From: Streptomyces sp. NBC_01241
Lineage (GTDB): Bacteria; Actinomycetota; Actinomycetes; Streptomycetales; Streptomycetaceae
Assembly: GCF_041435435.1 (NCBI RefSeq)
Contig: NZ_CP108494.1
Span: 3,444,501-3,508,500 of the forward strand
Length of the DNA stretch: 64,000 nucleotides
Direction of reading: 5' to 3'
The position numbers were made by a program, and so were the translations under genes. Below, in pieces: positions 1 through 64,000 of the stretch. Each line of letters starts with the position of its first letter. Within the stretch, counting starts at the first letter, position 1. Under the pieces are notes generated by a model. That model saw only the letters and a program-made list of their open reading frames with translations, ran no database searches and was not told where the DNA came from.

Positions 1-87
1 AGCAGTGAAGGACGTACCCGGAAGGCCGTGGAAGCCCTCTACAGGGCATCCCTGAACCATGATCACGGCCCACACGCGGCCCAGTAG
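1..87 (+). pseudogene. tyrosine integrase, C-terminal end (cut by window edge)
   Basis: The first 28 codons and the TAG stop match, with a few substitutions, the integrase tail that recurs at 2088-2174 (SSEGRxRKAVEAxYRAS). In the second copy this tail follows a recognisable tyrosine-recombinase active-site block, so this one should too. Everything upstream lies outside the window, so I cannot tell whether this copy is an intact integrase or another fragment. A short frame (MITAHTRPSR...) starts inside this tail at 59 and continues downstream. Confidence 0.6.
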
Positions 88-225
88 GCCCCCGACGGCC
101 CCGCCCGGCAAGGAAACTGCTGGTCGGGGCCCATATCTCCGCATCCCGCGAGACTTCATTTTCTGGCCGATCTACACGGGGACTCCGATCCCCGACGGTT
201 CCTGGCGGGACCGGATGTGGCTAGA
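59..225 (+). pseudogene. copy 1 of int-associated short ORF, interrupted after WRDRMWLD
   Basis: This frame begins at ATG 59, overlapping the integrase tail by 29 bp, and encodes a peptide nearly identical to the complete 60-residue copy at 2146-2328 (MITAxxRPSR, then PIYTGTPIPDGSWRDRMWLD). The missing end (TWI and stop) reappears at 861-873. A 635-bp segment carrying another gene has come between, so copy 1 is split. The frame runs on by chance into the inserted gene, which produces an artefactual 266-codon reading frame. No function is known to me for this peptide. Confidence 0.5.
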
Positions 226-873
226 TGATCTATTCCAAGGGGTTCCGGGTCAGTTGGGTTCTGTAGGGTCGTTTGAGATCATCTCGGCCATGGATGATGG
301 ACGCCGGGCCTATGAAGTCCGTTACGGCTGGAACGCCCCGACGGTGAAAGGGGCACTACTGTGCCTGCTCCTCCTCGGGCTTGCCTTCGCCCCAGGTTCT
401 CCGGGCTGGGCCGCCGCCGTGCTCGGCATCATGGGGGCCATATCCTTCTTGGCGATCGCCCTGCTGGCTTGCTCACGCCGGGTGGCTCTCCGCGTCGGTC
501 CGGAAGGTGTGACGTTGGGTGGCACACCGTTCGGCATCAAGACTGAGCGAATGGGCTGGCCAGAGGTCGTTTCCATCGACCTGTGGACGGAGCAGTCACA
601 TCGCATGGTGAAGACGTCGCATATCGGTGTGCGCCACAAGAAAGGATCTGCACCTCCGCTGGGGCTCTCGAGCTTGCCCGGGCTCCGACAGATCGACGAA
701 TACCTGGCTGCGCAGGTTCCCGCCGAGTTCGTGGAGGCATTCCGTGGAACCGTTCTGTCGAGCCGCGGAATGGCTTTGTGGCGTGTGGACCGTACCCGGT
801 TGAAGGCGACGGTCCGGGCGTTCGCCCCCGAGGTTTACCTCTTTGACCGTCTGGACTAGACACCTGGATCTAG
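221..873 (+). repeat. 635-bp gene cassette inserted in repeat copy 1, flanked by CTAGA
   Basis: The pentamer CTAGA occurs at 221-225 and 856-860. Removing 226-860 restores the sequence of the uninterrupted copies (GTGGCTAGA joined to CACCTGGATCTAG, compare 2307-2328). The insert carries one gene (290-859) whose TAG stop lies inside the right-hand CTAGA. This looks like an insertion with a 5-bp duplication, or site-specific recombination at a short core. No transposase or terminal inverted repeat is evident in the insert. Confidence 0.5.
290..859 (+). CDS. STM3941-like two-TM membrane protein
   Basis: I start this 189-residue protein at ATG 290 (MDDGRRAYEV), because the upstream part of the open frame belongs to the interrupted repeat. 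Two hydrophobic segments lie near residues 22-37 and 43-61. A beta-rich domain follows, with the pattern RVGPEGVTLGGTPF and a Trp-Pro-Glu-Val step, resembling the PH-like half of STM3941-family proteins of unknown function. A second, divergent member is at 1296. The gene fills a 635-bp insert in the integrase-associated repeat. Role unknown; a membrane location is inferred from the hydrophobic segments. Confidence 0.65.
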   Translation: MDDGRRAYEVRYGWNAPTVKGALLCLLLLGLAFAPGSPGWAAAVLGIMGAISFLAIALLACSRRVALRVGPEGVTLGGTPFGIKTERMGWPEVVSIDLWTEQSHRMVKTSHIGVRHKKGSAPPLGLSSLPGLRQIDEYLAAQVPAEFVEAFRGTVLSSRGMALWRVDRTRLKATVRAFAPEVYLFDRLD

Positions 874-1295
874 AGCGTGTCTCTTTGATGTGCTCATCAG
901 GTGATCGGATGTGCCTGTCCGATAGGCAAGCCCGCAGGCCAGCCAAGCGAGACGCAGCATCGCCGAACCACAGACGCTCCGCGCCTACCCGCCCGTGCCC
1001 GGGATGCCTCCGGCGGGGAACTACGGCACCGGGATGGCCAAGACGGTGTACTTGTGTCCGGTAGATCGTGGTTGAGGTGGGATCTGCCGTCGCGCCCGCC
1101 GACGTCCAAGGCGAAGCCGAGCAGACCCGCCCCCTGGCGCCCAGGTCGTACGTCCAACTGGGCGCTCCACCTGGACGTCAGGGAATGGGCCCACTGCACT
1201 ACCGTGTGGGACGACGGCAGACGGGACGGCCACGGCACCAGACGGTCTGCGAAAAGGCTTCCGCTGACGAGGGCTCTGGTCCTATCGTCTCAGCC
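874..1295. other. gene-free stretch, possible IS relic
   Basis: I find no supportable gene here. The decamer TGTCTCTTTG at 878-887 recurs at 1852-1861, just outside an IS5-like transposase tail, so both may be decayed IS ends. Short frames on both strands lack family features and ribosome-binding sites. The end of the stretch must hold the promoter of the gene at 1296. Confidence 0.35.
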
Positions 1296-1823
1296 ATGAT
1301 CAGAAACGGCGGTCCACTGCCCCCGACGGTCTACCCGCTCGCCAAGGGACGTGTGTGGGCCATGCTGGCCGGCTCTCTGGTCTTCGTCGCTCTGGGCATT
1401 GTTTTCCTGGTCGCCCACAGCACCGTGATGATGACTGTGGCGGGGGCGCTGGCCGTGCCCTTCTTCGGGCTCTGCTCGGTGAGCATCATCCAGCGTCTGC
1501 TCCGCGACCGACCGGAGTTGGTGCTGGACGACGCGGGAGTGGACCACGTGAGGCTGGGCCGGTTCGGCTGGGACGAAATAGCCGCCGTGCGGATACGCGG
1601 GCAGCAGGTACGTAACACCTCGCAGCGGTTCATTGAGCTGGTGCTGCACGATCCGGACGCCTATCTGGCTCGAGCCCCCAAGCTCGTCCGCAGCACCGCG
1701 TCCATGAACGCACGACTCGGCTTTGGTCCGGCCAACATGGCCACAAGCACCTTGCCGGTGCCGCCTGAGGCGGTCCTGGACGCGATGCGGCGTCACTGCC
1801 CCGGACTCGCAGTACAGCACTGA
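1296..1823 (+). CDS. STM3941-like two-TM membrane protein
   Basis: This 175-residue protein starts MIRNGGPLPPTVYPLAKGRVW. It has a hydrophobic hairpin near residues 20-60 and then a domain with the pattern ELVLDDAGVDHVRLGRFGWDE, typical of STM3941-family proteins: an N-terminal membrane hairpin followed by a PH-like beta domain. The start is ATG 1296; a longer in-frame extension to 1068 looks non-coding. It is a distant paralogue of the protein at 290. Both sit in the repeat-rich accessory segment, which suggests recent acquisition. Function unknown. Confidence 0.75.
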   Translation: MIRNGGPLPPTVYPLAKGRVWAMLAGSLVFVALGIVFLVAHSTVMMTVAGALAVPFFGLCSVSIIQRLLRDRPELVLDDAGVDHVRLGRFGWDEIAAVRIRGQQVRNTSQRFIELVLHDPDAYLARAPKLVRSTASMNARLGFGPANMATSTLPVPPEAVLDAMRRHCPGLAVQH

Positions 1824-1862
1824 GCGCGCCCGTTGGCCGACCGGCTGGTTCTGTCTCTTTGG

Positions 1863-1985
1863 TCAGCGTCGGGTCCAGATGAGGACGCCGGCAATGTGGA
1901 GTGCGGCCTGGTAGGCGATGGCGAGTTTGTCGGTTCGCGTGGCCCGGCCGCGCCACTGCTTGAGGCGGTTGATGCACCGTTCGAC
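1863..1985 (-). pseudogene. IS5-like transposase, C-terminal remnant
   Basis: Read on the minus strand, this encodes HGVERCINRLKQWRGRATR followed by DKLAIAYQAALHIAGVLIW and a stop. That is the conserved end of IS5-group DDE transposases, including the catalytic-region VERC and NRLKQWRG blocks. Only about 40 residues remain, and the frame breaks at about 1985-1989, where integrase sequence begins on the opposite strand. It records an insertion sequence that landed in the integrase gene and was then mostly deleted. Confidence 0.7.
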
Positions 1986-1988
1986 TCC

Positions 1989-2174
1989 GTGCTCTTGGAC
2001 GCAGGCGAGAACATCCGGGCCCTGAGCCAGTACCTCGGTCACGCCGATCCGGGTTTCACTCTGCGCACGTACACGCACCTGATGCCGAGCAGTGAAGGAC
2101 GTGCCAGGAAGGCCGTGGAAGCCCCCTACAGAGCGTCTCGGAACCATGATCACGGCCCAGAGACGGCCCAGTAG
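1989..2174 (+). pseudogene. int: tyrosine integrase, C-terminal remnant
   Basis: The frame reads VLLDAGENIRALSQYLGHAD, then PGFTLRTYTHLMPSSEGRAR and a 20-residue tail to the stop. The LGH box and the TYTH motif, whose Tyr codon is at 2070-2072, are the C-terminal active site of a tyrosine recombinase of the kind carried by Streptomyces integrative elements and phages. The N-terminal catalytic Arg and the DNA-binding domains are missing, and transposase sequence abuts it on the left, so it cannot be functional. Its last 87 bp duplicate 1-87. Confidence 0.75.
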
Positions 2175-2315
2175 GCTCCAAACGGCCCCGCCTGGCAAGG
2201 AAATTGCTGGTCGGGGCCCATGTCTCCCCATCTCGCGAGGCTTCATTTATTTCTGGCCGATCTACACGGGAACGCCGATCCCCGACGGTTCCTGGCGGGA
2301 CCGGATGTGGCTGGA
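2088..2315 (+). repeat. long direct repeat, copy 2 (copy 1 at 1-225)
   Basis: These 228 bp align with 1-225 over their whole length with scattered substitutions and one 3-bp length difference (extra codon in the TTCATTTAT stretch). The repeat spans the integrase tail and most of the overlapping 60-codon frame. Loss of exactly three bases keeps the second frame open. The last part recurs a third time at 3676-3760. Confidence 0.85.
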
Positions 2316-2328
2316 CACCTGGATCTAG
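2146..2328 (+). CDS. 60-residue int-associated small protein (conserved tail WRDRMWLDTWI)
   Basis: ATG 2146 lies inside the integrase tail, so this frame overlaps it by 29 bp, an arrangement that suggests translational coupling. The product begins MITAQRRPSR and ends PIPDGSWRDRMWLDTWI. Evidence for coding is comparative and internal to the window. Against the partial copy at 3676-3760, most base changes in the shared last 22 codons are at third positions and silent (CCG/CCC, ATC/ATT, GAC/GAT twice), and the length change against copy 1 is a whole codon. I recognise no domain. An alternative is a non-coding attachment region. Confidence 0.45.
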   Translation: MITAQRRPSRLQTAPPGKEIAGRGPCLPISRGFIYFWPIYTGTPIPDGSWRDRMWLDTWI

Positions 2329-2341
2329 CTGGGCAAGAGCA

Positions 2342-2376
2342 CCAAGGGGGCGCAGCCGTCGGCTGCGCCCCCTTGG
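2342..2376 (+). terminator. strong hairpin terminator
   Basis: A perfect 16-bp stem (CCAAGGGGGCGCAGCC and its complement) closes on a 3-nt loop, 13 bp past the stop of the small integrase-associated frame. It is likely the transcription end of that unit and may block reading in both directions. Confidence 0.8.
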
Positions 2377-2609
2377 CGGTTGTTGGCCTGCTGCCGGTCC
2401 GGAGAAGCGGGCGGCACTCACCCTCGCGCGTCGTCACCAGGAAGGTGGATTCACCAGTCGGCCCGCGGCCTCACCCGGTCATTCCGCTCAGCTCTCCCTG
2501 CACCTCTTACTGGAGAGATGAAAGAAAACAGTGTCCGCAGCGTCCGCAAGATCCACTCCCTCTCAGGGCGTGACCTGCCAGTCATTCCCCGCAACCGGAT
2601 GTCGACTCG

Positions 2610-2963
2610 TCACAGGATCTGGATGGCGACGACCCTCGGCGGATGGTTCGGGAAGGTGATGTCGTGCCAGCGCTCGATCTTCACCGAATCACCGTTGGCG
2701 TCGTAGTAGATCAGGTCGTTGTTGCCCGTGGAGATCCGGTCGACCCACCACCCGCCGAAGTCGGTCTTCCCGCCGTTCGCGTAGCAGTCGACGCTCTCAC
2801 GGCCGTCGAGGTGCGACCAGAGCTTCAAGAAGTTCTCCCCGCCGACACATTGGACGTGGTCGATGGCGAAGGCGTTACCGCTCGGCATGCTGACGGTGAG
2901 CGCGGCAGTTGTGGCGAGTGCCACGGCCACGGAACGTGCGGCCCTCTTGCTTTTCGAGATCAC
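2610..2963 (-). CDS. secreted beta/gamma-crystallin (SKLP-like) protein
   Basis: A GTG start at 2963 follows a good ribosome-binding site (GAAGGGG). The 117-residue product has a classic signal peptide of about 33 residues (KSKRAAR, then a hydrophobic stretch, ending GNAFA). The mature domain of about 84 residues begins IDHVQCVGGENFLKLWSH and continues with DFGGWWVDRISTGNND and IYYDANGDSVKIERWHDIT. That is the pattern of the Streptomyces killer-toxin-like protein SKLP, a beta/gamma-crystallin fold related to a yeast killer toxin. Two cysteines could form one disulphide. Toxic activity is inferred from the family only. Its position between repeat copies suggests acquisition. Confidence 0.8.
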   Translation of the reverse strand: MISKSKRAARSVAVALATTAALTVSMPSGNAFAIDHVQCVGGENFLKLWSHLDGRESVDCYANGGKTDFGGWWVDRISTGNNDLIYYDANGDSVKIERWHDITFPNHPPRVVAIQIL

Positions 2964-3403
2964 AGATTCCCCTTCACGCGGAGGCCGGCGCATGGGCCGA
3001 CCCTGGCGGCGATGTTGTGTCATGACGGAACGGTGCTTCGTCGAGCCGACAACCGGATACGACCCGTCAGGCAGCCATGAGGCCCCATCGGGCAGCTCGA
3101 ACGATGCTGCCTCCACGCTACAAACGGAATGAGGCCATACCGGCCGCAGCCAGGGAAAACACATCAAAAAGGTGATAACCCGGGGTAAGGCCGTGGCGTA
3201 CGGTCGAGCAGGCAACAGCCCGTACCCCCCGCCGAAGACGGATGCCGGCCGATGGCCCTCCTGGTCACGCCAGGCCAGTGGGGCGACGCACCGCGGACAA
3301 GAATTCCCGGGCCGTCACCACCCGCTACGAGAAAAGGGCCTACGTGTTCCACGGCACCGTCACGACCGCAGCGATCCGGTTCCGGCTTCGGCCCTGAGCG
3401 AGC
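2964..3403. other. gene-free stretch
   Basis: This contains the upstream region of the SKLP-like gene at its left end and otherwise no frame I can support. The longer frames have no family features, and their base use does not follow the GC-rich third-position pattern of neighbouring genes. Confidence 0.4.
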
Positions 3404-3643
3404 TCAATCCTTCGGTACTGACGCCCTGGAGAAGAGCAACATCGCGACAAACAAAGAAACCGGATAAATGCCGGCAGACCATGGCTGCGGCACGATCTTC
3501 TGGGCGCCGGCAACCAAACCGGCGAGCAGGAGCCAGCTCACAAGGAGCCACGGATGCTTCATCAGAGTCCTGGCCACGGTGGCCCATCGGCTCCCGGAAT
3601 TTCCCGCCGCCGGTCCCATGGCCAGACCATAGCCTCCGCCCAC
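3404..3643 (-). CDS. possible small two-TM membrane protein
   Basis: A frame of up to 79 codons (a shorter start at MGPAAGNSGS is also possible) encodes two hydrophobic segments, LLVSWLLLAGLVAGA and VSLFVAMLLF, separated by QKIVPQPWSAGIYP. A GGAGG-like sequence lies upstream. The composition is that of a small integral membrane protein, but I recognise no family and cannot exclude a chance frame. It sits alone between the SKLP-like gene and the third repeat copy. Confidence 0.35.
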   Translation of the reverse strand: MGGGYGLAMGPAAGNSGSRWATVARTLMKHPWLLVSWLLLAGLVAGAQKIVPQPWSAGIYPVSLFVAMLLFSRASVPKD

Positions 3644-3675
3644 GGCACAGGACTACGGCGAGGCAAAGCCCTCCC

Positions 3676-3760
3676 CATTCATTTCCGACCCATCCACACG
3701 GGAACGCCCATTCCCGATGTGTCCTGGCGGGACCAGATGTGGCTGGATACCTGGATTTAG
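3676..3760 (+). repeat. third, partial copy of the int-associated tail
   Basis: These 85 bp match the end of the 60-codon frame (IHTGTPIPDVSWRDQMWLDT, then WI and TAG). The integrase-overlapping first part is absent. The 18-mer ending in the stop codon is found at 856-873, 2311-2328 and 3743-3760 with one to three changes each, so three segments of different content each end in the same site. The upstream in-frame sequence is unrelated to the other copies. Confidence 0.7.
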
Positions 3761-3864
3761 GAGGGTGCACCATGATTCGACCGCTGTATTCATGCCACAC
3801 GCATCCCGTTCCGATAACAACCATCTCGACTGTCACCGCAGTCCCGTAGGGTGCCCAGCAGCAT

Positions 3865-3886
3865 CCCCTTGAACACGTTCAAGGGG
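3865..3886. promoter_or_regulatory. perfect 22-bp palindrome before the PBP gene
   Basis: Two 10-bp arms (CCCCTTGAAC and GTTCAAGGGG) are separated by AC, 25 bp before the ATG at 3912. The core TTGAAC-AC-GTTCAA has the form of a dimeric repressor operator. It could instead be an mRNA hairpin close to the ribosome-binding site. Regulator unknown. Confidence 0.5.
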
Positions 3887-3911
3887 AACTCCTGGGGAGG
3901 GGGACTGACGG

Positions 3912-5555
3912 ATGCGCAGTGGAGTGAAGGTCGCGATAGTCGGCGGCGTGTTCGCGGTCGTGGTCGGCGGGGTGGGCTACGGCGCGTACAACGTCCTGGA
4001 CGGGCTGAACGGCGGTGGGGGTGGCGGCGACGGTACGGACGGCAAGTCCGCCTCCGCCGAGGTGAAGACGGGGCCGGTCACCGCCGCGGAGATCGATGAC
4101 ACGGTGAAGCGGTTCCTCAAGGCCTGGGCGAGCGGGGACGCGGCCGTCGCATCCCAGCTCACCAACAACGCGACCGAGGCCGAACCGGCCCTGAGCGGCT
4201 ACCGCGAGAGCGCCCATGTCACCGACGCGGTGATCACTCCGGGCCCGGCGGTGGGTACGAAGGTGCCCTACACGGTGAAGGCGACCGTGTCGTTCGAGGG
4301 GAAGTCCAAGCCCTGGTCGTACTCCTCCGAACTGACCGTGGTACGCGGCCTGACCACCGGCCGGCCGCTGGTCGACTGGGCGCCCACCGTGATCCACCCG
4401 CAGCTGACGGCCGGTGCGTCGCTGAAGACGGGTGAGGCGTCGGCGCCGTCGATCGAGGCCGTCGACCACAACGGCAGGGCGCTCACCAAGGAGAAGTACC
4501 CCTCCCTGGGCCCGATCCTGGACGCACTGCGCGACAAGTACGGGGAGAAGGCCGGCGGCACGGCCGGTATCGAGACCTGGATCGAGAGCGAGAACGCGGA
4601 CGGGCCGGACAAGACCCTGCTGGTCCTCACCAAGGGCAGGCCGGGCAAGCTGCAGACCACCCTGGACGCGAACGCCCAGGCGGCGGCCGAGACGGCCGTG
4701 AAGAAGTTCAGCCAGGCGTCGGTGGTCGCTGTCCGGCCGTCCACGGGCGCGATCCGCGCGGTCGCCAACAATCCGGCCACCGGCTTCAACACGGCGATGC
4801 AGGGCAAGCAGGCACCCGGGTCGACGATGAAGATCGTGACGGCGGCGATGCTGATCGAGAAGGGCCTCGCCTCGGCGAACCAGAAGATCGAGTGCCCGCC
4901 CACCGCGATGTACATGGGCCGTACCTTCAAGAACCTGGACGACTTCTCGATCCCCGACGGCACCCTGACGACCAGCTTCGCCCGCTCCTGCAACACGGCC
5001 TTCATCAAACTGATCGACGACACGAAGGACGACGCGGCGCTCGCCAAGGAGGCCCGCGACGTCTTCGGCATCGGCCTGAACTGGCAGACCGGTGTGGTGA
5101 CCTTCGACGGCAGCGTGCCCGAGACCACCGGTGGCGAGGCGGCCGCCCAGTACATCGGGCAGGGTACGGTCCAGATGAACGCCCTCAACATGGCGTCCAT
5201 CACCGCCACCGCGAAGAACGGCACCTTCCGCCAGCCGATCCTCGTCGACCGCGACCTCGACGGCCGGCCGATCGCCACCGCCTCCCGGTCGCTTTCCCCG
5301 TCCGCGTCCCAGCAGGTCACCAACATGATGCGCCAGACCGCGAGTTGGGGCACCGGAAAGGCCGCGATGGCCTCGGTCGGCGGCGACAAGGGCGCCAAGA
5401 CGGGCTCGGCGGAGGTCGACGGCCAGGCCACGTCCAACAGCTGGTTCACCGGCTTCAGCAACGACCTGGCCGCCGCGGCGGTCGTCCAGTCCGGCGGCCA
5501 CGGCGGCGACGCGGCAGGCCCGGTGGTGGCGGCAGTGCTGCAAGCGGGGTCGTGA
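3912..5555 (+). CDS. penicillin-binding protein with NTF2-like N-terminal domain
   Basis: This 547-residue protein is a membrane-anchored transpeptidase that cross-links peptidoglycan outside the membrane. A short cytoplasmic start and one membrane segment (about residues 6-28) precede a glycine linker and an NTF2-like (MecA_N type) domain near 55-160. The penicillin-binding domain follows, with its three signature motifs in order: S304-T-M-K307 (nucleophile Ser), S359-C-N361 and K496-T-G498. A GGAGGGGG sequence precedes the ATG and a perfect palindrome lies just upstream. It is shorter than HMW class B cell-division PBPs, and such genes in Streptomyces are often accessory or sporulation-linked. 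High confidence in the family; the specific role is not determined. Confidence 0.93.
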   Translation: MRSGVKVAIVGGVFAVVVGGVGYGAYNVLDGLNGGGGGGDGTDGKSASAEVKTGPVTAAEIDDTVKRFLKAWASGDAAVASQLTNNATEAEPALSGYRESAHVTDAVITPGPAVGTKVPYTVKATVSFEGKSKPWSYSSELTVVRGLTTGRPLVDWAPTVIHPQLTAGASLKTGEASAPSIEAVDHNGRALTKEKYPSLGPILDALRDKYGEKAGGTAGIETWIESENADGPDKTLLVLTKGRPGKLQTTLDANAQAAAETAVKKFSQASVVAVRPSTGAIRAVANNPATGFNTAMQGKQAPGSTMKIVTAAMLIEKGLASANQKIECPPTAMYMGRTFKNLDDFSIPDGTLTTSFARSCNTAFIKLIDDTKDDAALAKEARDVFGIGLNWQTGVVTFDGSVPETTGGEAAAQYIGQGTVQMNALNMASITATAKNGTFRQPILVDRDLDGRPIATASRSLSPSASQQVTNMMRQTASWGTGKAAMASVGGDKGAKTGSAEVDGQATSNSWFTGFSNDLAAAAVVQSGGHGGDAAGPVVAAVLQAGS

Positions 5556-5651
5556 GGCACCGCCCCGCAGGGCTTCACGTGTGACGGACGGTTCGGGGCA
5601 CGCGCGGAACCCCGTCGCGCGCCCCGTAGCCCGTTCGCTAGCGTGCGGGGC

Positions 5652-6149
5652 ATGAGCACTCCCGACACCAACGCCGCCGAAGCCCACCCCCGATTCGCCG
5701 AAGCCCTGCGGGAGCTGGGCCTCGATGTCGAGGTCCGCCGGTTCCCGGAAGCCACCCGTACCGCGGCAGAGGCCGCTGCCGCGATCGGCTGCGAGCTCAG
5801 CGAGATCGTCAAGTCCCTGATCTTCGAGGCCGACGGCGTCCCGGTGCTGGTCCTGATGGACGGCTCCTCGCGCGTCGACGTCGAGCTCGTCCGCGCAGAG
5901 CTGGGTGCCGCGAAGGTCAAGCGGGCCGGGGCCGATCTGGTCCGGGAGACGACCGGGTACGCGATCGGGGGCGTACCGCCCTTCGGGCACCGTACGACGA
6001 CCCGAGTGCTGGCCGACCGCGGACTGCTGGACCACGACGTGGTGTGGGCGGCCGCGGGCACCCCGCACACCGTCTTCCCGCTCGACCCCAAGACCCTGAT
6101 CGGGCACGCCGGTGGAACCGTGGTGGATGTGCGCGAGCAGTCCGCGTGA
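5652..6149 (+). CDS. YbaK/EbsC-family aminoacyl-tRNA deacylase
   Basis: This 165-residue single-domain protein fits the YbaK/prolyl-tRNA editing domain: HPRFAEALRELGLDVEVRRF at the start, then EIVKSLIFEADG with the conserved lysine, and GGVPPFGH followed by TPHTVFPLDPKTL. Family members hydrolyse mis-charged tRNA in trans (for example Cys-tRNA-Pro). I choose ATG 5652; a GTG three codons earlier is possible. The stop overlaps the start of the transporter gene by 4 bp, so the two are translated together, although a functional link is not obvious. Confidence 0.9.
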   Translation: MSTPDTNAAEAHPRFAEALRELGLDVEVRRFPEATRTAAEAAAAIGCELSEIVKSLIFEADGVPVLVLMDGSSRVDVELVRAELGAAKVKRAGADLVRETTGYAIGGVPPFGHRTTTRVLADRGLLDHDVVWAAAGTPHTVFPLDPKTLIGHAGGTVVDVREQSA

Positions 6150-6997
6150 CACCCCTGGTCGCCTTCGCCGTCCTGATCGCCGCTGTCACGCACGCCACTT
6201 GGAACGCGATCGCACACGCGATCAAGGATCAGCTCCTCTCCTTCACTCTGATCTCCGGGGGCGGACTGCTGATCGGCGCCGCTGCGGCCGGCTTCGTCCC
6301 GTTCCCGGCCGCCGGGGCCTGGCCGTACCTGCTGGTCTCGGCGGCGCTGCACGTGGCGTACATGCTGCTGCTGATGCGTTCGTTCACCCTGGGCGACTTC
6401 GGCCAGATGTACCCGATCGCCCGGGGCACGGCACCGCTGGTGGTGACCGTCCTCGCCGCTGTCTTCGTCGGTGAGCATCCCGACGGCTGGGCCACGGCGG
6501 GAGTCGCGGTGGCCTCGGCGGGGCTCGTGGGGCTCGCGCTCTGGGGCATCCGCGGCTCCGGCAGGCGCCCGGACTGGCCGGCGCTGCTGGCCGCCCTCGC
6601 GACCGGCCTGGCCATCGCCGGGTACACGACGGTGGACGGGGTCGGGGTGCGTGCCTCCGGCTCCTCGCTCGGATACATCGCCTGGCTGATGATCCTGGAG
6701 GGGATCGCCATCCCGGCGTACGCCCTCTACCGGCGCCGGTCCGCGCTCCTTCCCGCACTCAAGCCGTACGCCGTACGCGGGCTGCTGGGCGCGGCCCTGT
6801 CGGTGACCGCGTACGGCCTCGTGCTGTGGGCCCAGACCCGGGCCGCGCTGGCCCCGGTCGCGGCGCTCCGGGAATCGTCCATCATCGTCGGCGCGGCGAT
6901 AGGGACAGTGTTCTTCAAGGAACGGTTCGGCGCGCCGCGCATCGCCGCGGCGGGGCTGATGGCGGTCGGCATCGGGCTGATGCTGCACACGAGTTGA
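6146..6997 (+). CDS. EamA/DMT-family permease
   Basis: GTG 6146 overlaps the deacylase stop (GTGA), so this 283-residue protein is translationally coupled to it. It is hydrophobic throughout, with about ten predicted membrane segments in two EamA repeats. The first repeat starts AFAVLIAAVTHATWNAIAHA and ends near WGIRGSG. The second ends with LRESSIIVGAAIGTVFFKER and a final helix. This is the drug/metabolite transporter superfamily; substrates are typically amino acids or small metabolites and cannot be told from sequence. Confidence 0.9.
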   Translation: MTPLVAFAVLIAAVTHATWNAIAHAIKDQLLSFTLISGGGLLIGAAAAGFVPFPAAGAWPYLLVSAALHVAYMLLLMRSFTLGDFGQMYPIARGTAPLVVTVLAAVFVGEHPDGWATAGVAVASAGLVGLALWGIRGSGRRPDWPALLAALATGLAIAGYTTVDGVGVRASGSSLGYIAWLMILEGIAIPAYALYRRRSALLPALKPYAVRGLLGAALSVTAYGLVLWAQTRAALAPVAALRESSIIVGAAIGTVFFKERFGAPRIAAAGLMAVGIGLMLHTS

Positions 6998-7182
6998 GCG
7001 GGGGACGTGCCCGGTTTCCGGGCCTGCGACCGGCACGTCGGGGCGGTGCGGGCAGTGAGGGATCCGGTGGGGCGAAAAGGGGCCACTACGCCCGAGCGTG
7101 ACCGTTTCGTCATGACTTCGGACTGCTTGGATGCGCAGGTCTCGCTCTCGCGGACGTCCACGCACCGAAAGGGACACTCCCC

Positions 7183-7533
7183 ATGCCCAAGCGCAATCAC
7201 CCTGTACTGGCTCTCACCGCGGCCGTGCCGACCGCGACCGCCGTCGCCGCGGCCGGCGGAGCGCCGGCCTCCGCCGAGCTCGCTCCGAAACGGAACCTGA
7301 TCAACAAGATGGACGGGAGCCGCCTGGCGCTGCTCAACAACAGCACCGCCGAAGGCGCCACCGGCATCACCCTGCGGGACCCCGCGTGGAAGTACAGCAC
7401 CGAGCAGTGGGAGTTCGACTTTTCGGCCTGGCAGGCGGATGGACGTTCAACGACACCCCCACGGCCAACGGCCAGTCCGGGCGGGGTGGGCGATGCGCCC
7501 GGGCTCGCCGCCCACCCCTTCGTGGGAACGTGA
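7183..7533 (+). pseudogene. frameshifted secreted RICIN-like protein
   Basis: The frame starts MPKRNHPVLAL with a signal peptide ending near APASA, after a GAAAGGGA ribosome-binding region. It then reads RLALLNNSTAEGATGITLRD and PAWKYSTEQWEF, a pattern like ricin-type beta-trefoil repeats. At about 7436 the expected continuation (GGWTFNDTPTANGQ) is found one frame over, while the original frame turns into proline-rich noise and stops. So the gene is broken by a frameshift and its C-terminal part is lost. A sequencing error could explain the shift but not the missing end. Confidence 0.55.
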
Positions 7534-7600
7534 CACCCGAACCCCGATGTGTCAAGTTTTTTGCATCCCTTGTGCCCCGGCGGTGCATACGCGGACTCCG

Positions 7601-8401
7601 TCACTCCGCCGAAGACGCCTGCCGGAAGGCGGAGTTCACCGCGGTCAGCCCGCCGTCCACCCGTAGTGTCGTGCCGGTGATCCAGGCCGCGTCGCGCGAG
7701 GCGAGGAAGGCGACGGCGGACGCGATGTCGTCGGGTTCGCCGACCCGGCCGAGCGGGTAGAGGCGGCTCACCCGGGACAGTTCCGCGTCCCGGCCCGCCC
7801 AGGCGTCCGTGCGGACCGTGCCGGGTGCGACCAGGTTGACGCGTACACCGCGCGGTCCCGCATGGCCCGCGAGGGTGCGGGTGAGGCTGCCCAGGCCGGC
7901 CTTGGCGGCGCTGTAGGCGTGGTTGCCGAAGTCCTGTTCGCCGTTGACCGAGCCGATGTTGACGATCGCGCCCCGGCCGGAGGCCACCAGGTGCGGGAGG
8001 GCGGCGCGGGCGCACCGGTACGGGCCGGTGAGGGTGATGTCGAGGTCGCGCTGCCAGACCTCGTCGGGCTCGTCCTCGAAGAGCGGGGCATCGGACGTGC
8101 AGGCGTACGCGTTGTTCACCAGCACGTCGAGGGAGGCGAAGGCGGCGACGGCGTGGGCGACCGCGGCCTCGACCGCCGCCCGGTCGGACACGTCGCAGGG
8201 CAGCGACTCGGCGGTCCCGCCCGTCTCGCGTATCGCCGCGGCAGTGCTCTCGGCTCGGTCGCCGTCCAGGTCGGTGACCAGGACGCGGGCGCCCTCCGAG
8301 GCCAGCCGGCGGGCCGTGGCCGCCCCGATGCCCCGGCCCGCCCCGGTGATGAGCACGCCGTATCCGTCGAACCGTGAACCAGCAGAGGAAGGAGGAGTCA
8401 T
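7601..8401 (-). CDS. short-chain dehydrogenase/reductase
   Basis: This 266-residue classical SDR has the cofactor-binding TGAGRGIG at residues 19-26, NNAY at 96-99, and the catalytic set Ser151, Tyr163 and Lys167 (YSAAK). The acidic residue after the second strand (TDLDGD) suggests NAD(H) preference. The C-terminal WITGTTLRVDGG is typical of the FabG-like group. Its ATG overlaps the stop of the upstream serine hydrolase by 4 bp, so the two form a coupled operon. The substrate is unknown. Confidence 0.9.
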   Translation of the reverse strand: MTPPSSAGSRFDGYGVLITGAGRGIGAATARRLASEGARVLVTDLDGDRAESTAAAIRETGGTAESLPCDVSDRAAVEAAVAHAVAAFASLDVLVNNAYACTSDAPLFEDEPDEVWQRDLDITLTGPYRCARAALPHLVASGRGAIVNIGSVNGEQDFGNHAYSAAKAGLGSLTRTLAGHAGPRGVRVNLVAPGTVRTDAWAGRDAELSRVSRLYPLGRVGEPDDIASAVAFLASRDAAWITGTTLRVDGGLTAVNSAFRQASSAE

Positions 8402-9585
8402 AGCGCCGACCGTACTGCCCTGACCAGGGCCTGGGCACGGGGATCGGCGGTGACTCCCTTCTGCAGACCGTTCGTCACATAGCCCAGCGCGATACCGGAT
8501 TCGGGATCGGCGAAGCCGAGCGAACCGCCCCGGCCGGGATGGCCGAAGGAGCCGGGGGCGAGCAGCGGGGCCGCCGGGCCGTGCAGCATGTAGCCGAGGC
8601 CGAAACGGGTGTTGACGACCAGGACCCGGTCCGGGCCCGCCGACTCCTCGGTGCGGGCGAGGGTGAGGGTGGCCGGGGCGAACAGGCGGTGGCCGTCGAC
8701 CGGGCCGATCATCGCGGCGTAGCAGCGGGCCAGCGCGCGGGCGGTGGCGATGCCGTTGGAGGCGGGGAGTTCGGCCGCCCGGTAGTCGGGGGCGTTCTCG
8801 TCGGGGAAGGGGTCGATGGCCCCGAAGGCGCGGCGGGTGAGGGACTCCGGATCGCGGTACGCGTCGGTGACGGACCGCTTGGGGCGCATCCGCAGGGTGC
8901 CGCCGTTGCCCGCGAGGGCCGGTGGTTCGACGGGGCCGACGCGGCCCACCCGGTGCGCCTCGTCGGCCGGGAGGCCGAACCAGAAGTCCAGGCCGAGCGG
9001 GCGGGCGATCTCCTCGGCGATCCAGCGGCCGACGGTGCGGCCGGTGACCCGGCGCACCAGTTCACCGATGAGCCAGCTGTAGGTCTGGGCGTGGTAGCCG
9101 TGGTCGGTGCCGGGCTCCCACTGGGGGCGCTGGGCCGCGACCGCCTGCGGACCGGAGATCCCGTCGGCCGCCTCGGAGGGGGTCAGCGGGCAGTCGAGCG
9201 CGGGTATGCCGGCCCGGTGGGCGAGGAGGTGGCGGACGAGCACCCGCTCCTTGCCGGCCGCCTTGAACTCCGGCCAGTACGTGCCGACCGGGGCGTCGAG
9301 ATCGACCTGGCCGCGCTGGTGCAGCAGCAGCGGTACGGCGGCGGCGATGCCCTTGCCGGCCGAGCGGACGATCTGCACGGTGTCGACGGCCCACGGTTCG
9401 GCCCCGTCGACGTCTCTCGTACCGGCCCACAGATCGACGACTTTGCGCCCGTCCCGGTAGACCGTGACTGCGGCGCCGCGTTCGCCGCGCTGCTCGAAGT
9501 TACGGACGAAGGCATCCCGGACCGGTTCGAATCCGGCCGCCACCGTGCCCCGTACGTCCACACCTGTTCCTGCGTTCCCGCTCAT
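8398..9585 (-). CDS. serine hydrolase, beta-lactamase (class C/EstB-like) family
   Basis: This 395-residue protein belongs to the beta-lactamase-related family that includes esterases and D-amino-acid peptidases. The SxxK motif is SAGK (Ser75, Lys78), and a Tyr motif is in YHAQTYSW (Tyr169). LAHRAGIP and GHPGRGGSLGFADP are also characteristic. I see no signal peptide, which favours a cytoplasmic esterase over a resistance enzyme. ATG 9585 is chosen over an ATG five codons upstream. It is the first gene of a two-gene operon with the SDR; together they could hydrolyse an ester or lactone and oxidise the product (inference). Confidence 0.88.
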   Translation of the reverse strand: MSGNAGTGVDVRGTVAAGFEPVRDAFVRNFEQRGERGAAVTVYRDGRKVVDLWAGTRDVDGAEPWAVDTVQIVRSAGKGIAAAVPLLLHQRGQVDLDAPVGTYWPEFKAAGKERVLVRHLLAHRAGIPALDCPLTPSEAADGISGPQAVAAQRPQWEPGTDHGYHAQTYSWLIGELVRRVTGRTVGRWIAEEIARPLGLDFWFGLPADEAHRVGRVGPVEPPALAGNGGTLRMRPKRSVTDAYRDPESLTRRAFGAIDPFPDENAPDYRAAELPASNGIATARALARCYAAMIGPVDGHRLFAPATLTLARTEESAGPDRVLVVNTRFGLGYMLHGPAAPLLAPGSFGHPGRGGSLGFADPESGIALGYVTNGLQKGVTADPRAQALVRAVRSAL

Positions 9586-9627
9586 CCCCCCATGGTGCAT
9601 CCCGTCGCAGGTCGCGGGTGGGGCGGG

Positions 9628-10398
9628 TCAGCTCGAATCCACGGTCACGGAACGCGGGTCGAAGCCGAAGGGCAGCTCCAGGCGGTGGCCGCGCATCAGT
9701 TTCTCGTCACAGAGCAGATCCTGGGTGCGGTCGTCGGCGGCGATGACGCCTTCGCTCAGGACGACCGCGCGCGGGCAGAGCTCCAGGGCGTACGGCAGGT
9801 CGTGCGTGACCATGAGCACGGTGACGTCCAGGGACCGCAGGATGTCGGCGAGCTCGCGCCGGGAGGCCGGGTCCAGGTTGGAGGACGGTTCGTCCAGGAC
9901 GAGGATCTCCGGCCGCATGGCGAGGACGGTGGCGACGGCGACGCGGCGGCGCTGGCCGAAGGAGAGGTGGTGCGGCGGCCGGTCCGCATACTCCTCCATG
10001 CCGACCTGCGTGAGCGCTTCGGTGACGCGTTCCTCCAGTGCGGCGCCGCGCAGCCCGGAGGCGGCGGGGCCGAAGGCGACGTCCTCCCGGACGGTGGGCA
10101 TGAAGAGCTGGTCGTCGGGGTCCTGGAAGACGATGCCGACGCGGCGGCGGATCTCGGCGAGGTTGCGCTTCTCGACGGGGAGGCCGGCAACCCGGACGGT
10201 GCCCGCGCCGGCGTCGAGGATGCCGTTGAGGTGGAGGACGAGGGTGGTCTTGCCGGCTCCGTTGGGGCCGAGCAGGGCGACGCGTTCGCCCCGGTCGACC
10301 GTCAGGTTCACGCCGAAGAGCGCCTGGTGGCCGTCGGGGTAGGCGTAGGCGAGGCCGCTGACCTCCAGCGACGGCGCGGGGGCGGTGTGCACGCTCAT
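9628..10398 (-). CDS. cbiO: ECF-type Co/Ni transporter ATPase (CbiO)
   Basis: This 256-residue ABC ATPase has Walker A GPNGAGKT (44-51), Q-loop FQDPDDQLF (91-99), signature LSFGQ (145-149) and Walker B ILVLDE (165-170). The Gly-to-Phe change in the signature is seen in other CbiO proteins. It powers metal-ion import with the membrane protein CbiQ and the substrate-binding CbiM. Its ATG overlaps the cbiQ stop (ATGA), making it the third gene of the operon. The next gene downstream is a hydrolase ending the unit 42 bp away. Confidence 0.93.
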   Translation of the reverse strand: MSVHTAPAPSLEVSGLAYAYPDGHQALFGVNLTVDRGERVALLGPNGAGKTTLVLHLNGILDAGAGTVRVAGLPVEKRNLAEIRRRVGIVFQDPDDQLFMPTVREDVAFGPAASGLRGAALEERVTEALTQVGMEEYADRPPHHLSFGQRRRVAVATVLAMRPEILVLDEPSSNLDPASRRELADILRSLDVTVLMVTHDLPYALELCPRAVVLSEGVIAADDRTQDLLCDEKLMRGHRLELPFGFDPRSVTVDSS

Positions 10399-11156
10399 AG
10401 GGTCCATCCCAGCAGACAGATCGTGAGGGCGAGGACGGGGAGGGCGGCAGCGTACGCCCACTGGGTCCGGGAGGCCGTCACCTCGTCGATGACGGGCATG
10501 GAACCGGCGTAGCCGCGGCTGAGCATCGCGAGGTGGACGCGTTCGCCACGCTCGTACGACCTGATGAAGAGCGCGCCCGCCGATTTGGCCAGGACGCCCC
10601 ACTGCCGTATCCCGCGGGCCTCGAAGCCGCGGGAGCGGCGGGCGATCGACATCCGGCGCATCTCGTCGGTGATCACGTCGCCGTACCGGATCATGAAGGA
10701 CGCGATCTGGACGAGCAGCGGCGGCAGCTTGAGCCGTTGGAGGCCGAGCAGCAGTGCGCGCAGTTCGGTGGTGGAGGCGAGGAGTACGGAGGCGGCGACG
10801 CCGAGGGTGCCCTTGGCCAGGACGTTCCAGGCGCCCCAGAGGCCGGGGACGCTGACGGAGAGTCCGAGGACGTGGGTCTGCTCGCCGGGCACCACGAACG
10901 GCATGAGCAGCGCGAACGCGACGAACGGCACCTCGATGAGCAGCCGCTTGAGCAGGAAGCCCGCGGGGATGCGGGCCAGCGCGGTGACGGCGCCGATCAG
11001 TACCGCGTAGAACGCGAACGCCCACACCGCCTCGCGCGGCGTCGAGACGACGACCACGACGAAGCAGAAGGCGGCGGCGAGCTTGCAGTGCGGCGGCAGG
11101 TCGTGAACGGGCGAGTGCCCGTGCCGGTAGAGCCTGTGCGCATGTCCCGCGCCCAC
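10395..11156 (-). CDS. cbiQ: ECF-type Co/Ni transporter transmembrane protein (CbiQ)
   Basis: This 253-residue protein starts at GTG 11156, one base after the stop of the CbiM gene. It opens GAGHAHRLYRHGHSPVHDL, a His-rich start, then KLAAAF and about five to six membrane segments. It carries the two cytoplasmic motifs that contact the ATPase, including RRSRGFEARG and AMLSRGYAG (the Ala-Arg-Gly type coupling signature). It forms the transmembrane core of the energy-coupling module and is coupled to cbiO by a 4-bp overlap. Confidence 0.92.
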   Translation of the reverse strand: MGAGHAHRLYRHGHSPVHDLPPHCKLAAAFCFVVVVVSTPREAVWAFAFYAVLIGAVTALARIPAGFLLKRLLIEVPFVAFALLMPFVVPGEQTHVLGLSVSVPGLWGAWNVLAKGTLGVAASVLLASTTELRALLLGLQRLKLPPLLVQIASFMIRYGDVITDEMRRMSIARRSRGFEARGIRQWGVLAKSAGALFIRSYERGERVHLAMLSRGYAGSMPVIDEVTASRTQWAYAAALPVLALTICLLGWTL

Positions 11157-11157
11157 G

Positions 11158-12252
11158 TCAGACCATTTCCCGGTCGTGCGCGGAGCCGGCGGGCGTGTCC
11201 GGCGTGCGACGGCGGCGGAGCACGTAGAAGACCCCGCTGCCGACCACGATCGTGGCACCGACACCGATCACCCCGGCGAGGCCGCCGGAGACGCGGGCGT
11301 CGGAGACGTCCTTGACGCCGTAGTCGGCGAGCGGGGAGTCCTTGGCGGCGTGCTCCTCGGTCTTCTTGTCGATGCCCTGGTCGGCGGCGACCTTCTCCAG
11401 GCCGTCGGGGCTCGCGGAGGCGTAGAAGGAGACGAAGCCCGCCAGGACGAGGGCGGTGACCAGGCCGGTGGCCCAGAGTCCCCGGGTGGAGCGGGCGGCG
11501 ACCGGGGCGACGGGCTGCCGGGCCGGGGCGTCGACGAGCTCGCCGTCGACCCGGAGCTTGAGCGGGGCGGTGAGTCCGCGGGCGCCGTGGACCAGATCGG
11601 GGCGTACGGCGACGACGGCGCCGACGGTCAGCGCGGTGATCACGGCCTCGCCGATCCCGATGAGGACGTGGACCCCGACCATGGCGGTGAAGACCTTGCC
11701 GATCGAGATGTCCGTGGTGCCGCCGATCCAGTAGATCAGCGTGAAGACGCAGGCCGCGGCCGGTACGGAGACCAGGGCGGCGACGAAGGACGCGACCGTC
11801 ACGGAGCGGCGGGTCCGCGGGAGGACGCGGGCCAGCCCACGGAAGAGGGCGTACGCGACGACGGTGGTCGTGATGCCCATGTCGAGCACGTTCACGCCGA
11901 GCGCGGTGAGGCCGCCGTCGGCGAAGAGGATGCCCTGCATGAGCAGGACGACGGAGATACAGAGCACCCCGGTGTACGGCCCGACCAGGATCGCGGCGAG
12001 CGCCCCGCCCAGCAGATGCCCGCTGGTGCCCGCGGCGACCGGGAAGTTCAGCATCTGCACGGCGAAGATGAACGCGGCGACGAGACCGGCGAGCGGCGCG
12101 GTGCGCTCTCCCCCACTCTCGGCTGCGCTCGAGCGGGAGGTGCCCCCCAGTTCCCGCCGGGCGCCCCGCAGGCTGACGGCGACGGCGCCCGCGGCGACGA
12201 CTCCGGCGGCGGCGGAGACGGGGGCGTCGATGAATCCGTCGGGTACATGCAT
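11158..12252 (-). CDS. cbiM: CbiM substrate-binding component fused to PDGLE (CbiN/NikN-like) domain
   Basis: ATG 12252 begins MHVPDGFIDAP. In this family the N-terminal Met-His directly coordinates the metal, so the start is fixed by function. About residues 1-225 form the multi-TM CbiM domain. A linker leads to a C-terminal part with two further membrane segments around a periplasmic loop containing SPDGLEKVA, the PDGLE motif of NikN/CbiN. The product imports Ni2+ or Co2+. The Nur-like box upstream favours nickel. It is the first gene of the M-Q-O operon. A small low-complexity insert (SRSSAAESGG) lies after the first helix. Confidence 0.92.
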   Translation of the reverse strand: MHVPDGFIDAPVSAAAGVVAAGAVAVSLRGARRELGGTSRSSAAESGGERTAPLAGLVAAFIFAVQMLNFPVAAGTSGHLLGGALAAILVGPYTGVLCISVVLLMQGILFADGGLTALGVNVLDMGITTTVVAYALFRGLARVLPRTRRSVTVASFVAALVSVPAAACVFTLIYWIGGTTDISIGKVFTAMVGVHVLIGIGEAVITALTVGAVVAVRPDLVHGARGLTAPLKLRVDGELVDAPARQPVAPVAARSTRGLWATGLVTALVLAGFVSFYASASPDGLEKVAADQGIDKKTEEHAAKDSPLADYGVKDVSDARVSGGLAGVIGVGATIVVGSGVFYVLRRRRTPDTPAGSAHDREMV

Positions 12253-12310
12253 GTGGGCGCTCCGCTTCCTGCGATCCTGCGTGACCGCGAACGGTGTCGT
12301 GAACCGCTCA

Positions 12311-12341
12311 ATGATAGGGCCTTGTTGCAAATGCTTCGCAA
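12311..12341 (-). promoter_or_regulatory. Nur-like box over the cbiMQO promoter
   Basis: The sequence TTGCAA-N5-TCGCAA at 12325-12341 matches eleven of twelve fixed positions of the published Nur (nickel-responsive Fur family) box, tTGCaa-N5-ttGCAA. On the minus strand the same bases supply a -35 (TTGCGA, 12341-12336) placed 19 bp from a -10 TATCAT (12316-12311). The box lies 73 bp from the cbiM start. Nickel-bound repressor here would block transcription. No cobalamin riboswitch was noticed. Confidence 0.65.
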
Positions 12342-12457
12342 GAGCGGGAATGTCACAGCTGGCCGCCCCCGGCTCCCCGGCAGGAAACCTCACCGCGCCT
12401 TCAGCGGGAAATGTGGGACATTGAATGACAAACACGAACAGACTGGAGGAGTCGGCC

Positions 12458-12823
12458 ATGCCCCCCGTGATTCATGAACAGGCCGAGGCCTGGCTCGTCA
12501 ATGACACCCCCGACCTCCCGGCGGTACCGGTCGACCTGCTGTACGACGCCGACGTGGACCCGCGCACCGTCCATGTCGCCTTCCCCGGCGGCATCGACTG
12601 GGCCTTCAGCCGCGATCTGCTGGAGCGCGGACTGCGCTCCCCCGCCGAACTCGGCGGCATCCGGGTGTGGCCGTGCGGCCGGACCCAGCTGGTCGTGGAG
12701 CTCCGCTCGAAGGAGGGAGTGGAGGTGGTGCAGTTCGACAACGCGCCGCTGATCCGTTTTCTGCACCGCACCTACGGCGAGGACGCCCCCGACCGCACGC
12801 CCATGACCCATATGGACGCATGA
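12458..12823 (+). CDS. SsgA-like protein (SALP family)
   Basis: This 121-residue protein fits the actinomycete SALP family that guides septum site selection and cell-wall remodelling in sporulation. Supporting blocks are VPVDLLYDADVDPRTVHVAF, then IDWAFSRDLLERGLRSP and GIRVWPCG, ending in LIRFLHRTYG. It is shorter and more divergent than SsgA/SsgB. ATG 12458 has GGAGGAG 7 bp upstream; an in-frame ATG at 12425 lacks a site. It is divergent from the metal importer and followed by a strong terminator, so it is monocistronic. The specific paralogue is not assigned. Confidence 0.85.
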   Translation: MPPVIHEQAEAWLVNDTPDLPAVPVDLLYDADVDPRTVHVAFPGGIDWAFSRDLLERGLRSPAELGGIRVWPCGRTQLVVELRSKEGVEVVQFDNAPLIRFLHRTYGEDAPDRTPMTHMDA

Positions 12824-12874
12824 CACCCACGCAATGAGGCCCGCGCAATGAGGCCCACGCGATGACGCGTCCGC

Positions 12875-12913
12875 ATGACGGAAGCCCCCGTGCCGCACGG
12901 GGGCTTCCGTCAT
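12875..12913. terminator. 18-bp perfect hairpin terminator
   Basis: An 18-bp perfect stem (ATGACGGAAGCCCCCGTG and its complement) with a 3-nt loop separates the SALP gene from the convergent MMPL gene and can serve both. Confidence 0.85.
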
Positions 12914-12995
12914 CGCCCGGTCCCCCGTCCCCACAGGTATCCGGCGCATCCGGGGCCGCGCTCCGCTCGGACGCGGGCCCCTCAGGCTCCATGGC

Positions 12996-15233
12996 TCAGA
13001 CGCGGGTCAGCTCGCGCTCGCCCTCGGCGTCGTCGCCGAGTCCGCCGGCGCCGCCCCCGGACGTCTCGCCGAGCTGCTTGCGCAGCCCCTCGCCCTCCAC
13101 GTCCACGTTCGGCAGGAGCCGGTCCAGCCGGCGCGGCAGCCACCAGGCGCGCTTGCCGAGCAGGGCGAGGACCGCGGGCACGATCGCCATGCGGACCACG
13201 AACGCGTCGAAGAAGACGGCGATGGCGAGCGAGAAGCCGATCATCTTGACCATCTGCTCGCTGGAGCCGATGAAGCCGGCGAAAACCGCCATCATGATCA
13301 CGGCCGCGGCCGTGACGACCCTGGCGCCGTGCCGGAAACCGGTGACGATCGCCTGGCCGGGCTTCTCGCCGTGGACGTACGCCTCCCGCATCCGGGTCAC
13401 GAGGAAGACCTCGTAGTCCATGGCCAGGCCGAAGACCACGCCCACCATGAAGATCGGCATCATGGACATGATCGGGCCGGTCTGTTCCACGCCGAAGAGC
13501 GAGCCGAGCCAGCCCCACTGGAAGACCGCGACGACCGCGCCCAGGGCCGCGACGACCGAGAGCAGGAAGCCGAGGGCCGCCTTCAGGGGCACCAGCACCG
13601 ACCGGAAGACCAGCATCAGCAGCAGGAAGGCGAGGCCGACGACGAGCGCCAGGTACGGCAGCAGCGCGTCGTTCATCTTCTGCGAGAAGTCGATGTTCAT
13701 CGCCGTGGAGCCGGTGACCAGAACCTCGGCGCCGGTGCCGGACTTGATGTCCTTGCCCGTGTCACGGATCGCGTGGACCACGTTCTCGGTCTCGGTGGAG
13801 CTCGGCCGGTCCTTCGGGACGACGGTGATCATCGCGGTGTCGCCGGCCTTGTTGAACTGGGCCGGGGAGACGGCGACGACGCCCGGGATGCCGGAGATCT
13901 CGTCGGCGACCTGCTTGGCCGCGGTCTTGCCGTCGGAGCTGTTCACGGTGTCGACGACGACCATCAGCGGCCCGTTGAAGCCGGGGCCGAAGCCGTCGGA
14001 GAGCAGGTCGTAGGCGCGCCGCTGGGTGGTGCTGGTGGGCTGGGAGCCGTCGTCCGGCAGACCCATCTCCAGGGAGGCGGCCGGTACGGCGACGACACCG
14101 AGGCCGATGACACCGGCCAGCAGCACCCAGACCGGCTTGCGCAGCACGAACCGCGCCCAGCGGGTGCCCATGTTCGGCTTGTCCTCGGCCTGGCCAGGGG
14201 CCCCGGCGGCCTTGCGCGCCTTGCGTCCCAGGACCCGCTTGCCCGCGAAGCCCATCATGGCCGGGACCAGGGTGAGCGCGATGAGGACGGCGATCGCGAC
14301 CGTGCCGGCCGCGGCGAAGCCCATCTTCGTCAGCATCGGGATGTTCACGACGGCGAGGCCGACCAGCGCGATCACGACGGTGAGGCCGGCGAAGACGACC
14401 GCGGAACCGGCCGTACCGACGGCCCGTCCGGCCGCCTCCTCGCGCTCCCGGCCCTCGGCCAGCTCGGCGCGGTAGCGGGAGACGATGAACAGCGCGTAGT
14501 CGATGCCGACCGCGAGGCCGATCATCATCGCGAGGATGGAGGTGGTGGAGCCCAGGTCGAGCACGTTCGCCAGGGCCGTGATCGTCGAGACGCCGATGCC
14601 GACCCCGATCAGGGCGGTGAGCAGCGGCAGCCCGGCGGCGATCAGCGAGCCGAAGGTGATGACCAGCACCACCGCGGCGATGGCGACACCGATGATCTCG
14701 GTGGCTCCGGTCTCCGGCATCACCTGGAGCGCGTCACCGCCGATCTCCACGGTCATCCCGCTCTTCTGCGCCGTGTGGCCCGCGTCCTCCAGAGCGGTGC
14801 GGGTCGCGTCGGTCAGCTCCATCGAGTTGACCTTGTAGGACACGGAGACGTACGCCGTGGAGCCGTTCTTGCTGACGGCGCCCGCGGTGTACGGGTCGGT
14901 GACGGAGGCGATCTGGTCCGAGCCGGACTTCAGCTCGCCGGCGAGCCTGTTCACCTCGGCCTTGTTCGCCGGGTCCGTCATCTTCTGGCCGTCGGGGGCC
15001 TTGAAGACGACCCGTGCGGTCGCGCCGTCGGCGCCGGCGTCGGGGAAGCGCTGTTCCAGCAGGTCGAAGGCCCTCTGCGCCTCCGTACCCGGGATCGAGA
15101 AAGAACTGGAGGTGGCGGTGGACGCGGAGGCCGCGCCGAGTCCGGCGAGTGCCAGCAGTGCCACCCAGATCAGGGCGACATAGCGGCGGCGCCGGAAGGC
15201 GAGCCGTCCGAGCTTGTAGAGAAATGTGGCCAC
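12996..15233 (-). CDS. MMPL-family RND exporter
   Basis: This 745-residue protein has the MMPL plan: one N-terminal helix after a basic start, an extracytoplasmic domain of about 130 residues, a cluster of five to six helices, then the same arrangement again. Key blocks are GLAVGIDYALFIVSRYRAEL in the first half and GLAMDYEVFLVTRMREAY in the second; the Asp-Tyr pairs are the proton-relay positions. A hydrophilic tail of about 40 residues follows. Such pumps export lipids or drugs using the proton gradient. The gene lies 146 bp downstream of a TetR gene in the same direction, the likely repressor. Confidence 0.93.
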   Translation of the reverse strand: MATFLYKLGRLAFRRRRYVALIWVALLALAGLGAASASTATSSSFSIPGTEAQRAFDLLEQRFPDAGADGATARVVFKAPDGQKMTDPANKAEVNRLAGELKSGSDQIASVTDPYTAGAVSKNGSTAYVSVSYKVNSMELTDATRTALEDAGHTAQKSGMTVEIGGDALQVMPETGATEIIGVAIAAVVLVITFGSLIAAGLPLLTALIGVGIGVSTITALANVLDLGSTTSILAMMIGLAVGIDYALFIVSRYRAELAEGREREEAAGRAVGTAGSAVVFAGLTVVIALVGLAVVNIPMLTKMGFAAAGTVAIAVLIALTLVPAMMGFAGKRVLGRKARKAAGAPGQAEDKPNMGTRWARFVLRKPVWVLLAGVIGLGVVAVPAASLEMGLPDDGSQPTSTTQRRAYDLLSDGFGPGFNGPLMVVVDTVNSSDGKTAAKQVADEISGIPGVVAVSPAQFNKAGDTAMITVVPKDRPSSTETENVVHAIRDTGKDIKSGTGAEVLVTGSTAMNIDFSQKMNDALLPYLALVVGLAFLLLMLVFRSVLVPLKAALGFLLSVVAALGAVVAVFQWGWLGSLFGVEQTGPIMSMMPIFMVGVVFGLAMDYEVFLVTRMREAYVHGEKPGQAIVTGFRHGARVVTAAAVIMMAVFAGFIGSSEQMVKMIGFSLAIAVFFDAFVVRMAIVPAVLALLGKRAWWLPRRLDRLLPNVDVEGEGLRKQLGETSGGGAGGLGDDAEGERELTRV

Positions 15234-15379
15234 GGAGTCGTACTCCCGGTCAGGTCGTGTGCGTGGAAAAGGGCGTGAGGAACCAGCCCGACGACGAGAG
15301 CGGCGTGTCAGGTGGAGCTTGGGGAGAGGGCCGTACGAAGGGGACGGGTCGCGCTGAACGGACCTGCCGCGCGAAGGGG

Positions 15380-15952
15380 TCAGACTCCGAGAGCGGGGAG
15401 AACCACGGAGTCGACGTAGTCGGTGAGGAATGCCTGGTCGACGGCGCGGTCCTCGACCAGCTGCCGGGCGGCGAAGGCGCCGATCAGCATGTGCGATACG
15501 TATTTCAGCGCCGGATTGTCCGGACGCAGTTCACCCCGGGCCACAGCTCGGCGCAGCAGCGTGTCGAGGCCGGTCATCTCCGGCTCGATCAGCAGCTCGC
15601 GCAGGGCCTGGAGCAGATCGGGATTGTCGTGGACGGCATGGCTCAGGCCCCGCATCAGCGCGGAGTCCTTCTCCATCTGACAGTCGTCACTGCGGCTCAG
15701 CACGGCGTGGAAGTCACCACGCAGCGATCCGGTGTCGATCTCCGCGAGGGAGACCGGCTTGTTGTGCCGCAGGGCCGTGACGACCAGCTCGGGCTTGCTC
15801 CCCCACTGGCGGTAGAGGGTGGCCTTGCTGGAACGGGTACGGGCGGCGACGGCGTCCATGGTCAGGGCGTCGTAGCCGACTTCGCGGAGCAGGTCGAGCA
15901 CGGCGGCGTACAGCTCGCTCTCACGCTCGGGCGTGAGCCGGGTGCGCGCCAT
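15380..15952 (-). CDS. TetR-family regulator of the MMPL exporter
   Basis: This 190-residue repressor starts MARTRLTPERESELYAAVLD. The TetR helix-turn-helix is DALTMDAVAARTRSSKATLY (residues 28-47), followed by RQWGSKPELV and an all-helical ligand domain. Two palindromes of GAAAC/GTTTC type lie 50-112 bp upstream, so autoregulation together with the downstream exporter gene is likely. It is divergent from the tricorn protease gene, whose promoter may share the same region. Confidence 0.9.
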   Translation of the reverse strand: MARTRLTPERESELYAAVLDLLREVGYDALTMDAVAARTRSSKATLYRQWGSKPELVVTALRHNKPVSLAEIDTGSLRGDFHAVLSRSDDCQMEKDSALMRGLSHAVHDNPDLLQALRELLIEPEMTGLDTLLRRAVARGELRPDNPALKYVSHMLIGAFAARQLVEDRAVDQAFLTDYVDSVVLPALGV

Positions 15953-16001
15953 GGGTCGATCTCCCGTTCCCGTTTCTCGTTCTCGCACATCAGCCAATGG
16001 A

Positions 16002-16064
16002 ACGAAACTGTTTCGTACACATCGACGGTACCCCGCCCGTCCAGCGAAACGAAATCGTTTCGCT
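16002..16064. promoter_or_regulatory. paired TetR-type operators
   Basis: Two inverted repeats lie between the tetR and tricorn genes: ACGAAA-CTG-TTTCGT at 16002-16016, and a perfect pair of 10-bp arms (AGCGAAACGA and TCGTTTCGCT) around AA at 16043-16064. They share the GAAAC/GTTTC core, so one dimeric protein, most simply the adjacent TetR, could bind both. Confidence 0.65.
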
Positions 16065-16117
16065 TGTGTTCCGCACCACAAGTTGCCGGGGCCCCCGCGC
16101 GCGGAAAGCATTGAAGA

Positions 16118-19100
16118 GTGAGTGACGACGTCGCGTATCTCCGATTCCCGCACCTCCACGACGATCTGCTCTGCTTCGCCGCCGAGGACGACCTCTGGGT
16201 CGCTCCCCTCGCGCCGGAGGGGCAGCGGCCGGGCCGCGCGTGGCGGCTGACCGTCGACCGGACCAGAGTCAGCCACCCGCGGTTCTCCCCAGACGGGAGC
16301 CGTATCGCCTACACGACCTGGCGCAGCCTCGACCCCGAGATCCATCTCGCACCGGTCGAGGGGGGCCCGGCGAGGCGGCTCACCTACTGGGGGTCCACGG
16401 ACGCCCGCGTCTGCGGCTGGACGCCCGATCCCGGAGACGCCGCCCAGATCCTCGCCGTGTCCTCGCACAACCAGCCGTTCTCGCACATCTCCTGGGCCTA
16501 CGCCCTCCCCACGGACGGCAGCCCCGGCGGCAAGCTGCCCTGGGGACCGGTCTCCGACATCGCGGTCGCCGACATCGACGGCGAGCGCCGCACCCTGCTG
16601 CTCACCGGCAAGCCGCCGCACGAACCGGCCTCCTGGAAGCGGTACCGGGGCGGTGCGATGGGACGGCTGTGGCTGCACGGCAAGCGGCTGCTCCCGGACA
16701 TCGGCGGGCACCTCGACTCGCCCATGTTCGTCGGCGACCGGATCGCGTTCCTCTCCGACCACGAAGGCGTCGGCAATCTGTACTCCTGCCGGCCCGACGG
16801 CACCGATCTGCGCCGCCACACGGACCACGACGCCTTCTACGCCCGGCACGCCTCCAGCGACGGCCGCCGGGTCGTCTACCAGTGCGCGGGCGACGTGTGG
16901 CTGGTGGACGACCTGGCGCCGGACGCGGTGCCGCGGAAACTGGAGGTACGGCTCGGCGGGCCGCGCGTCGGACGGCGTACGCACCAGGTGCCGGCCGCCA
17001 GCAACATCGACGCGCTGTCCGTGGACGAGACGGGCCGGGCCAGCGCCGTCTCCGTACGCGGCAGCCTGTACTGGCTCACCCACCGCGACGGCCCCGCCCG
17101 GACGATCGCCGACACCCCGGGCGTCCGGGTCCGGCTGCCCGAGATGCTCGGCAGCGGCGGCCAGGTCGCCTACGTCACGGACGCCGACGGCGAGGACGCG
17201 ATCGAGATCGCCTACCTGCCGCGCGCCAGCGGCGACCGCGCCCCGCGCCGACTGGCCTCCGGACTGATCGGCCGGGTCCACGAACTGGTCTCCGACCCGG
17301 ACGGCGAACGCCTGGCGATCGCGACGAACGACGGGCGGCTGCTGCTCCTGGACACGGACGAGGAGACGCCCACGGAGGAGCCCGTGGAACTGATCCGCTC
17401 CATCAACGGCCCGGTCCGCGACATGGCGTTCTCGCCGGACGGCGCCTGGCTGGCCTGGTCGCACCCCGGGATCGGCCGTTCACTGCGCCAGATCAAACTG
17501 GCCCGCATCCTCGGGACGGGGTCGCCGGTGATCGTCGATGTCACCAACGGCCGCTTCGAGGACGAGAACCCCGTCTTCACGGGCGACGGACGCTACCTCG
17601 CCTTCCTCTCCTGGCGCGGTTTCGACCCGGTGTACGACGTCCACACCGGGGACCTATCCTTCCCGCTGGGCTGCCGCCCTTACCTGGTGCCGCTCTCCTC
17701 GGCAACGCCCTCCCCGTTCGCCCTGTCGCCGGAGGGGCGCCCGGCGGCGGGCGGTCTCGACCCGGCCGACGACGTACCCGACGTGGGTGCGGGAGAGGGG
17801 CCGTCGACGGTCACGGTCGAGTTCGAGGGGCTGGAGAACCGGGTGACGCCGTTCCCGGTCTCGGCATCGAAGTACTCGGCCCTTCATCCGGTGAGCGGCG
17901 GCGGGCTCGTCTGGCTGCGCTGGCCGATCTCCGGCGCGCTCGGTGAAACGTTCGCGAACCCGGCGGACATGTCGGGCCGCCCCACCCTCGAACACTTCAA
18001 CATCTCCAAGGCCAGGAAGACCGAACTCGTCGGCCACCTCGACTGGTTCGCGGTCAGCGGCGACGCGACACGGCTGGTCGTCATGGACGAGGGCGAGCTG
18101 CGCGCCGTCCCCGCCACCGAGATCGGCGACAGCGACTCGACGGTCTACCTCGACCTGCGCCGCATCCTGCACGAGGTCGACCCGGCAGCGGAGTGGCGCC
18201 AGGCGTACGCGGAGGGCGGCCGCATCATCCGCTCGTACTTCTGGGAACCGGACATGTGCGGCATCGACTGGGACGCCGTGCTCGACCAGTACCGCCCGCT
18301 GGTCGAACGGGTCGCCTCCCCCGACGAGTTCGCCGATCTGATGCGCGAGGTCCTGGGCGAACTGGGCACCTCGCACGCGTACGTCGCACCGGCCCGCCGC
18401 AACGAGGGCCCGCCGCACTACCAGCGGGCGATCGGGCTGCTCGGCGCGAACCTGACGTGCCGGGACGACGACTGGACGATCCGGCGCATCCTGCCCGGTG
18501 ACTCCTCCGACTCCAAGGCCCGTTCCCCGCTGGCCGGTACGGGCATCCGGGAGGGCGCGGTCCTCACCCATATCGACGGCCGCCCCGTCGACCCGGTGGC
18601 AGGCCCGTACCCCCTCCTCTCCGCGGCGGGAGGCACCACCGTGGAACTCACCTTCCGCCCACCCGGAGGGGAGGGCCCCTCCCGCCGCGTCGCGATCATC
18701 CCCCTGGTCGACGAACGCCCCCTGCGCTACCAGGACTGGGTGGCCAAACGCCGCGAAGTCGTACGGGAGTTGAGCCACGGCAAGTGCGGGTACCTGCACA
18801 TCCCCGACATGGGCGGCTCCGGCTGGGCACAGTTCAACCGGGACCTGCGCATGGAGGTCTCCCGCCCGGCGCTGATCGTCGACGTACGCGGCAACGCGGG
18901 CGGCCACATCAGCGAGCTGGTGGTCGAGAAGCTCACCCGCACGATCCTCGGCTGGGACCTGACCCGCAACGCCCAGCCGGTCAGTTACGCCTCCAACGCG
19001 CCCCGGGGCCCGGTGGTCGCCCTGGCCGACGAGGCGACGTCCTCCGACGGCGACATGATCACCGCCGTGTTCCGGCTGCTGAAGCTGGGCCCGGTGGTGG

Positions 19101-19405
19101 GCCAGCGGACGTGGGGCGGCGTGGTCGGCATGACCGGCCGGCACCGGCTGGGCGACGGCACGGTGATCACGGTGCCGATGAACGCGGCCTGGTTCGACAC
19201 GTACGGCTGGTCGGTCGAGAACTACGGCGTCGAACCGGACCTGGAGGCCCTGCGCACCCCGCTCGACTGGGCCGAGGGCCGGTACGCGGTGCTCGACGAC
19301 GCGGTGCGGGTGGCCCTGGACCTGCTGGCCGCGCACCCGGCGGCGACCCCGCCGACGTACGGCTCCGTCCCGGACCGGCGGCGTCCGCCCCTGCCGCCGC
19401 GGTAG
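16118..19405 (+). CDS. tricorn protease
   Basis: This protein of 1095 residues has the full tricorn layout: N-terminal beta-propeller repeats (FSPDGSRIAYTT, FSPDGAWLAWS), a PDZ-like domain near residues 765-850, and the C1/C2 catalytic region. The catalytic set is present: Ser752-His753 (TSHAYV), nucleophile Ser976 followed by Asp977 (ATSSDGDM), and Glu1034 (SVENYGVEPD), matching S745-H746, S965-D966 and E1023 of the Thermoplasma enzyme. It should degrade proteasome-size peptides to di- to tetrapeptides in the cytoplasm as a large ring assembly. Start is GTG 16118. It is transcribed away from the MMPL repressor gene. Confidence 0.95.
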   Translation: MSDDVAYLRFPHLHDDLLCFAAEDDLWVAPLAPEGQRPGRAWRLTVDRTRVSHPRFSPDGSRIAYTTWRSLDPEIHLAPVEGGPARRLTYWGSTDARVCGWTPDPGDAAQILAVSSHNQPFSHISWAYALPTDGSPGGKLPWGPVSDIAVADIDGERRTLLLTGKPPHEPASWKRYRGGAMGRLWLHGKRLLPDIGGHLDSPMFVGDRIAFLSDHEGVGNLYSCRPDGTDLRRHTDHDAFYARHASSDGRRVVYQCAGDVWLVDDLAPDAVPRKLEVRLGGPRVGRRTHQVPAASNIDALSVDETGRASAVSVRGSLYWLTHRDGPARTIADTPGVRVRLPEMLGSGGQVAYVTDADGEDAIEIAYLPRASGDRAPRRLASGLIGRVHELVSDPDGERLAIATNDGRLLLLDTDEETPTEEPVELIRSINGPVRDMAFSPDGAWLAWSHPGIGRSLRQIKLARILGTGSPVIVDVTNGRFEDENPVFTGDGRYLAFLSWRGFDPVYDVHTGDLSFPLGCRPYLVPLSSATPSPFALSPEGRPAAGGLDPADDVPDVGAGEGPSTVTVEFEGLENRVTPFPVSASKYSALHPVSGGGLVWLRWPISGALGETFANPADMSGRPTLEHFNISKARKTELVGHLDWFAVSGDATRLVVMDEGELRAVPATEIGDSDSTVYLDLRRILHEVDPAAEWRQAYAEGGRIIRSYFWEPDMCGIDWDAVLDQYRPLVERVASPDEFADLMREVLGELGTSHAYVAPARRNEGPPHYQRAIGLLGANLTCRDDDWTIRRILPGDSSDSKARSPLAGTGIREGAVLTHIDGRPVDPVAGPYPLLSAAGGTTVELTFRPPGGEGPSRRVAIIPLVDERPLRYQDWVAKRREVVRELSHGKCGYLHIPDMGGSGWAQFNRDLRMEVSRPALIVDVRGNAGGHISELVVEKLTRTILGWDLTRNAQPVSYASNAPRGPVVALADEATSSDGDMITAVFRLLKLGPVVGQRTWGGVVGMTGRHRLGDGTVITVPMNAAWFDTYGWSVENYGVEPDLEALRTPLDWAEGRYAVLDDAVRVALDLLAAHPAATPPTYGSVPDRRRPPLPPR

Positions 19406-19438
19406 AAGGACCTGGGGCGGCAGGCCGCACACCGCTGC

Positions 19439-20218
19439 TCAGCGCGTCGGACCGGCTCCGGATCTGCCGGGGCCGGGACCAGGGCCGAGGCCCACGCGGG
19501 TCCGTCCCGGAACGACCCCGGACGTCTCCCACTGCGCCGCGGCACCGTCCAGCAGCATCTCCAGGGCCGTGGGGTAGGCACTGGCGACCATGCGGGTCGC
19601 AAGGAGGGGCGCCGCCTCGGCAATCCGGGGGTGTGTGGTGCGCGGCAGGCGGGCGTACGTCGAGCGCCACATGTCCTCGTCCGCTCTGAGGCTTTCGCGC
19701 GGCAGGGCCAGCGAGGCGGCGTCGAGCGCGGCGAAGGCCAGGGTCTGGTCGATGAAGGCCTGGTAGATCCGTACCGCGTCCGGCAGCGGGAACCCCGCCG
19801 TGCGAAGTACGTCGAGGATGGCCTCGTCGGCCGCCACCTCGTTGGCTCTGCCGGTGACCCGGTTCGCGGTCAGCAGCGCCGCCTGCGGATGCGCCAGGTA
19901 CACGGCGTGGATGCGCAGACCGAGGCCGCGCAGATCCGACCGCCAGTCCCCCGTGGGCCGCCAGCCTTGCAGGGCCTGCCCGATGAGGGCGTCGCCGATG
20001 GCGAGGGTCAGATCGTCCATTCCGCGGAAGTACCGGTAGAGGGTGCTGGGGTCGGCGTCCAGGGCCAGTCCGAGACGGCGGGCGGTGAGTCCCGCGCTGC
20101 CGTGCTCACGCAGCATCCGCAGGGCGGTCTCGACGATCAGTCCCTCGGACAGCACGATGCCGCTCCGGGTGGGACGACGGCGTCGCCGCTTCTCCTCGGG
20201 CACCACCGTTTTCGCCAT
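19439..20218 (-). CDS. TetR-family regulator with Arg/Gly-Pro tail
   Basis: The 259-residue product starts MAKTVVPEEKRRRRRPTRSG. A basic leader of about 20 residues precedes the helix-turn-helix (LTARRLGLALDADPSTLYRY, about residues 44-63), then a TetR_C-like helical domain. The C-terminal 25 residues are Gly/Pro-rich (LGPGPGPGRSGAGPTR) and probably disordered. It is divergent from the saccharopine-dehydrogenase-like gene 132 bp away, its likely target. It is convergent with the tricorn gene, with only 33 bp between stops. Confidence 0.9.
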   Translation of the reverse strand: MAKTVVPEEKRRRRRPTRSGIVLSEGLIVETALRMLREHGSAGLTARRLGLALDADPSTLYRYFRGMDDLTLAIGDALIGQALQGWRPTGDWRSDLRGLGLRIHAVYLAHPQAALLTANRVTGRANEVAADEAILDVLRTAGFPLPDAVRIYQAFIDQTLAFAALDAASLALPRESLRADEDMWRSTYARLPRTTHPRIAEAAPLLATRMVASAYPTALEMLLDGAAAQWETSGVVPGRTRVGLGPGPGPGRSGAGPTR

Positions 20219-20350
20219 CGCCGCCTCCTCGCCCCTTATGCCAACACCATTGACCTTATCCGAGTACCCGGCGTTGGATCTCCTGGCAGGGGCGCCGCAC
20301 CTCAGGTCCGTGCGGGCACGCCCCGTCTCCGCAGAGAGGAAGTCCGTGTC

Positions 20351-21580
20351 ATGCGTGTTCTGCTTGTGGGAGCCGGCGGTGTGGGCACCGCGATCACCCG
20401 GATCGCGGCCCGGCGCTCGTTCTTCGACGAGATGGTCGTGGCCGACTACGATCTGAGCAGAGCCGAGGCGGCGGTCGCCGCCCTCACGGGCACCGAGGGC
20501 GCCGGGGGCCGCTTCCGCGCCGCGCGCGTCGACGCCTCCGACCAGACGGCGGTGTCGGCGCTGCTGACGCGGTACGGATGCGACGTCCTGCTCAATGCCA
20601 CCGACCCGCGGTTCGTGATGCCCCTCTTCCAGGCGGCGCGCGCGGCCGGCGCAACCTACCTCGACATGGCGATGTCCCTGTCGCGCCCGCACCCCGAGCG
20701 ACCGCACGAGGAGTGCGGGGTCATGCTCGGCGACGAGCAGTTCGCGCAGGCCGACGACTGGGAGAAGGCGGGCGCGCTGGCCCTCGTCGGTATGGGTGTG
20801 GAGCCGGGGCTGTCCGACGTCTTCGCGCGGTACGCGGCCGACGAACTCTTCGACGAGATCGAGGAGATCGGCATCCGCGACGGTGCGAACCTCACCGTCG
20901 ACGGCTATGACTTCGCCCCCTCCTTCAACATCTGGACCACCATCGAGGAGTGTCTCAATCCGCCGGTCGTCTACGAGGCGGACCGCGGCTGGTTCACCAC
21001 CGCGCCCTTCAGCGAGCCGGAGGTGTTCGACTTCCCCGAGGGCATCGGCCCGGTCGAGTGCGTGAACGTGGAGCACGAGGAGGTGCTGCTCGTCCCCCGT
21101 TGGGTCGGCGCACAGCGCGTGACCTTCAAGTACGGCCTGGGCGAAGAATTCATCCAGACCCTCAAAACGCTGCACCTCCTGGGCCTGGACAGCACCGAAC
21201 CGGTGACCGTGCCGGGCGCTGCGGGTCCGGTGAGTGTGTCGCCCCGCGATGTCGTGGCCGCCTGCCTGCCGGACCCGGCGACGCTGGGCGATCGTATGCA
21301 CGGCAAGACCTGCGCGGGCACCTGGGTGCGCGGCACCAAGGACGGCGCACCGCGCGAGGTCTACCTCTACCACGTGGTCGACAACCAGTGGTCAATGGCC
21401 GAGTACGGCTCCCAGGCGGTGGTGTGGCAGACGGCCATCAACCCGGTCGTCGCGCTCGAACTCCTGGCCACGGGCGCGTGGACCGGCTCGGGAGTCCTCG
21501 GCCCGGAGGCCTTCCCCGCCCGCCCCTTCCTGGATCTGCTCAACGCGTATGGCTCTCCGTGGGGCATGCGGGAGCAGTGA
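20351..21580 (+). CDS. saccharopine dehydrogenase-family oxidoreductase
   Basis: This 409-residue protein begins with a Rossmann fold (MRVLLVGAGGVGTAITRIAA, dinucleotide motif GAGGVG at 7-12), then DVLLNATDPRFVMPLFQAA and YLDMAMSL. It continues with GMGVEPGLSDVFARYAADEL and a C-terminal domain like that of saccharopine dehydrogenase and carboxynorspermidine synthase. It probably acts on an amino acid or polyamine adduct with NAD(P). GAGGAA precedes ATG 20351. The divergent TetR gene may control it. The exact substrate is undetermined. Confidence 0.88.
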   Translation: MRVLLVGAGGVGTAITRIAARRSFFDEMVVADYDLSRAEAAVAALTGTEGAGGRFRAARVDASDQTAVSALLTRYGCDVLLNATDPRFVMPLFQAARAAGATYLDMAMSLSRPHPERPHEECGVMLGDEQFAQADDWEKAGALALVGMGVEPGLSDVFARYAADELFDEIEEIGIRDGANLTVDGYDFAPSFNIWTTIEECLNPPVVYEADRGWFTTAPFSEPEVFDFPEGIGPVECVNVEHEEVLLVPRWVGAQRVTFKYGLGEEFIQTLKTLHLLGLDSTEPVTVPGAAGPVSVSPRDVVAACLPDPATLGDRMHGKTCAGTWVRGTKDGAPREVYLYHVVDNQWSMAEYGSQAVVWQTAINPVVALELLATGAWTGSGVLGPEAFPARPFLDLLNAYGSPWGMREQ

Positions 21581-22047
21581 CCGTCTCGGCTCATCAGGGA
21601 TCCGACGTCCCTCCTGGGTGGGGGCGAGCGCCGAATTGGTGGACGCGCCCGTGTCCTTCGAACGGCCCCTGCACCTGTTCGGCCACCTCAGCGGGCACAG
21701 CCAGGTTCTGTTCCGTGGTGAGCAGGTCACCGATACTGGTCTGCCGACCACTTCGAAGGTTCTGTTCAAGGATGTCGGCGCGCTTCCAAGGGCTGAGCGC
21801 CGCGGGCCCGTTCCCCGACGGGCCCGTCACCGGAGTCCGGCCTTCATCCGGTGAGCGAAGTGAAGCCGGACACCGTCGTGATCGCGACAAGCACCAGCCC
21901 CTCCTCCATGCCCGCTCTCCTCGCGGCTCCCCGTTCACCTGGCTTACACCCAAACACGCTCCTGCATAAGCTGGTTGATGCAGCGATCACGGACAGAGGA
22001 GACATGGGCACCGCCCAGCCGTGACCTCTCTCGGCAGGAGCAACGAC
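21581..22047. other. gene-free stretch with a hairpin
   Basis: No frame here has family features. A hairpin of two 9-bp arms (CGGGCCCGT, 21803-21811, and ACGGGCCCG, 21818-21826) could end the dehydrogenase transcript, although it lies more than 200 bp past the stop. The right end must contain the promoter of the PLP enzyme gene. Confidence 0.4.
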
Positions 22048-23088
22048 GTGCACCAACTCACGTACGACGACATCAAGGCCGCTACCGACCGGATCGCCGG
22101 GCACATCCGCCCGGTCGCCGTCGCCCCCGTCGCGCCCGTCGCCCCGGGAACGATCCGCGCGGCGCACCGCGGTCCGCTCGACGACCGACCCGAGAAGCCC
22201 TACGAGGTCTGGTTCGCGCTGGAGTTCATGCAGTACACCGGCTCCTTCAAGGCGCGCGGCGCGCAGAACTTCATCCAGGCCCACCGCGAGGCAGGCACTC
22301 TGCCGAGCGCGGGGGTGACCATCGCCTCCGGCGGCAATGCCGGGCTGGCCTGCGCCTGGGCGGCCCGGCAACAGGGCGTGCGCGCCACGGTGTTCGTGCC
22401 GACCGTCGCCCCGGCGGTGAAGGTGGCCAAGCTCCGCGGCTTCGGGGCGGACGTGCGGCTGGTCGGCGCGGAGTACGCCGAAGCCCTGGAAGCGTGCGAG
22501 GAGTTCGCCGCCTCGTCCGGCGCGCTCGCCGCGCACGCCTACGACCACCCGCTGATCGCCGCAGGGGCCGGCACCCTGCTGGAGGAGATCCACGCACAGA
22601 TCCCCGGTCTGGACACCGTGGTGGTCTCGGTCGGCGGCGGCGGCCTGCTCGCCGGCGTCGCCGCCGCTGCCCGGCACCACGGAATCCGCACGGTCGCCGT
22701 CGAACCGGAGAACTGCCGGGCACTGAACGCCGCCATCGAGGCCGGTCGCCCGGTCGACGTCTCCGTCGACTCGATCGCCGTCGACGCCCTCGGCGCCCGA
22801 CGCGCCACCGCCCTGGCCCTGCACGCCGCCCGCCAGGACGACGTCCGCTCCGTCCTGGTACCGGACGGCGAAATCGTCCGCGCCCGCCGGACGTTGTGGG
22901 ACCACCACCGCGTCGCCGTCGAGCACGCTGCCGCCACCGCACTGGCCGCGCTCACCGCTCCGGACCTTCCGAACGGGCCGACGGCGCCGGGCTACGGCTA
23001 CCGGCCGCGCGACGGCGAGCGGGTCGCCGTGGTGCTGTGCGGGGCGAACACCGACCCGAGCGACCTGGTGCGTCCGGCCGAGAACTGA
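22048..23088 (+). CDS. PLP-dependent threonine/serine dehydratase-like enzyme
   Basis: This 346-residue fold-type II PLP enzyme has the Schiff-base lysine in TGSFKARGA (Lys68), the substrate-loop ASGGNAGLA, and the phosphate-binding GGGGLLAG. These match the IlvA/serine-racemase group that deaminates or racemises hydroxy amino acids. There is no C-terminal ACT domain, so it is the catabolic or non-allosteric type. GTG 22048 is chosen because AGGAG lies 7 bp upstream; GTG 22021 is also in frame but has no clear site. An unusual VAPVAPVAP repeat follows residue 24. Confidence 0.88.
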   Translation: MHQLTYDDIKAATDRIAGHIRPVAVAPVAPVAPGTIRAAHRGPLDDRPEKPYEVWFALEFMQYTGSFKARGAQNFIQAHREAGTLPSAGVTIASGGNAGLACAWAARQQGVRATVFVPTVAPAVKVAKLRGFGADVRLVGAEYAEALEACEEFAASSGALAAHAYDHPLIAAGAGTLLEEIHAQIPGLDTVVVSVGGGGLLAGVAAAARHHGIRTVAVEPENCRALNAAIEAGRPVDVSVDSIAVDALGARRATALALHAARQDDVRSVLVPDGEIVRARRTLWDHHRVAVEHAAATALAALTAPDLPNGPTAPGYGYRPRDGERVAVVLCGANTDPSDLVRPAEN

Positions 23089-23161
23089 TGTCCGGTGGCC
23101 GGCCGGGGCTTGCCGCGCCGGGCCGGCGGCCCGCCGAAGGCCCCGGCCGACGCCACGCGAA

Positions 23162-23193
23162 AGGGGCGCACCCGGTCACCCGGGCACGCCCCT
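23162..23193. terminator. hairpin between convergent genes
   Basis: An imperfect stem (AGGGGCG with CGCCCCT, then CCCGG with CCGGG, two mismatches) lies between the dehydratase and the small CsbD-like gene and can end both. Confidence 0.6.
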
Positions 23194-23223
23194 CACAGGC
23201 AACGCGCAGTGTCGCGAATCGCG

Positions 23224-23457
23224 TCAGCGGTCGAAGCGCTCGCGGGTGTCGTCCGTCGCGCCCTGGGCCCTGTCACGGCCCTGCTGCGACGTCTTCGAGC
23301 CCGGCTTCGAGGCCCGCTGGGACGTGCCCTGCGCCCGCTCCCGGCCTTCGCCGCGGGCCTCGCGGCCCGTGCCCGTGCCCTTGCCTTCGTTCGCCTTCTT
23401 CTTCGCCTGGTCGGCGAGCTCCTGCGCCTTGTCCTTGAACTGGTCTGCGATACCCAT
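23224..23457 (-). CDS. small hydrophilic CsbD-like stress protein
   Basis: This 77-residue protein reads MGIADQFKDKAQELADQAKK followed by a Lys/Gly/Arg/Gln-rich, hydrophobe-poor remainder (ERAQGTSQRASK). It has no membrane segment or cysteine. Composition and length match small CsbD-like or plant-LEA-like actinomycete proteins induced by general stress; the protein is probably largely disordered. TAGGAG lies 8 bp before the ATG. The stress role is inferred from family resemblance only. Confidence 0.75.
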   Translation of the reverse strand: MGIADQFKDKAQELADQAKKKANEGKGTGTGREARGEGRERAQGTSQRASKPGSKTSQQGRDRAQGATDDTRERFDR

Positions 23458-23541
23458 GCTGTTTACTCCTAGTGGGTGCGTGGGGACGGCCCGTAAGGGC
23501 CTCGACCAGAGTTACACGCCTCGACACGCCGCGCATTTCGA

Positions 23542-24435
23542 TCAATTACGCTGCGTACGCACCGCCCGCGCGTCCCGGTCCGCCGCGCCTCCCGCGCCCA
23601 CGAGCCCCTTGCTCACGCCCTCCAGCCGCGGCCCGAACCGTCGCATCTCCCGCTGCCCGACGACGCCGATCAGCGCGGGGAGGTAGCCCCGTACGGACTG
23701 CATCCCGCGCAGCCACCACTGCGCGTACACGTGCGCGGAGCGCCGTTCGATACCGGCCACGATCCGGTCGACCGCCGGTCCCAGCGGATACGTACGGTTC
23801 GACGGCCAGGGCAGCCGCTGCCGCAGTTCCCGCATGACGTCGTCCTGGTCGGCGCCGCGCACCATGTCCGTGTCGGTCCAGGACAGATAGCCGACCCCGA
23901 CCTTCACCCCGCGGTAGCCGACCTCGGCCCGCAGGCTGTGCGCGAACGCCTCGACCCCCGACTTGGACGCGCAGTACGCGGTCATCATCGGCGCGGGCGT
24001 TATCGCGGCGAGCGAGGCGATCTGGAGGAAGTAGCCGCGGCTCTCCATGAGGACCGGCAGGAACGCCCGGCCCGTCACCGCGCCGCCGATCAGATTGACC
24101 TCGATGACCCGCCGCCACGCCTCCGGGTCCGAGTCGACGAACGGGCCGCCCGACGCGACCCCGGCGTTGGCGACGACGACGTCGACCTTCCCGAACCGCT
24201 CCTTGACCTCCTCGGCGACGCGGGCCATCGCCTCATGGTCGGTGACGTCCGCGAACCAGTGGCCGCTCTCCGAATGCAGCCGCTCGGAGACCTTCTTCAG
24301 CTCGTCCGGCTCCAGGCCGACCAGCGCGAGCTTCGCGCCGCGCGCCGAGAGCTTGCGGGCCAGCAGTTCACCCACGCCACGCGCCGCGCCCGTGACGACG
24401 ACGACCTGTCCTTCGAGACTCCGCCGATCGCTCAT
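23542..24435 (-). CDS. short-chain dehydrogenase (third gene of BVMO operon)
   Basis: This 297-residue SDR has TGAARGVG at 15-22, NAG at 90-92, and Ser141, Tyr154 and Lys158 (YCASK). It has a long C-terminal extension after residue 220 (RIVAGIERRSAHVYAQWWLR, then GYLPALIGVVG) that may touch the membrane, as in SadH-like SDRs. Its ATG overlaps the hydrolase stop (ATGA). With the monooxygenase and hydrolase it resembles the M. tuberculosis mymA-lipR-sadH gene order (family knowledge), suggesting modification of a lipid or ketone substrate. Confidence 0.9.
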   Translation of the reverse strand: MSDRRSLEGQVVVVTGAARGVGELLARKLSARGAKLALVGLEPDELKKVSERLHSESGHWFADVTDHEAMARVAEEVKERFGKVDVVVANAGVASGGPFVDSDPEAWRRVIEVNLIGGAVTGRAFLPVLMESRGYFLQIASLAAITPAPMMTAYCASKSGVEAFAHSLRAEVGYRGVKVGVGYLSWTDTDMVRGADQDDVMRELRQRLPWPSNRTYPLGPAVDRIVAGIERRSAHVYAQWWLRGMQSVRGYLPALIGVVGQREMRRFGPRLEGVSKGLVGAGGAADRDARAVRTQRN

Positions 24436-25463
24436 GCGACATCCTCCTTCTCGGTCGTACCGTCCACACCATCCGCAACGCCCGAACTGCCCACACCGTT
24501 CACACGATTCGCACCGGTCGTGCCAGCCGCGCTGTTCGCGCCGTTCGCGCCGCCCGCGCCGCCCGCCGGGACGTACGCGGTGACGAGCTCCCGGATCTTC
24601 GCGGTGACCGCCTCGGGCGCCTCCACCGGCGTCATGTGCCCCATGCCCGCCAGTTCGGTGAGGCCCAGGCAGTCGGGGAGCGCCGCCGCGATCGCGCGGG
24701 CGTGCACGGGCGGCGTCAGCCGGTCCTCCGTACCCGCGATCACCGCCGTGGGCACCCGCAACTCCCGTACCCCGGCGTCGAGATCGAGGTCCGCGAGGAC
24801 GTGCCCCCAGGCGACCCTGGCCACCCGCGGACACGCGTGCACGATCCGGGCGCAGGTCTCGACCCGTTCCGGAGCCGAGCCCGCTCCCATCGTGCCGTAC
24901 TTGAGTATCCGCCTGGAGACCGGCGTGACCGGTCCCAGCGGGGCGCGTGCCCCGAGAATCGCGCGGGTCGTCCGGGTCCGGACGGCCCCGGCCCGCAACG
25001 GCACCACCCGCGACTCGTCGATCAGCCGCGAACTGCCGGTGCTGCACAGCAGTACGGCCGCCGCGTGTGCGCGCAGTCCGGCGCGCCGCGCGGCGGCCAT
25101 CATCGTCATGCCGCCCATGGAGTGCCCGGCGAGCACGGCCTTCTCGCCCGGTGCGAGGGTGGCGGCCAGGACCGCTTCGAGGTCGTCGGCGAGGGCTTCG
25201 GTGCTGTAGCCCTCGCGGCCGACGGCGGGTGAACGGCCGTGGCCCCGCTGGTCGTAGGCGACGACCCGGTGGTCCGCCGCCAGATCCCGGATCTGCGCGG
25301 CCCAGAAGTGGGTGTTGCAGGTCCAGCCGTGCGCGAGGATCACCGCGGGGGCACCGTCCGGTCCGTGCACCTCGACGTATATCCGGGCGCCGTCGGCGGA
25401 GAGCGCGGTCAGTTCGCGTGCGGGGACCGGCGGGGCGTCGTCCCGTCGTAGCAGCCGGCTCAT
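24432..25463 (-). CDS. alpha/beta hydrolase (second gene of BVMO operon)
   Basis: This 343-residue alpha/beta-fold esterase or lipase has oxyanion-loop HGW (45-47), nucleophile elbow GHSMG (Ser115), the acid in GTEDRLTPP, and the catalytic His in GMGHMTP. Its last 40 residues are a low-complexity Gly/Ala/Asn tail (GGAGGANGANSAAGTTGANR) unlike the rest. The start codon overlaps the monooxygenase stop by 4 bp, and its own stop overlaps the SDR start, so the three are translated together. It would hydrolyse the ester or lactone made by the monooxygenase (inference). Confidence 0.9.
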   Translation of the reverse strand: MSRLLRRDDAPPVPARELTALSADGARIYVEVHGPDGAPAVILAHGWTCNTHFWAAQIRDLAADHRVVAYDQRGHGRSPAVGREGYSTEALADDLEAVLAATLAPGEKAVLAGHSMGGMTMMAAARRAGLRAHAAAVLLCSTGSSRLIDESRVVPLRAGAVRTRTTRAILGARAPLGPVTPVSRRILKYGTMGAGSAPERVETCARIVHACPRVARVAWGHVLADLDLDAGVRELRVPTAVIAGTEDRLTPPVHARAIAAALPDCLGLTELAGMGHMTPVEAPEAVTAKIRELVTAYVPAGGAGGANGANSAAGTTGANRVNGVGSSGVADGVDGTTEKEDVA

Positions 25464-26983
25464 CCCACGGCCTCCTCGGCGACGGGCCGGCCGGCGGCGG
25501 CGGCCCGCTTCGGTATCCGCACGATCTCGTACTCCGCGAGGTCGACCGATCGCGTCGCCCTACGGAATTCGGCGGTGGTGCCCGGCCACACCGTGGTGTT
25601 GCGGCCGTTGGCGTCCAGGTACCAGCTGGTGCAGCCGCCGGTGTTCCACACGGTGCGCTTCATCCGGTCCTGGACGCGACGGTTCCACGCGCCGACCGCC
25701 GAGGGCCGCGCGTCGAGTGCGACCCGGCCACCCAGCACGTTCAACTGGCGCAGGTAGTCGGCCATGTAGTTCAGCTGGGACTCGATCATCAGGATCATCG
25801 AGGAGTTCCCGAGCCCCGTGTTGGGGCCGATGATCGTCATCCAGTTGGGGAAGCCGGCCGCGCTCGCACCGCGCAGCGCCTGCATACCGCCCTTCCAGGA
25901 TTCGGCGAGCGTGCTGCCTTCCGCGCCCACCACCCGGTCGGCGATCGGCATGTCGGTCACGTGGAAGCCGGTGCCGAAGATGATCGCGTCGACCTCGGTC
26001 TCCGTACCGTCACAGGCGACGACCGTGGAGCCGCGCACCTCGGCAAGACCGGAGGCGACCACGTCCACGTTGGGCTGGGCGAGCGCCGGGTAGTAGGCGC
26101 TGGAGAGCAGGATGCGCTTGCAGCCGATGCGGTACGAGGGGGTCAGCTTGGCCCGCAGCGCCGGGTCCTTGATGGACCGGGCCATGTTGGACTTGGCTAT
26201 CTTCTCGACCAGGCCCAGTTCGTTCGGGTGTTTGGTGAAGGCGCTGACCTGCAACTCCCGTATGCCCCACAGCAGTCCGCGGCGTGCGGCGCCGGTGACG
26301 GGGAGCGTGCGGTGCAGCCAGCGCTCGGCGCCGCTGATCCTGCGGTCCATGCGGGGCATGACCCAGGGCGGGGTGCGCTGGAAGAGCGTCAGCCTGGCGG
26401 CCTTCGGCTGGATCGAGGGCACGATCTGGATGGCGGAGGCGCCGGTGCCGATGATCGCGACGCGCTTGCCGGTCAGGTCGTAGTCGTGGTCCCAGCGGGC
26501 CGAGTGGAAGACCTTGCCGGGGAAGCCGTCGAGCCCGGGGATCTCCGGCGTCTTCGGGTCGGAGAGCGGTCCGGTCGCGGAGACGACGACATCGGCCGTG
26601 AACGTGGCCCCGTTGCCGGTACCGATGACCCAGTGGAGCTCGTCGCGGTCCCAACTCATCTTCATGACTTCATGGTTGATTCTGATGTGCGGGCGCAGCC
26701 CGAAGGTGTCCGCGACATGATCCAGATAGGCGCGGATGTGTTCCTGCCCGGAGAAGGTGCGCGGCCACTCGGGGTTGGGCGCGAACGAGAACGAGTAGAG
26801 GTGGGACGGTACGTCGCAGGCGCAGCCCGGGTAGCTGTTGTCGCGCCAGGTGCCGCCGACGGAGCCGGCCCGTTCCAGGACGACGAAGTCCGTGATGCCT
26901 TCGCGGCGCAGCCGGACCGCGGCCCCGAGGCCCCCGAATCCGGATCCGATCACCGCCACTCGTACGTGCTCGTGCTGGGCCAT
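25460..26983 (-). CDS. Baeyer-Villiger-type flavin monooxygenase
   Basis: This 507-residue flavoprotein has two Rossmann motifs, GSGFGG (13-18) for FAD and GTGASA (179-184) for NADPH. Between them is the Baeyer-Villiger fingerprint FxGxxxHxxxW as FPGKVFHSARW (154-164). These enzymes insert oxygen next to a ketone to give an ester or lactone. It leads a three-gene operon with overlapping starts. The operon diverges from a MerR gene 135 bp away, which probably controls it through the dyad at 27045. The substrate is unknown; EtaA/MymA-like enzymes are the nearest functional types. Confidence 0.93.
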   Translation of the reverse strand: MAQHEHVRVAVIGSGFGGLGAAVRLRREGITDFVVLERAGSVGGTWRDNSYPGCACDVPSHLYSFSFAPNPEWPRTFSGQEHIRAYLDHVADTFGLRPHIRINHEVMKMSWDRDELHWVIGTGNGATFTADVVVSATGPLSDPKTPEIPGLDGFPGKVFHSARWDHDYDLTGKRVAIIGTGASAIQIVPSIQPKAARLTLFQRTPPWVMPRMDRRISGAERWLHRTLPVTGAARRGLLWGIRELQVSAFTKHPNELGLVEKIAKSNMARSIKDPALRAKLTPSYRIGCKRILLSSAYYPALAQPNVDVVASGLAEVRGSTVVACDGTETEVDAIIFGTGFHVTDMPIADRVVGAEGSTLAESWKGGMQALRGASAAGFPNWMTIIGPNTGLGNSSMILMIESQLNYMADYLRQLNVLGGRVALDARPSAVGAWNRRVQDRMKRTVWNTGGCTSWYLDANGRNTTVWPGTTAEFRRATRSVDLAEYEIVRIPKRAAAAGRPVAEEAVG

Positions 26984-27044
26984 GCTGCCGCCTCCCGCGG
27001 TACGTCACACGACTCTGCCAGCAATCACTGGCATTGTTGGGAGG

Positions 27045-27061
27045 GTAGAGCAGCTCTCTAC
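27045..27061. promoter_or_regulatory. dyad between merR and BVMO operon
   Basis: GTAGAG-N5-CTCTAC lies in the 135-bp divergent region between the monooxygenase and MerR genes. MerR proteins bind such dyads, usually between -35 and -10. I do not see a convincing 19-bp-spaced promoter around it, so the assignment is tentative. Confidence 0.45.
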
Positions 27062-27118
27062 TGATGGGTAGGGGTCCGGCAAGGGAAAGTTACCGGCGGT
27101 ACAACATAGGGTGCGGGT

Positions 27119-27820
27119 GTGGCTGAGGGACGCGAGCACCGCGAATACCGGATGGAGGAGCTGGCCAAGGAGGCCGGCATCCCCGTACGGACCGTGCGCT
27201 TCTACCGGGAGCGCGGCCTGATCTCGCCGCCCCGCCGCGAGGGGCGCATCGCCTGGTACGACGATCACCACCTGGCCCGGCTGCGCACCATCGCGGGTCT
27301 GCTGGAGCGGGGCCACACCCTGACCGGCATCGCCGATCTCGCCCGCACCTTCGAGAGCGGGCGCGATGTCGCCGAGGTGCTGGGCCTGGGCGAACCGAGC
27401 GAGGAGACGCCGGTCCGCCTCACCCCCGAACAGCTCGCGGACTACTTCGAGGGCGAGGTCACCCCGGAGAACCTGGCCGCCGCCCTCGACCTGGGCTATC
27501 TGGCCACCGACGGCGACGAGATCGTCCACATCAGCCGCCGTCTGCTGGAGGTCTCGGCGCAGCTGGTACGGGAAGGGGTGCCGCTCGCCACGGTGCTGTC
27601 GGCCGGCCGCCGGGTCCGCGAACACGCGGACGCGCTCGCCGAACTCTTCGTGAGTGTCCTCGAAGCCCACAGCGACGAGGATGCCCGCGGCGACGCGCCC
27701 GAACCGCCCCAACTCCGCCCATTGGTCCGCGCGGTGGTGGACGCCGAGCTCTCCATGGCACTGGACCGGCGCATGCGCCGCGAGGACACCGCACGCCTGC
27801 CGCGCAAGCCGGCCTCCTGA
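27119..27820 (+). CDS. MerR-family transcriptional regulator
   Basis: A GTG start at 27119 gives a 233-residue product. Residues 10-75 form the winged helix of MerR proteins (YRMEELAKEAGIPVRTVRFY, RERGLISPPRREGRIAWYDD). The C-terminal part is long and helical without Cys clusters, so it does not look like a metal sensor. A -10-like TACAACAT about 15 bp upstream suggests a very short leader. It is divergent from the BVMO-hydrolase-SDR operon and is the obvious candidate regulator. Confidence 0.9.
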   Translation: MAEGREHREYRMEELAKEAGIPVRTVRFYRERGLISPPRREGRIAWYDDHHLARLRTIAGLLERGHTLTGIADLARTFESGRDVAEVLGLGEPSEETPVRLTPEQLADYFEGEVTPENLAAALDLGYLATDGDEIVHISRRLLEVSAQLVREGVPLATVLSAGRRVREHADALAELFVSVLEAHSDEDARGDAPEPPQLRPLVRAVVDAELSMALDRRMRREDTARLPRKPAS

Positions 27821-27887
27821 CGCAGAGAGCCCGGAACGGCGTGCGCCCGACGGCCAACAGGCCGACGACCGAAGCGGCGTTGACCAG

Positions 27888-27990
27888 CAGACCGAAGGTC
27901 TACAGGCCGAAGACCGACAGACCGAAGTCCCACAGACCGAAGACCTGCAGGCCGAGGACCGACAGGCCGAAGACCTACAGGTTGAAGACC
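27888..27990. repeat. 15-bp tandem repeat, seven units
   Basis: The unit CAGACCGAAGACCTA and close variants occur six times in full plus a partial seventh, in the gap between the convergent merR and xth genes. The last unit runs into the xth stop codon. The period is a multiple of three, and both strands stay open (LQAED-like on plus, GLRPV-like on minus), but no start signal supports translation. Confidence 0.85.
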
Positions 27991-28790
27991 ACCGTCACCG
28001 GCGCGTGGTCGCTCCACCGCTCATCGTGCGTCGCGGCCCGCTCGACCCAGCCCTTCACCGCACGCTCCGCCAAGCGAGGCGAACTGACGATAAGGTCAAT
28101 CCGCCAGCCCGTGTCGTTGTCAAAAGCCCGCCCACGGTAGGACCACCAGGAGTACGGCCCCTCCTCCTCCGGGTGCAGCGCTCGTACGACATCGACGTAC
28201 GCGGCCTCGTCGAAGACGCGGGTCAGCCACTCCCGCTCCTCGGGGAGGAAGCCGGAGTTCTTCTTGTTGCCCTTCCAGTTCTTCAGGTCGGCCTCCTGGT
28301 GGGCGATGTTCCAGTCGCCGCAGACCACGACCTCGCGACCATCGGCCGCGGCCCGCTCCTTGAGGCCCTTCAGGTACGGGAGGAACGCGGCCATGAACCG
28401 TTCCTTCTCCTCCTGCTTCTCCGTGCCGACCTCGCCGGAGGGCAGATACAGGCTGGCGACCGTGACGCCGGGCAGGTCGACCTCGACATAGCGGCCGCTG
28501 GCGTCGAACTCCTCGCTCCCGGCGTCCCCGAAACCACCGAACCCGATCTGCACGCGCTCGGGCGCACGCCGGGTGTAGAGGGAGACACCCGCCCGCCCCT
28601 TGGCGGCGGCCGGCGCGTGCACGGTGTGCCAGCCCTCGGGGTCACGCACCTCGTCGGGCAGCTGCTGCGGCTCGGCCCGCACCTCCTGCAGGCAGATCAC
28701 ATCGGCTTCGGTCCGGGCCAGCCACTCGACGAAGCCCTTCTTGGCGGCGGCGCGGAGCCCATTAACATTGACGGTCGTCACAGTGAGCAT
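27975..28790 (-). CDS. xth: exodeoxyribonuclease III
   Basis: This 271-residue EEP-fold nuclease begins MLTVTTVNVNGLRAAAKKGF. Metal and catalytic residues are visible: Asn10, Glu36 (CLQEVRAE), CGDWNIAH, and the terminal SDHAPV with the catalytic His. It cleaves at abasic sites and trims 3' ends in base-excision repair in the cytoplasm. The C-terminus (PVTVVFNL) ends inside a tandem-repeat tract that fills the downstream gap. The divergent GNAT gene starts 49 bp away. Confidence 0.93.
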   Translation of the reverse strand: MLTVTTVNVNGLRAAAKKGFVEWLARTEADVICLQEVRAEPQQLPDEVRDPEGWHTVHAPAAAKGRAGVSLYTRRAPERVQIGFGGFGDAGSEEFDASGRYVEVDLPGVTVASLYLPSGEVGTEKQEEKERFMAAFLPYLKGLKERAAADGREVVVCGDWNIAHQEADLKNWKGNKKNSGFLPEEREWLTRVFDEAAYVDVVRALHPEEEGPYSWWSYRGRAFDNDTGWRIDLIVSSPRLAERAVKGWVERAATHDERWSDHAPVTVVFNL

Positions 28791-28839
28791 CCCGGCACGA
28801 TACCGAGACACCGGCCCGCATACCTGTACCATATTCCGC

Positions 28840-29319
28840 ATGAATATCCACGCGCGCCCCTTCGACCACCCAGACGCCGTCAAACTCAACGACCAGGTGC
28901 AGCTCGAATACGCCGCGCGGTACGACGACGAGGGCGATGTCACACCGCTCGACGCCTTGATGTTCGAGCCGCCGAACGGTCTGTATCTCCTCGCCTACGA
29001 TGCGCAGGGCCGCCCCGTCGCCACCGGAGGCTGGCGTTCCCAGGAGCGGAACGAGGAGGGCTACTGCGACGGCGACGCCGAGATCAAGCGGATGTTCGTG
29101 ATACCCGAGGGCCGTGGCAACGGGCTGGCGCGCCGCATCCTGGCCGCCCTGGAGGCCGACGCCCGGGCGGCGGGCCGCAGCCGGATGGTGCTGGAGACCG
29201 GGGACAAGCAGCCCGAGGCCATCGCGCTGTACACGTCCAGCGGGTACTCCCCGTGCGAGAAGTTCGGCCACTACCGCACGTACGAGAGCAGCCTCTGCTT
29301 CGCGAAGCCGCTGCGGTAG
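28840..29319 (+). CDS. GNAT-family N-acetyltransferase
   Basis: This 159-residue single GNAT domain has the acetyl-CoA loop VIPEGRGNGLARRILAALE (Q/RxxGxG/A type, about residues 87-105), then MVLETGDKQPEAIALYTSSG and a conserved FGHYRTYESS. ATG 28840 follows closely on TACCATAT, which could be the -10 of a near-leaderless transcript. The substrate amine cannot be read from sequence. It stands alone between xth and a poly-C tract. Confidence 0.88.
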   Translation: MNIHARPFDHPDAVKLNDQVQLEYAARYDDEGDVTPLDALMFEPPNGLYLLAYDAQGRPVATGGWRSQERNEEGYCDGDAEIKRMFVIPEGRGNGLARRILAALEADARAAGRSRMVLETGDKQPEAIALYTSSGYSPCEKFGHYRTYESSLCFAKPLR

Positions 29320-29360
29320 CGGCCCCGCCGCTCCCGGGGGCCTAGACCATCAGGCCGCAG

Positions 29361-29385
29361 CCCCCGCCCCCCCCCCCCCCCCCCC
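29361..29385. repeat. poly-C tract (19 C after CCCCCG)
   Basis: A run of 19 cytosines at 29367-29385, preceded by CCCCCG, ends 2 bp before the stop codon of the minus-strand methyltransferase gene. It is the longest homopolymer I noticed in the window. It lies outside the reading frame but could affect transcript ends, and its exact length may be uncertain in the assembly. Confidence 0.9.
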
Positions 29386-29387
29386 GG

Positions 29388-30179
29388 TCAGCGCACCCGC
29401 GCGACGCCCACGTAGAAGCCACTGCGCTCCTGCGCCGGCGCAGGCTCCTCCTGGTACCACTCCGGGGCGTACACCAGCCCGGGCTCGACGAGATCCAGGC
29501 CGTCGAAGAAGGGCTCGACCTCGCTCCGGGTCCGCATCCGCAGCGGGATGGCTCCCTTCTTGTACGCGGTCTCGGTCTCCTGCCGCAGTTCGGGATGCTG
29601 GTCGGCCGTGCCATGCGAGAGGACCAGGAAGCTGCCCGCGGGCAGGGCGTCGACCAGCGTGCGGGTGATGCCGTACGGGTCCTGGTCGTCGGGCAGGAAG
29701 TGCATGAGCGCGATCAGGGACAGCGCGACGGGCCTGCTGAAGTCCAGCAGCTCACGGGCTCGTTCGAGGATCGCCCGCGGCTCCCGCACATCCGCGTGGA
29801 GGTAATCGGTGGCGCCTTCCGGGCTGCTGACGAGCAGCGCTTCCGCGTGACGCAGGACGATCGGGTCGTTGTCCGCGTAGACGATCCGGGCGGTCGGCGT
29901 GATGGCCTGGACGACCCGGTGCAGACTGGGCTCCGTGGGGATACCGGTGCCGATGTCGAGGAACTGGTCGATCCCGCCGCGCGCCAGCCAGGCCGAGGCC
30001 CGGTGCATGAACGCCCGGTTCCGCGCCGCGTTGCCCCGCGCCTGCGCGGGCAGCGTCTCCCCCACCCGCTGGTCCACCGGATAGTTGTCCTTGCCGCCCA
30101 GGAGCCAGTCGTAGACGCGCGCGGGGTGGGGCTTGCTGGTGTCGATCTGGGGCTGGGACTGGGACATTCCGGCCGTCAC
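29388..30179 (-). CDS. SAM-dependent methyltransferase (DUF574/Methyltransf_19 type)
   Basis: This 263-residue protein has the blocks of the actinomycete DUF574 methyltransferase family: PHPARVYDWLLGGKDNYPVD near the start, FLDIGTGIPTEPSLHRV (SAM motif I region), VYADNDPIVLRHAEALL, and YYxE-like GLVYAPEWYQEEP at the end. Streptomyces genomes carry many paralogues of unknown substrate, often near regulatory genes. GTG 30179 has GGAGGAG 7 bp upstream and is preferred to ATG 30167. Its stop sits against a poly-C run. Confidence 0.88.
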   Translation of the reverse strand: MTAGMSQSQPQIDTSKPHPARVYDWLLGGKDNYPVDQRVGETLPAQARGNAARNRAFMHRASAWLARGGIDQFLDIGTGIPTEPSLHRVVQAITPTARIVYADNDPIVLRHAEALLVSSPEGATDYLHADVREPRAILERARELLDFSRPVALSLIALMHFLPDDQDPYGITRTLVDALPAGSFLVLSHGTADQHPELRQETETAYKKGAIPLRMRTRSEVEPFFDGLDLVEPGLVYAPEWYQEEPAPAQERSGFYVGVARVR

Positions 30180-30280
30180 AGGACGCTCCTCCGTACGGGG
30201 AATTCATGAGCAGGCGAGCGCCCTGCCCGGGTGTCTCGTATTATCGGCCCGCACTGACGTCGAGTACCACCAAGGATTGT

Positions 30281-31135
30281 GTGAATCACTCCGCTCTCCG
30301 GGCCAAGGCCCTTTCGCTCGCGGCCGACATGGCCGCCGCCGATCACAGCCCGGATATCCAGCTGTCCCAGACTCGCCACCGGGCCGCGCTGGTGGCGAGC
30401 TGGCACATCGCGCCCTGCTCAACCGTCCTCGAACTGGGCTGCGGACAGGGCGACATGACTGCCGTCCTCGCAGAGGCGGTCGGACCCAAGGGGCGCGTGG
30501 TGGCCGTCGACGTGGCCGAGCCCTCCTACGGGGCGCCGGTCACGCTCGGGGAATCGGCAGCTCGGCTCGCGGCGGGCCCCCTCGGGCCGCGCATCGAATT
30601 CCACTTCGGCACGAACGTTCTCGACCCATCGGTCGACTTCCCCGAAGGCACCTTTGACCACGTGGTGCTCGCACACTGCTCCTGGTACTTCGCCTCGCTC
30701 CGGCAACTGCGGGACACACTGGCCCGGGTACGGCCGTGGGCGCGGCACCTATGGTTCACCGAGTGGGACCTGACGCCCACCTCTGGCGACCAGCTGGCGC
30801 ACCTCCTCGCCGTGCTGGTCCAGGGGCAGATCGAGGCCGCAGGATCGCATGGCGAGGGCAACGTCCGCACGCCCTTCTCCCGTGAGGAGCTGCTGCGGCT
30901 CCTGCCCGAGGCCGGATGGACAACCGACGGCAGCGGGTCAGTCAATACCGAAGACCTCCAGGACGGCGACTGGGAAATCGCTGCCTGCCTCGACCTGGCC
31001 GGAACGGAGGAACGCTTGGCCGCGCTGCCCGAGCCGGTGCGACAGATCGTCCTGAGCCAGGCCGACGTTCTCCGGGCCATCGCCAAGCCGCGCGGCAACC
31101 GAGCGCTCGCTGCGTATTCAGTCACCGCACGCTGA
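30281..31135 (+). CDS. class I SAM-dependent methyltransferase
   Basis: GTG 30281, with AAGGA just upstream, starts a 284-residue protein. Motif I is TVLELGCGQGDMTAVLAEAV (about residues 48-67), followed by GRVVAVDVAEPSYGAPV (acidic SAM-ribose residue) and FDHVVLAHCSWYFASLRQL. The C-terminal 90 residues are helical and may select the substrate. A 31-bp stretch of the gene (30567-30597) recurs in the degenerate DNA downstream. Divergent from the DUF574 gene. The substrate is unknown. Confidence 0.85.
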   Translation: MNHSALRAKALSLAADMAAADHSPDIQLSQTRHRAALVASWHIAPCSTVLELGCGQGDMTAVLAEAVGPKGRVVAVDVAEPSYGAPVTLGESAARLAAGPLGPRIEFHFGTNVLDPSVDFPEGTFDHVVLAHCSWYFASLRQLRDTLARVRPWARHLWFTEWDLTPTSGDQLAHLLAVLVQGQIEAAGSHGEGNVRTPFSREELLRLLPEAGWTTDGSGSVNTEDLQDGDWEIAACLDLAGTEERLAALPEPVRQIVLSQADVLRAIAKPRGNRALAAYSVTAR

Positions 31136-31714
31136 CACGCCCCAGCGGCCGGCCGGTCAGAGTTCAGTGAGATCGGCCTGCCTTCGGTGAGATCGGGACA
31201 GCCAGCACGGCGTTCCAGGTGAGGTTCCCCCGGCCTGCGGGAGATACGTCGCGGCGGGCCCCCTCGGGCCGCGCATCGAGCAGCGCCTGCCGCGGCGCCC
31301 GCTGCTCCACGGCAAGCTCCCGCAGCGTCGTGAGAAGGAGCTCGCCCAGGGCGAGCGGCGTCGCATCGACGCGTTCCGCCAACCGATCGGCCACACCGGA
31401 GAGTTCGGGAGCCTTGACCGTCAAGGCTACGAAACCATCCCCTCGGCGGGCCGCCTGGAGGCGGGCGGCAAAGGACGCACCGGGGATCGCGGGCAAGCGC
31501 CAGTTCGCCCTGCGCATACGCGATCAGCGTCCGGGGCCTGGCCAGGGCGGACACCGTCGGCCAAATCGGCTGCCTGCACAGGGCCGGCCGCACCCTGCCT
31601 TCCGTCCGACGGCGATGCTCCGGATCGGCAGAGCGGGGGCCGCGGCGCGGAGCGGCCGTCGAAGGAGGTGGAATTCAAGGACCCGGACACCGGAAAGACC
31701 TGGCGCAGGAGGCG
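31136..31714. other. degenerate stretch, no supportable intact gene
   Basis: A minus-strand frame (31164-31517) reads ELSGVADRLAERVDATPLAL and GELLLTTLRELAVEQRAPRQ, which looks protein-like, but I recognise no family and see no ribosome-binding site. On the plus strand a piece near 31675 reads VEFKDPDTGKTWRRR. The copy of a 31-bp segment from the upstream methyltransferase gene lies at 31249-31279. Together this looks like several gene remnants. Confidence 0.4.
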
Positions 31715-32770
31715 TCAACGCAGCTTCAACTGCTCGCGAAGACGGTTCACATGAGCCTGGATGTCGCGTTCGATGCCGGGGGCTGCCTCGGGGGCAGGGT
31801 GGGCGGCAGGGCCCGGAGCGGGTTGGCGGCAGGGGCCGCACAGCCCGTCGCGGAACGCCTTGGACTTACCGGGTGCGCCGCATTCGGTGCACTCGACCAT
31901 CAGACGGCGTACGGGAGAGCCCGGCGCAGCCGGTGCCGGGGTGGCGGGCAGGCGGGGCGGGATCTTGTCGAGGAGGCGACGCCTGACGAAACCGACGGGC
32001 GAGTCGACAGCCGCGGGAAGTCCGGCGGTGAGGGCGTGCGTGAGGTAGTCGGCGTCGACACCGCGTGCGAACCACTCGGCGGCCGTCTGCTCCAGCGCTG
32101 TGCAGTCTGCGGCGGAGAGGGCCAAGCGGGGTTCGGTACGGCCGAGTTGAGCCAGGGCGAGGAAGGCGAGCGAGGGATGCCCCGAGGCGCCCTTGGCGCA
32201 CTTCGGCTCCGCAGTGCGCTGCTGCGGCACCGCCGGGACGGGTGGCGGTACCGCTACGGGTGCGGCCGCTTCGGCCGGGACATCTGCCCGGGGTGCGGCG
32301 GGACCGGCAGGAACCCACTGCGGCGGGGGCGCGATGGCCACTGTGGTCTCCTGCGGTACGGGGCAGCTCTCCTCGGCGGCGAGGAAGGTGGTCCACCACT
32401 CGTTGTCGCGGGCGGTGCGGGACCAGAAGGTGCGGGTGACCCAGCGGACCTGGCCGCCTTCGCCGGTCAGGCACCGTACGTGACGCAGATGACCGGCCAC
32501 ACCCAGGGCCCGCAGGGCACTGCCGACGGCCATCTGCCCGTACAGGGGCTGGCTCCGGGCCAGCGACTTGATGTCCATCGCCGCACCGTCGGGCAGTTTG
32601 TCGACGTAGCCCGCGATGTGCCGCTCGCGCTCGGGCAGAAACGCGAAGTCGTCCTCGCGGAGCGGGCATTGGTCCGGTACGGATCGCTTCCCGTAGCCGG
32701 GCTTCGCCTTCGGGTACGGGCGAGAGGATGCGGGCGCGCACAGGGCAGAGCTAAGGTTCTGGGTAACCAA
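31715..32770 (-). CDS. MarR-like winged-helix protein with C-terminal zinc ribbon
   Basis: This protein of about 351 residues has a winged-helix segment (LPERERHIAGYVDKLPDGAA, then QPLYGQMAVGSALRALGVAG and HLRHVRCLTGEG). A Pro/Ala-rich linker and a helical region follow, then a zinc ribbon (VECTECGAPGKSKAFRDGLC, then GPCR). This layout recurs in Streptomyces genomes, often near mobile DNA, annotated as MarR-like or HTH proteins. The start is uncertain: TTG 32770 has AAAGG upstream, while an ATG at 32899 would add 43 residues without similarity. DNA binding is inferred; the target is unknown. Confidence 0.7.
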   Translation of the reverse strand: MVTQNLSSALCAPASSRPYPKAKPGYGKRSVPDQCPLREDDFAFLPERERHIAGYVDKLPDGAAMDIKSLARSQPLYGQMAVGSALRALGVAGHLRHVRCLTGEGGQVRWVTRTFWSRTARDNEWWTTFLAAEESCPVPQETTVAIAPPPQWVPAGPAAPRADVPAEAAAPVAVPPPVPAVPQQRTAEPKCAKGASGHPSLAFLALAQLGRTEPRLALSAADCTALEQTAAEWFARGVDADYLTHALTAGLPAAVDSPVGFVRRRLLDKIPPRLPATPAPAAPGSPVRRLMVECTECGAPGKSKAFRDGLCGPCRQPAPGPAAHPAPEAAPGIERDIQAHVNRLREQLKLR

Positions 32771-33424
32771 GGGATCGCCTTTATTCGATCTTGAGGTGAG
32801 ACCCCGGCTCGGTGCTGTGAACACCGCGTCGGGGTCGTTACGTTGGGGGCACCGTAAGCAGTCGCGACTCCGTGCCGCAAGTCGGTCACGATTAGTCATA
32901 CTTGCTGGCCGTGACGGGTCAGGGCGGGTGGGTAGGTTTCCCCAATCCCCTTCATTTTCCTGCCGGTTGTAAGACACGGCTCGAATCCCGAAGCCCGGAC
33001 CCCGACGCCCGGAGCCCGAAGCTCAAGACTCGGGCCCGGCTCCGTCCCCATACCCACGAAAGAGTGAACGGGCCCCTTCCGAGGCTCGAACCCCGAATCC
33101 CGGCTCTCGAAGCTCGGGCTGCGGGGAGTCCGCGAGCGCACATGATCATGAACCGTCCAATACGGTGCTCGCAGCCCGCCGGTCCGTGACAGTGACACAC
33201 GCGCGGGGTTTGACGGCGCTCTAGCCGCACTCCCAATGAGCGCCGGAGAGATCCCACCAGGGCCCGACAGTACCCGTCCGGCCCGCCCAGTTGGCTATTT
33301 GTCCAGCCGCTACTGACTCTGTGCCCATGCGCCTTCCCAGTCCTCGCTTCAGCCGTCTGGTCACCCTTGTCGCGATCGACGACACCCAGCGGGTTGCACT
33401 GCTTCCCCGGCCTGGCTCCACTTC
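32771..33424. other. gene-free stretch with CCGAAGCCCGGA-type repeats
   Basis: Between the HTH gene and the DJ-1/PfpI fragment no gene is supported. From about 32975 to 33120 the sequence is built of loose repeats of CGAAnCCCGnA and GCTCGAA, some of which can pair with each other. Their origin is unclear. Confidence 0.4.
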
Positions 33425-33589
33425 ATAGCCATGTCCGGAGGTCTGGAAGGACGGCGTCCCTCCGAGCAGCACGACGTCCAGCTCCGGCCGGTGGCGCGGG
33501 CACTGCGCCGCCTTGACCAGGGGCGAGTAGACGCCGACCAGGTCGAGCTCGTCCACGCCTGCATACGCCAGAACGCCGATCCGGGTCAT
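33425..33589 (-). pseudogene. DJ-1/PfpI-family protein, N-terminal fragment
   Basis: The frame starts MTRIGVLAYAGVDELDLVGV and continues YSPLVKAAQ, then LDVVLLGGTPSFQTSGHGY, the first strands of a DJ-1/PfpI (ThiJ) domain. After about 55 residues the similarity ends, before the nucleophilic-elbow Cys of the family, and unrelated sequence follows in frame to 33221. Its ATG overlaps the IMPase stop (ATGA), so it was once the second gene of a coupled pair. The rest of the gene has been replaced or deleted. Confidence 0.6.
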
Positions 33590-34413
33590 CTCTCCACCCC
33601 CTCCCCCTCGGTGAGGAGGTCCACCAGCGCGTCATGGATCGCGGCGGCCGATACGAGGTATCCGCCGCCGAACAGGTCCGGCGGGACGTGTGCCGGCACC
33701 AGCTCCAGATGGCTTCGTACCGCGCCCGCCTCCTGGGCGATCAAGGAGGAGGCGGCGACGTCCCAGGGATGGAGCGTCTCCGTATGCGCGTCCAGGCGGC
33801 CGGCCGCCACCCAGCAGATGTCAAGCGCGGGAGAAGCGCCACGACGAATGTCCTGACAGTGCGTCAAAAGTAGCTCGATCCGCCGCAGGAGTGGACTCAG
33901 ATCACCTTTGCGGTGCGGAAACCCGGTGCTGATCACCGCCCGGTGCAAGCCGTCGGGAACACTCGTCCGGATCGGGTGCCCGTTGAGCCGGGCCCCCTGG
34001 CCACGTATGGCGGTGAACGTCTCACCGAGGAAGGGAGCGTGTACGACCCCGACCTCGACTGTGCCGTCCACGATGAAGGCCACCGATATCGACACGTAGG
34101 GATGCCCGTGCGCGTAGTTCGCGGTGCCGTCGATGGGGTCGACGACCCACATGGCCGCCGAGAGATCTGCGGCCTCCCAGCCGTCGGCCACGGCCGTCTC
34201 CTCGGAGAGGATGCCGTACCGGGGGAAGGCCGCTCGCAGGCCCCGGGCGATCTCGGCGTCCGCCAGCAGATCGGCGTCGGTGACCGGCTCGACGCCGTCC
34301 TTGTACGAGGGGGTGGAACGCCCGGTCGGCTGGTGTTCCATGATGAGCCGGCCGGCGGACCTGACAGTGGCCACGGCGACATCGAGGATCGCGGCGAGGT
34401 TGTGCTCCGTCAT
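33586..34413 (-). CDS. inositol monophosphatase family protein
   Basis: This 275-residue protein carries the Mg-dependent phosphatase motifs: EPVTDADLLAD, the metal-ligand pair in GILSEET, the signature DPIDGT, and late WDVAA with the last metal Asp. Family members hydrolyse inositol-1-phosphate, histidinol phosphate or 3'-phosphoadenylates. ATG 34413 is chosen; an upstream TTG is less likely. It overlaps the DJ-1-like fragment downstream by 4 bp and lies between broken genes, so it may be a survivor of a decayed cluster. Confidence 0.88.
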   Translation of the reverse strand: MTEHNLAAILDVAVATVRSAGRLIMEHQPTGRSTPSYKDGVEPVTDADLLADAEIARGLRAAFPRYGILSEETAVADGWEAADLSAAMWVVDPIDGTANYAHGHPYVSISVAFIVDGTVEVGVVHAPFLGETFTAIRGQGARLNGHPIRTSVPDGLHRAVISTGFPHRKGDLSPLLRRIELLLTHCQDIRRGASPALDICWVAAGRLDAHTETLHPWDVAASSLIAQEAGAVRSHLELVPAHVPPDLFGGGYLVSAAAIHDALVDLLTEGEGVER

Positions 34414-34420
34414 GTGAGGC

Positions 34421-34696
34421 CTACTCCGCAAGTCGCGCCAGCGTACGGTCCCGCACGTCGCGGTCCAGCATGTCTGCGTTGATGTAGATGCGGCGGGTGG
34501 AGCCGATGAGTTCGTGCATGCGCCTCTTCATGGAGGCATAGGCGTCGCCGTAACGCCCGAAGTCATTGTCCAGATGGGCCAGCACATCGTCCTGAAGATC
34601 GCCATGTCGCGAGGTCGCAGGAGTCTGCCTCCACGCCTGCGGTCCCCGCGGCATGCCCGCATCTCCACCCCCGATCCACTCCGACCGGGAAGCCAT
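34421..34696 (-). CDS. hypothetical protein or gene fragment upstream of IMPase
   Basis: A frame of up to 91 codons ends 7 bp before the IMPase start. The last 60 residues look like real helical protein (HLDNDFGRYGDAYASMKRRM, then HELIGSTRRIYINADMLDRD), while the first 30 are less convincing. No family is recognised. It may be the C-terminal remnant of a larger gene that preceded the IMPase in an operon. Confidence 0.4.
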   Translation of the reverse strand: MASRSEWIGGGDAGMPRGPQAWRQTPATSRHGDLQDDVLAHLDNDFGRYGDAYASMKRRMHELIGSTRRIYINADMLDRDVRDRTLARLAE

Positions 34697-34748
34697 GCTT
34701 CCCAGCAGTCCGATGGACTGACTTGCGTACCAATCGCGGCTGAAACGA

Positions 34749-34789
34749 CGAGATCCCGTTCAGACGGTGACCGTCTGACCGGGATCTCG
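34749..34789 (-). terminator. hairpin terminator downstream of tRNA-Ala
   Basis: Two 20-nt arms (34749-34768 and 34770-34789) pair with a single mismatch (core GATCCCG and CAGACGGT). It lies 40 bp past the tRNA 3' end and is the likely terminator of the tRNA transcript; it also insulates the accessory stretch to its left. Confidence 0.8.
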
Positions 34790-34828
34790 TGAACCCTTCG
34801 CGAGCGAACTCGCGAACGGCTTGTGCGG

Positions 34829-34902
34829 TGGACCTGTGGGGATTTGAACCCCAGACCCCCTCGATGCGAACGAGGTGCGCTACCAGACTGCGCCACAGGC
34901 CC
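34829..34902 (-). tRNA. tRNA-Ala (CGC)
   Basis: The minus strand folds as a 74-nt tRNA: acceptor GGGCCTG pairing with CAGGTCC (one G-U), D stem GCGC/GCGC, anticodon stem CCTCG/CGAGG with loop TTCGCAT giving anticodon CGC (reads GCG, Ala), and T arm TGGGG-TTCAAAT-CCCCA. The discriminator base is A and the CCA end is not encoded. GCG is a common codon here, so the tRNA should be well used. It follows sepX/glpR on the same strand. Confidence 0.93.
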
Positions 34903-34999
34903 TTGCAACGAGTGAAACTCTAGCACCCCCACCGGGATGCTCGGAAATCCGTTCCGCGCTGGTCAGCCGAGTCGGTGTCGCAGCGGGAACGCGGCGGGC

Positions 35000-36118
35000 T
35001 CACTCGTTGGCGGCACGAGGGCGTTCCCCGTCCTCGTACTGGTCGAAGAGCGGGGTCCGGCCGCGGTCGCGGGTGCGGCGGGACTGGTTGGTGCGCTGGC
35101 GCGGTGCCGGGTCGACGGGAGGTGCCGTGGCGTGCGAGGTGCCCGTCCGGGTGGGTTCCGCGGCGCTGGAGCGGGCCGCGCTCCAGGTCTCCGGGTTGCC
35201 GACCTCGACACCGGCCGTGGCGCGCGGGGCGACCGGGGCGGTGACGTACGTCGGCAGCGGGACCGGGACGGGCTCCCAGCTGTCGCCCTGGACCCGGCCG
35301 CGTTCGCGCTGCTGGTCGACCCATTCCGCGTGGTCCGTCTGCTCGACCAGGGCGCGGCGGCCGGCCTCCTGCGGGGAGACCGCGGGCGCGGGCTCGGGCT
35401 CGGGGTGGCGCGCTTCGGGCTCCTCGTCGGCCTCTGCGGGGGCCGACGCGGCCGGCTGGTGCCTGCGGGGACGGTTCTCGCGCAGACGCTGCGCCGCGAC
35501 CTCGGCCCGCCGCCGGTCCATGGTGAAGGCGAACCGGCGCCGCTCCTGGGCGCGCAGATGCACGATGTACGTGCTCAGCAGCACCGCCGGAACCGCGGGC
35601 GCCCACAGGAAGCCGAGTCCGCCGACCGCCGCGACGACCGCGCCGAGGGTGAAAGCGAGGAAGAGGACGACGGTGGTACGCCGACGGCGCGCGAGGACCT
35701 GCAGGCGCTGGGCGCGCCGGACCCGCTCGGCGTCCGCCCCGCCGGGGCGCGGGCGCGCGCGCCGTGCGGATGCGGGGCGTTCCCGGTCCGTGCGCTCGGG
35801 CGGGTGTGCCGGGTCGTGCAACCGGGCTTCGGTATGCGCCGGAGGCGCGGCGAAGGCCCGGACGTCCACGGAATCCATACGGTCCGTGTCGACGTCCGGG
35901 TCGGCGTCGGGCCCCGCCTCCTCGGCGGTGCGCTCCCGCAACTCCCTGGCGTACCGGCGCTCCATTGCCGCCCGTCCGGACAGCAGCCGGATGGCGGTGC
36001 TGAAGCGTTCCGTCGGACGGGCTTCGTTGAGCTCGTCCTGCCTGCGGAGCCACATCGGCACCAAGTAGGCGGCCCAGGCCCCGACGATGACTGCGTAGAT
36101 GAGGCCGCTGCTGCTCAC
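35000..36118 (-). CDS. sepX: SepX/GlpR divisome membrane protein
   Basis: This 372-residue actinobacterial protein has one N-terminal membrane helix (SGLIYAVIVGAWAAYLVPMW, residues 4-23). A charged cytoplasmic region of about 120 residues follows, then two close helices (about 150-190), then a long Arg/Glu/Pro-rich tail, probably disordered. This layout matches SepX of Streptomyces (septum stability) and GlpR of Corynebacterium, the membrane receptor of the gephyrin-like protein Glp. The gene sits at the end of the galU-moeA/glp-moaC-mog-rimJ run, the known neighbourhood, which supports the call. A 163-bp gap with its own AT-rich segment precedes it, so it can have its own promoter. Confidence 0.85.
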   Translation of the reverse strand: MSSSGLIYAVIVGAWAAYLVPMWLRRQDELNEARPTERFSTAIRLLSGRAAMERRYARELRERTAEEAGPDADPDVDTDRMDSVDVRAFAAPPAHTEARLHDPAHPPERTDRERPASARRARPRPGGADAERVRRAQRLQVLARRRRTTVVLFLAFTLGAVVAAVGGLGFLWAPAVPAVLLSTYIVHLRAQERRRFAFTMDRRRAEVAAQRLRENRPRRHQPAASAPAEADEEPEARHPEPEPAPAVSPQEAGRRALVEQTDHAEWVDQQRERGRVQGDSWEPVPVPLPTYVTAPVAPRATAGVEVGNPETWSAARSSAAEPTRTGTSHATAPPVDPAPRQRTNQSRRTRDRGRTPLFDQYEDGERPRAANE

Positions 36119-36281
36119 GTCTCACACCGTAGAGGGGTTTGCACGGAGGCATCCGCCAATTGGCCCGGTGTGTCGCACGATCCGGCTGATCTCAAGGACT
36201 TTTTTTGTGATTGTTCAGATCGGCGGCGCATGTTTGCGCGTTTATTTGTGGTCACACGCCGATCGATATCGAACACTTATT

Positions 36282-36887
36282 TCATTTCTGTGGCGTTCCG
36301 GGTCGTGCCTGGTGCCAGCGCCGGAGCAGTCCCTCGGGTACTTCCTCCGCGGTGAGCGCGTAGATCATGTGGTCCCGCCAGGCGCCGTCGATGTGGAGAT
36401 AGCGCGGACGCAGGCCTTCCTCACGGAATCCCAGTTTCTCGACGACCCTTCTGCTGGGCCGGTTCTCCGGACGAATGCACACCTCGATGCGGTGCAGTCC
36501 GACCCTTTGGAAGCAGTGGTCGACCGCGAGGGCGACGGCTGTCGGCATCACACCGCGGCCCGCCACGTCCTGGTCGACCCAGTAGCCGACATGGCCCGAG
36601 CACATCGAGCCCCAGGTGATGCCGGCGACCGTCAGCTGGCCGACCAGCCGGCCCTCGTACTCGATGGCGAAGGGCAGCATCCGGCCCGCGTTGGCCTCCA
36701 GACGCAGATGACGGACCATCTGACGGTAGGTGGGGCGCTGGGCCACCGGGCCGCCCGGTGCGGGCGGCGGCACGGTCGCCTCCCAGGGACGCAGCCAGTC
36801 ACGGTTGCGCCGGTTGACCTCGCGCCACACGCGCTGGTCGCGCAGTTTCACCGGGCGAAGGGTGACCGCTCCGTCCGTAAGGACCAC
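36282..36887 (-). CDS. RimJ-like GNAT acetyltransferase
   Basis: This protein of about 201 residues has the ribosomal-protein-alanine acetyltransferase pattern: VTLRPVKLRDQRVW, the acetyl-CoA loop GYWVDQDVAGRGVMPTAVAL, HRIEVCIRPENRPSRRVVEK, and GFREEGLRPRYLHIDG. The start is uncertain. GTG 36887 has no ribosome-binding site. A CTG at 36908, seven codons upstream, overlaps the mog stop as CTGA and has GGGAG before it, so a non-standard CTG start is plausible. It belongs to the molybdopterin/division gene run; the protein target is unknown. Confidence 0.87.
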   Translation of the reverse strand: MVLTDGAVTLRPVKLRDQRVWREVNRRNRDWLRPWEATVPPPAPGGPVAQRPTYRQMVRHLRLEANAGRMLPFAIEYEGRLVGQLTVAGITWGSMCSGHVGYWVDQDVAGRGVMPTAVALAVDHCFQRVGLHRIEVCIRPENRPSRRVVEKLGFREEGLRPRYLHIDGAWRDHMIYALTAEEVPEGLLRRWHQARPGTPQK

Positions 36888-36904
36888 CGGCCAGGTCGGG
36901 ACGT

Positions 36905-37513
36905 TCAGCTCGGGCTCCCGGGTCGGGGGTGATCGCCGCCGCGAAGCTGGTCGACGGCGTGCACCAGGAGACGTTCGAGGACGGCGAGGCCGTCGCGCAC
37001 CCCACCGGTGGAGCCCGGCAGGTTCACGATGAGTGTGCGGCCGGCGACGCCCGCGAGGCCCCGGGAGAGCGCGGCGGTGGGCACCTTGTCGCGGCCTTCG
37101 GCGCGGATCGCCTCGGGGATGCCGGGGATCTCGTGGTCGAGGACGCGACGGGTGGCGTCGGGGGTGCGGTCGGTGGGCGAGATGCCCGTACCTCCGGTGG
37201 TGACGATGACGTCGTACCCGGCGGCCACGCCGGCGCGCAGCGCCTGTTCGACCGGGTCGCCGTCGGGCACGACCCGCGGTCCGTCGACGGCGAAGCCGAG
37301 CCGCGTGAGCGCCTCGGAGATCAGGGGGCCGCCCTTGTCCGCGTAGACCCCGGCAGAGGCGCGGTTCGATGCGGTCACGACGAGGGCGGCGTACGGGGCG
37401 GTCAGCGCGCCACCGAGCGGAGGCCCGGCCGGCCGGCCGGCGCCGGACTGCCCGGTTCCGGACGTGGCGTTCTCGTCCGGCCCGCCGGGGGCTGCCGCGT
37501 CGGGCGCCGTCAC
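36905..37513 (-). CDS. mog: MogA/MoaB-family molybdopterin protein
   Basis: This 202-residue protein has the MoCF_biosynth fold: ALVVTASNRASAGVYADKGG, then DVIVTTGGTGISPTDRTPDA and TLIVNLPGSTGGVRDGLAVL. It adenylylates molybdopterin before metal insertion. The first 38 residues are a Gly/Ala/Pro-rich leader not typical of the family. GTG 37513 overlaps the moaC stop (GTGA), so the two are coupled. It lies between moaC and the RimJ-like gene. Confidence 0.92.
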   Translation of the reverse strand: MTAPDAAAPGGPDENATSGTGQSGAGRPAGPPLGGALTAPYAALVVTASNRASAGVYADKGGPLISEALTRLGFAVDGPRVVPDGDPVEQALRAGVAAGYDVIVTTGGTGISPTDRTPDATRRVLDHEIPGIPEAIRAEGRDKVPTAALSRGLAGVAGRTLIVNLPGSTGGVRDGLAVLERLLVHAVDQLRGGDHPRPGSPS

Positions 37514-38010
37514 GCGTCCGCTCCGTCCGGCGCGGTGCGCCGGTACTCGCCGGACTTGCCGCCCGACTTCGACTCGACCCGCACGTCCGTGATGACCGCC
37601 GCCCTGTCGACCGCCTTGACCATGTCGATCACGGTGAGCGCGGCGACCGAGACGACCGTCAGGGCCTCCATCTCGACGCCGGTGCGGTCCGTGGTCTTCA
37701 CCGTGGCGAGGATCTCCACCGCGTCGTCGGCGACGCTCAGCTCGACCTTGACGCCGGAGACGGCGAGCGGGTGGCAGAGCGGAATCAGCTCGGGGGTGCG
37801 TTTGGCGCCCATGATCCCGGCGATCCGGGCGGTGGCGAGGGCGTCGCCCTTGGGCACTCCTTCGCCGCGGAGCAGCTCGATGACGCGCGGCGAGACGAGG
37901 ACCCGGCCACTGGCGCTGGCGGCGCGCGCGGTGACGTCCTTCTCCGAGACGTCGACCATGCGGGCCGCGCCCGCCTCGTCGATGTGCGTCAGCCTGTTCT
38001 GCGTACTCAA
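37510..38010 (-). CDS. moaC: cyclic pyranopterin monophosphate synthase MoaC
   Basis: This 166-residue protein shows MoaC signatures: LTHIDEAGAARMVDVSEKDV, GIMGAKRTPELIPLCHPLAV, and VKTTDRTGVEMEALTVVSVA with the DRTGVEMEA catalytic block, then KAVDRAAVITDV. It makes cyclic pyranopterin monophosphate in molybdenum-cofactor synthesis. TTG 38010 is used, with GGAG a few bases upstream; no ATG or GTG is available. 125 bp separate it from moeA/glp. Confidence 0.94.
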   Translation of the reverse strand: MSTQNRLTHIDEAGAARMVDVSEKDVTARAASASGRVLVSPRVIELLRGEGVPKGDALATARIAGIMGAKRTPELIPLCHPLAVSGVKVELSVADDAVEILATVKTTDRTGVEMEALTVVSVAALTVIDMVKAVDRAAVITDVRVESKSGGKSGEYRRTAPDGADA

Positions 38011-38135
38011 CTCACTCCGCCTCGCGGTAGGGCGCCGGTTGTCCGACCGGCCCGCACCACTGGTGCGGGCCGAGGGGCCCGGGGGTGTCCCCGGGACGGC
38101 ACAGCGGCAGATACCGTACCGCCACCGCCCGGGGA

Positions 38136-39446
38136 TCAGCGGAGCAGGATCACCTCGGTGTCCGTGCCGGGTTCGGCGGAGGTGACGTCCTCGGGCAGCA
38201 CGATCAGCGCGTCCGCCTGTGCGAGGGCCGCGATCAGATGCGATCCGGAGCCGCCGACGGGGGTGACGGTGCCGGCCTCCGCGTCGTACGTACCGCGCAG
38301 GAACTGGCGTCGGCCGGCCGGTGAGGAGAGCGCCTTGTCGGTGTTCAGCGTGGCCCGGGCGGTGGGACGGTTCACGTCCTGAAGACCCATCAGGGCGCGG
38401 ATCGCGGGCCGTACGAACAGCTCGAAGGAGACGTACGACGAGACGGGGTTGCCCGGGAGCGCCAGCAGCGGGGTGTGGTCGGGGCCGATCGAGCCGAAGC
38501 CCTGCGGCTTGCCGGGCTGCATGGCCAGCTTGCGGAAGTCGATGCCGCTGCCGGGCTCGTCCTCGTCGCCCATCGACGACAGGGCTTCCTTGACGACGTC
38601 GTACGCGCCGACGCTGACGCCACCGGTGGTGACGACGATGTCGGCGCGGATCAGCTGGTCCTCGATCGTGGCGCGGAGCGTGTCGGCGTCGTCGGTGACG
38701 GCGCCGACCCGGTAGGCGATCGCTCCGGCGTCCCGGGCGGCGGCCGTGAGCGCGAAGCTGTTGGAGTCGTAGATCCGGCCGCCGGTCAGCTCCTCGCCGG
38801 GCTGCACCAGCTCGCTGCCGGTCGAGATGACGACGACGCGCGGCCGGGGCCGCACCTTCACCGTGGAACGGCCGATCGCGGCGAGCAGACCGATCTGGGG
38901 CGGGCCGATCACCGACCCGGCGCTCAGGGCCAGATCGCCCGGCCTGACGTCGCTGCCGCGGTCCCTGACATGGGCGCGGGCCTCGACGGAGCGGTGGACG
39001 CGGACCTCGCCGCCCGCACCCTCCGGGGCGTCTCGGTGGGCGCGCATCGTGTCGGCCGGGCCGCCGCCCGTACCCCCGTCGGTCCACTCGACCGGGACCA
39101 CGGCCTCGGCGCCCTCCGGCAGCGGGGCGCCGGTCATGATGCGGGCGGCCTCACCGGGGCCGACGCGCCGGTCGCCGGGCAGCCCGTCGCTGCCGGCCGC
39201 GATGTCACCGATGACGGTGAGCACCGCGGGGAACTCCTCGTCGGCGCCCTCGACATCGGCGACGCGGACCGCGTACCCGTCCATCGAGCTGTTGTCGAAG
39301 GGGGGCAGGGCGATCTCCACGACGACATCCTCGACGAGGACGCAGCCCTGCGCATCGTGCAGTTGCAGCTCGATGGGTTCGAGCGGTCGCACCGCGCCGA
39401 GAATGTCTTCCAGGTGCTCGTCCACCGACCAGATCGTGCTGCTCAA
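38136..39446 (-). CDS. moeA: MoeA/gephyrin-like protein (Glp)
   Basis: This 436-residue protein follows the MoeA plan: SVDEHLEDILGAVRPLEPIE, PPFDNSSMDGYAVRVAD, GEAARIMTGAPLPEGAEAVV, the MoCF domain with RVVVISTGSELVQPGEEL and TTGGVSVGAYDVVKEAL, LALPGNPVSSYVSFELFVRP, and a C-terminal beta domain. Actinobacteria carry MoeA paralogues, and the one next to sepX/glpR is the gephyrin-like Glp that works with FtsZ and GlpR in division. The context favours that role here, but catalytic molybdenum insertion cannot be excluded. It starts at TTG 39446, 4 bp after the galU stop. Confidence 0.9.
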   Translation of the reverse strand: MSSTIWSVDEHLEDILGAVRPLEPIELQLHDAQGCVLVEDVVVEIALPPFDNSSMDGYAVRVADVEGADEEFPAVLTVIGDIAAGSDGLPGDRRVGPGEAARIMTGAPLPEGAEAVVPVEWTDGGTGGGPADTMRAHRDAPEGAGGEVRVHRSVEARAHVRDRGSDVRPGDLALSAGSVIGPPQIGLLAAIGRSTVKVRPRPRVVVISTGSELVQPGEELTGGRIYDSNSFALTAAARDAGAIAYRVGAVTDDADTLRATIEDQLIRADIVVTTGGVSVGAYDVVKEALSSMGDEDEPGSGIDFRKLAMQPGKPQGFGSIGPDHTPLLALPGNPVSSYVSFELFVRPAIRALMGLQDVNRPTARATLNTDKALSSPAGRRQFLRGTYDAEAGTVTPVGGSGSHLIAALAQADALIVLPEDVTSAEPGTDTEVILLR

Positions 39447-39450
39447 GGTG

Positions 39451-40353
39451 CTACAACTCCTCGGTGACGTAACTGCGGAGCCAGGTCCTGAAGTCCGGGC
39501 CCAGGTCTTCACGTTCGCACGCGAGTCTGACAATGGCACGGAGGTAGTCGCTCCGGTCACCGGTGTCATAGCGGCGCCCCTTGAAGACGACGCCATGCAC
39601 GGGGCCGCCGATCTTCTCGTCCTCGGCGAGGAGTTGCAGGGCGTCGGTCAGCTGGATCTCGCCGCCGCGCCCCGGCTCGGTCCTGCGCAGTATGCCGAAG
39701 ACGGCGGGGTCGAGGACGTAGCGGCCGATGATGGCGAGGTTGCTGGGTGCGTCCGCCCTGTCGGGCTTCTCGACGAGGCCGGTGACGCGCACCACATCGC
39801 CCTCGGCGGTGGGCTCCACGGCCGCGCAGCCGTACATGTGGATCTGCTCCGGCGCGACCTCCATCAGCGCGACGACGCTGCCGCCCTCGCGCTCCTGGAT
39901 CTCGACCATGCGGGCCAGCAGCGGGTCGCGCGGGTCGATCAGGTCGTCGCCGAGGAGGACCGCGAACGGCTGGTCGCCGACGTGCGGCGCGGCGCACAGC
40001 ACGGCGTGACCGAGACCGCGCGGATCGCCCTGCCGGACGTAGTGGATGGTGGCCAGGTCGCTCGACTCCTGGACCTTCTGGAGCCGTTCGGCGTCTCCCT
40101 TGCGGGTGAGCGCGGACTCCAGTTCGTAGTTGCGGTCGAAGTGGTCCTCAAGAGGACGCTTGTTGCGGCCGGTGATCATCAGGACGTCGGAGAGGCCGGC
40201 GGCCACCGCTTCTTCGACGACGTACTGGATTGCGGGCTTGTCGACGACCGGCAGCATCTCCTTGGGAGTGGCTTTGGTGGCCGGCAGAAAGCGGGTACCG
40301 AGTCCTGCCGCCGGGATGACAGCCTTGCTGATCCTGGTGTGCGACTGAGTCAT
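39451..40353 (-). CDS. galU: UTP-glucose-1-phosphate uridylyltransferase
   Basis: This 300-residue nucleotidyltransferase has the GalU signature AVIPAAGLGTRFLPATKATP with KEMLPVVDKP, then GLGHAVLCAAPHVGDQPFAV, LLGDDLID, LVEKP and KGRRYDTGDRSDYL. It makes UDP-glucose for cell-wall and exopolysaccharide synthesis. It is the first gene of the run moeA/glp-moaC-mog-rimJ, with 4 bp to the next start, and is divergent from the 5-FCL gene. Confidence 0.95.
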   Translation of the reverse strand: MTQSHTRISKAVIPAAGLGTRFLPATKATPKEMLPVVDKPAIQYVVEEAVAAGLSDVLMITGRNKRPLEDHFDRNYELESALTRKGDAERLQKVQESSDLATIHYVRQGDPRGLGHAVLCAAPHVGDQPFAVLLGDDLIDPRDPLLARMVEIQEREGGSVVALMEVAPEQIHMYGCAAVEPTAEGDVVRVTGLVEKPDRADAPSNLAIIGRYVLDPAVFGILRRTEPGRGGEIQLTDALQLLAEDEKIGGPVHGVVFKGRRYDTGDRSDYLRAIVRLACEREDLGPDFRTWLRSYVTEEL

Positions 40354-40445
40354 GCGCAGAACCATAACCGGTACGTATGGGCGGAAGATGAGGTTCCGGT
40401 TAACTTTGTACGCCTATATGAACTTAAGAGAAATTCAGGTGTCCA

Positions 40446-41045
40446 TTGAATACCGACATGTCGCGAAAGGCGCTTCTCCGGCGTGAACTGCTGGCCGCGC
40501 GGCGCCTTCTGACCAGCGAAGACGTGGACAACGCCGCGGTGGTTCTGTCCCGGGGCGCATTGCGTCTTCCGGAGCTCTCCGGGGCCCGCACCGTCGCCGC
40601 GTACGTCTCGGTGGGGAGCGAGCCGGGCACCCGTCCCCTGCTGGACGCACTGCGTGCGCGGGGCGTGCGGGTGCTGCTGCCGGTGCTCCTGGCGGACAAC
40701 GATCTGGACTGGGCGCCGTACGAGGGAGCCGGCCGTCTGGTCCCGGCCGGTCGCGGACTGCTGGAACCGGACGGCGAACGGCTCGGCCCCGATGCCGTTC
40801 TGGACGCCGAGGTGGTCCTGCTGCCGGGTCTCGCGGTGGACGCGCGCGGGATGCGGCTGGGCCGCGGCGGCGGCAGTTACGACCGGGTGCTGGCCCGGCT
40901 CGCCGCGGCGGGGGCACATCCGTTGCTGGTCGTCCTGCTGTACGACGACGAGGTGGTCGCGCGGGTCCCCGAGGAACCGCACGACCACCCCGTGAACGCG
41001 GTGGTGACTCCGGCCATGACCCGCCGGACGGGTCCTACGGTTTGA
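40446..41045 (+). CDS. 5-formyltetrahydrofolate cyclo-ligase
   Basis: This protein of about 199 residues has the family pattern ALRRELL-like start, SVGSEPGTRPLLDALRARGV, VLLPGLAVDARGMRLGRGGG with the ATP/folate-binding GRGGGSYDR, and a C-terminal VVTPAM. It converts 5-formyl-THF to methenyl-THF. TTG 40446 has AGG upstream; ATG 40458 (MSRKALL) is an equal alternative. It is divergent from galU, and its end overlaps the convergent acylase gene by 11 bp. Confidence 0.92.
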   Translation: MNTDMSRKALLRRELLAARRLLTSEDVDNAAVVLSRGALRLPELSGARTVAAYVSVGSEPGTRPLLDALRARGVRVLLPVLLADNDLDWAPYEGAGRLVPAGRGLLEPDGERLGPDAVLDAEVVLLPGLAVDARGMRLGRGGGSYDRVLARLAAAGAHPLLVVLLYDDEVVARVPEEPHDHPVNAVVTPAMTRRTGPTV

Positions 41046-43785
41046 GGGTCAGGGTGTCGGTCGTCGACGCGGCGACGGCGTTGGTCCCGAAAGCCCAGCC
41101 GAGCAGTTCGCCGTTGACCCACTTGTCGGTCTGATCGGTGTAATGCGCGCTGAACGCGTGCCCGGAGGCGCCGGTGAGGTTGATCCAGCGGGACTTGTCC
41201 CAGTCCCCCACGTTGACCACCATCCGCATGGACGGCACCCAGACGACGTCGTAGCCGCCCGCCGCGTTCCAGCCGGTGGCGTTCACCGCGGCCTCGCCGC
41301 CGCCGAGGTTCCACGGGCCGCGGTTGAGGGCCCGCTGGAGCAGACCGGGGCCCTCGGTGCCGAGGGTCTGGTTCTTCAGGGTCAGCCGGTGCAGACGGCC
41401 CCAGTTCCAGGTGGTGATGTCCTTGCCGAGCTTGGCGGTCAGCTCCCAGCGGGCGTCTTCCATGGCTCGGGCGAAGAGCTGGTCGCGGTTCTCGGTCACC
41501 TCGGCGCGGCCGCGCTCCGGCGACTTCCACCAGTCGCTCTTCGTGTCCTTCATCAGCCGCTCGACGACCTGGTACCAGCGGTCGCCGCCGTCCGGCTGTG
41601 CCGTGTCCGCGTCGCGCCGGCCGCACTCGCGCACCAGCTTGCCCTGCTCGTCGACCGGGCCCGAGTTGTCGGCCCGCGGCACGTACAGGCACTCGCCCTC
41701 GACCCGCAGCTCCTTGGGCAGCTTGTCGCCGAAGGCCAGCTTCAGGATGTTGCGCCAGACCGCGTTGAAGTACGCGGCGGCGGCCGAGTCGGGCTCCTGG
41801 GTGTAGTCCCAGCCCTCCAGCAGCTTCTGCGCCTCGCGGACACTCTTGTCCGAGATGTTGATCTTCATCAGCTCGGGCACCAGCAGCGCGGCGATCTCGC
41901 TGGTGTTGTCCATCTGCATCTTCTGCATGTCTTCGGTCGAGATCTTCCCGCCGCCCTTGATCTTCGACTCGATGAGGTCGTTGATCCGCTGGCTGCGGGA
42001 GCCGTAACCCCAGTCCTTGGTGAGCATGGGGGCGTACGTGGTCTCGTCGATGACGGCCTGGTTGGCGGTGACGATGTAGCCGCGCTTCGGGTCGTACTCG
42101 TAGGGCAGCTCGTCGAACGGGACCGGGTCCTTCTTCCAGCCGTACTCCGAGGACCAGCCGGGGCTGGGCATCGTGCCGTCGCCCTGGAGGCGGACCGGGA
42201 TCTTTCCGGGCGCCTGGTAGCCGATGTGGCCCTTGGTGTCGGCGTAGATGAGGTTCTGCGAGGGAACCTCGAAGTGCGCGGCCGCCTTGCGGAAGGACGG
42301 GAAGTCCTTGGCCCGGTTGAGCTCGAAGACGGCGTCCATGGAGTGGCCGGCGTCCAGCGCCGTCCACTTCAGGGCGACCGCGTAACCCTCGGCCCGGTCG
42401 GGGGCCGCGTTGGCTACGGGGGCCTTCTGGCCGACCTTCTCCAGTTCGCTGCTGCGGTCGGAGACCAGCGGACCGTTGTTGGTCTCGCGGACGGTGATGT
42501 GCCGGCTCTTGCCGCCCGCGACCTTGATGGTCTCCTCGCGGACGGTGAAGGGCTCGACCTTGCCGTCGTACAGGTAGCCGTCGCCGGAGACCTTCTCCAG
42601 GAAGATGTCGGTGACGTCCGCGCCAAGGTTGGTGAAGCCCCAGGCGATGTCCTGGTTGTGGCCGATTATCACGCCCGGCATGCCGGAGAAGGTGTAGCCG
42701 GCGGTGTCGTACTGGCACTTCGCCGAGATCTGGCGGCAGTGCAGCCCCATCTGGTACCAGAGCGAGGGCAACTGCGGCGCCAGGTGCGGGTCGTTGGCGA
42801 GCAGCGGATTGCCGGTCGTCGTGTACTTGCCGGAGACCACCCAGGAGTTGGACCCGATGCCGGTCCCGTTCGGGCCGAGGAGCGCCGGGATCTGGTCGAG
42901 GGTGTCGGAGAGCGAGGAGAGCTGGGTGTTCAGGCCCTCGGTGGCGCCCGCCGCGGTGTTCGAGCCGAGGCTCGTCGACGGTGTCGCGTCCGGGTCGAAC
43001 TTCCCGGTGACCGGGGAGATCGCGCCCCCGTCGACGATCGGCTTGTGCTTGTCGTACGGGTAGGCCGGGTACAGGTCCTCGATCTGCTTCGCGTCGAGCC
43101 TGCTGGTCATCAGCGAGCGGTCGATCTCGTCCTGCATGTTGCCGCGCAGGTCCCAGGCCATGGCCTTGAGCCAGGCGACGGAGTCGACCGGGGTCCACTC
43201 GGCCGGTTTGTAGTCGTTGGTGAAGCCGAGGGCGGCGTACTCGACGGAGATGTCCTTGCCGTCGCGCCCCTTCAGGTAGGCGTTGACGCCGTCCGCGTAC
43301 GCCTGGAGGTTCTTCTTGGTGTCCGGGGACAGGACCTTGTCGTACTCCTCCTGCGCGACCTTGTGCCAGCCGAGCGTGCGCAGGAAGGAGTCCGTCTCGA
43401 CCTGGCCGGAACCGAACATCTCGGAGAGCCGGCCCGCCGTCATGTGGCGGCGGACGTCCATCTCCCAGAAGCGGTCCTGCGCCTGCACGAAGCCCTGGGC
43501 GCGGAAGAGATCGGTGTCGGAGTCCGCGTACACCTGCGGGATTCCGTAGGAGTCGCGCTTGACGTCGACGTTGCCGTCGAGGCCGTCGAGCTTCAGCGAC
43601 CCGGTCGTCTGCGGGTACGAGGCCCGCACGGTCGATACGGACCAGAACGCGCCGTACCCGATACCCGCGACAAGCGCCAGCACCAGAACGATCACGATCA
43701 GGCGGGCACGTCGCCCCTTCTTCCTGCCGGTCTTCCCACCGGCGGAACCGGTGGTGCCGGAAGAGGCAGTTGTGTTGGCGGGCAT
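41035..43785 (-). CDS. penicillin acylase-family Ntn hydrolase, membrane-anchored
   Basis: This 916-residue protein has a low-complexity start, a basic stretch (KKGRRARL) and one membrane helix (about residues 28-48), so it is anchored with the enzyme outside. The precursor is expected to cut itself before Ser312 (GIGSNSWVVSG); S-N-x-W is the N-terminal nucleophile block of the beta subunit. GNPLLANDPHL and PGVIIGHNQDIAWGFTNLGA are also conserved. Substrates in this family include amides such as penicillins, acyl-homoserine lactones and acyl-lipopeptides. ATG 43785 has GAAGGAC upstream. Confidence 0.92.
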   Translation of the reverse strand: MPANTTASSGTTGSAGGKTGRKKGRRARLIVIVLVLALVAGIGYGAFWSVSTVRASYPQTTGSLKLDGLDGNVDVKRDSYGIPQVYADSDTDLFRAQGFVQAQDRFWEMDVRRHMTAGRLSEMFGSGQVETDSFLRTLGWHKVAQEEYDKVLSPDTKKNLQAYADGVNAYLKGRDGKDISVEYAALGFTNDYKPAEWTPVDSVAWLKAMAWDLRGNMQDEIDRSLMTSRLDAKQIEDLYPAYPYDKHKPIVDGGAISPVTGKFDPDATPSTSLGSNTAAGATEGLNTQLSSLSDTLDQIPALLGPNGTGIGSNSWVVSGKYTTTGNPLLANDPHLAPQLPSLWYQMGLHCRQISAKCQYDTAGYTFSGMPGVIIGHNQDIAWGFTNLGADVTDIFLEKVSGDGYLYDGKVEPFTVREETIKVAGGKSRHITVRETNNGPLVSDRSSELEKVGQKAPVANAAPDRAEGYAVALKWTALDAGHSMDAVFELNRAKDFPSFRKAAAHFEVPSQNLIYADTKGHIGYQAPGKIPVRLQGDGTMPSPGWSSEYGWKKDPVPFDELPYEYDPKRGYIVTANQAVIDETTYAPMLTKDWGYGSRSQRINDLIESKIKGGGKISTEDMQKMQMDNTSEIAALLVPELMKINISDKSVREAQKLLEGWDYTQEPDSAAAAYFNAVWRNILKLAFGDKLPKELRVEGECLYVPRADNSGPVDEQGKLVRECGRRDADTAQPDGGDRWYQVVERLMKDTKSDWWKSPERGRAEVTENRDQLFARAMEDARWELTAKLGKDITTWNWGRLHRLTLKNQTLGTEGPGLLQRALNRGPWNLGGGEAAVNATGWNAAGGYDVVWVPSMRMVVNVGDWDKSRWINLTGASGHAFSAHYTDQTDKWVNGELLGWAFGTNAVAASTTDTLTLKP

Positions 43786-43947
43786 CGCTGTCCTTCGAGG
43801 GGCAGGTGGTCCTGGGAGTGCAGGAGCAACCATAGGCGCAGCACCGGGGTGGCTCTGACGCGGCATAGGAATGGTTCGAATTCCATAGCGCTCGCACGAA
43901 CGCTCGAACGCGTCAAGAAAGCGTTAAAGATTAGGTAAGGTAACGAA

Positions 43948-45612
43948 GTGTCGGCGGGGAACAGCCGATGCCGAAGGTCGATTCGGCAGGCGTACGCAGG
44001 GAAGGAACGGCCACTGACTGTCCACGCGCTCAACGAACTCCTGCTCGTCTGCTCACTCGTCCTGCTCGTCGCGGTGGCGGCGGTCCGCATCTCGTCCCGC
44101 AGCGGGCTCCCCAGCCTGCTCCTGTACCTGGGCATCGGGATCGCCATAGGGCAGGACGGCATCTTCGACGTCACGTTCAACAACGCCGAACTGACCCAGG
44201 TGATCGGCTACGCCGCACTGGTCGTGATCCTCGCCGAGGGCGGCCTGGGCACGAAGTGGAAAGAGATCAAGCCCGCGCTGCCGGCCGCGGCGATGCTCTC
44301 GATCGTCGGCGTCGCGGTGAGTGTCGGCGTCACCGCGGCCGGAGCCCATTACCTGGTCGGCCTGGACTGGCGGCAGTCACTGATCATCGGCGCGGTCGTC
44401 TCGTCGACGGACGCCGCCGCGGTCTTCTCCGTCCTGCGCAAGGTGCCGCTGCCCGCCCGCATCACGGGTGTACTGGAGGCCGAGTCCGGCTTCAACGACG
44501 CCCCTGTGGTGATCCTGGTGGTGGCCTTCTCGGCCAAGGGATCGGTGGACAGCTGGTACGTACTGGTCGGCGAGATAGCCCTGGAACTCGCGATCGGCGC
44601 GGCCGTCGGTCTCGCCGTCGGCTGGCTCGGCTCGTTCGGACTGCGCCATGTCGCGTTGCCCGCGTCCGGCCTGTACCCGATCGCCGTGATGGCGATCGCG
44701 GTGTCCGCGTACGCGGCGGGCGCCATGGCCCATGGCAGTGGCTTCCTCGCCGTCTACCTGGCCGCGGTGATCCTCGGCAACGCCAAGCTGCCGCACTGGC
44801 CCGCCACCCGCGGATTCGCCGACGGGCTCGGCTGGCTGGCCCAGATCGGCATGTTCGTGCTGCTCGGACTTCTGGTCACGCCGCACGATCTGTACGCCGA
44901 CTTCTGGCCCGCGGTCATCGTGGGACTGGTCCTGACCGTGGTCGCACGGCCGCTGGAGGTCTTCATCTCGCTGGCGCCGTTCCGGCTGCCGTGGCAGGAG
45001 AAGGCGCTCATGTCCTGGGCGGGGCTGCGCGGCGCCGTACCCATCATCCTGGCGACCATTCCGATGGTGTCCGGGATCGAGGGCTCCACCCGGGTCTTCA
45101 ACATCGTCTTCGTGCTCGTCGTCGTCTACACCGTCATCCAGGGACCGACCCTGCCCTGGCTGGCGAAGGCCCTGAAGATCGCCGAGGATCCGGCCGAGGC
45201 CTCCGACCTGGGCATCGAATCGGCGCCGCTGGAGCGGTTGCGCGGCCATCTGCTGTCGGTGGCGATCCCCGGGAAGTCAAAGATGCACGGCGTGGAGGTC
45301 GGGGAGCTGCGGTTGCCCGCCGGAGCCGCGGTCACGCTGGTCGTACGGGACGGGAAGAGCTTCGTACCGGCGCCGTCGACCGCACTGCGGCACGGCGACG
45401 AACTGCTGGTGGTCACCACCGACCCGGTGCGCGACGCCGCGGAGGAGCGGCTGCGCGCGGTCGGCGAGGGCGGCAAGCTCGCGGGCTGGCTGGGGACGAC
45501 CGGCACGGGCGGCGAAAGCCTCGCCGGAAATCATGTGGCACAGGATGTGGCGCACGCGCTGAAGACCGTGACGAAGCGCGGGAAGACCGACGGACCGAAA
45601 GCGCACCGGTGA
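43948..45612 (+). CDS. potassium/proton antiporter with TrkA-C domain (CvrA/NhaP2-like)
   Basis: Up to 554 residues. About twelve membrane helices form a CPA1-type exchanger, with the charged helix block AVVSSTDAAAVFSVLR and GVLEAESGFNDAPVVILVVA (ion-binding Asp residues) and LMSWAGLRGAVPIILATIP. After residue 415 a cytoplasmic TrkA-C/RCK_C domain (EVGELRLPAGAAVTLVVRDG) may sense nucleotide or ions. The start is uncertain. GTG 43948 is called, but a CTG at 44014 has a much stronger site (GGAAGGA, 8 bp) and removes 22 non-conserved residues. Confidence 0.92.
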   Translation: MSAGNSRCRRSIRQAYAGKERPLTVHALNELLLVCSLVLLVAVAAVRISSRSGLPSLLLYLGIGIAIGQDGIFDVTFNNAELTQVIGYAALVVILAEGGLGTKWKEIKPALPAAAMLSIVGVAVSVGVTAAGAHYLVGLDWRQSLIIGAVVSSTDAAAVFSVLRKVPLPARITGVLEAESGFNDAPVVILVVAFSAKGSVDSWYVLVGEIALELAIGAAVGLAVGWLGSFGLRHVALPASGLYPIAVMAIAVSAYAAGAMAHGSGFLAVYLAAVILGNAKLPHWPATRGFADGLGWLAQIGMFVLLGLLVTPHDLYADFWPAVIVGLVLTVVARPLEVFISLAPFRLPWQEKALMSWAGLRGAVPIILATIPMVSGIEGSTRVFNIVFVLVVVYTVIQGPTLPWLAKALKIAEDPAEASDLGIESAPLERLRGHLLSVAIPGKSKMHGVEVGELRLPAGAAVTLVVRDGKSFVPAPSTALRHGDELLVVTTDPVRDAAEERLRAVGEGGKLAGWLGTTGTGGESLAGNHVAQDVAHALKTVTKRGKTDGPKAHR

Positions 45613-45663
45613 GATTCCTGCGTCACCTGAGACTCCTGCGTCCTGTGATGCTCCTACGTCACC
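45610..45663. repeat. 18-bp tandem repeat, three imperfect units
   Basis: TGAGATTCCTGCGTCACC, TGAGACTCCTGCGTCCTG and TGATGCTCCTACGTCACC follow one another directly after the antiporter gene; the first unit includes its stop codon. Confidence 0.75.
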
Positions 45664-45703
45664 GGGGGTGAAGGTGGCCGCGGGTCAAGGGCCCATGTGC
45701 TGC

Positions 45704-45748
45704 CGATCCGAGGCGGGGCGATCCGAGGCGGGGCGATCCGAGGCGGGG
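45704..45748. repeat. 15-bp perfect tandem repeat, three units
   Basis: CGATCCGAGGCGGGG is repeated three times without a mismatch in the antiporter-MFS gap. Confidence 0.95.
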
Positions 45749-45894
45749 GCGGAGGCCCACTGCACAATCAGAGGTGTGCGGGGGCGTCCGCCTGTATCAT
45801 CAAGGAGGCCTGTTCGGCCCTTACTACGGACGGGGCCGGTCGGCCCGACGGCCAACCCGAACACCCCCACGCGAACGCTCCACACAAACACCCC

Positions 45895-45933
45895 ACTCGA
45901 ACGACCAACTCGAACGACCAACTCGAACGACCA
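45895..45933. repeat. 13-bp perfect tandem repeat, three units
   Basis: ACTCGAACGACCA is repeated three times without a mismatch. The unit is not a multiple of three, which argues against a protein-coding origin. Confidence 0.95.
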
Positions 45934-46121
45934 ACTCTGCCTGATGCAGAGCTGGCGCGACCGTATGGCGGTCGTGGCGTCCTCCGCCTCTGCTGAGCGC
46001 CCGGCATCTACCGCAGTTCCGCGCGAAGAGGACAGCTCTCGGCAGCACCCGTACGTGCCCGCACCACCCGTGCCGGCCGGCTCCGGGAGCTCTGCCACCA
46101 GGCGGCAGAAAGGCATGGACC

Positions 46122-47408
46122 GTGGCATCCACGGTCTCCGACCGCCCCGGTTACGGGCAGTTGCTGCGCACCCCCGGTGCGTGGACGTTTCTCCTTCCGG
46201 GCTTCGCCGCACGGCAGCCCTTCGCGATGCTGACGATCGGCATCGTGCTCCTGGTTCAGCACACCACCGGCTCGTACGGCAGCGCGGGCTCCGTCGCCGC
46301 CATGACCGGTGTCTCCATGGCCCTGTTCGCGCCGCAGACCGGTAAGCTCGCCGACCGTTTCGGCCAACGCGCCGTGCTGCTGCCCGGTGTCCTGGTGCAC
46401 GCGGCGTCCGTGTCGGCACTGACGGCGCTCGCGCTGGCGGACGCGCCCCTGTGGGCGCTGTTCGCGGCTGCCGTGCCGACCGGTGCGTCGGTTCCGCAGG
46501 TCGGGCCGATGGTCCGGGCCCGCTGGGCGGCCCTGCTGGGCGCGGCACCGGGCCGCGAGGCTTCACCGTTGCTGTCCACCGCGGCCGCGTTCGAATCGGT
46601 GACGGACGAGTTCACCTTCGTCATCGGCCCGGTGCTCGCCACCGCGCTGTGCACGGGGGTGCACCCGGCGGCAGGCCTGATCACGGAGGCCGGGCTGACC
46701 CTGGTCGGCGGACTGCTCTTCGCTGCGCAGCGCCGCACCCAGCCCGCGGTGCGCAACACCACGCCCGGCACCTCCCGGCGGCACGCGTCCGCACTGTCCG
46801 TACCGGGTGTCCGGGTGCTCGCGGTGGCCTTCCTGGGGATCGGCGCGGTCTTCGGCGGCATGCAGGTCTCGCTGACCGCCTTCGCCGAGGAGATCGGCCG
46901 ACCGGGGGCGAACGGCCTGCTGTACGGGGTCTTCGCGGCCGGCAACATGCTGGCCGGGATCGCCTGTGGTGCCATCGCCTGGAAGATCGGGCCGCGGCGG
47001 CGGCTGATCGTCGGGTACGCGGCGTTGACCCTGACCGCGTCCGGACTGTGGGCGGTGCACTCCGTGCCGCTGCTGGCCGGGCTCGGACTGCTGGTCGGGC
47101 TGTCCATCGCCCCGGCCCTGATCAGCGGCTACACGCTGGTGGAGGCGCTGGTTCCGGACTCCGCCCGGACCGAGGCGTTCACCTGGCTGACGGGCTCGAT
47201 CGCTCTCGGCCAGGCGGCCGCGGTGACGGTCGCCGGACGGCTCGCGGACGCCCACGGCGCGAGCACCGGTTTCGTCGTGCCACTGGTCGGGACCGTACTC
47301 GCACTGGTCGTACTCGTCGCGCTGCGTTCAAGGCTGGCACCGGCCCGCGCGACCGTCACGGCCGCGCGAGGTGCGGTTCGCCGCGATGCTGTCACGGCCG
47401 GAGAATGA
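46122..47408 (+). CDS. MFS transporter
   Basis: The 428-residue product has about twelve membrane helices. An MFS loop after helix 2 reads GKLADRFGQRAVLLPGVLVH, and a second-half equivalent is AIAWKIGPRRRLIVGYA. Residues FESVTDEFTFVIGPVLATAL carry charged positions within helix 5. The GTG start at 46122 has AAAGG upstream. This family resembles small-molecule efflux proteins common next to metabolic genes in Streptomyces; the substrate is unknown and there is no linked regulator. Confidence 0.9.
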   Translation: MASTVSDRPGYGQLLRTPGAWTFLLPGFAARQPFAMLTIGIVLLVQHTTGSYGSAGSVAAMTGVSMALFAPQTGKLADRFGQRAVLLPGVLVHAASVSALTALALADAPLWALFAAAVPTGASVPQVGPMVRARWAALLGAAPGREASPLLSTAAAFESVTDEFTFVIGPVLATALCTGVHPAAGLITEAGLTLVGGLLFAAQRRTQPAVRNTTPGTSRRHASALSVPGVRVLAVAFLGIGAVFGGMQVSLTAFAEEIGRPGANGLLYGVFAAGNMLAGIACGAIAWKIGPRRRLIVGYAALTLTASGLWAVHSVPLLAGLGLLVGLSIAPALISGYTLVEALVPDSARTEAFTWLTGSIALGQAAAVTVAGRLADAHGASTGFVVPLVGTVLALVVLVALRSRLAPARATVTAARGAVRRDAVTAGE

Positions 47409-47660
47409 CGATTCCTGTGCTCGAATCACTCGAATCCCATGGGACCCGCGGTAGCCGCTGGAACGACTGGAACCGCGGAGTCGGCGCAATGCGCCGGTGT
47501 GACTCATGCGGACTCCTGCGGGCTCGGGCGCCGCATGATGTGGCAGCCTTCTCACCCGGGCCGACGGCCCTCACGACGGCCGAACCCTGACCGCTGCCCA
47601 CCGGGCAGGTGACAGACGTTACTGCAAACAGCGGCCCGCAGCAGTTACCATGGACGACTG

Positions 47661-47687
47661 TTAGCACTCATCGAGTGAGAGTGCCAG
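47661..47687 (+). promoter_or_regulatory. CIRCE/HrcA-like operator
   Basis: TTAGCACTC (47661-47669), nine bases, then GAGTGCCAG (47679-47687). The known CIRCE element is TTAGCACTC-N9-GAGTGCTAA, so the left arm is identical and the right arm matches at seven of nine positions; CTGGCACTC/GAGTGCCAG forms are usual in actinomycetes. It ends 11 bp before the FmdB-like GTG and runs into its ribosome-binding site, so HrcA binding would block expression outside heat stress. Confidence 0.7.
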
Positions 47688-47698
47688 GAGGAAGACAA

Positions 47699-48076
47699 GT
47701 GCCGACCTATCAGTACCAGTGCACCGAATGCGGCGAGGGCCTCGAGGCGGTGCAGAAGTTCACCGATGATGCCCTGACCGTGTGCCCGAGTTGCGAAGGA
47801 CGCCTGAAGAAGGTGTTCTCGGCGGTCGGCATTGTCTTCAAGGGTTCCGGTTTCTACCGGAACGACAGCCGTGGCTCCTCGTCGAGCAGCGCGCCGGCGT
47901 CGTCCTCGGCGAAGGCGACCGGTTCCGATTCGTCGTCGACGGGGTCGGACGCGAAGTCGTCCGCCTCCTCCTCGGCTGCCGCGTCTTCGTCGTCGTCCTC
48001 TTCTTCGACTTCGACGTCTTCTTCTTCATCCTCTTCGTCCTCTTCGTCCTCGACGAGTGGTACGTCGGCCGCCTGA
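47699..48076 (+). CDS. FmdB-family zinc-ribbon protein with poly-serine tail
   Basis: This 125-residue protein starts at GTG 47699 after AGGAGGAAG. Residues 1-50 form the FmdB domain: PTYQYQCTECGEGLEAVQKF and CPSCEGRLKKVFSAVGIVFK, with two CxxC pairs for zinc. GSGFYRND ends the domain. From residue 60 the protein is almost only Ser with a few Ala, Thr and Lys, including runs of eight and twelve serines. The role is unknown; FmdB was named from formamidase operons and may be regulatory. A CIRCE-like operator precedes it, pointing to heat-shock control. Confidence 0.9.
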   Translation: MPTYQYQCTECGEGLEAVQKFTDDALTVCPSCEGRLKKVFSAVGIVFKGSGFYRNDSRGSSSSSAPASSSAKATGSDSSSTGSDAKSSASSSAAASSSSSSSSTSTSSSSSSSSSSSSTSGTSAA

Positions 48077-48092
48077 CCCGCACCGCGCTTCC

Positions 48093-48129
48093 CCGGGGAC
48101 CCCGCCGATCCGTTCGGCGGGGTCCCCGG
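48093..48129. terminator. 16-bp perfect hairpin
   Basis: A perfect stem (CCGGGGACCCCGCCGA and its complement) with a 5-nt loop, 17 bp past the FmdB stop, ends that transcript before the MTA phosphorylase gene. Confidence 0.85.
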
Positions 48130-48157
48130 CGTATTTCCGCGCCGCTACTGTGATCGC

Positions 48158-48991
48158 ATGGCGAATGCAGAGATCGGTGTCATCGGCGGCTCGGGCCTGT
48201 ACTCCTTCCTGGAGGACGTCACGGAGCTGCGTGTGGACACCCCGTACGGACAGCCGAGCGACTCCCTCTTCCTGGGCGAGGTCGGCGGCCGCCGGGTCGC
48301 CTTCCTTCCCCGCCACGGACGCGGGCACCATCTGCCGCCGCACCGCATCAACTACCGGGCCAACATGTGGGCGCTGCGTTCCGTCGGCGTACGACAGGTA
48401 CTCGGCCCGTGCGCGGTGGGCGGACTGCGTCCGGAGTACGGACCGGGCACGCTGCTCGTACCCGACCAGATGGTGGACCGCACCAAGGCTCGTACGCAGA
48501 CGTTCTACGACGGAGAGATCCGGGCCGATGGCGCGGAGCCGAATGTCCTGCATCTGGGCTTCGCCGACCCGTACTGCCCCGAGGGACGCAGGGCGGCGCT
48601 GACGGCGGCTCGCGCGAAGCGCTGGGAGCCGGTGGACGGCGGGACGCTGGTGGTCGTCGAGGGGCCGCGCTTCTCGACCCGGGCGGAGTCGCGCTGGCAT
48701 GCGGCGATGGGCTGGTCGGTGGTCGGGATGACGGGGCACCCGGAGGCAATCCTCGCCCGTGAACTGGGCCTCTGCTACACGACGATGACGCTGGTGACGG
48801 ACCTGGACGCCGGGGCGGAGGCCGGGGAGGGCGTCTCGCACGGCGATGTACTGAAGGTGTTCGCGGCCAATGTGGACCGGCTGCGCGCCGTGCTCTTCGG
48901 CGTGGTGGCCGCGCTGCCCGCCGAGGCGGACCGCGACTGCCCGTGCTCGCGTGCGCTGGACGGGCTGGAGACGGGGATCGAGCTTCCTTAG
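48158..48991 (+). CDS. mtnP: S-methyl-5'-thioadenosine phosphorylase
   Basis: This 277-residue enzyme begins EIGVIGGSGLYSFLEDVTEL, with phosphate-loop GGSGLY. It continues with LPRHGRGHHLPPHRINYRAN and VEGPRFSTRAESRWHAAMGW, and with GMTGHPEAILARELGLCYTT, the nucleoside phosphorylase signatures of the MTAP branch. It recycles MTA from polyamine and other SAM-dependent reactions to adenine and methylthioribose-1-phosphate. It is cytoplasmic, and length is normal for the family. No other methionine-salvage gene is adjacent. Confidence 0.94.
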   Translation: MANAEIGVIGGSGLYSFLEDVTELRVDTPYGQPSDSLFLGEVGGRRVAFLPRHGRGHHLPPHRINYRANMWALRSVGVRQVLGPCAVGGLRPEYGPGTLLVPDQMVDRTKARTQTFYDGEIRADGAEPNVLHLGFADPYCPEGRRAALTAARAKRWEPVDGGTLVVVEGPRFSTRAESRWHAAMGWSVVGMTGHPEAILARELGLCYTTMTLVTDLDAGAEAGEGVSHGDVLKVFAANVDRLRAVLFGVVAALPAEADRDCPCSRALDGLETGIELP

Positions 48992-49189
48992 CCGGGGCAG
49001 CCGGGACAGTCGGGGCGGCCAGGGCGGTCGGGACGGCCAGGGGCCGGGGGCCGGGGGCGACCAGGAGGTGGCCGGGTGACGGAGTTATCCACAACACCGG
49101 GGCTGTCCACAGGCTTCGGCGGGAAACTCGCGGACGGTGGATCGTGAGGGCTGTTCGTCCGAAACTCCTCACGCCAGGTGGTGCTGACC

Positions 49190-49837
49190 ATGTTCCCGTC
49201 GTCACAGACACCCCACTCCTCCCCGCCGTTCCGGCAGTCCCCGCCGTCCCCGCCGTTCCCGCCGTTCCCGTCACGCTCCGGGCGGTCCGCTCCGACGATG
49301 GCTCCAGGGCCTCCGGCATCTGCTCCCCCGCCGTGTGGCGTGCCCGCGTTCGAACCGTTGCGGGTGCGCGGAGGCGGTGGGCACCGATTGCGGCGGGCAC
49401 TGTGGCGGCAACGCCACACCATGGCCGCCGGACTGGCCCTGACTGCTGCGGCGCTGGCCGCGACGGGGCTGGGCGGGAGCGGCGGGGGCGGCGATTCCGG
49501 GCATGGTTCGGGTGCAGAGGCAGGGGGTGCGGCCCGGGCGGCGGCGGAGCGGGCGCGGGGGACGGCTCCGTTGGTGTCCGCACCGGTCCGGATCGCGGAT
49601 GCGGGGACGGTGCGGCTGTTACGGCCGGGCGACCGCGTCGATGTCATCGCCGCCGAGAGAACCGGATCCGACGCCCGGGTGCTGGCGAAGGGCGCGCGAG
49701 TGGTGGACGTACCGCAGGCCCCGGCCGAAGGTTCCGCGGAGGACGGTGCGTTGATCGTGCTGTCCGTACCGCGGGGCACGGCCGCATCGCTGGCCGGTGC
49801 CGGCATCTCCGCCAGGCTCGCGGTGACCCTGTGCTGA
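49190..49837 (+). CDS. RcpC/CpaB-like SAF-domain protein
   Basis: This protein of about 215 residues begins with a Pro/Ser-rich 60-residue stretch, then RLRRALWRQRHTMAAGLALT forming a basic stop and a membrane helix (about 75-98). An exported part contains APVRIADAGTVRLLRPGDRV, then DVIAAE and ARVLAKGARVVDVP, the SAF/RcpC pattern found in CpaB of Flp pilus systems. No other tad/flp genes are next to it, so it is an orphan. GTG 49178 is an alternative start. Confidence 0.75.
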   Translation: MFPSSQTPHSSPPFRQSPPSPPFPPFPSRSGRSAPTMAPGPPASAPPPCGVPAFEPLRVRGGGGHRLRRALWRQRHTMAAGLALTAAALAATGLGGSGGGGDSGHGSGAEAGGAARAAAERARGTAPLVSAPVRIADAGTVRLLRPGDRVDVIAAERTGSDARVLAKGARVVDVPQAPAEGSAEDGALIVLSVPRGTAASLAGAGISARLAVTLC

Positions 49838-49931
49838 TGCGTACTGAGGGACAGTCAGCATCAGGACCCTGCGGGGCTCGGTGCGCGGGAGGACCGACAG
49901 CAGCGTCGTCGGACCACCACGGAGCGGGGGC

Positions 49932-50141
49932 TCAGATGTGGTGGGGCGGCTTCTCGTCGAGGAAGCGTGCCAAATCGGCGGCGCTGCCGCCGGCCGGGGC
50001 CCGCTCGCCCCACCCTCGGTCCGTATCGTCCGCGGACTGCTGGTCCAGCGGATCGTCGAAGATCAGAGCCGGTTCGGGTTTCGACTGTTCCGGCTGGGAC
50101 GGCTTCGAATCGCGCGAGCCGGGGGCGGGGGCGGTGCTCAT
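49932..50141 (-). CDS. conserved small hypothetical protein
   Basis: This 69-residue soluble protein starts MSTAPAPGSR and has a conserved-looking C-terminal half (ALIFDDPLDQQSADDTDRGW, then GGSAADLARFLDEKPPHHI). I recognise this as a short Streptomyces-specific protein of unknown function; it has no membrane segment and is acidic. It is convergent with the RcpC-like gene. The ltrA relics lie just upstream. Confidence 0.75.
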   Translation of the reverse strand: MSTAPAPGSRDSKPSQPEQSKPEPALIFDDPLDQQSADDTDRGWGERAPAGGSAADLARFLDEKPPHHI

Positions 50142-50169
50142 GCATCCAGGGTACGGCGACGGCCCGCGG

Positions 50170-50600
50170 CGCGGCGGCCGTCAGCCGGACGTCTGTGATC
50201 AGAGGAACGTCGACAGTCAGAGGAACGTCGACGGTCAGCGGTCCTTCGGGGGCGGGCAGCCACAGCCCGAGGACGACGAGGAACGGCGGACAGAGGAAAC
50301 CGGCGCCCCACCAGGCCGTGCCGGTGTCGCCCTCCATCCACGCGTCGACGATGACGGTCGGGCCCCGGAGCTGTCCGATGACGACGGTCATGGCCAGGAC
50401 CAGCCAGGCCGTCAGTTTCGAGGAGCGTTCGCTCTCCTGGCCGGCCTTGAACATGCGCCGGGCATGGAGCGCGGTGACCCAGACGGTGCAACCGTCCAGC
50501 CGCCCGCGTCGAAGGCGCGCGGCACCCCGGCGACGAGGACGAGCACACCGGTGATCTGCACGAACGTGACCACGCGGTGCAGCGGATCGTCGGTGTTCAT
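50170..50600 (-). pseudogene. ltrA-like and other membrane-protein fragments (minus strand)
   Basis: On the minus strand 50600-50505 reads MNTDDPLHRVVTFVQITGVL and VLVAGVPRAFDAGG, which resembles a middle part of low-temperature-requirement protein A (LtrA). A frame change near 50500 leads to ALHARRMFKAGQESERSSKL, then LTAWLVLAMTVVIGQLRGPT and a Val-rich repeat (LTVDVPLTVDVPL from an 18-bp duplication), probably from another membrane protein. No complete gene exists. It lies back to back with an LtrA C-terminal piece on the other strand. Confidence 0.5.
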
Positions 50601-50932
50601 CTGGAGATACGGACACTTCCTGATCTTCGGCTCCGCGGCCGCGATCGGCTCGGGCCTCGAGCTCGCGGTGGAGGAGGCCGTGGGTCCCAACGACGGTGGC
50701 CGCCGCCGCGGTGACCGTGCCCTCCGTGCTCTTCCTGCTGACGGTGTGGGCGCTGCACGCCCGCCACTTCAAGCGCGATCTCGCGGAGCAACTGCCCCTC
50801 CCCGTGGCCGCGCTGGCGATCCTGGCCGGTACGTTCGCCAGGGAGTGGGCCGTGTTCGCGGCCGGCCTGATGGCTGCGGCGACCGTGGCCGTGGGGGTAC
50901 TGCCGTCCCGGCGGCCCGCGGTGGCGGGGTGA
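50600..50932 (+). pseudogene. ltrA-like C-terminal fragment (plus strand, frameshifted)
   Basis: The plus strand reads IWRYGHFLIFGSAAAIGSGL and ELAVEEAVG, then after a frame change near 50690 VTVPSVLFLLTVWALHARHF and two more helices to the TGA at 50932. Both parts belong to the C-terminus of LtrA membrane proteins. With the minus-strand piece beside it, this suggests an ltrA gene broken by an internal inversion and a frameshift. Confidence 0.55.
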
Positions 50933-51009
50933 GCACACAGATATGGTGCGGCGCCCCCGCGGACGGCGAGTGGTGAGCTGCCCGTGGTGAAACCTGTGAG
51001 GAGCACGTG

Positions 51010-52170
51010 ATGACGCAAGAACCGCACGAGCCGACCGGCCTCTCCGCCGTGCAGCACACGCCGCCGCCGTCCGCCGGGCCGCTCGACGCGCTCACCGATG
51101 TGGCCGGGCTGCGCGTCGGCCATGCGCAGGTGCCGGGCGCGGGCGCGCTGAGCGGCACCACCGTCGTCCTCGCCCCCGAGGGCGGCGCGATCGCGGCCGT
51201 CGACGTACGCGGTGGCGGCCCCGGCACCCGGGAGACGGACGCGCTCGATCCGCGCAATCTGGTGCAGCGCATCGATGCGGTCGTCCTGACGGGCGGCAGC
51301 GCGTACGGCCTGGACGCTGCGTCCGGCGTGATGGCCTGGCTGGAGGAACAGGGTCGCGGGGTGCGGGTCGGGCCCGACCCCGCGCAGGTGGTGCCGGTCG
51401 TTCCGGCCGCGTGCGTCTTCGACCTGGGGCGGGGCGGCGACTGGCGGGCCCGCCCGGACGCGTCGACCGGTCGCGCGGCGGTGGTGGACGCGGCGGGTAC
51501 GGAAACCGGGGCGCCGGTCTCCGAGGGGAATGTCGGCGCCGGTACGGGGGCGGTCGCCGGGCAGCTCAAGGGCGGGGTCGGCACGGCAAGCGTGCGGCTG
51601 GCGTCCGGGATCACGGTGGGCGCGCTCGTCGTGGTGAACGCGGCGGGTTCGGTGATCGATCCGCGGACCGGGGTGCTGTACGGGGAGTACGGCGCCGCCG
51701 AACCTCCGGTACCCCCCGCGCCCGAGGTCCACCGTGCGGCGCGACAGCGCCTGGCCGAGGCCCGGGAGGCGGACGCACGGCCCCCGCTCAACACCACGCT
51801 CGCGGTCGTCGCCACGGACGCCGACCTCACCCGGGCCCAGGCGCAGAAGCTCGCGGGTACGGCGCACGACGGACTGGCGCGCGCCGTCCGCCCCGTGCAT
51901 CTGCTGACCGATGGGGACACCGTTTTCTCGCTGGCCACCGGCGTCCGGTCACTGGATCCGCAGAACCCGATCGCGCTCAACGACCTCCTGGCGGCCGGCG
52001 CGGACGCGCTGACCCGTGCCATCGTGAAGGCCGTCCGCGCAGCTCAAAGCGTCAACGGCCACCCCGGCGAGGGCAGCTACCCCGCGTACAGTGATCTCTA
52101 CGGCGCGAGCCGGTCCCCGTCACGGCCGTCGCCGCAAAGCCGCCCGGACCTCGACTCACCTGCCGGGTAA
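51010..52170 (+). CDS. P1-family (DmpA-like) peptidase
   Basis: The 386-residue product follows the DmpA/OAT-like self-processing aminopeptidase pattern: LDALTDVAGLRVGHAQVPGA, DVRGGGPGTRETDALDP, VLTGGSAYGLDAASGVMAWL, VSEGNVGAGTGAVAGQLKGG, and PPLNTTLAVVATDADL, where the N-T-T block holds the predicted self-cleavage nucleophile. A Ser/Pro-rich tail of about 30 residues is added. ATG 51010 is favoured over GTG 51007 by spacing to GAGGAG. Cytoplasmic; substrates are probably N-terminal amino acids of peptides or amides. Confidence 0.9.
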   Translation: MTQEPHEPTGLSAVQHTPPPSAGPLDALTDVAGLRVGHAQVPGAGALSGTTVVLAPEGGAIAAVDVRGGGPGTRETDALDPRNLVQRIDAVVLTGGSAYGLDAASGVMAWLEEQGRGVRVGPDPAQVVPVVPAACVFDLGRGGDWRARPDASTGRAAVVDAAGTETGAPVSEGNVGAGTGAVAGQLKGGVGTASVRLASGITVGALVVVNAAGSVIDPRTGVLYGEYGAAEPPVPPAPEVHRAARQRLAEAREADARPPLNTTLAVVATDADLTRAQAQKLAGTAHDGLARAVRPVHLLTDGDTVFSLATGVRSLDPQNPIALNDLLAAGADALTRAIVKAVRAAQSVNGHPGEGSYPAYSDLYGASRSPSRPSPQSRPDLDSPAG

Positions 52171-52304
52171 GAAAGTTCGGATGAACCGCCAGGAACCATC
52201 TGCGTGCGTCATACGTTTTCCTGAACCCCGGTCACGATGTCGGACCCAGGGACTACGTTAAGCACGCACCAAGTAACACGCGGCGACGGCCTGGAGACAG
52301 CACC

Positions 52305-53075
52305 TTGAGCGATCCGTACGAGACAACCGAGCAGCACCTCGAGCGACTCCTGCGACGGGCACTCAACTCTTTCGACCTGCCCGACAGCACGGTCGAGAGA
52401 CTCGGTACCGCACTCGCCCACAGCAGTTCCCTGCACTCCTCGCACCACAGTTCCGTACTCCACCGCGAGACCTACCGGCACACATATCTGCTGTCCGACG
52501 GCACTCCCCTCACGCTGTGGGAGCTGGTGCACGGCGGTCCGCGGAGCCCGATGGCCCCGCGCTCCCGGACGGAGCCCGACCTCCGGCACCACGAGCTGTA
52601 CGACGACGAGACCGATGCCCATATCGCCGCCGCGCGGCTGACCGGCGGCTTCGGTGACGTCCCGGTGTTCGGGGAGGACGGGCCTCAGGGCGACCTGGAG
52701 ATACTCACGGTCCTGATGGCGGCTCCCCCGGTCCCGCTGCCCCGGATGTACGCCCCTGACAACTCCGCCGACCATGCCCGCCGCGTCCTGCGCCGCGCGG
52801 AGAACAGCGACTGCCCCGGCGAGGCGACCGCCCGGCTGCTGCGCGCCGCATTCGCCCACCACATCACCCAGGTCTTCGGCCGGCAGTGCCAGGTGGACGG
52901 GCGGGACGCCGGATTCACGCTGTACGAGCACGCCTTCCTGCTCCTCGACGGCAGCGAGACGAGCCTGTGGGAGGTCGAGCACACGGCCACGCCGGACGGC
53001 CGCCACATGTGCGAGGTGTACGGCGACGAGGACTCCGCGCGCGGGGCCATGGAGAGCCGCACACGCATCTGCTGA
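52305..53075 (+). CDS. DUF6227-family protein
   Basis: TTG 52305, with GGAG upstream, starts a 256-residue soluble protein with two similar halves. Each half has a helical start (YETTEQHLERLLRRALNSFD; DNSADHARRVLRRAENSDCP), then TYLLSDGTPLTLWELVHG or HAFLLLDGSETSLWEVEHT and HHELYDDE or MCEVYGDE. I recognise this as the Streptomyces DUF6227 family; function unknown. The internal duplication suggests a pseudo-dimer. Its stop codon is the start of a 10-bp tandem repeat. Confidence 0.88.
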   Translation: MSDPYETTEQHLERLLRRALNSFDLPDSTVERLGTALAHSSSLHSSHHSSVLHRETYRHTYLLSDGTPLTLWELVHGGPRSPMAPRSRTEPDLRHHELYDDETDAHIAAARLTGGFGDVPVFGEDGPQGDLEILTVLMAAPPVPLPRMYAPDNSADHARRVLRRAENSDCPGEATARLLRAAFAHHITQVFGRQCQVDGRDAGFTLYEHAFLLLDGSETSLWEVEHTATPDGRHMCEVYGDEDSARGAMESRTRIC

Positions 53076-53129
53076 CCCGAGGGGACCCGAGGGGACCCGA
53101 GGGGACCCGAGGGGACCCGAGGGGACCCG
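53074..53129. repeat. 10-bp tandem repeat, five units plus partial
   Basis: GACCCGAGGG occurs five times in a row (53074-53123), then a diverging sixth. It begins within the stop codon of the DUF6227 gene. A 10-bp period is not coding-compatible. Confidence 0.95.
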
Positions 53130-53153
53130 GGCGAGAAGCGGCGAGGAGCAAAC

Positions 53154-53198
53154 GGCGACGGTTCCCGCACCCCCTCGGGGGATGCGGGCACCGTCGCC
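53154..53198. terminator. long hairpin between convergent genes
   Basis: A stem of about 20 bp with one bulge and one mismatch (outer GGCGACGGT with ACCGTCGCC, inner CCCGCA and a C/G run) can end both the DUF6227 and the DHA2 transporter transcripts. Confidence 0.8.
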
Positions 53199-53227
53199 CT
53201 TCTCCACGCCGGAGCAACGCCGGAGCA

Positions 53228-54847
53228 TCAGGGAGTGAAGGCGGGCTCCTTGCCGAGCTCGGGCTTGTCCACGGCGTGCGCGGATCCGGCCAGCGTGTCC
53301 GGGGTCGCGTCGTCCGCATGCCCGTGGTCCACGGCTTCGTCCGTGGCGTCCGCGCCCTCGCCGCCGCCCTCCGCGTGCCGCCGCGGCCGGGCGGGCAGCG
53401 CGAACATCACCAGGAAGATCACCGCGAGCACTCCGGCCACCCACCACAGCGAGTGCTGGAACCCCTCTGCGAAGGCCGGGCCCATCTGCTGCGGCGTCAG
53501 CCGGTCCCCGATCGAACTGAAGAAGACGACCGAGACCAGTCCGAGCCCGAGCGCGTTGCCCATCTGCTGCACGGTGTTGATCAGCCCGGAGGCCGAACCG
53601 GAGTGTTCCTTGGGCACCTCGGACAGCACCATGTCCGTCAGCGGGGCCACGATCAGGCCCATGCCGGCGCCCATGACCACGAGCGGCAGCGCCATCTGCC
53701 AGGACGTGATGTCCATGCCGTACCGGTCGGACTCCCAGATGTAGAGGAGCAGGCCGATGATCATCAGCAGCGCGCCGGTCTGGAGGACCTTGCGGCCGAA
53801 GCGGGGCACCAGCTTCTGTACGGAGATCCCGGCGGCGAACGAGACGGCGATCGAGAACGGGATACCGGTCGTGCCGGCCCGCAGCGCGCTCCAGCCGAGC
53901 CCCTTCTGCATGTACAGCGTCCAGACCAGGAAGAAGATGCCGAGTCCGACACCGAAGGCCAGCTGCACGGCGATGCCCGCCGCGAAGCTCTTGACCCGGA
54001 ACAGCGACAGTTCCACGAGCGGCGAACCGTCCTTGCGCGCCTTCTGCCGCTCGAACACCACCAGGACCAGGAAAACCAGCAGGCTGCCGATCATCGACGC
54101 ATAGCCCCACAGCGGCCAGCCCAGCTCGCGGCCACGGGTCAGCGGGTAGATCAGCATCAGGAGCCCCAGCGTCACCAGGGCGACGCCGATCAGGTCGAGC
54201 CGGAGCGCCTTCGGCGCCCTGGATTCGGTGATGAACTTCCGGCCCAGGACGAGGCCGACGAGGCCGACCGGCAGGTTGATCAGGAAGATCGGTCGCCATT
54301 GAAGACCGGCGATGTTCCACTCGGTGAGCAGCGCGCCCAGCAGCGGTCCCAGCACGGCGCCGAGGCCGACGATCGCACCGAAGAGGCCGAAGACCTTGCC
54401 GCGCTCGTGCGCCGGGAAGGTGGCGTGCACGATCGACAGCACCTGCGGAACCATCAGCGCGGCGGTACCGCCCTGAAGGATGCGGGAAGCGACCAGCATC
54501 TCCGGATTCATCGCGAATCCGCAGAGTGCGGAGGCCAGCGTGAAACCGCCTATGCCGATGAGGAACAGCCGCTTGCGGCCGTAGATGTCGCCCAGCCGGC
54601 CGCCGGTGATCAGCCCGGCCGCGAAGGCCAGGGCGTACCCGGCGGTGATCCACTGGATCGAGCTGAACGAGGCCCCGGTGTCCTTCTGGATGCTCGGGAC
54701 GGCGATGTTGACGATCGTGACGTCGACCAGGTCCATGAAGGCCGCGGTCATCACGATGGCGAGCGCGAACCAGCGTCGCCGGTCCGACGGGTCCGAGGAC
54801 ACCGTGGGCCCGGATGCCGTGGACGGCGGAGATGCGGAAGAAGTCAT
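53228..54847 (-). CDS. DHA2-family MFS drug exporter
   Basis: This 539-residue protein has about fourteen membrane helices. DHA2 features are AFMDLVDVTIVNIAVPSIQK in helix 1, GGRLGDIYGRKRLFLIGIGG after helix 2, and GLGAVLGPLLGALLTEW (antiporter motif C) in helix 5. The hydrophilic tail of about 55 residues is His/Asp-rich (EAVDHGHADDATPDT). These pumps exchange drugs for protons. It is divergent from a WYL-domain regulator 108 bp away, with a palindrome GGTCATGACC between. Confidence 0.92.
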   Translation of the reverse strand: MTSSASPPSTASGPTVSSDPSDRRRWFALAIVMTAAFMDLVDVTIVNIAVPSIQKDTGASFSSIQWITAGYALAFAAGLITGGRLGDIYGRKRLFLIGIGGFTLASALCGFAMNPEMLVASRILQGGTAALMVPQVLSIVHATFPAHERGKVFGLFGAIVGLGAVLGPLLGALLTEWNIAGLQWRPIFLINLPVGLVGLVLGRKFITESRAPKALRLDLIGVALVTLGLLMLIYPLTRGRELGWPLWGYASMIGSLLVFLVLVVFERQKARKDGSPLVELSLFRVKSFAAGIAVQLAFGVGLGIFFLVWTLYMQKGLGWSALRAGTTGIPFSIAVSFAAGISVQKLVPRFGRKVLQTGALLMIIGLLLYIWESDRYGMDITSWQMALPLVVMGAGMGLIVAPLTDMVLSEVPKEHSGSASGLINTVQQMGNALGLGLVSVVFFSSIGDRLTPQQMGPAFAEGFQHSLWWVAGVLAVIFLVMFALPARPRRHAEGGGEGADATDEAVDHGHADDATPDTLAGSAHAVDKPELGKEPAFTP

Positions 54848-54875
54848 GAGAAGAAGCTAAACACCCATTAGGACA

Positions 54876-54885
54876 GGTCATGACC
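54876..54885. promoter_or_regulatory. palindrome in DHA2/WYL intergenic region
   Basis: GGTCATGACC lies 29 bp from the exporter start and 71 bp from the regulator start. It is a possible operator for the WYL regulator; being only 10 bp, it could also be chance. Confidence 0.35.
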
Positions 54886-54955
54886 CAATGGACGGGCAAC
54901 CTGGTGAGACGACCGACACCCGGACACACCGGCACCCGGACACGAGGATGGGCCC

Positions 54956-55918
54956 ATGACGGACACCCCGGCACGACTGCTGAACCTGCTGTCGCTCCTC
55001 CAGACGCCTCGCGAGTGGCCGGGCAGCGAGCTCGCCGAGCGGCTCGACGTCAGCCCGCGCACCATCCGTCGCGACATCGACCGGCTCCGCGAACTCGGCT
55101 ATCCGGTCGAGGCCTCACGCGGTTCGGTCGGCGGCTACCGCCTCGTCGCCGGCACCGCCATGCCGCCGCTGCTCCTCGACGACGAGGAGGCGGTAGCCAT
55201 CGCGGTCGGCCTGCGGGCGGGTGCCGGGCATGCCATCGAGGGGGTCGACGAGGCGTCCGTGCGGGCTCTGGCGAAGCTGGAGCAGGTGCTGCCGTCGCGG
55301 TTGCGGTACCGGGTCTCGACCCTGCAGAACGCGACGATGCCGCTGACCCGTGGCGACGGCTCGACGATCGATCCGCACACGCTGACGGTGATGGCGTCGG
55401 CGGTCACCGGCCGGGAGCGGCTGCGGTTCGCCTACCGCGCGGGCGACGGCGCGGAGACGAAGCGGGAGGCCGAACCGTACCGGCTGGTGAGCACGGGGTG
55501 GCGCTGGTATCTCGTCGCGTACGACCTGGTGCGCGAGGACTGGCGTACGTTCCGGGTCGACCGGGTCAGCGAGCCTTTCGCGACCGGGACGCGGTTCACA
55601 CCGCGTGAGCTGCCCACGGGGGACGCGGCGGAGTTCCTCGCCGGCTCGATCACCCGGCGGCAGCCGGAGCTGGCGGTGGATGTGGACTTCGCGGCCCCGG
55701 TGGACTTCGTGTCGGCGCGGCTGCCCGCCTCGTTCGGCCCGCTGGAGCGGACCGGCGAGAACAGCTGCCGGCTGCGGGCGGTGCTGTCGGACTCGCTCGA
55801 GTGGTTGGCGCTCCGACTCGCGCTGGTGGACTGCGAGTTCACCGCCCACGAACCGCCGCAGCTGGTGGAGTATCTGGGCGATCTGGGCGCCCGCCTGACT
55901 CGCGCGACGGCGCGCTGA
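54956..55918 (+). CDS. YafY-type HTH/WYL transcriptional regulator
   Basis: This 320-residue regulator has a DeoR-type winged helix at residues 5-60 (LLNLLSLLQTPREWPGSELA, RLDVSPRTIRRDIDRLRELG). A WYL ligand-sensing domain follows at about 140-215 (RLRFAYRAG, then WRWYLVAYDLVREDWRTFRV), and then a WCX-like C-terminal domain. WYL domains sense nucleic-acid or small ligands. It is divergent from the DHA2 exporter, so it probably controls that gene. Confidence 0.91.
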   Translation: MTDTPARLLNLLSLLQTPREWPGSELAERLDVSPRTIRRDIDRLRELGYPVEASRGSVGGYRLVAGTAMPPLLLDDEEAVAIAVGLRAGAGHAIEGVDEASVRALAKLEQVLPSRLRYRVSTLQNATMPLTRGDGSTIDPHTLTVMASAVTGRERLRFAYRAGDGAETKREAEPYRLVSTGWRWYLVAYDLVREDWRTFRVDRVSEPFATGTRFTPRELPTGDAAEFLAGSITRRQPELAVDVDFAAPVDFVSARLPASFGPLERTGENSCRLRAVLSDSLEWLALRLALVDCEFTAHEPPQLVEYLGDLGARLTRATAR

Positions 55919-56064
55919 CTCATTGCCCGCCGGACGCGTCCAGGGGCGACGGCCGGGCGACCGCCGGGCAACGGCCGACGGCCGACGGCCGAGCGTCAAA
56001 AAAATACCTGCGAGCACCAAAATGCGTGCGAGAGCCAAAAGACGTGCGAGTGCCAAAAAAGAAT
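55919..56064. other. A-rich near-repeats downstream of hrdD
   Basis: After a CGACGGC-type simple repeat (55970-55995), three loose units of the form TGCGAGnnCCAAAA lie at about 56008-56060. The A-runs stand out in this GC-rich DNA. No gene is supported; the segment follows the probable hrdD terminator on that strand. Confidence 0.4.
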
Positions 56065-56101
56065 GAGCCCCGGCGCCAGGGGGGGGTGGGCGCCGGGACT
56101 C
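56065..56101 (-). terminator. hrdD terminator
   Basis: CCCGGCGCC and GGCGCCGGG pair (9 bp), extended by GAG/CTC after one mismatch. On the minus strand the hairpin is followed within a few bases by T-rich sequence (complement of CCAAAAAAG), giving a near-canonical intrinsic terminator, unusual here. Confidence 0.75.
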
Positions 56102-56153
56102 AGCTCAGGGGGTCACGCGAAGCGACCTATTTGGGAGGATACTGGACCGAGGC

Positions 56154-57152
56154 TCAGGCCGCAGCGTCAAAACCCGTGTCGTGGGCCATTCGCTTCAGTT
56201 CGAGCAGCGCGTGCTTCTCGATCTGCCGGATCCGCTCACGGGTCAGGCCGTGCTGCTTGCCCACCTCCGTGAGGGTCCGCTCGCGGCCGTCCTCGATGCC
56301 GTACCGCATACGGATGATCGACGCGGTGCGGTTGTCGAGCTTGCCGATCAGGTCCTCCAGTTCCTCGCTGCGCAGCAGCGTCATCACCGACTGCTCGGGT
56401 GACACCGCGGAGGTGTCCTCCAGCAGATCGCCGAACTGCGTCTCGCCCTCGTCGTCGACGGACATGTTGAGGCTGACCGGGTCACGAGCCCAGTCCAGGA
56501 CGTCGCCCACGCGCCCCGGCGTGGAGTCCAGCTCGGCGGCTATTTCCGCGTGCTCCGGCTCGCGCCCGTGCTCGCGGTTGAATTCGCGCTGCACCCGGCG
56601 TATCCGGCCGAGCTCCTCCACCAGGTGGACGGGGAGCCGGATCGTACGGGACTGGTCGGCTATGGAACGGGTGATGGCCTGACGGATCCACCACGTCGCA
56701 TACGTGGAGAACTTGAAGCCCTTGGCGTAGTCGAACTTCTCGACCGCGCGCACCAGGCCCGCGTTGCCCTCCTGGATCAGGTCGAGCAGAGGCAGCCCGG
56801 CCCGCGGATAGCGGCGGGCGACAGCAACGACGAGTCGGAGGTTGGAACGGATGAATACGTCCTTGGCGCGCTCGCCCTCGGCGACCAGCGCCTCCAGCTC
56901 CGCGCGTGATGCTCCGCCGGCTTCGCTCTCCACCGTACCGTCGAGAATCTGCCGCGCGTACACACCCGCCTCGACGATCTGCGACAGCTCGACCTCCTTC
57001 GCGGCATCCAGTAGCGGCGTACGCGCGATCTCGTCCAGGTACATGCCGACCAGGTCGCGGTCGGCGATCTCTCCGCCCGAGGCGCGAACACTGCTTGCCC
57101 GGCTGGTCCCACCGGTGGCGGACGAACGACGGGCGACGGCACGGGTTGCCAT
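56154..57152 (-). CDS. hrdD: RNA polymerase principal-like sigma factor HrdD
   Basis: This 332-residue group 1/2 sigma-70 protein matches Streptomyces HrdD in start (MATRAVARRSSATG), length and domains. Region 1.2 is GEIADRDLVGMYLDEIARTP. Region 2 is RSNLRLVVAVARRYPRAGLP with LLDLIQEGNAGLVRAVEKFD and FSTYATWWIRQAITRSIADQ (2.3-2.4). Region 3 starts VHLVEELGRIRR, and region 4.2 is RERIRQIEKHALLELKRMA. It recognises promoters like those of HrdB and is dispensable in S. coelicolor (family knowledge). A SigR-type promoter lies upstream. ATG 57152 is fixed by homology. Confidence 0.96.
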   Translation of the reverse strand: MATRAVARRSSATGGTSRASSVRASGGEIADRDLVGMYLDEIARTPLLDAAKEVELSQIVEAGVYARQILDGTVESEAGGASRAELEALVAEGERAKDVFIRSNLRLVVAVARRYPRAGLPLLDLIQEGNAGLVRAVEKFDYAKGFKFSTYATWWIRQAITRSIADQSRTIRLPVHLVEELGRIRRVQREFNREHGREPEHAEIAAELDSTPGRVGDVLDWARDPVSLNMSVDDEGETQFGDLLEDTSAVSPEQSVMTLLRSEELEDLIGKLDNRTASIIRMRYGIEDGRERTLTEVGKQHGLTRERIRQIEKHALLELKRMAHDTGFDAAA

Positions 57153-57213
57153 GCGTGCTCCCTTGCTGAGTAGGTCGCGACACCCTCTCGGGTGCCCTGC
57201 ATCCGATGGAAAC

Positions 57214-57240
57214 AACGACTGGAATCCGGACAGAATTCCC
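57214..57240 (-). promoter_or_regulatory. SigR-type promoter of hrdD
   Basis: On the minus strand GGGAAT (57240-57235) is followed by exactly 18 bases and then GTT (57216-57214). This is the SigR consensus GGAAT-N18-GTT. It would start transcription about 50-60 bp before the hrdD ATG. hrdD is a reported SigR target in S. coelicolor, so the disulphide-stress sigma factor probably induces this gene. Confidence 0.8.
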
Positions 57241-57300
57241 ATGCCTGGCATTCATTTTCGCGATCATGCAGTACCCTGTGCCGCCACGAGGGGAGATCGC

Positions 57301-57840
57301 ATGCCGAACGCCCGGACAAAAGCGCTGGTCAGGCCGGGCACCGAAGGTGATTTGGCGGCACTCACGGACATCTACAACCATTACATGCGTGAGACCGCGC
57401 TCACATTCGATACGGACCCCTTTACACCTGAACGGCGTCTGCCGTGGCTTCGTTCCCACCCTGAAGACGGCCCGCACCGTCTCCAGGTTGCTCAGGATGT
57501 CCGTATTGTCGGCCCCGCCTCGATCCTGGGCTATGCCACCAGCAGCGCATTCCGCCCCAAGCCGGCGTACGCGACCTCGGTCGAGGTGAGCGTGTACTGC
57601 GCTCCGTCGGCCACCGGCCGCGGCATCGGCACGCTCCTCTACTCGTCACTGTTCGAGGCGCTGGCCGGTCAGGACCTGCATCGCGCGTACGCGGGCATCA
57701 CTCAGCCCAACGACGCCTCGGTCCGACTGCACGAGCGCTTCGGCTTCCGCCACGTCGGCACGTACGCCGAGGTGGGCCGGAAGTTCGGCACGTACTGGGA
57801 CGTGGCCTGGTACGAGAAGCGGCTGGGACCGCGACCCTAG
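57301..57840 (+). CDS. GNAT acetyltransferase, phosphinothricin-acetyltransferase-like
   Basis: This 179-residue GNAT protein has the PAT-like blocks DLAALTDIYNHYMRETALTF (about residues 18-37) and VEVSVYCAPSATGRGIGTLL, with the acetyl-CoA loop ATGRGIG. It also has GITQPNDASVRLHERFGFRH and KFGTYWDVAWYEKRL. Relatives acetylate phosphinothricin, methionine sulfoximine or similar amines. ATG 57301 follows AGGGGAGA. Divergent from hrdD. The exact substrate is not shown. Confidence 0.88.
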   Translation: MPNARTKALVRPGTEGDLAALTDIYNHYMRETALTFDTDPFTPERRLPWLRSHPEDGPHRLQVAQDVRIVGPASILGYATSSAFRPKPAYATSVEVSVYCAPSATGRGIGTLLYSSLFEALAGQDLHRAYAGITQPNDASVRLHERFGFRHVGTYAEVGRKFGTYWDVAWYEKRLGPRP

Positions 57841-57952
57841 AGCCCGGCCCCGGCCCGACCCCAACGCGGACCCCCGACCCCAACGCGGACCGGGCCCGCC
57901 GCCCGTTGCGGGCCGCGGGCGCCACGGGCCGCCCGGCTCCGCTCGCCGTCGG

Positions 57953-57992
57953 CCTCAGCCGAACTGCACCGGCCCTCAGCCGAACTGCACCG
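57953..57992. repeat. 19-bp tandem duplication at dioxygenase 3' end
   Basis: CCTCAGCCGAACTGCACCG occurs at 57953-57971 and 57974-57992. On the minus strand both copies encode VQFG and a stop, so the gene end is duplicated just past the real stop. Confidence 0.9.
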
Positions 57993-58758
57993 ACCGCTTC
58001 GCGAGTCCCATCCAGAACCCGTCGATGACACTGCGACCCCGGTCCAGTTCGTTCCCCGACGCGCCGAGCGTCACGAAGAGCGGCGCGAAGTGCTCGGTGC
58101 GCGGGTGGGCCAGCCGACCTGCCGGGGACTTGTGCTCGAAGTCCAGCAGGGCGTCGATGTCCTGCGCCTGGAGCGCCCGGTTCCCCCAGTCATCGAACTC
58201 CGCCGACCAGCCGGGGGTGCCACCGCCCGCGTGCCGCAGGGCGGCCAGGTTGTGCGTGAAGAAGCCGCTGCCGACGATCAGGACGCCCTCGTCGCGCAGC
58301 GGCGCGAGCTTGCGCCCGATGTCCATCAGCCGCTGCGGGTCCAGGGTCGGCATGGAGATCTGGAGTACGGGGATGTCGGCGTCGGGGAACATCTCCACCA
58401 GCGGGACGTACGCCCCGTGGTCGAGCCCGCGGTCCGGGATGTCCTGGACCGGCATGCCGGCACCGCGCAGCAGCTTGCGTACGTTCTCGGCCAGCGCCGG
58501 GGCGCCCGGGGCCGCGTACCGCACCTGGTAATAGTGCTCGGGGAATCCCCAGAAGTCGTACACGAGCGGGACCGCCTCCGTGGCGCCGAGGGCGAGCGGG
58601 GCCTCCTCCCAGTGTGCGGAGACCATCAGGATCGCGCGGGGGCGGGGCAGAGAGGCGGACCAGGCGGCCAGTTCGCCGGGCCAGAGCGGGTCGTCGGCCA
58701 GCGGCGGTGCGCCGTGGGAGAGATAGAGGGCGGGCATGCGCTCCGCGGTGACAGTCAT
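57976..58758 (-). CDS. DODA-type extradiol ring-cleavage dioxygenase
   Basis: This 260-residue protein has the LigB/DODA fold: ALYLSHGAPPLADDPLW with the metal His, ILMVSAHWEEAPLALGATEA with the second His, LDHGAYVPLVEMFPDADIPV, GSGFFTHNLAALRHAGGG, and RTEHFAPLFVTLGA with the catalytic His-Phe-Ala block. It opens catechol-type rings using a non-haem metal; close relatives act on DOPA-like or aromatic compounds. ATG 58758 has GGGGAG upstream. It diverges from a MarR gene, suggesting induction by a phenolic. Confidence 0.91.
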   Translation of the reverse strand: MTVTAERMPALYLSHGAPPLADDPLWPGELAAWSASLPRPRAILMVSAHWEEAPLALGATEAVPLVYDFWGFPEHYYQVRYAAPGAPALAENVRKLLRGAGMPVQDIPDRGLDHGAYVPLVEMFPDADIPVLQISMPTLDPQRLMDIGRKLAPLRDEGVLIVGSGFFTHNLAALRHAGGGTPGWSAEFDDWGNRALQAQDIDALLDFEHKSPAGRLAHPRTEHFAPLFVTLGASGNELDRGRSVIDGFWMGLAKRSVQFG

Positions 58759-58824
58759 GACACTCCCCATCCGCTGCTGATCGAGGTAAGTCTTTTACAG
58801 GTGTCTTTGAGAAGGAAGGATTCT

Positions 58825-58881
58825 TTAAACTTCAAGCTCCTACCTCCCGAGACCTTAGCTCTATCTAGTTAAACTTTCAAG
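58825..58881. promoter_or_regulatory. repeated TTAAACTT(T)CAAG sites between dioxygenase and marR
   Basis: TTAAACTTCAAG at 58825-58836 and TTAAACTTTCAAG at 58869-58881 flank a short spacer in the divergent region, which is AT-rich for this genome. Each contains CTT(T)CAAG, a half-palindrome of the kind bound by MarR dimers. They are good candidates for operators of the adjacent MarR protein. Confidence 0.55.
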
Positions 58882-58903
58882 AAAAGGTCGTACAGTGGAG
58901 TAC

Positions 58904-59407
58904 ATGACCCCGGCATCCCCCGGCGAGCCGCGCTGGCTCTCCGACGAAGAGCAGTGCGTCTGGCGTGCGTACCTCCACGCCACGACGCTCATGGAGGACC
59001 ATCTCGACCGTCAGCTGCAGCGCGATGCCGGCATGCCGCACATCTATTACGGGCTGCTCGTCCAGCTCTCCCAGGCGCCCCGCCGCCAGAAGCGGATGAC
59101 CGAGCTGGCCAAGGACGCCAAGATCACCCGGTCCCGGCTCTCGCACGCCGTCGCGCGGCTGGAGAAGAGCGGCTGGGTGCGCCGCGAGGACTGCCCGTCC
59201 GACAAGCGCGGCCAGAACGCGGTCCTCACCGACGAGGGCTACGAGATGCTGCGCCGGTCCGCGCCGGGTCATGTCAGCGCCGTGCGCCAGGCGATGTTCG
59301 ACCGGCTGACTCCCGAGCAGATGCGCTCGCTGGGCGAGATCATGCAGGTCGTCGCCACCGGACTGCAGCCGGAGGGCACGGACGCGGATCTCCCCTGGCT
59401 GCGCTGA
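58904..59407 (+). CDS. MarR-family regulator
   Basis: This 167-residue protein has a MarR winged helix: QRDAGMPHIYYGLLVQLSQA, MTELAKDAKITRSRLSHAVA, RLEKSGWVRREDCPSDKRGQ (recognition helix and wing), then NAVLTDEGYEMLRRSAPGHV. ATG 58904 has GTGGAG close upstream. It diverges from the DODA dioxygenase and is convergent with a DHA2 exporter; it may control one or both in response to an aromatic ligand. Two similar AT-rich sites upstream fit autoregulation. Confidence 0.92.
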   Translation: MTPASPGEPRWLSDEEQCVWRAYLHATTLMEDHLDRQLQRDAGMPHIYYGLLVQLSQAPRRQKRMTELAKDAKITRSRLSHAVARLEKSGWVRREDCPSDKRGQNAVLTDEGYEMLRRSAPGHVSAVRQAMFDRLTPEQMRSLGEIMQVVATGLQPEGTDADLPWLR

Positions 59408-59421
59408 GCCGCCCGCCGAAA

Positions 59422-59464
59422 CGGCTCTGCCCCGGTCCCGTCGAACGGAACCGGGGCAGAGCCG
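59422..59464. terminator. 15-bp hairpin between convergent marR and DHA2 genes
   Basis: Perfect arms CGGCTCTGCCCCGGT and ACCGGGGCAGAGCCG with a 13-nt loop, between two stop codons facing each other. Confidence 0.85.
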
Positions 59465-59495
59465 CGTTCATACCACTTCAGTCTTCACGGCCACG

Positions 59496-61028
59496 TCAGT
59501 GGGCGACGACCGGGACCTTGAACTCGTCCTCGACACCGCCGGCGTCGCCCGAACCGGCGCCCCCGCCCACCGCGGCCGCCGAGGGACGACCGGCGTTGAT
59601 GAAGGTCAGCGCGATCGCGGAGGCCGCCACCAGGATGCCGACGGCCCACCAGATGGCGCCGGTGAAGCCGTGCACCATCGCCTGGAGCTTCAGCAGCTCC
59701 GGGTCGGTGGCACCGAGCGCGGCGTGCGAGGTGGCGTACGCCGTCGCGGCCGAGGCGGCCACGGTGTTCAGCAGCGCCGTACCGATCGCGCCGCCCACCT
59801 GCTGCGAGGTGTTGACCATCGCGGACGCGACGCCCGAGTCCCTCGGCTCGACACCGTGCGTGGCCAGCGACATGGCCGGCATGAACGCCGTACCCATACC
59901 CAGGCCCAGCAGGAGCTGCGCGGGCAGGATGAGCAGGGTGTAGGAGGAACCGATCTCCAGCTGCGTGAGCAGCAGCATGCCGACGGCGGCGGTCAGGAAG
60001 CCGGGGCCCATCAGCTTGCGCGCCGGAACCCGGGTCATCAGCCGGGCACCGATCTGCGTCGAGCCGGTGATCATGCCCGCGATCATCGGGAGGAAGGCGA
60101 AGCCCGTCCTGATCGGCGAGTAGCCCCTCACGACCTGCAGGTAGTACGTCAGGAAGAGGAACAGCCCGAACATCGCGATGATGGCCAGACCCAGCGAGAG
60201 GTAGACGCCACCGCGGTTACGGTCCAGCAGGACGCGCAGCGGCATCAGCGGCGACGAGACCCGGGACTCGGTCACGACGAACGTCAGGAGCAGCACGCCG
60301 GACGCGACGAACATGCCGATGGTCAGCGCGTCCGACCAGCCCGCGGACTCGGCGCGGGTGAATCCGTACACCAGGGAGACCAGCCCGAGCGCGGACAGGA
60401 CGACACCGGGGATGTCGAGCGACGAGCGGTTGCGGCTGCCGGCCGGCTCACGGATCACGAAGTACGCGCCGAGGGCCGCGACGATCGCGAACGGGATGTT
60501 GACGAAGAACGTCCAGCGCCAGTTCAGCGCCTGGGTCAGGAAACCACCGAGGATCAGGCCGACGGCGCCACCACCACCGGCGATCGCACCGTAGATTCCG
60601 AACGCCTTGGCGCGCTCCTTGGCATCGGTGAACATCACGGCGAGCAGGGACAGGGCCGCCGGCGCGAGCAGCGCGCCGAAGACGCCCTGGAGCGCACGGG
60701 AGCCGAAGAGCATGCCCTGGTTCTGCGCGGCACCCCCGAGCGCGGAGGCCAGCGCGAAGCCGATCAGGCCGACGACGAAGGTCCGCTTGCGGCCCCAGAG
60801 GTCGGCGATCCGGCCTCCGAAGAGCAGCAGCCCGCCGAAGGCGAGGGCGTAGGCCGTGATGACCCACTGCTTGTTGGCATCGGAGATACCCAGTGCCGTC
60901 TGGGCGTGCGGCAGCGCGATGTTCACGATCGTGGCGTCGAGTACGACCATCAGCTGCGCGAGGGCGATGAACGCCAGCGCTTTCCAGCGGCTGGGGTCCG
61001 GGAGTCGGATGTCGGCTGTTTTTGGCAT
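59496..61028 (-). CDS. DHA2-family MFS transporter
   Basis: The 510-residue product has about fourteen helices. Diagnostic blocks are LAQLMVVLDATIVNIALPHA in helix 1, GGRIADLWGRKRTFVVGLIG after helix 2, GIYGAIAGGGGAVGLILGGF (motif C region) and DSGVASAMVNTSQQVGGAIG in the second half. These are typical of Streptomyces actinorhodin-type/EmrB-QacA exporters. ATG 61028 follows AGGTGG; a GTG four codons earlier is possible. A TetR gene in the same direction ends 323 bp upstream and is a likely regulator. Confidence 0.92.
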   Translation of the reverse strand: MPKTADIRLPDPSRWKALAFIALAQLMVVLDATIVNIALPHAQTALGISDANKQWVITAYALAFGGLLLFGGRIADLWGRKRTFVVGLIGFALASALGGAAQNQGMLFGSRALQGVFGALLAPAALSLLAVMFTDAKERAKAFGIYGAIAGGGGAVGLILGGFLTQALNWRWTFFVNIPFAIVAALGAYFVIREPAGSRNRSSLDIPGVVLSALGLVSLVYGFTRAESAGWSDALTIGMFVASGVLLLTFVVTESRVSSPLMPLRVLLDRNRGGVYLSLGLAIIAMFGLFLFLTYYLQVVRGYSPIRTGFAFLPMIAGMITGSTQIGARLMTRVPARKLMGPGFLTAAVGMLLLTQLEIGSSYTLLILPAQLLLGLGMGTAFMPAMSLATHGVEPRDSGVASAMVNTSQQVGGAIGTALLNTVAASAATAYATSHAALGATDPELLKLQAMVHGFTGAIWWAVGILVAASAIALTFINAGRPSAAAVGGGAGSGDAGGVEDEFKVPVVAH

Positions 61029-61351
61029 GGCGGTATCCACCTAATGGCGCGCGGGAGCGCGGAGTCATGAACCGAGAGGTCGGCGAACGGGCAGTCGGTC
61101 AGGGACGGTCGAAAACAGCGACCGTCGGCGAAAGGCGGGCGGTGAAAGGCGGGCAGTGAAAGGGAAGACGGTGGGCGGGAGGACAGCGAAAGGGCTGGTC
61201 GCGAAAAGGCTGGCCGCAAGGCCGCGGCCCCGTGAGGACGCGGCCCGTGGGAGCACGAGGTGTGTGAGGGCGAGGCGTGAAAGCCCGGGTCATGAAAGGC
61301 ATGGCGTGGTCGAGGTGCACCGGCCGCCCGGTGGCGGGCCCGGTGCGGGCG
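61029..61351. other. gene-free gap with GGCGGTGAAA-type repeats
   Basis: Between the TetR stop and the DHA2 start no gene is supported. Around 61125-61165 a unit close to GGCGGGCGGTGAAA is repeated about three times with changes, then looser GCGAAAGG copies. The exporter promoter must be here. Confidence 0.45.
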
Positions 61352-62218
61352 TCATGACCGGCGCCGCAGATCCTCCAAGGTCGCTGCCGTTCCGGGCAGC
61401 CGGGACCGGGCCGGGGTCTCCAGTCCGTCCAGGAACAGCTGTAGATGGCGGTGGGTGAACCGGTCGATGTCCAGGCATCCGATGCCGGGCAACGGCCGGG
61501 TGAGCTGGGAGAGGGCGACCAGTACGTCACCGACGGCAATGTCGGTGCGCAGGCGCCCCGCGGACATGGCGCGCGACACGAGCCCTTCGACGGCCTCTTC
61601 GAGACGTCGGCGCTCGGCGAGCAATTCGGGATGGTCCTTGTCGAAGCCGCCGGACAGCATCGGGCACAGCGCCCCGATCCGTTCGTCGGCCGCCGCGTGC
61701 ACGAAGCGGCTGAGTGCGGCGAAGGGATCGGCCTCCTCGGCCGTCGCCTCCTCCGCGCGTTCGGTGGTACGGGAGGTGACCGCGAGCACGACTTCGTGCG
61801 TCAGCGCGGCCCGGTCGGGGAAGTTCCGGTACAGCGTGGCGTTGCCGACGCCGGCGCGGCGGGCCACCTCGTCGAGCGGCACGTCCGGCCCGAACTCGAC
61901 GAACATCTCGCGCGCGGCCGTCACGATCCGCTCCCGGTTGCGCAGCGCGTCCGCCCGCGGACGGGGCGTCCGGGGCTGCGCCGCTCCGGTGGCGGTGCGG
62001 GTGACGGTATCCACGACGGCTCTCCCTGCCTTCCGACTCTTGCTGCTCGTGTTGCTCTTCTGGACCTTCTGGAGCTTCTGGCTCTTCTGGTCCTTCTGGT
62101 CCTTCTGGTCCTTCTGGTCCTTCTGGTCCTTCTGGTCCTTCTGGAGCCTCCGGGCCCGCTGACCCGTCCGGCTCTCGTCGCCACGCCCTTCGCCGCCGCG
62201 ACGCTCTTCGTTCTTCAT
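61352..62218 (-). CDS. TetR-family regulator with N-terminal (KDQ)n repeat
   Basis: The 288-residue product starts at ATG 62218, backed by GGAAGGGG 6 bp upstream. Residues 1-90 are unusual: charged, then KDQ repeated six times, followed by KSQ, KLQ and KVQ variants, then a Ser/Thr/Arg linker. The TetR domain proper begins near residue 92 (RNRERIVTAAREMFVEFG; DVPLDEVARRAGVGNATLYR), with a helical ligand domain after it. The tail may form a charged helix or be disordered. A later start without it is possible, but no site was seen. Upstream of the DHA2 exporter and probably its repressor. Confidence 0.88.
   Translation of the reverse strand: MKNEERRGGEGRGDESRTGQRARRLQKDQKDQKDQKDQKDQKDQKSQKLQKVQKSNTSSKSRKAGRAVVDTVTRTATGAAQPRTPRPRADALRNRERIVTAAREMFVEFGPDVPLDEVARRAGVGNATLYRNFPDRAALTHEVVLAVTSRTTERAEEATAEEADPFAALSRFVHAAADERIGALCPMLSGGFDKDHPELLAERRRLEEAVEGLVSRAMSAGRLRTDIAVGDVLVALSQLTRPLPGIGCLDIDRFTHRHLQLFLDGLETPARSRLPGTAATLEDLRRRS
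62085..62138. repeat. 9-bp perfect tandem repeat, six units, coding for KDQ
   Basis: TTCTGGTCC is repeated six times without change inside the TetR gene; the minus strand reads Lys-Asp-Gln in each unit. Degenerate units (TTCTGGAGC, CTTCTGG) extend it on both sides. The identity at third codon positions points to recent slippage. Confidence 0.95.
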
Positions 62219-62451
62219 GGCGACCCCCTTCCGTAACCGGGGACCACCTCCCCGGTTCGCGGGGACACACGGTCAAACGGGGAAATGGTCCCCGGATATT
62301 TCCCCAGCACAATGTGACCTGACCCACATCTCCAGATCGGAAATACCAACCGATCGGCGCACTCAACGAGCGGTGCCGCACCACCCGTCACAGGCTGATC
62401 CGCAGAGCGCAGTCCGGGCCGGCCGACTGCCGCGGACCCCGAGGCGCCTCT

Positions 62452-63732
62452 ATGCAGAATCCCCGCCACCGGATACGCAAGCACCGCCACCCGATCGCGC
62501 TCGCTTCGGCAACCGCCCTGATCATCGCCACTTTGGCCTCGGCCAGCAGCAATCTTCCGGTATCCAGCCGGGCCTCGGGCGGCCCGGCGGTGGCCACCGC
62601 CCGGGCCGCGGGGACAGCCCCGTGCCGCATACCGGCGACCATGGGCGTACAGATGTCGGAGGGCCTGCCGACACCGGAGGGCTACGCCCGCTCCACGGGT
62701 CGGATCCACGCCCTCATCCTGATGATCGACTTCCCGGACGCGCCGGGCCCCGGACCGGCGATGGACCGGTTCGACGAATTCTTCCCGCAGACCATCCACT
62801 GGTTCCGGACCGCCTCGTACGGGCGACTCACCTACGTCCCCGACGCCCCCGTGAAGTCCTGGCTGCGGATGCCACTGCCGTTCTCGGAGTACGGGATCGA
62901 GCGCGGATCACCCTACGAACCGGGCTACCGCCACCTCGTCCAGGACATCGTCGCGACCGCCGATCCGAAGGTCGACTTCAGCACGTACGACCTGGTCAAC
63001 ATCCTGGTCACCCCGAACGCCGGACCCTCCGCCCTGGACACCGTCCTGTCCGTGACCTTCTCCGGCAATCAGGACGCACCCCACGCGGACGGCGCGCCCC
63101 TCGGCAACACGTCCTTCATCTACAGCCACCAGGACGACGGCTCGGGGTCGTTCAAACGGAACGGATTCCGCGTCCTGCCGCACGAGAACGGGCACATCTT
63201 CGGCCTTCCCGACCTCTATACCGTGGAGGGCGGCGGCGCGGTCGGGCACTGGGACATCATGTCCGAGGACTGGGGGGCCGACAACGACCTGCTCGGCTGG
63301 CACAAATGGAAGCTCGGCTGGCTGGACAACAAGCAGATCAGCTGCGCCGCCAGGCCCGGCACCAGCGACCACGTCCTCGAACCGCTGGCCACCCGGGGCG
63401 GGACGAAGCTGGCGTTCGTCCCGCTGAGCGACGTGTCCGGCTACGCGGTGGAGGTACGGACGCAGGCAGGCAACGACCAGGAGGTCTGCCGGCCCGGCGT
63501 GCTCATCTACAAGGTGAGCACGGACGTCGACACCGGTCAGGGGCCAGTGTCCGTCATGGACAGCACCAAGGACAGCAGCGGCTGCACCCGGCTGCCCAAT
63601 GTGCACGCCGAGCTCTCCGACGCCACCTTCCGGCCCGGCCAGACCTTCACCGACCGGGCCCACGGGATACGCATATCCGTGGTCGACAAAGAGGACAACG
63701 GGAACTACCGCGTACGGGTCACTCGCCCCTGA
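62452..63732 (+). CDS. secreted M6-family metalloprotease
   Basis: The 426-residue precursor has a basic N-terminus (RHRIRKHRHP), a hydrophobic export helix (about 15-31) and an Ala-rich region with a likely cleavage site near ATARAAG. The enzyme domain holds GRIHALILMIDFPDAPG, DEFFPQTIHWFRTASYGRLT, and the zinc site HENGHIFGLPDLY (His244, Glu245, His248) as HExxH. Then GHWDIMSEDWG, the downstream Met-turn-like segment of M6/immune inhibitor A proteases, and a beta-rich end. It is exported and would cleave extracellular proteins. It overlaps the convergent ligase gene by 14 bp. Confidence 0.9.
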   Translation: MQNPRHRIRKHRHPIALASATALIIATLASASSNLPVSSRASGGPAVATARAAGTAPCRIPATMGVQMSEGLPTPEGYARSTGRIHALILMIDFPDAPGPGPAMDRFDEFFPQTIHWFRTASYGRLTYVPDAPVKSWLRMPLPFSEYGIERGSPYEPGYRHLVQDIVATADPKVDFSTYDLVNILVTPNAGPSALDTVLSVTFSGNQDAPHADGAPLGNTSFIYSHQDDGSGSFKRNGFRVLPHENGHIFGLPDLYTVEGGGAVGHWDIMSEDWGADNDLLGWHKWKLGWLDNKQISCAARPGTSDHVLEPLATRGGTKLAFVPLSDVSGYAVEVRTQAGNDQEVCRPGVLIYKVSTDVDTGQGPVSVMDSTKDSSGCTRLPNVHAELSDATFRPGQTFTDRAHGIRISVVDKEDNGNYRVRVTRP

Positions 63733-64000
63733 CCACACCCCCGGCCGCCCGCCGCACCTCCGCCTCGGCGGGCCCGCGCAGCTCCCGCTTGAGGATCTTC
63801 CCGGTCGGATTCCGGGGCAGCGGCTCCTCGCGTACGAGCACGTGGGCCGGGACCTTGTACGCGGCCAGGCTCCGCCCGACGTGCGCCCGCAGCTCCTCGG
63901 CCGTGACGGTCGCACCGGCCCGCAGCCGGACCTCGGCCACGACCTCCTCGCCCAGGACCGGGTGCGCCACCCCCAGCACCGCGGCGTCCTCCACGTCCGG
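63719..64000 (-). CDS. acyl-CoA synthetase, C-terminal domain (runs off window)
   Basis: The last about 90 residues of an AMP-binding enzyme: VEDAAVLGVAHPVLGEEVVA, then RAHVGRSLAAYKVPAHVLVR and PRNPTGKILKRELRG, where the lysine in PTGKILK is the catalytic residue of the ANL-family C-terminal lid. Such enzymes activate a carboxylic acid to acyl-AMP and then acyl-CoA. The start and substrate pocket lie beyond 64000. A tail of about 15 residues follows the conserved end. Confidence 0.88.
   Translation of the reverse strand, partial: PDVEDAAVLGVAHPVLGEEVVAEVRLRAGATVTAEELRAHVGRSLAAYKVPAHVLVREEPLPRNPTGKILKRELRGPAEAEVRRAAGGVVRGE

Follow-up and report, generated by a model that had tools for sequence, protein, structure and literature searches.

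What process left several copies of one short sequence, with different genes between them, at the left end of a 64,000-nucleotide stretch of the Streptomyces sp. NBC_01241 genome (the window; G000:C1:3444501–3508500, where G000 is the source genome)? The initial annotation had placed an 18-bp site at 856–873, 2311–2328 and 3743–3760, with its first five bases also at 221–225, and had read the locus as single-gene cassettes accreted by repeated site-specific integration. All of these positions are borne out: the 18-mer is found there with one mismatch, exactly and with two mismatches, respectively, that is, three matches compared with 0.06 expected by chance (three were reached in 0 of 100 shuffles), and CTAGA is present at 221–225.

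The repeat is the 3′ end of pmt

The 18-mer merely closes a larger repeat of ~84 bp plus a stop codon, and this repeat is coding sequence, namely the tail of the pmt gene (FIYFWPIYTGTPIPDGSWRDRMWLDTWI*). A fourth, functional copy (site 0) ends the true pmt gene at G000:C1:3438384–3438470 (window −6117 to −6031) and is 98% identical to site 2, the copy that contains the exact 18-mer. Located ~6 kb before the window, the ORF ending in site 0 is 686 aa long and carries PMT and PMT_4TMC domains; pmt encodes a protein O-mannosyltransferase, for which the PGAP name is “phospholipid carrier-dependent glycosyltransferase,” and pmt homologues carry exactly this name in public annotation. Infection by phage phiC31 depends on pmt. 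Because the site is the 3′ end of a conserved gene, it was found in 284 of the 296 genomes sampled from the genus. Where the site is empty (e.g., in G029, G280, and G096), a penicillin-binding protein (PBP) gene follows pmt after about 100–290 bp. Far from its first pmt end, G007 has another pmt-like gene end (C1:5998403–5999687), which is 80% identical at the DNA level to the pmt end of another species and may be a pmt paralogue or a displaced copy. A tRNA attachment site was rejected, the sole tRNA of the window being located at 34827–34902.

Anatomy of the locus

From left to right, the order is pmt, site 0 with a TAG stop and a hairpin, segment S1, site 1, segment S2, site 2, segment S3, site 3 and the PBP gene. 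S1 contains an IS701-family transposase, a 262-aa ORF weakly similar to bPH, an IS5-family fragment, a 249-aa ORF, an IS3-family element and the 3′ end of an integrase gene (int), which reaches into the window. The features of the window are as follows:

1–87 (+), 3′ end of a tyrosine integrase gene, the S1 relic (ORF L031:15351–15587, window −149 to 87)
155–225 (+), left part of site 1, the integrase-side att copy of the pmt tail (repeat and block alignment)
222–861 (+), insertion inside the site 1 tail, with a complete cargo gene (match to a gene in genome G130)
856–873 (+), right part of site 1, the end of the split pmt tail (18-mer match; first bases shared with the cargo gene end)
1296–1823 (+), STM3941-family cargo gene, segment S2 (NF041635, E = 1.3e-23)
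1863–1980 (−), C-terminal relic of an IS5-family transposase, joined to the int relic (NF033580, E = 6e-8 for window 1863–2246, minus strand)
1985–2174 (+), 3′-terminal part of another tyrosine integrase gene, the S2 relic (amino acid comparison with integrase loci)
2242–2328 (+), site 2, pmt-tail att copy in which core and stop codon are both intact (18-mer and repeat match)
2342–2376 (no strand), perfect 17-bp hairpin just 3′ of site 2 (inverted-repeat match)
2610–3215 (−), ORF with a secreted beta/gamma-crystallin (SKLP-like) cargo protein, segment S3 (PF09076, E = 3.5e-26)
3229–3397 (+), internally deleted IS5-family transposase relic (E = 0.004, weak)
3676–3760 (+), site 3, the outermost and most degenerate copy of the pmt tail (18-mer and repeat match)
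3912–5555 (+), penicillin-binding-protein-like gene, right border of the locus (directly 3′ of pmt in empty-site relatives)

Integrase 3′ ends directly precede two of the tail copies, as had been noted from the sequence: one is in an ORF that enters the window from the left and stops at 87 (site 1), the other within 1833–2174 (site 2), and the blocks formed by int end plus site are 91% identical over 331 bp. An intact integrase gene, which was to be looked for left of position 1, is not there: the remainder of the S1 int gene is severed by an IS3-family insertion (recognized by its IS3 transposase match), and the genome gave no match to a pmt-type integrase at E ≤ 1e-60. An int remnant was not found in segment S3, nor was a rep or tra gene found between pmt and the PBP gene. 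The genes between the sites do differ, as claimed, with an STM3941-family gene at 1296–1823, int and IS relics, and the SKLP-like gene at 2610–3215, but the gene called STM3941-like in the first segment has no family match. Homologues of the 1296–1823 gene are present in 9 other sampled genomes. Pieces of the IS5 relic at 3229–3397 are repeated in more than 100 genomes, in some of these near both chromosome contig ends.

The hairpin after site 2 is laid out like the one after the functional pmt end and is probably an arm of the inserted element and a terminator. The core of site 1 (TTCATTTTCTGG) is 3 bp short relative to TTCATTTATTTCTGG, and site 3 was probably the native pmt end before it was displaced.

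The 221–225/856–873 pair is a single tail split by a separate, unrelated cargo insertion. Positions 266–861 are 90% identical at the nucleotide level to a gene in G130, and this homology stops at 861; CTAGAC at 856–861 is therefore the cargo gene's own end, and the apparent half-site at 221–225 arises because the cargo joined at shared bases. The real cargo gene within ORF 59–859, which no NCBIfam or Pfam model matched, is probably the 189-aa CDS at 290–859. An STM3941 pair was also rejected: in one comparison, 224–859 and 1296–1823 matched at 24% over 79 aa (E = 0.005), which does not make them convincing homologues. A second, smaller site-specific event with CTAGA as a 5-bp core would accord with the presence of this motif at both edges of the insertion, but CTAGAC on the right is part of the cargo gene, given that it also ends the G130 homologue in a locus without a pmt tail, and five shared bases fit illegitimate joining; we consider such an event improbable.

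One subfamily of integrases is linked to the pmt tail

In a scan of named genomes, 39 integrases had ≥68% identity to the query (pmt-type integrases), and for 37 of them the pmt tail lies just 3′ of the integrase gene, mostly ~70 bp away; none of the 41 more distant integrases (<68%) has such a tail. The PBP gene comes next after the tail in nearly all of the 37 loci. For the first 30 integrase loci of another genome set, where the search covered 1.5 kb beside the integrase, the tail was found in 16/19 loci at ≥71% identity and in 0/11 below 67%; in two of the three exceptions (G253 and G232; the third is G276), it is present farther out than 1.5 kb. The int relic at 1985–2174 has a median amino acid identity of 84% to 38 pmt-type integrase loci and of 73% to 41 others. 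Residues R218, H349, R352, H375, and Y385, which are of the tyrosine-recombinase type, are invariant in 18 integrases. The earlier idea of serial site-specific integration at one att site thus gains support from the integrase-tail link, with the correction that the 18-mer is the end of pmt and not a free-standing integrase site.

The stop codon after pmt is TAG in 35/39 loci with an insert, compared with 7/17 empty loci; C(T/A)G typically comes next, and an inverted repeat then follows in the loci read by eye. Several attR copies read TCC where the attL of the same locus reads TTC (G303, G191, and G226), which would make base 2 of the core TTCATYTAYTTCTGG the left limit of the crossover.

Occupants of the pmt site in other genomes

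A comparison of strains for each inter-site segment had been proposed, and the pmt-PBP interval indeed differs among relatives, being empty (G029, G280, and G096), filled by a full actinomycete integrative and conjugative element (AICE; G019, G015, and G023) or relic-bearing. In the three filled genomes, an AICE-type island of 8.8–15.1 kb sits between two tail copies; G034 has the same anatomy, with 16.6 kb and extra DNA before the PBP gene, and intact occupants overall span 9–17 kb. As checked by domain content in G019 and G034, the intact islands encode a tyrosine integrase of ~412–419 aa, a small HTH_17 Xis-like protein, Prim-Pol (E = 1.5e-48) and DUF3631 (E = 1e-63) replication proteins and an FtsK/TraB translocase; GntR and NUDIX genes are additionally present in G034. 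The translocase ORFs are 693 aa each and lie in an AICE context, with PF01580 matches at E = 2e-5 in G019, 0.5 bit above the curated cut-off, and at E = 0.0025 in G034, below it. The intact same-site relatives thus combine an integrase adjoining att, an FtsK/SpoIIIE-type TraB, a Prim-Pol-type initiator and flanking direct repeats. The segments of our locus contain int 3′ ends, cargo and IS genes only, in place of the integrase, rep and traB genes of an AICE, and are therefore decayed AICEs rather than AICEs. Judged against the intact occupants, the supposed single-gene cassettes are thus decayed AICEs with cargo and IS debris.

Short relics, with few cargo genes and full or partial tail copies, were also seen between pmt and the PBP gene in G089, G223, G099, G182, and G194; they represent the same decay pattern in other species. 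In Streptomyces scabiei 87.22 (NC_013929.1; locus L077, 10001–12170), a pmt-type integrase gene is followed directly by the pmt tail and the PBP gene, and this locus is probably a pmt AICE.

Origin of the locus

We propose, at a probability of about 0.93, that the locus arose by serial AICE integrations at the pmt 3′ end, followed by decay; the anatomy and the integrase-site link are the observed part of this explanation. The pmt 3′ end would serve as attB for one subfamily of AICE tyrosine integrases, and the integrase would recombine attP with the pmt tail within the last 84 bp of the gene, at an inferred point between base 2 of the conserved core (left bound) and the stop codon (right bound). 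On the pmt side, element DNA would start at the stop codon, and on the other side it would reach at least to core base 2. Pmt would remain intact because a tail copy, a TAG stop and a hairpin come with the element; the displaced tail would land on the far side of int. Two int ends suggest that at least two elements entered in succession, and three displaced tails that there were probably three; by analogy, segment S3 may once have been an AICE as well. The leftmost insertion would be the youngest and site 3 the oldest, because site 3 is the most degenerate copy and adjoins the PBP gene, in accordance with standard att logic. Decay via IS insertion and deletion would then have reduced the elements to cargo genes, 3′ remnants of int and degraded att copies. 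The 3-bp deletion in the core of site 1, the degenerate core of site 3, the lack of an int remnant in S3 and the absence of rep and tra genes between pmt and the PBP gene count against this explanation.

Single cargo genes between tail copies do occur, both here and in G089 and G194, as would be the case if a dedicated integrase captured single genes at one att site in an integron-like manner. However, the intact occupants of the same site are 9–17 kb AICEs with the same integrase; the integrase gene belongs to the element and is truncated in the relics, and its ends lie inside the segments, whereas in a single-gene cassette system the integrase lies outside the unit and the recombination site is borne by the cassette. 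No cassette-borne recombination site was seen besides the pmt tail, and none of the homologues of the G000 cargo genes in other genomes is found at the listed pmt sites of those genomes, making single-gene capture highly improbable. Conserved local gene order was also rejected, cargo homologues being located elsewhere in other genomes. We give almost no credence to the idea that homologous or illegitimate recombination duplicated the pmt 3′ end in tandem and that unrelated insertions came later: the tails are near-identical inside one genome (on average 97% identical, compared with 78% between genomes), as duplicates might be, but sites 1 and 2 are each bordered on the left by an int 3′ end at a fixed spacing of ~70 bp, a spacing that is common to dozens of intact elements and that duplication does not predict.

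Co-divergence of integrase and host pmt

The preferred explanation, serial AICE integration, has a further aspect. The 97% and 78% values are means for attL versus attR tails within each of 17 genomes and for tails of different genomes, and they led us to drop the idea that the elements import foreign tails. In this sample, which consists of the 17 occupied genomes only and was analyzed by pairwise identities, integrase DNA identity tracks the identity of the pmt body at ~1:1 (means 0.75 and 0.76), and the two divergences are correlated (Mantel r = 0.82, p = 0.0001). Most simply, this would mean that each host lineage has its own circulating elements, whose divergence accompanies that of the hosts; alternatively, conversion between the two tail copies may have taken place. 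We tentatively suggest that the pmt-targeting AICEs might form a host-locked integrase subfamily, a reading on which the odds are close to even but slightly adverse, with att copies that carry the host's own tail and with exchange mainly within lineages because the att site is a variable protein-coding tail.

Implications and comparison with known systems

The repeats are thus explained without a new system, and the pmt 3′ end emerges as an integration hot spot across the genus. In annotation work, a fragment of the pmt tail found elsewhere than in pmt marks a hidden AICE relic of the kind missed by searches based on tra and rep genes. The integrase-site link, together with the co-divergence, makes a case for a protein-coding att site that possibly restricts the host range of a conjugative element.

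CIMEs (cis-mobilizable elements) are att-flanked DNA without integrase or transfer genes, such as the ICESt1-related islands of Streptococcus thermophilus. Segments S2 and S3 have this anatomy, with att on both sides and no integrase or transfer genes of their own, a match qualified by the int 3′ end that S2 retains and by the altered cores of sites 1 and 3. Judging from their sequence, the segments are now non-autonomous, and with att-like repeats on their flanks they could in principle be mobilized by a related incoming AICE. For CIMEs, Pavlovic 2004 is cited by Ghinet et al., 2011 (PMC3218068).

AICE accretion is known at tRNA-Arg and tRNA-Lys genes (Choufa et al., 2022, PMC9513070, Figure 2; Fean5518/Fean5534 and Sav3708/Sav3728 in Ghinet et al., 2011, PMC3218068), where, as here, tandem elements occupy one att site with direct repeats between them; the target in those cases is a tRNA and the elements are largely intact, whereas in G000 the target is pmt and relics are left. 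AICE decay that leaves truncated integrases, cargo and direct repeats has been described at a “phospholipid carrier-dependent glycosyltransferase” gene (AICE family 06; Choufa et al., 2022, PMC9513070, Figure 4), the only paper found in a literature search for pmt with AICEs. The target gene of this family bears the PGAP name of pmt, and the site has decayed derivatives; in name and pattern the two cases are alike, and the gene is probably pmt. Our locus differs in its three displaced repeats, its IS insertions and its split repeat. The precedent is therefore close, and the locus is a more layered new instance of an already known type of event; the new detail, and the part most worth following, is that pmt-type integrases co-diverge with the pmt genes of their hosts.
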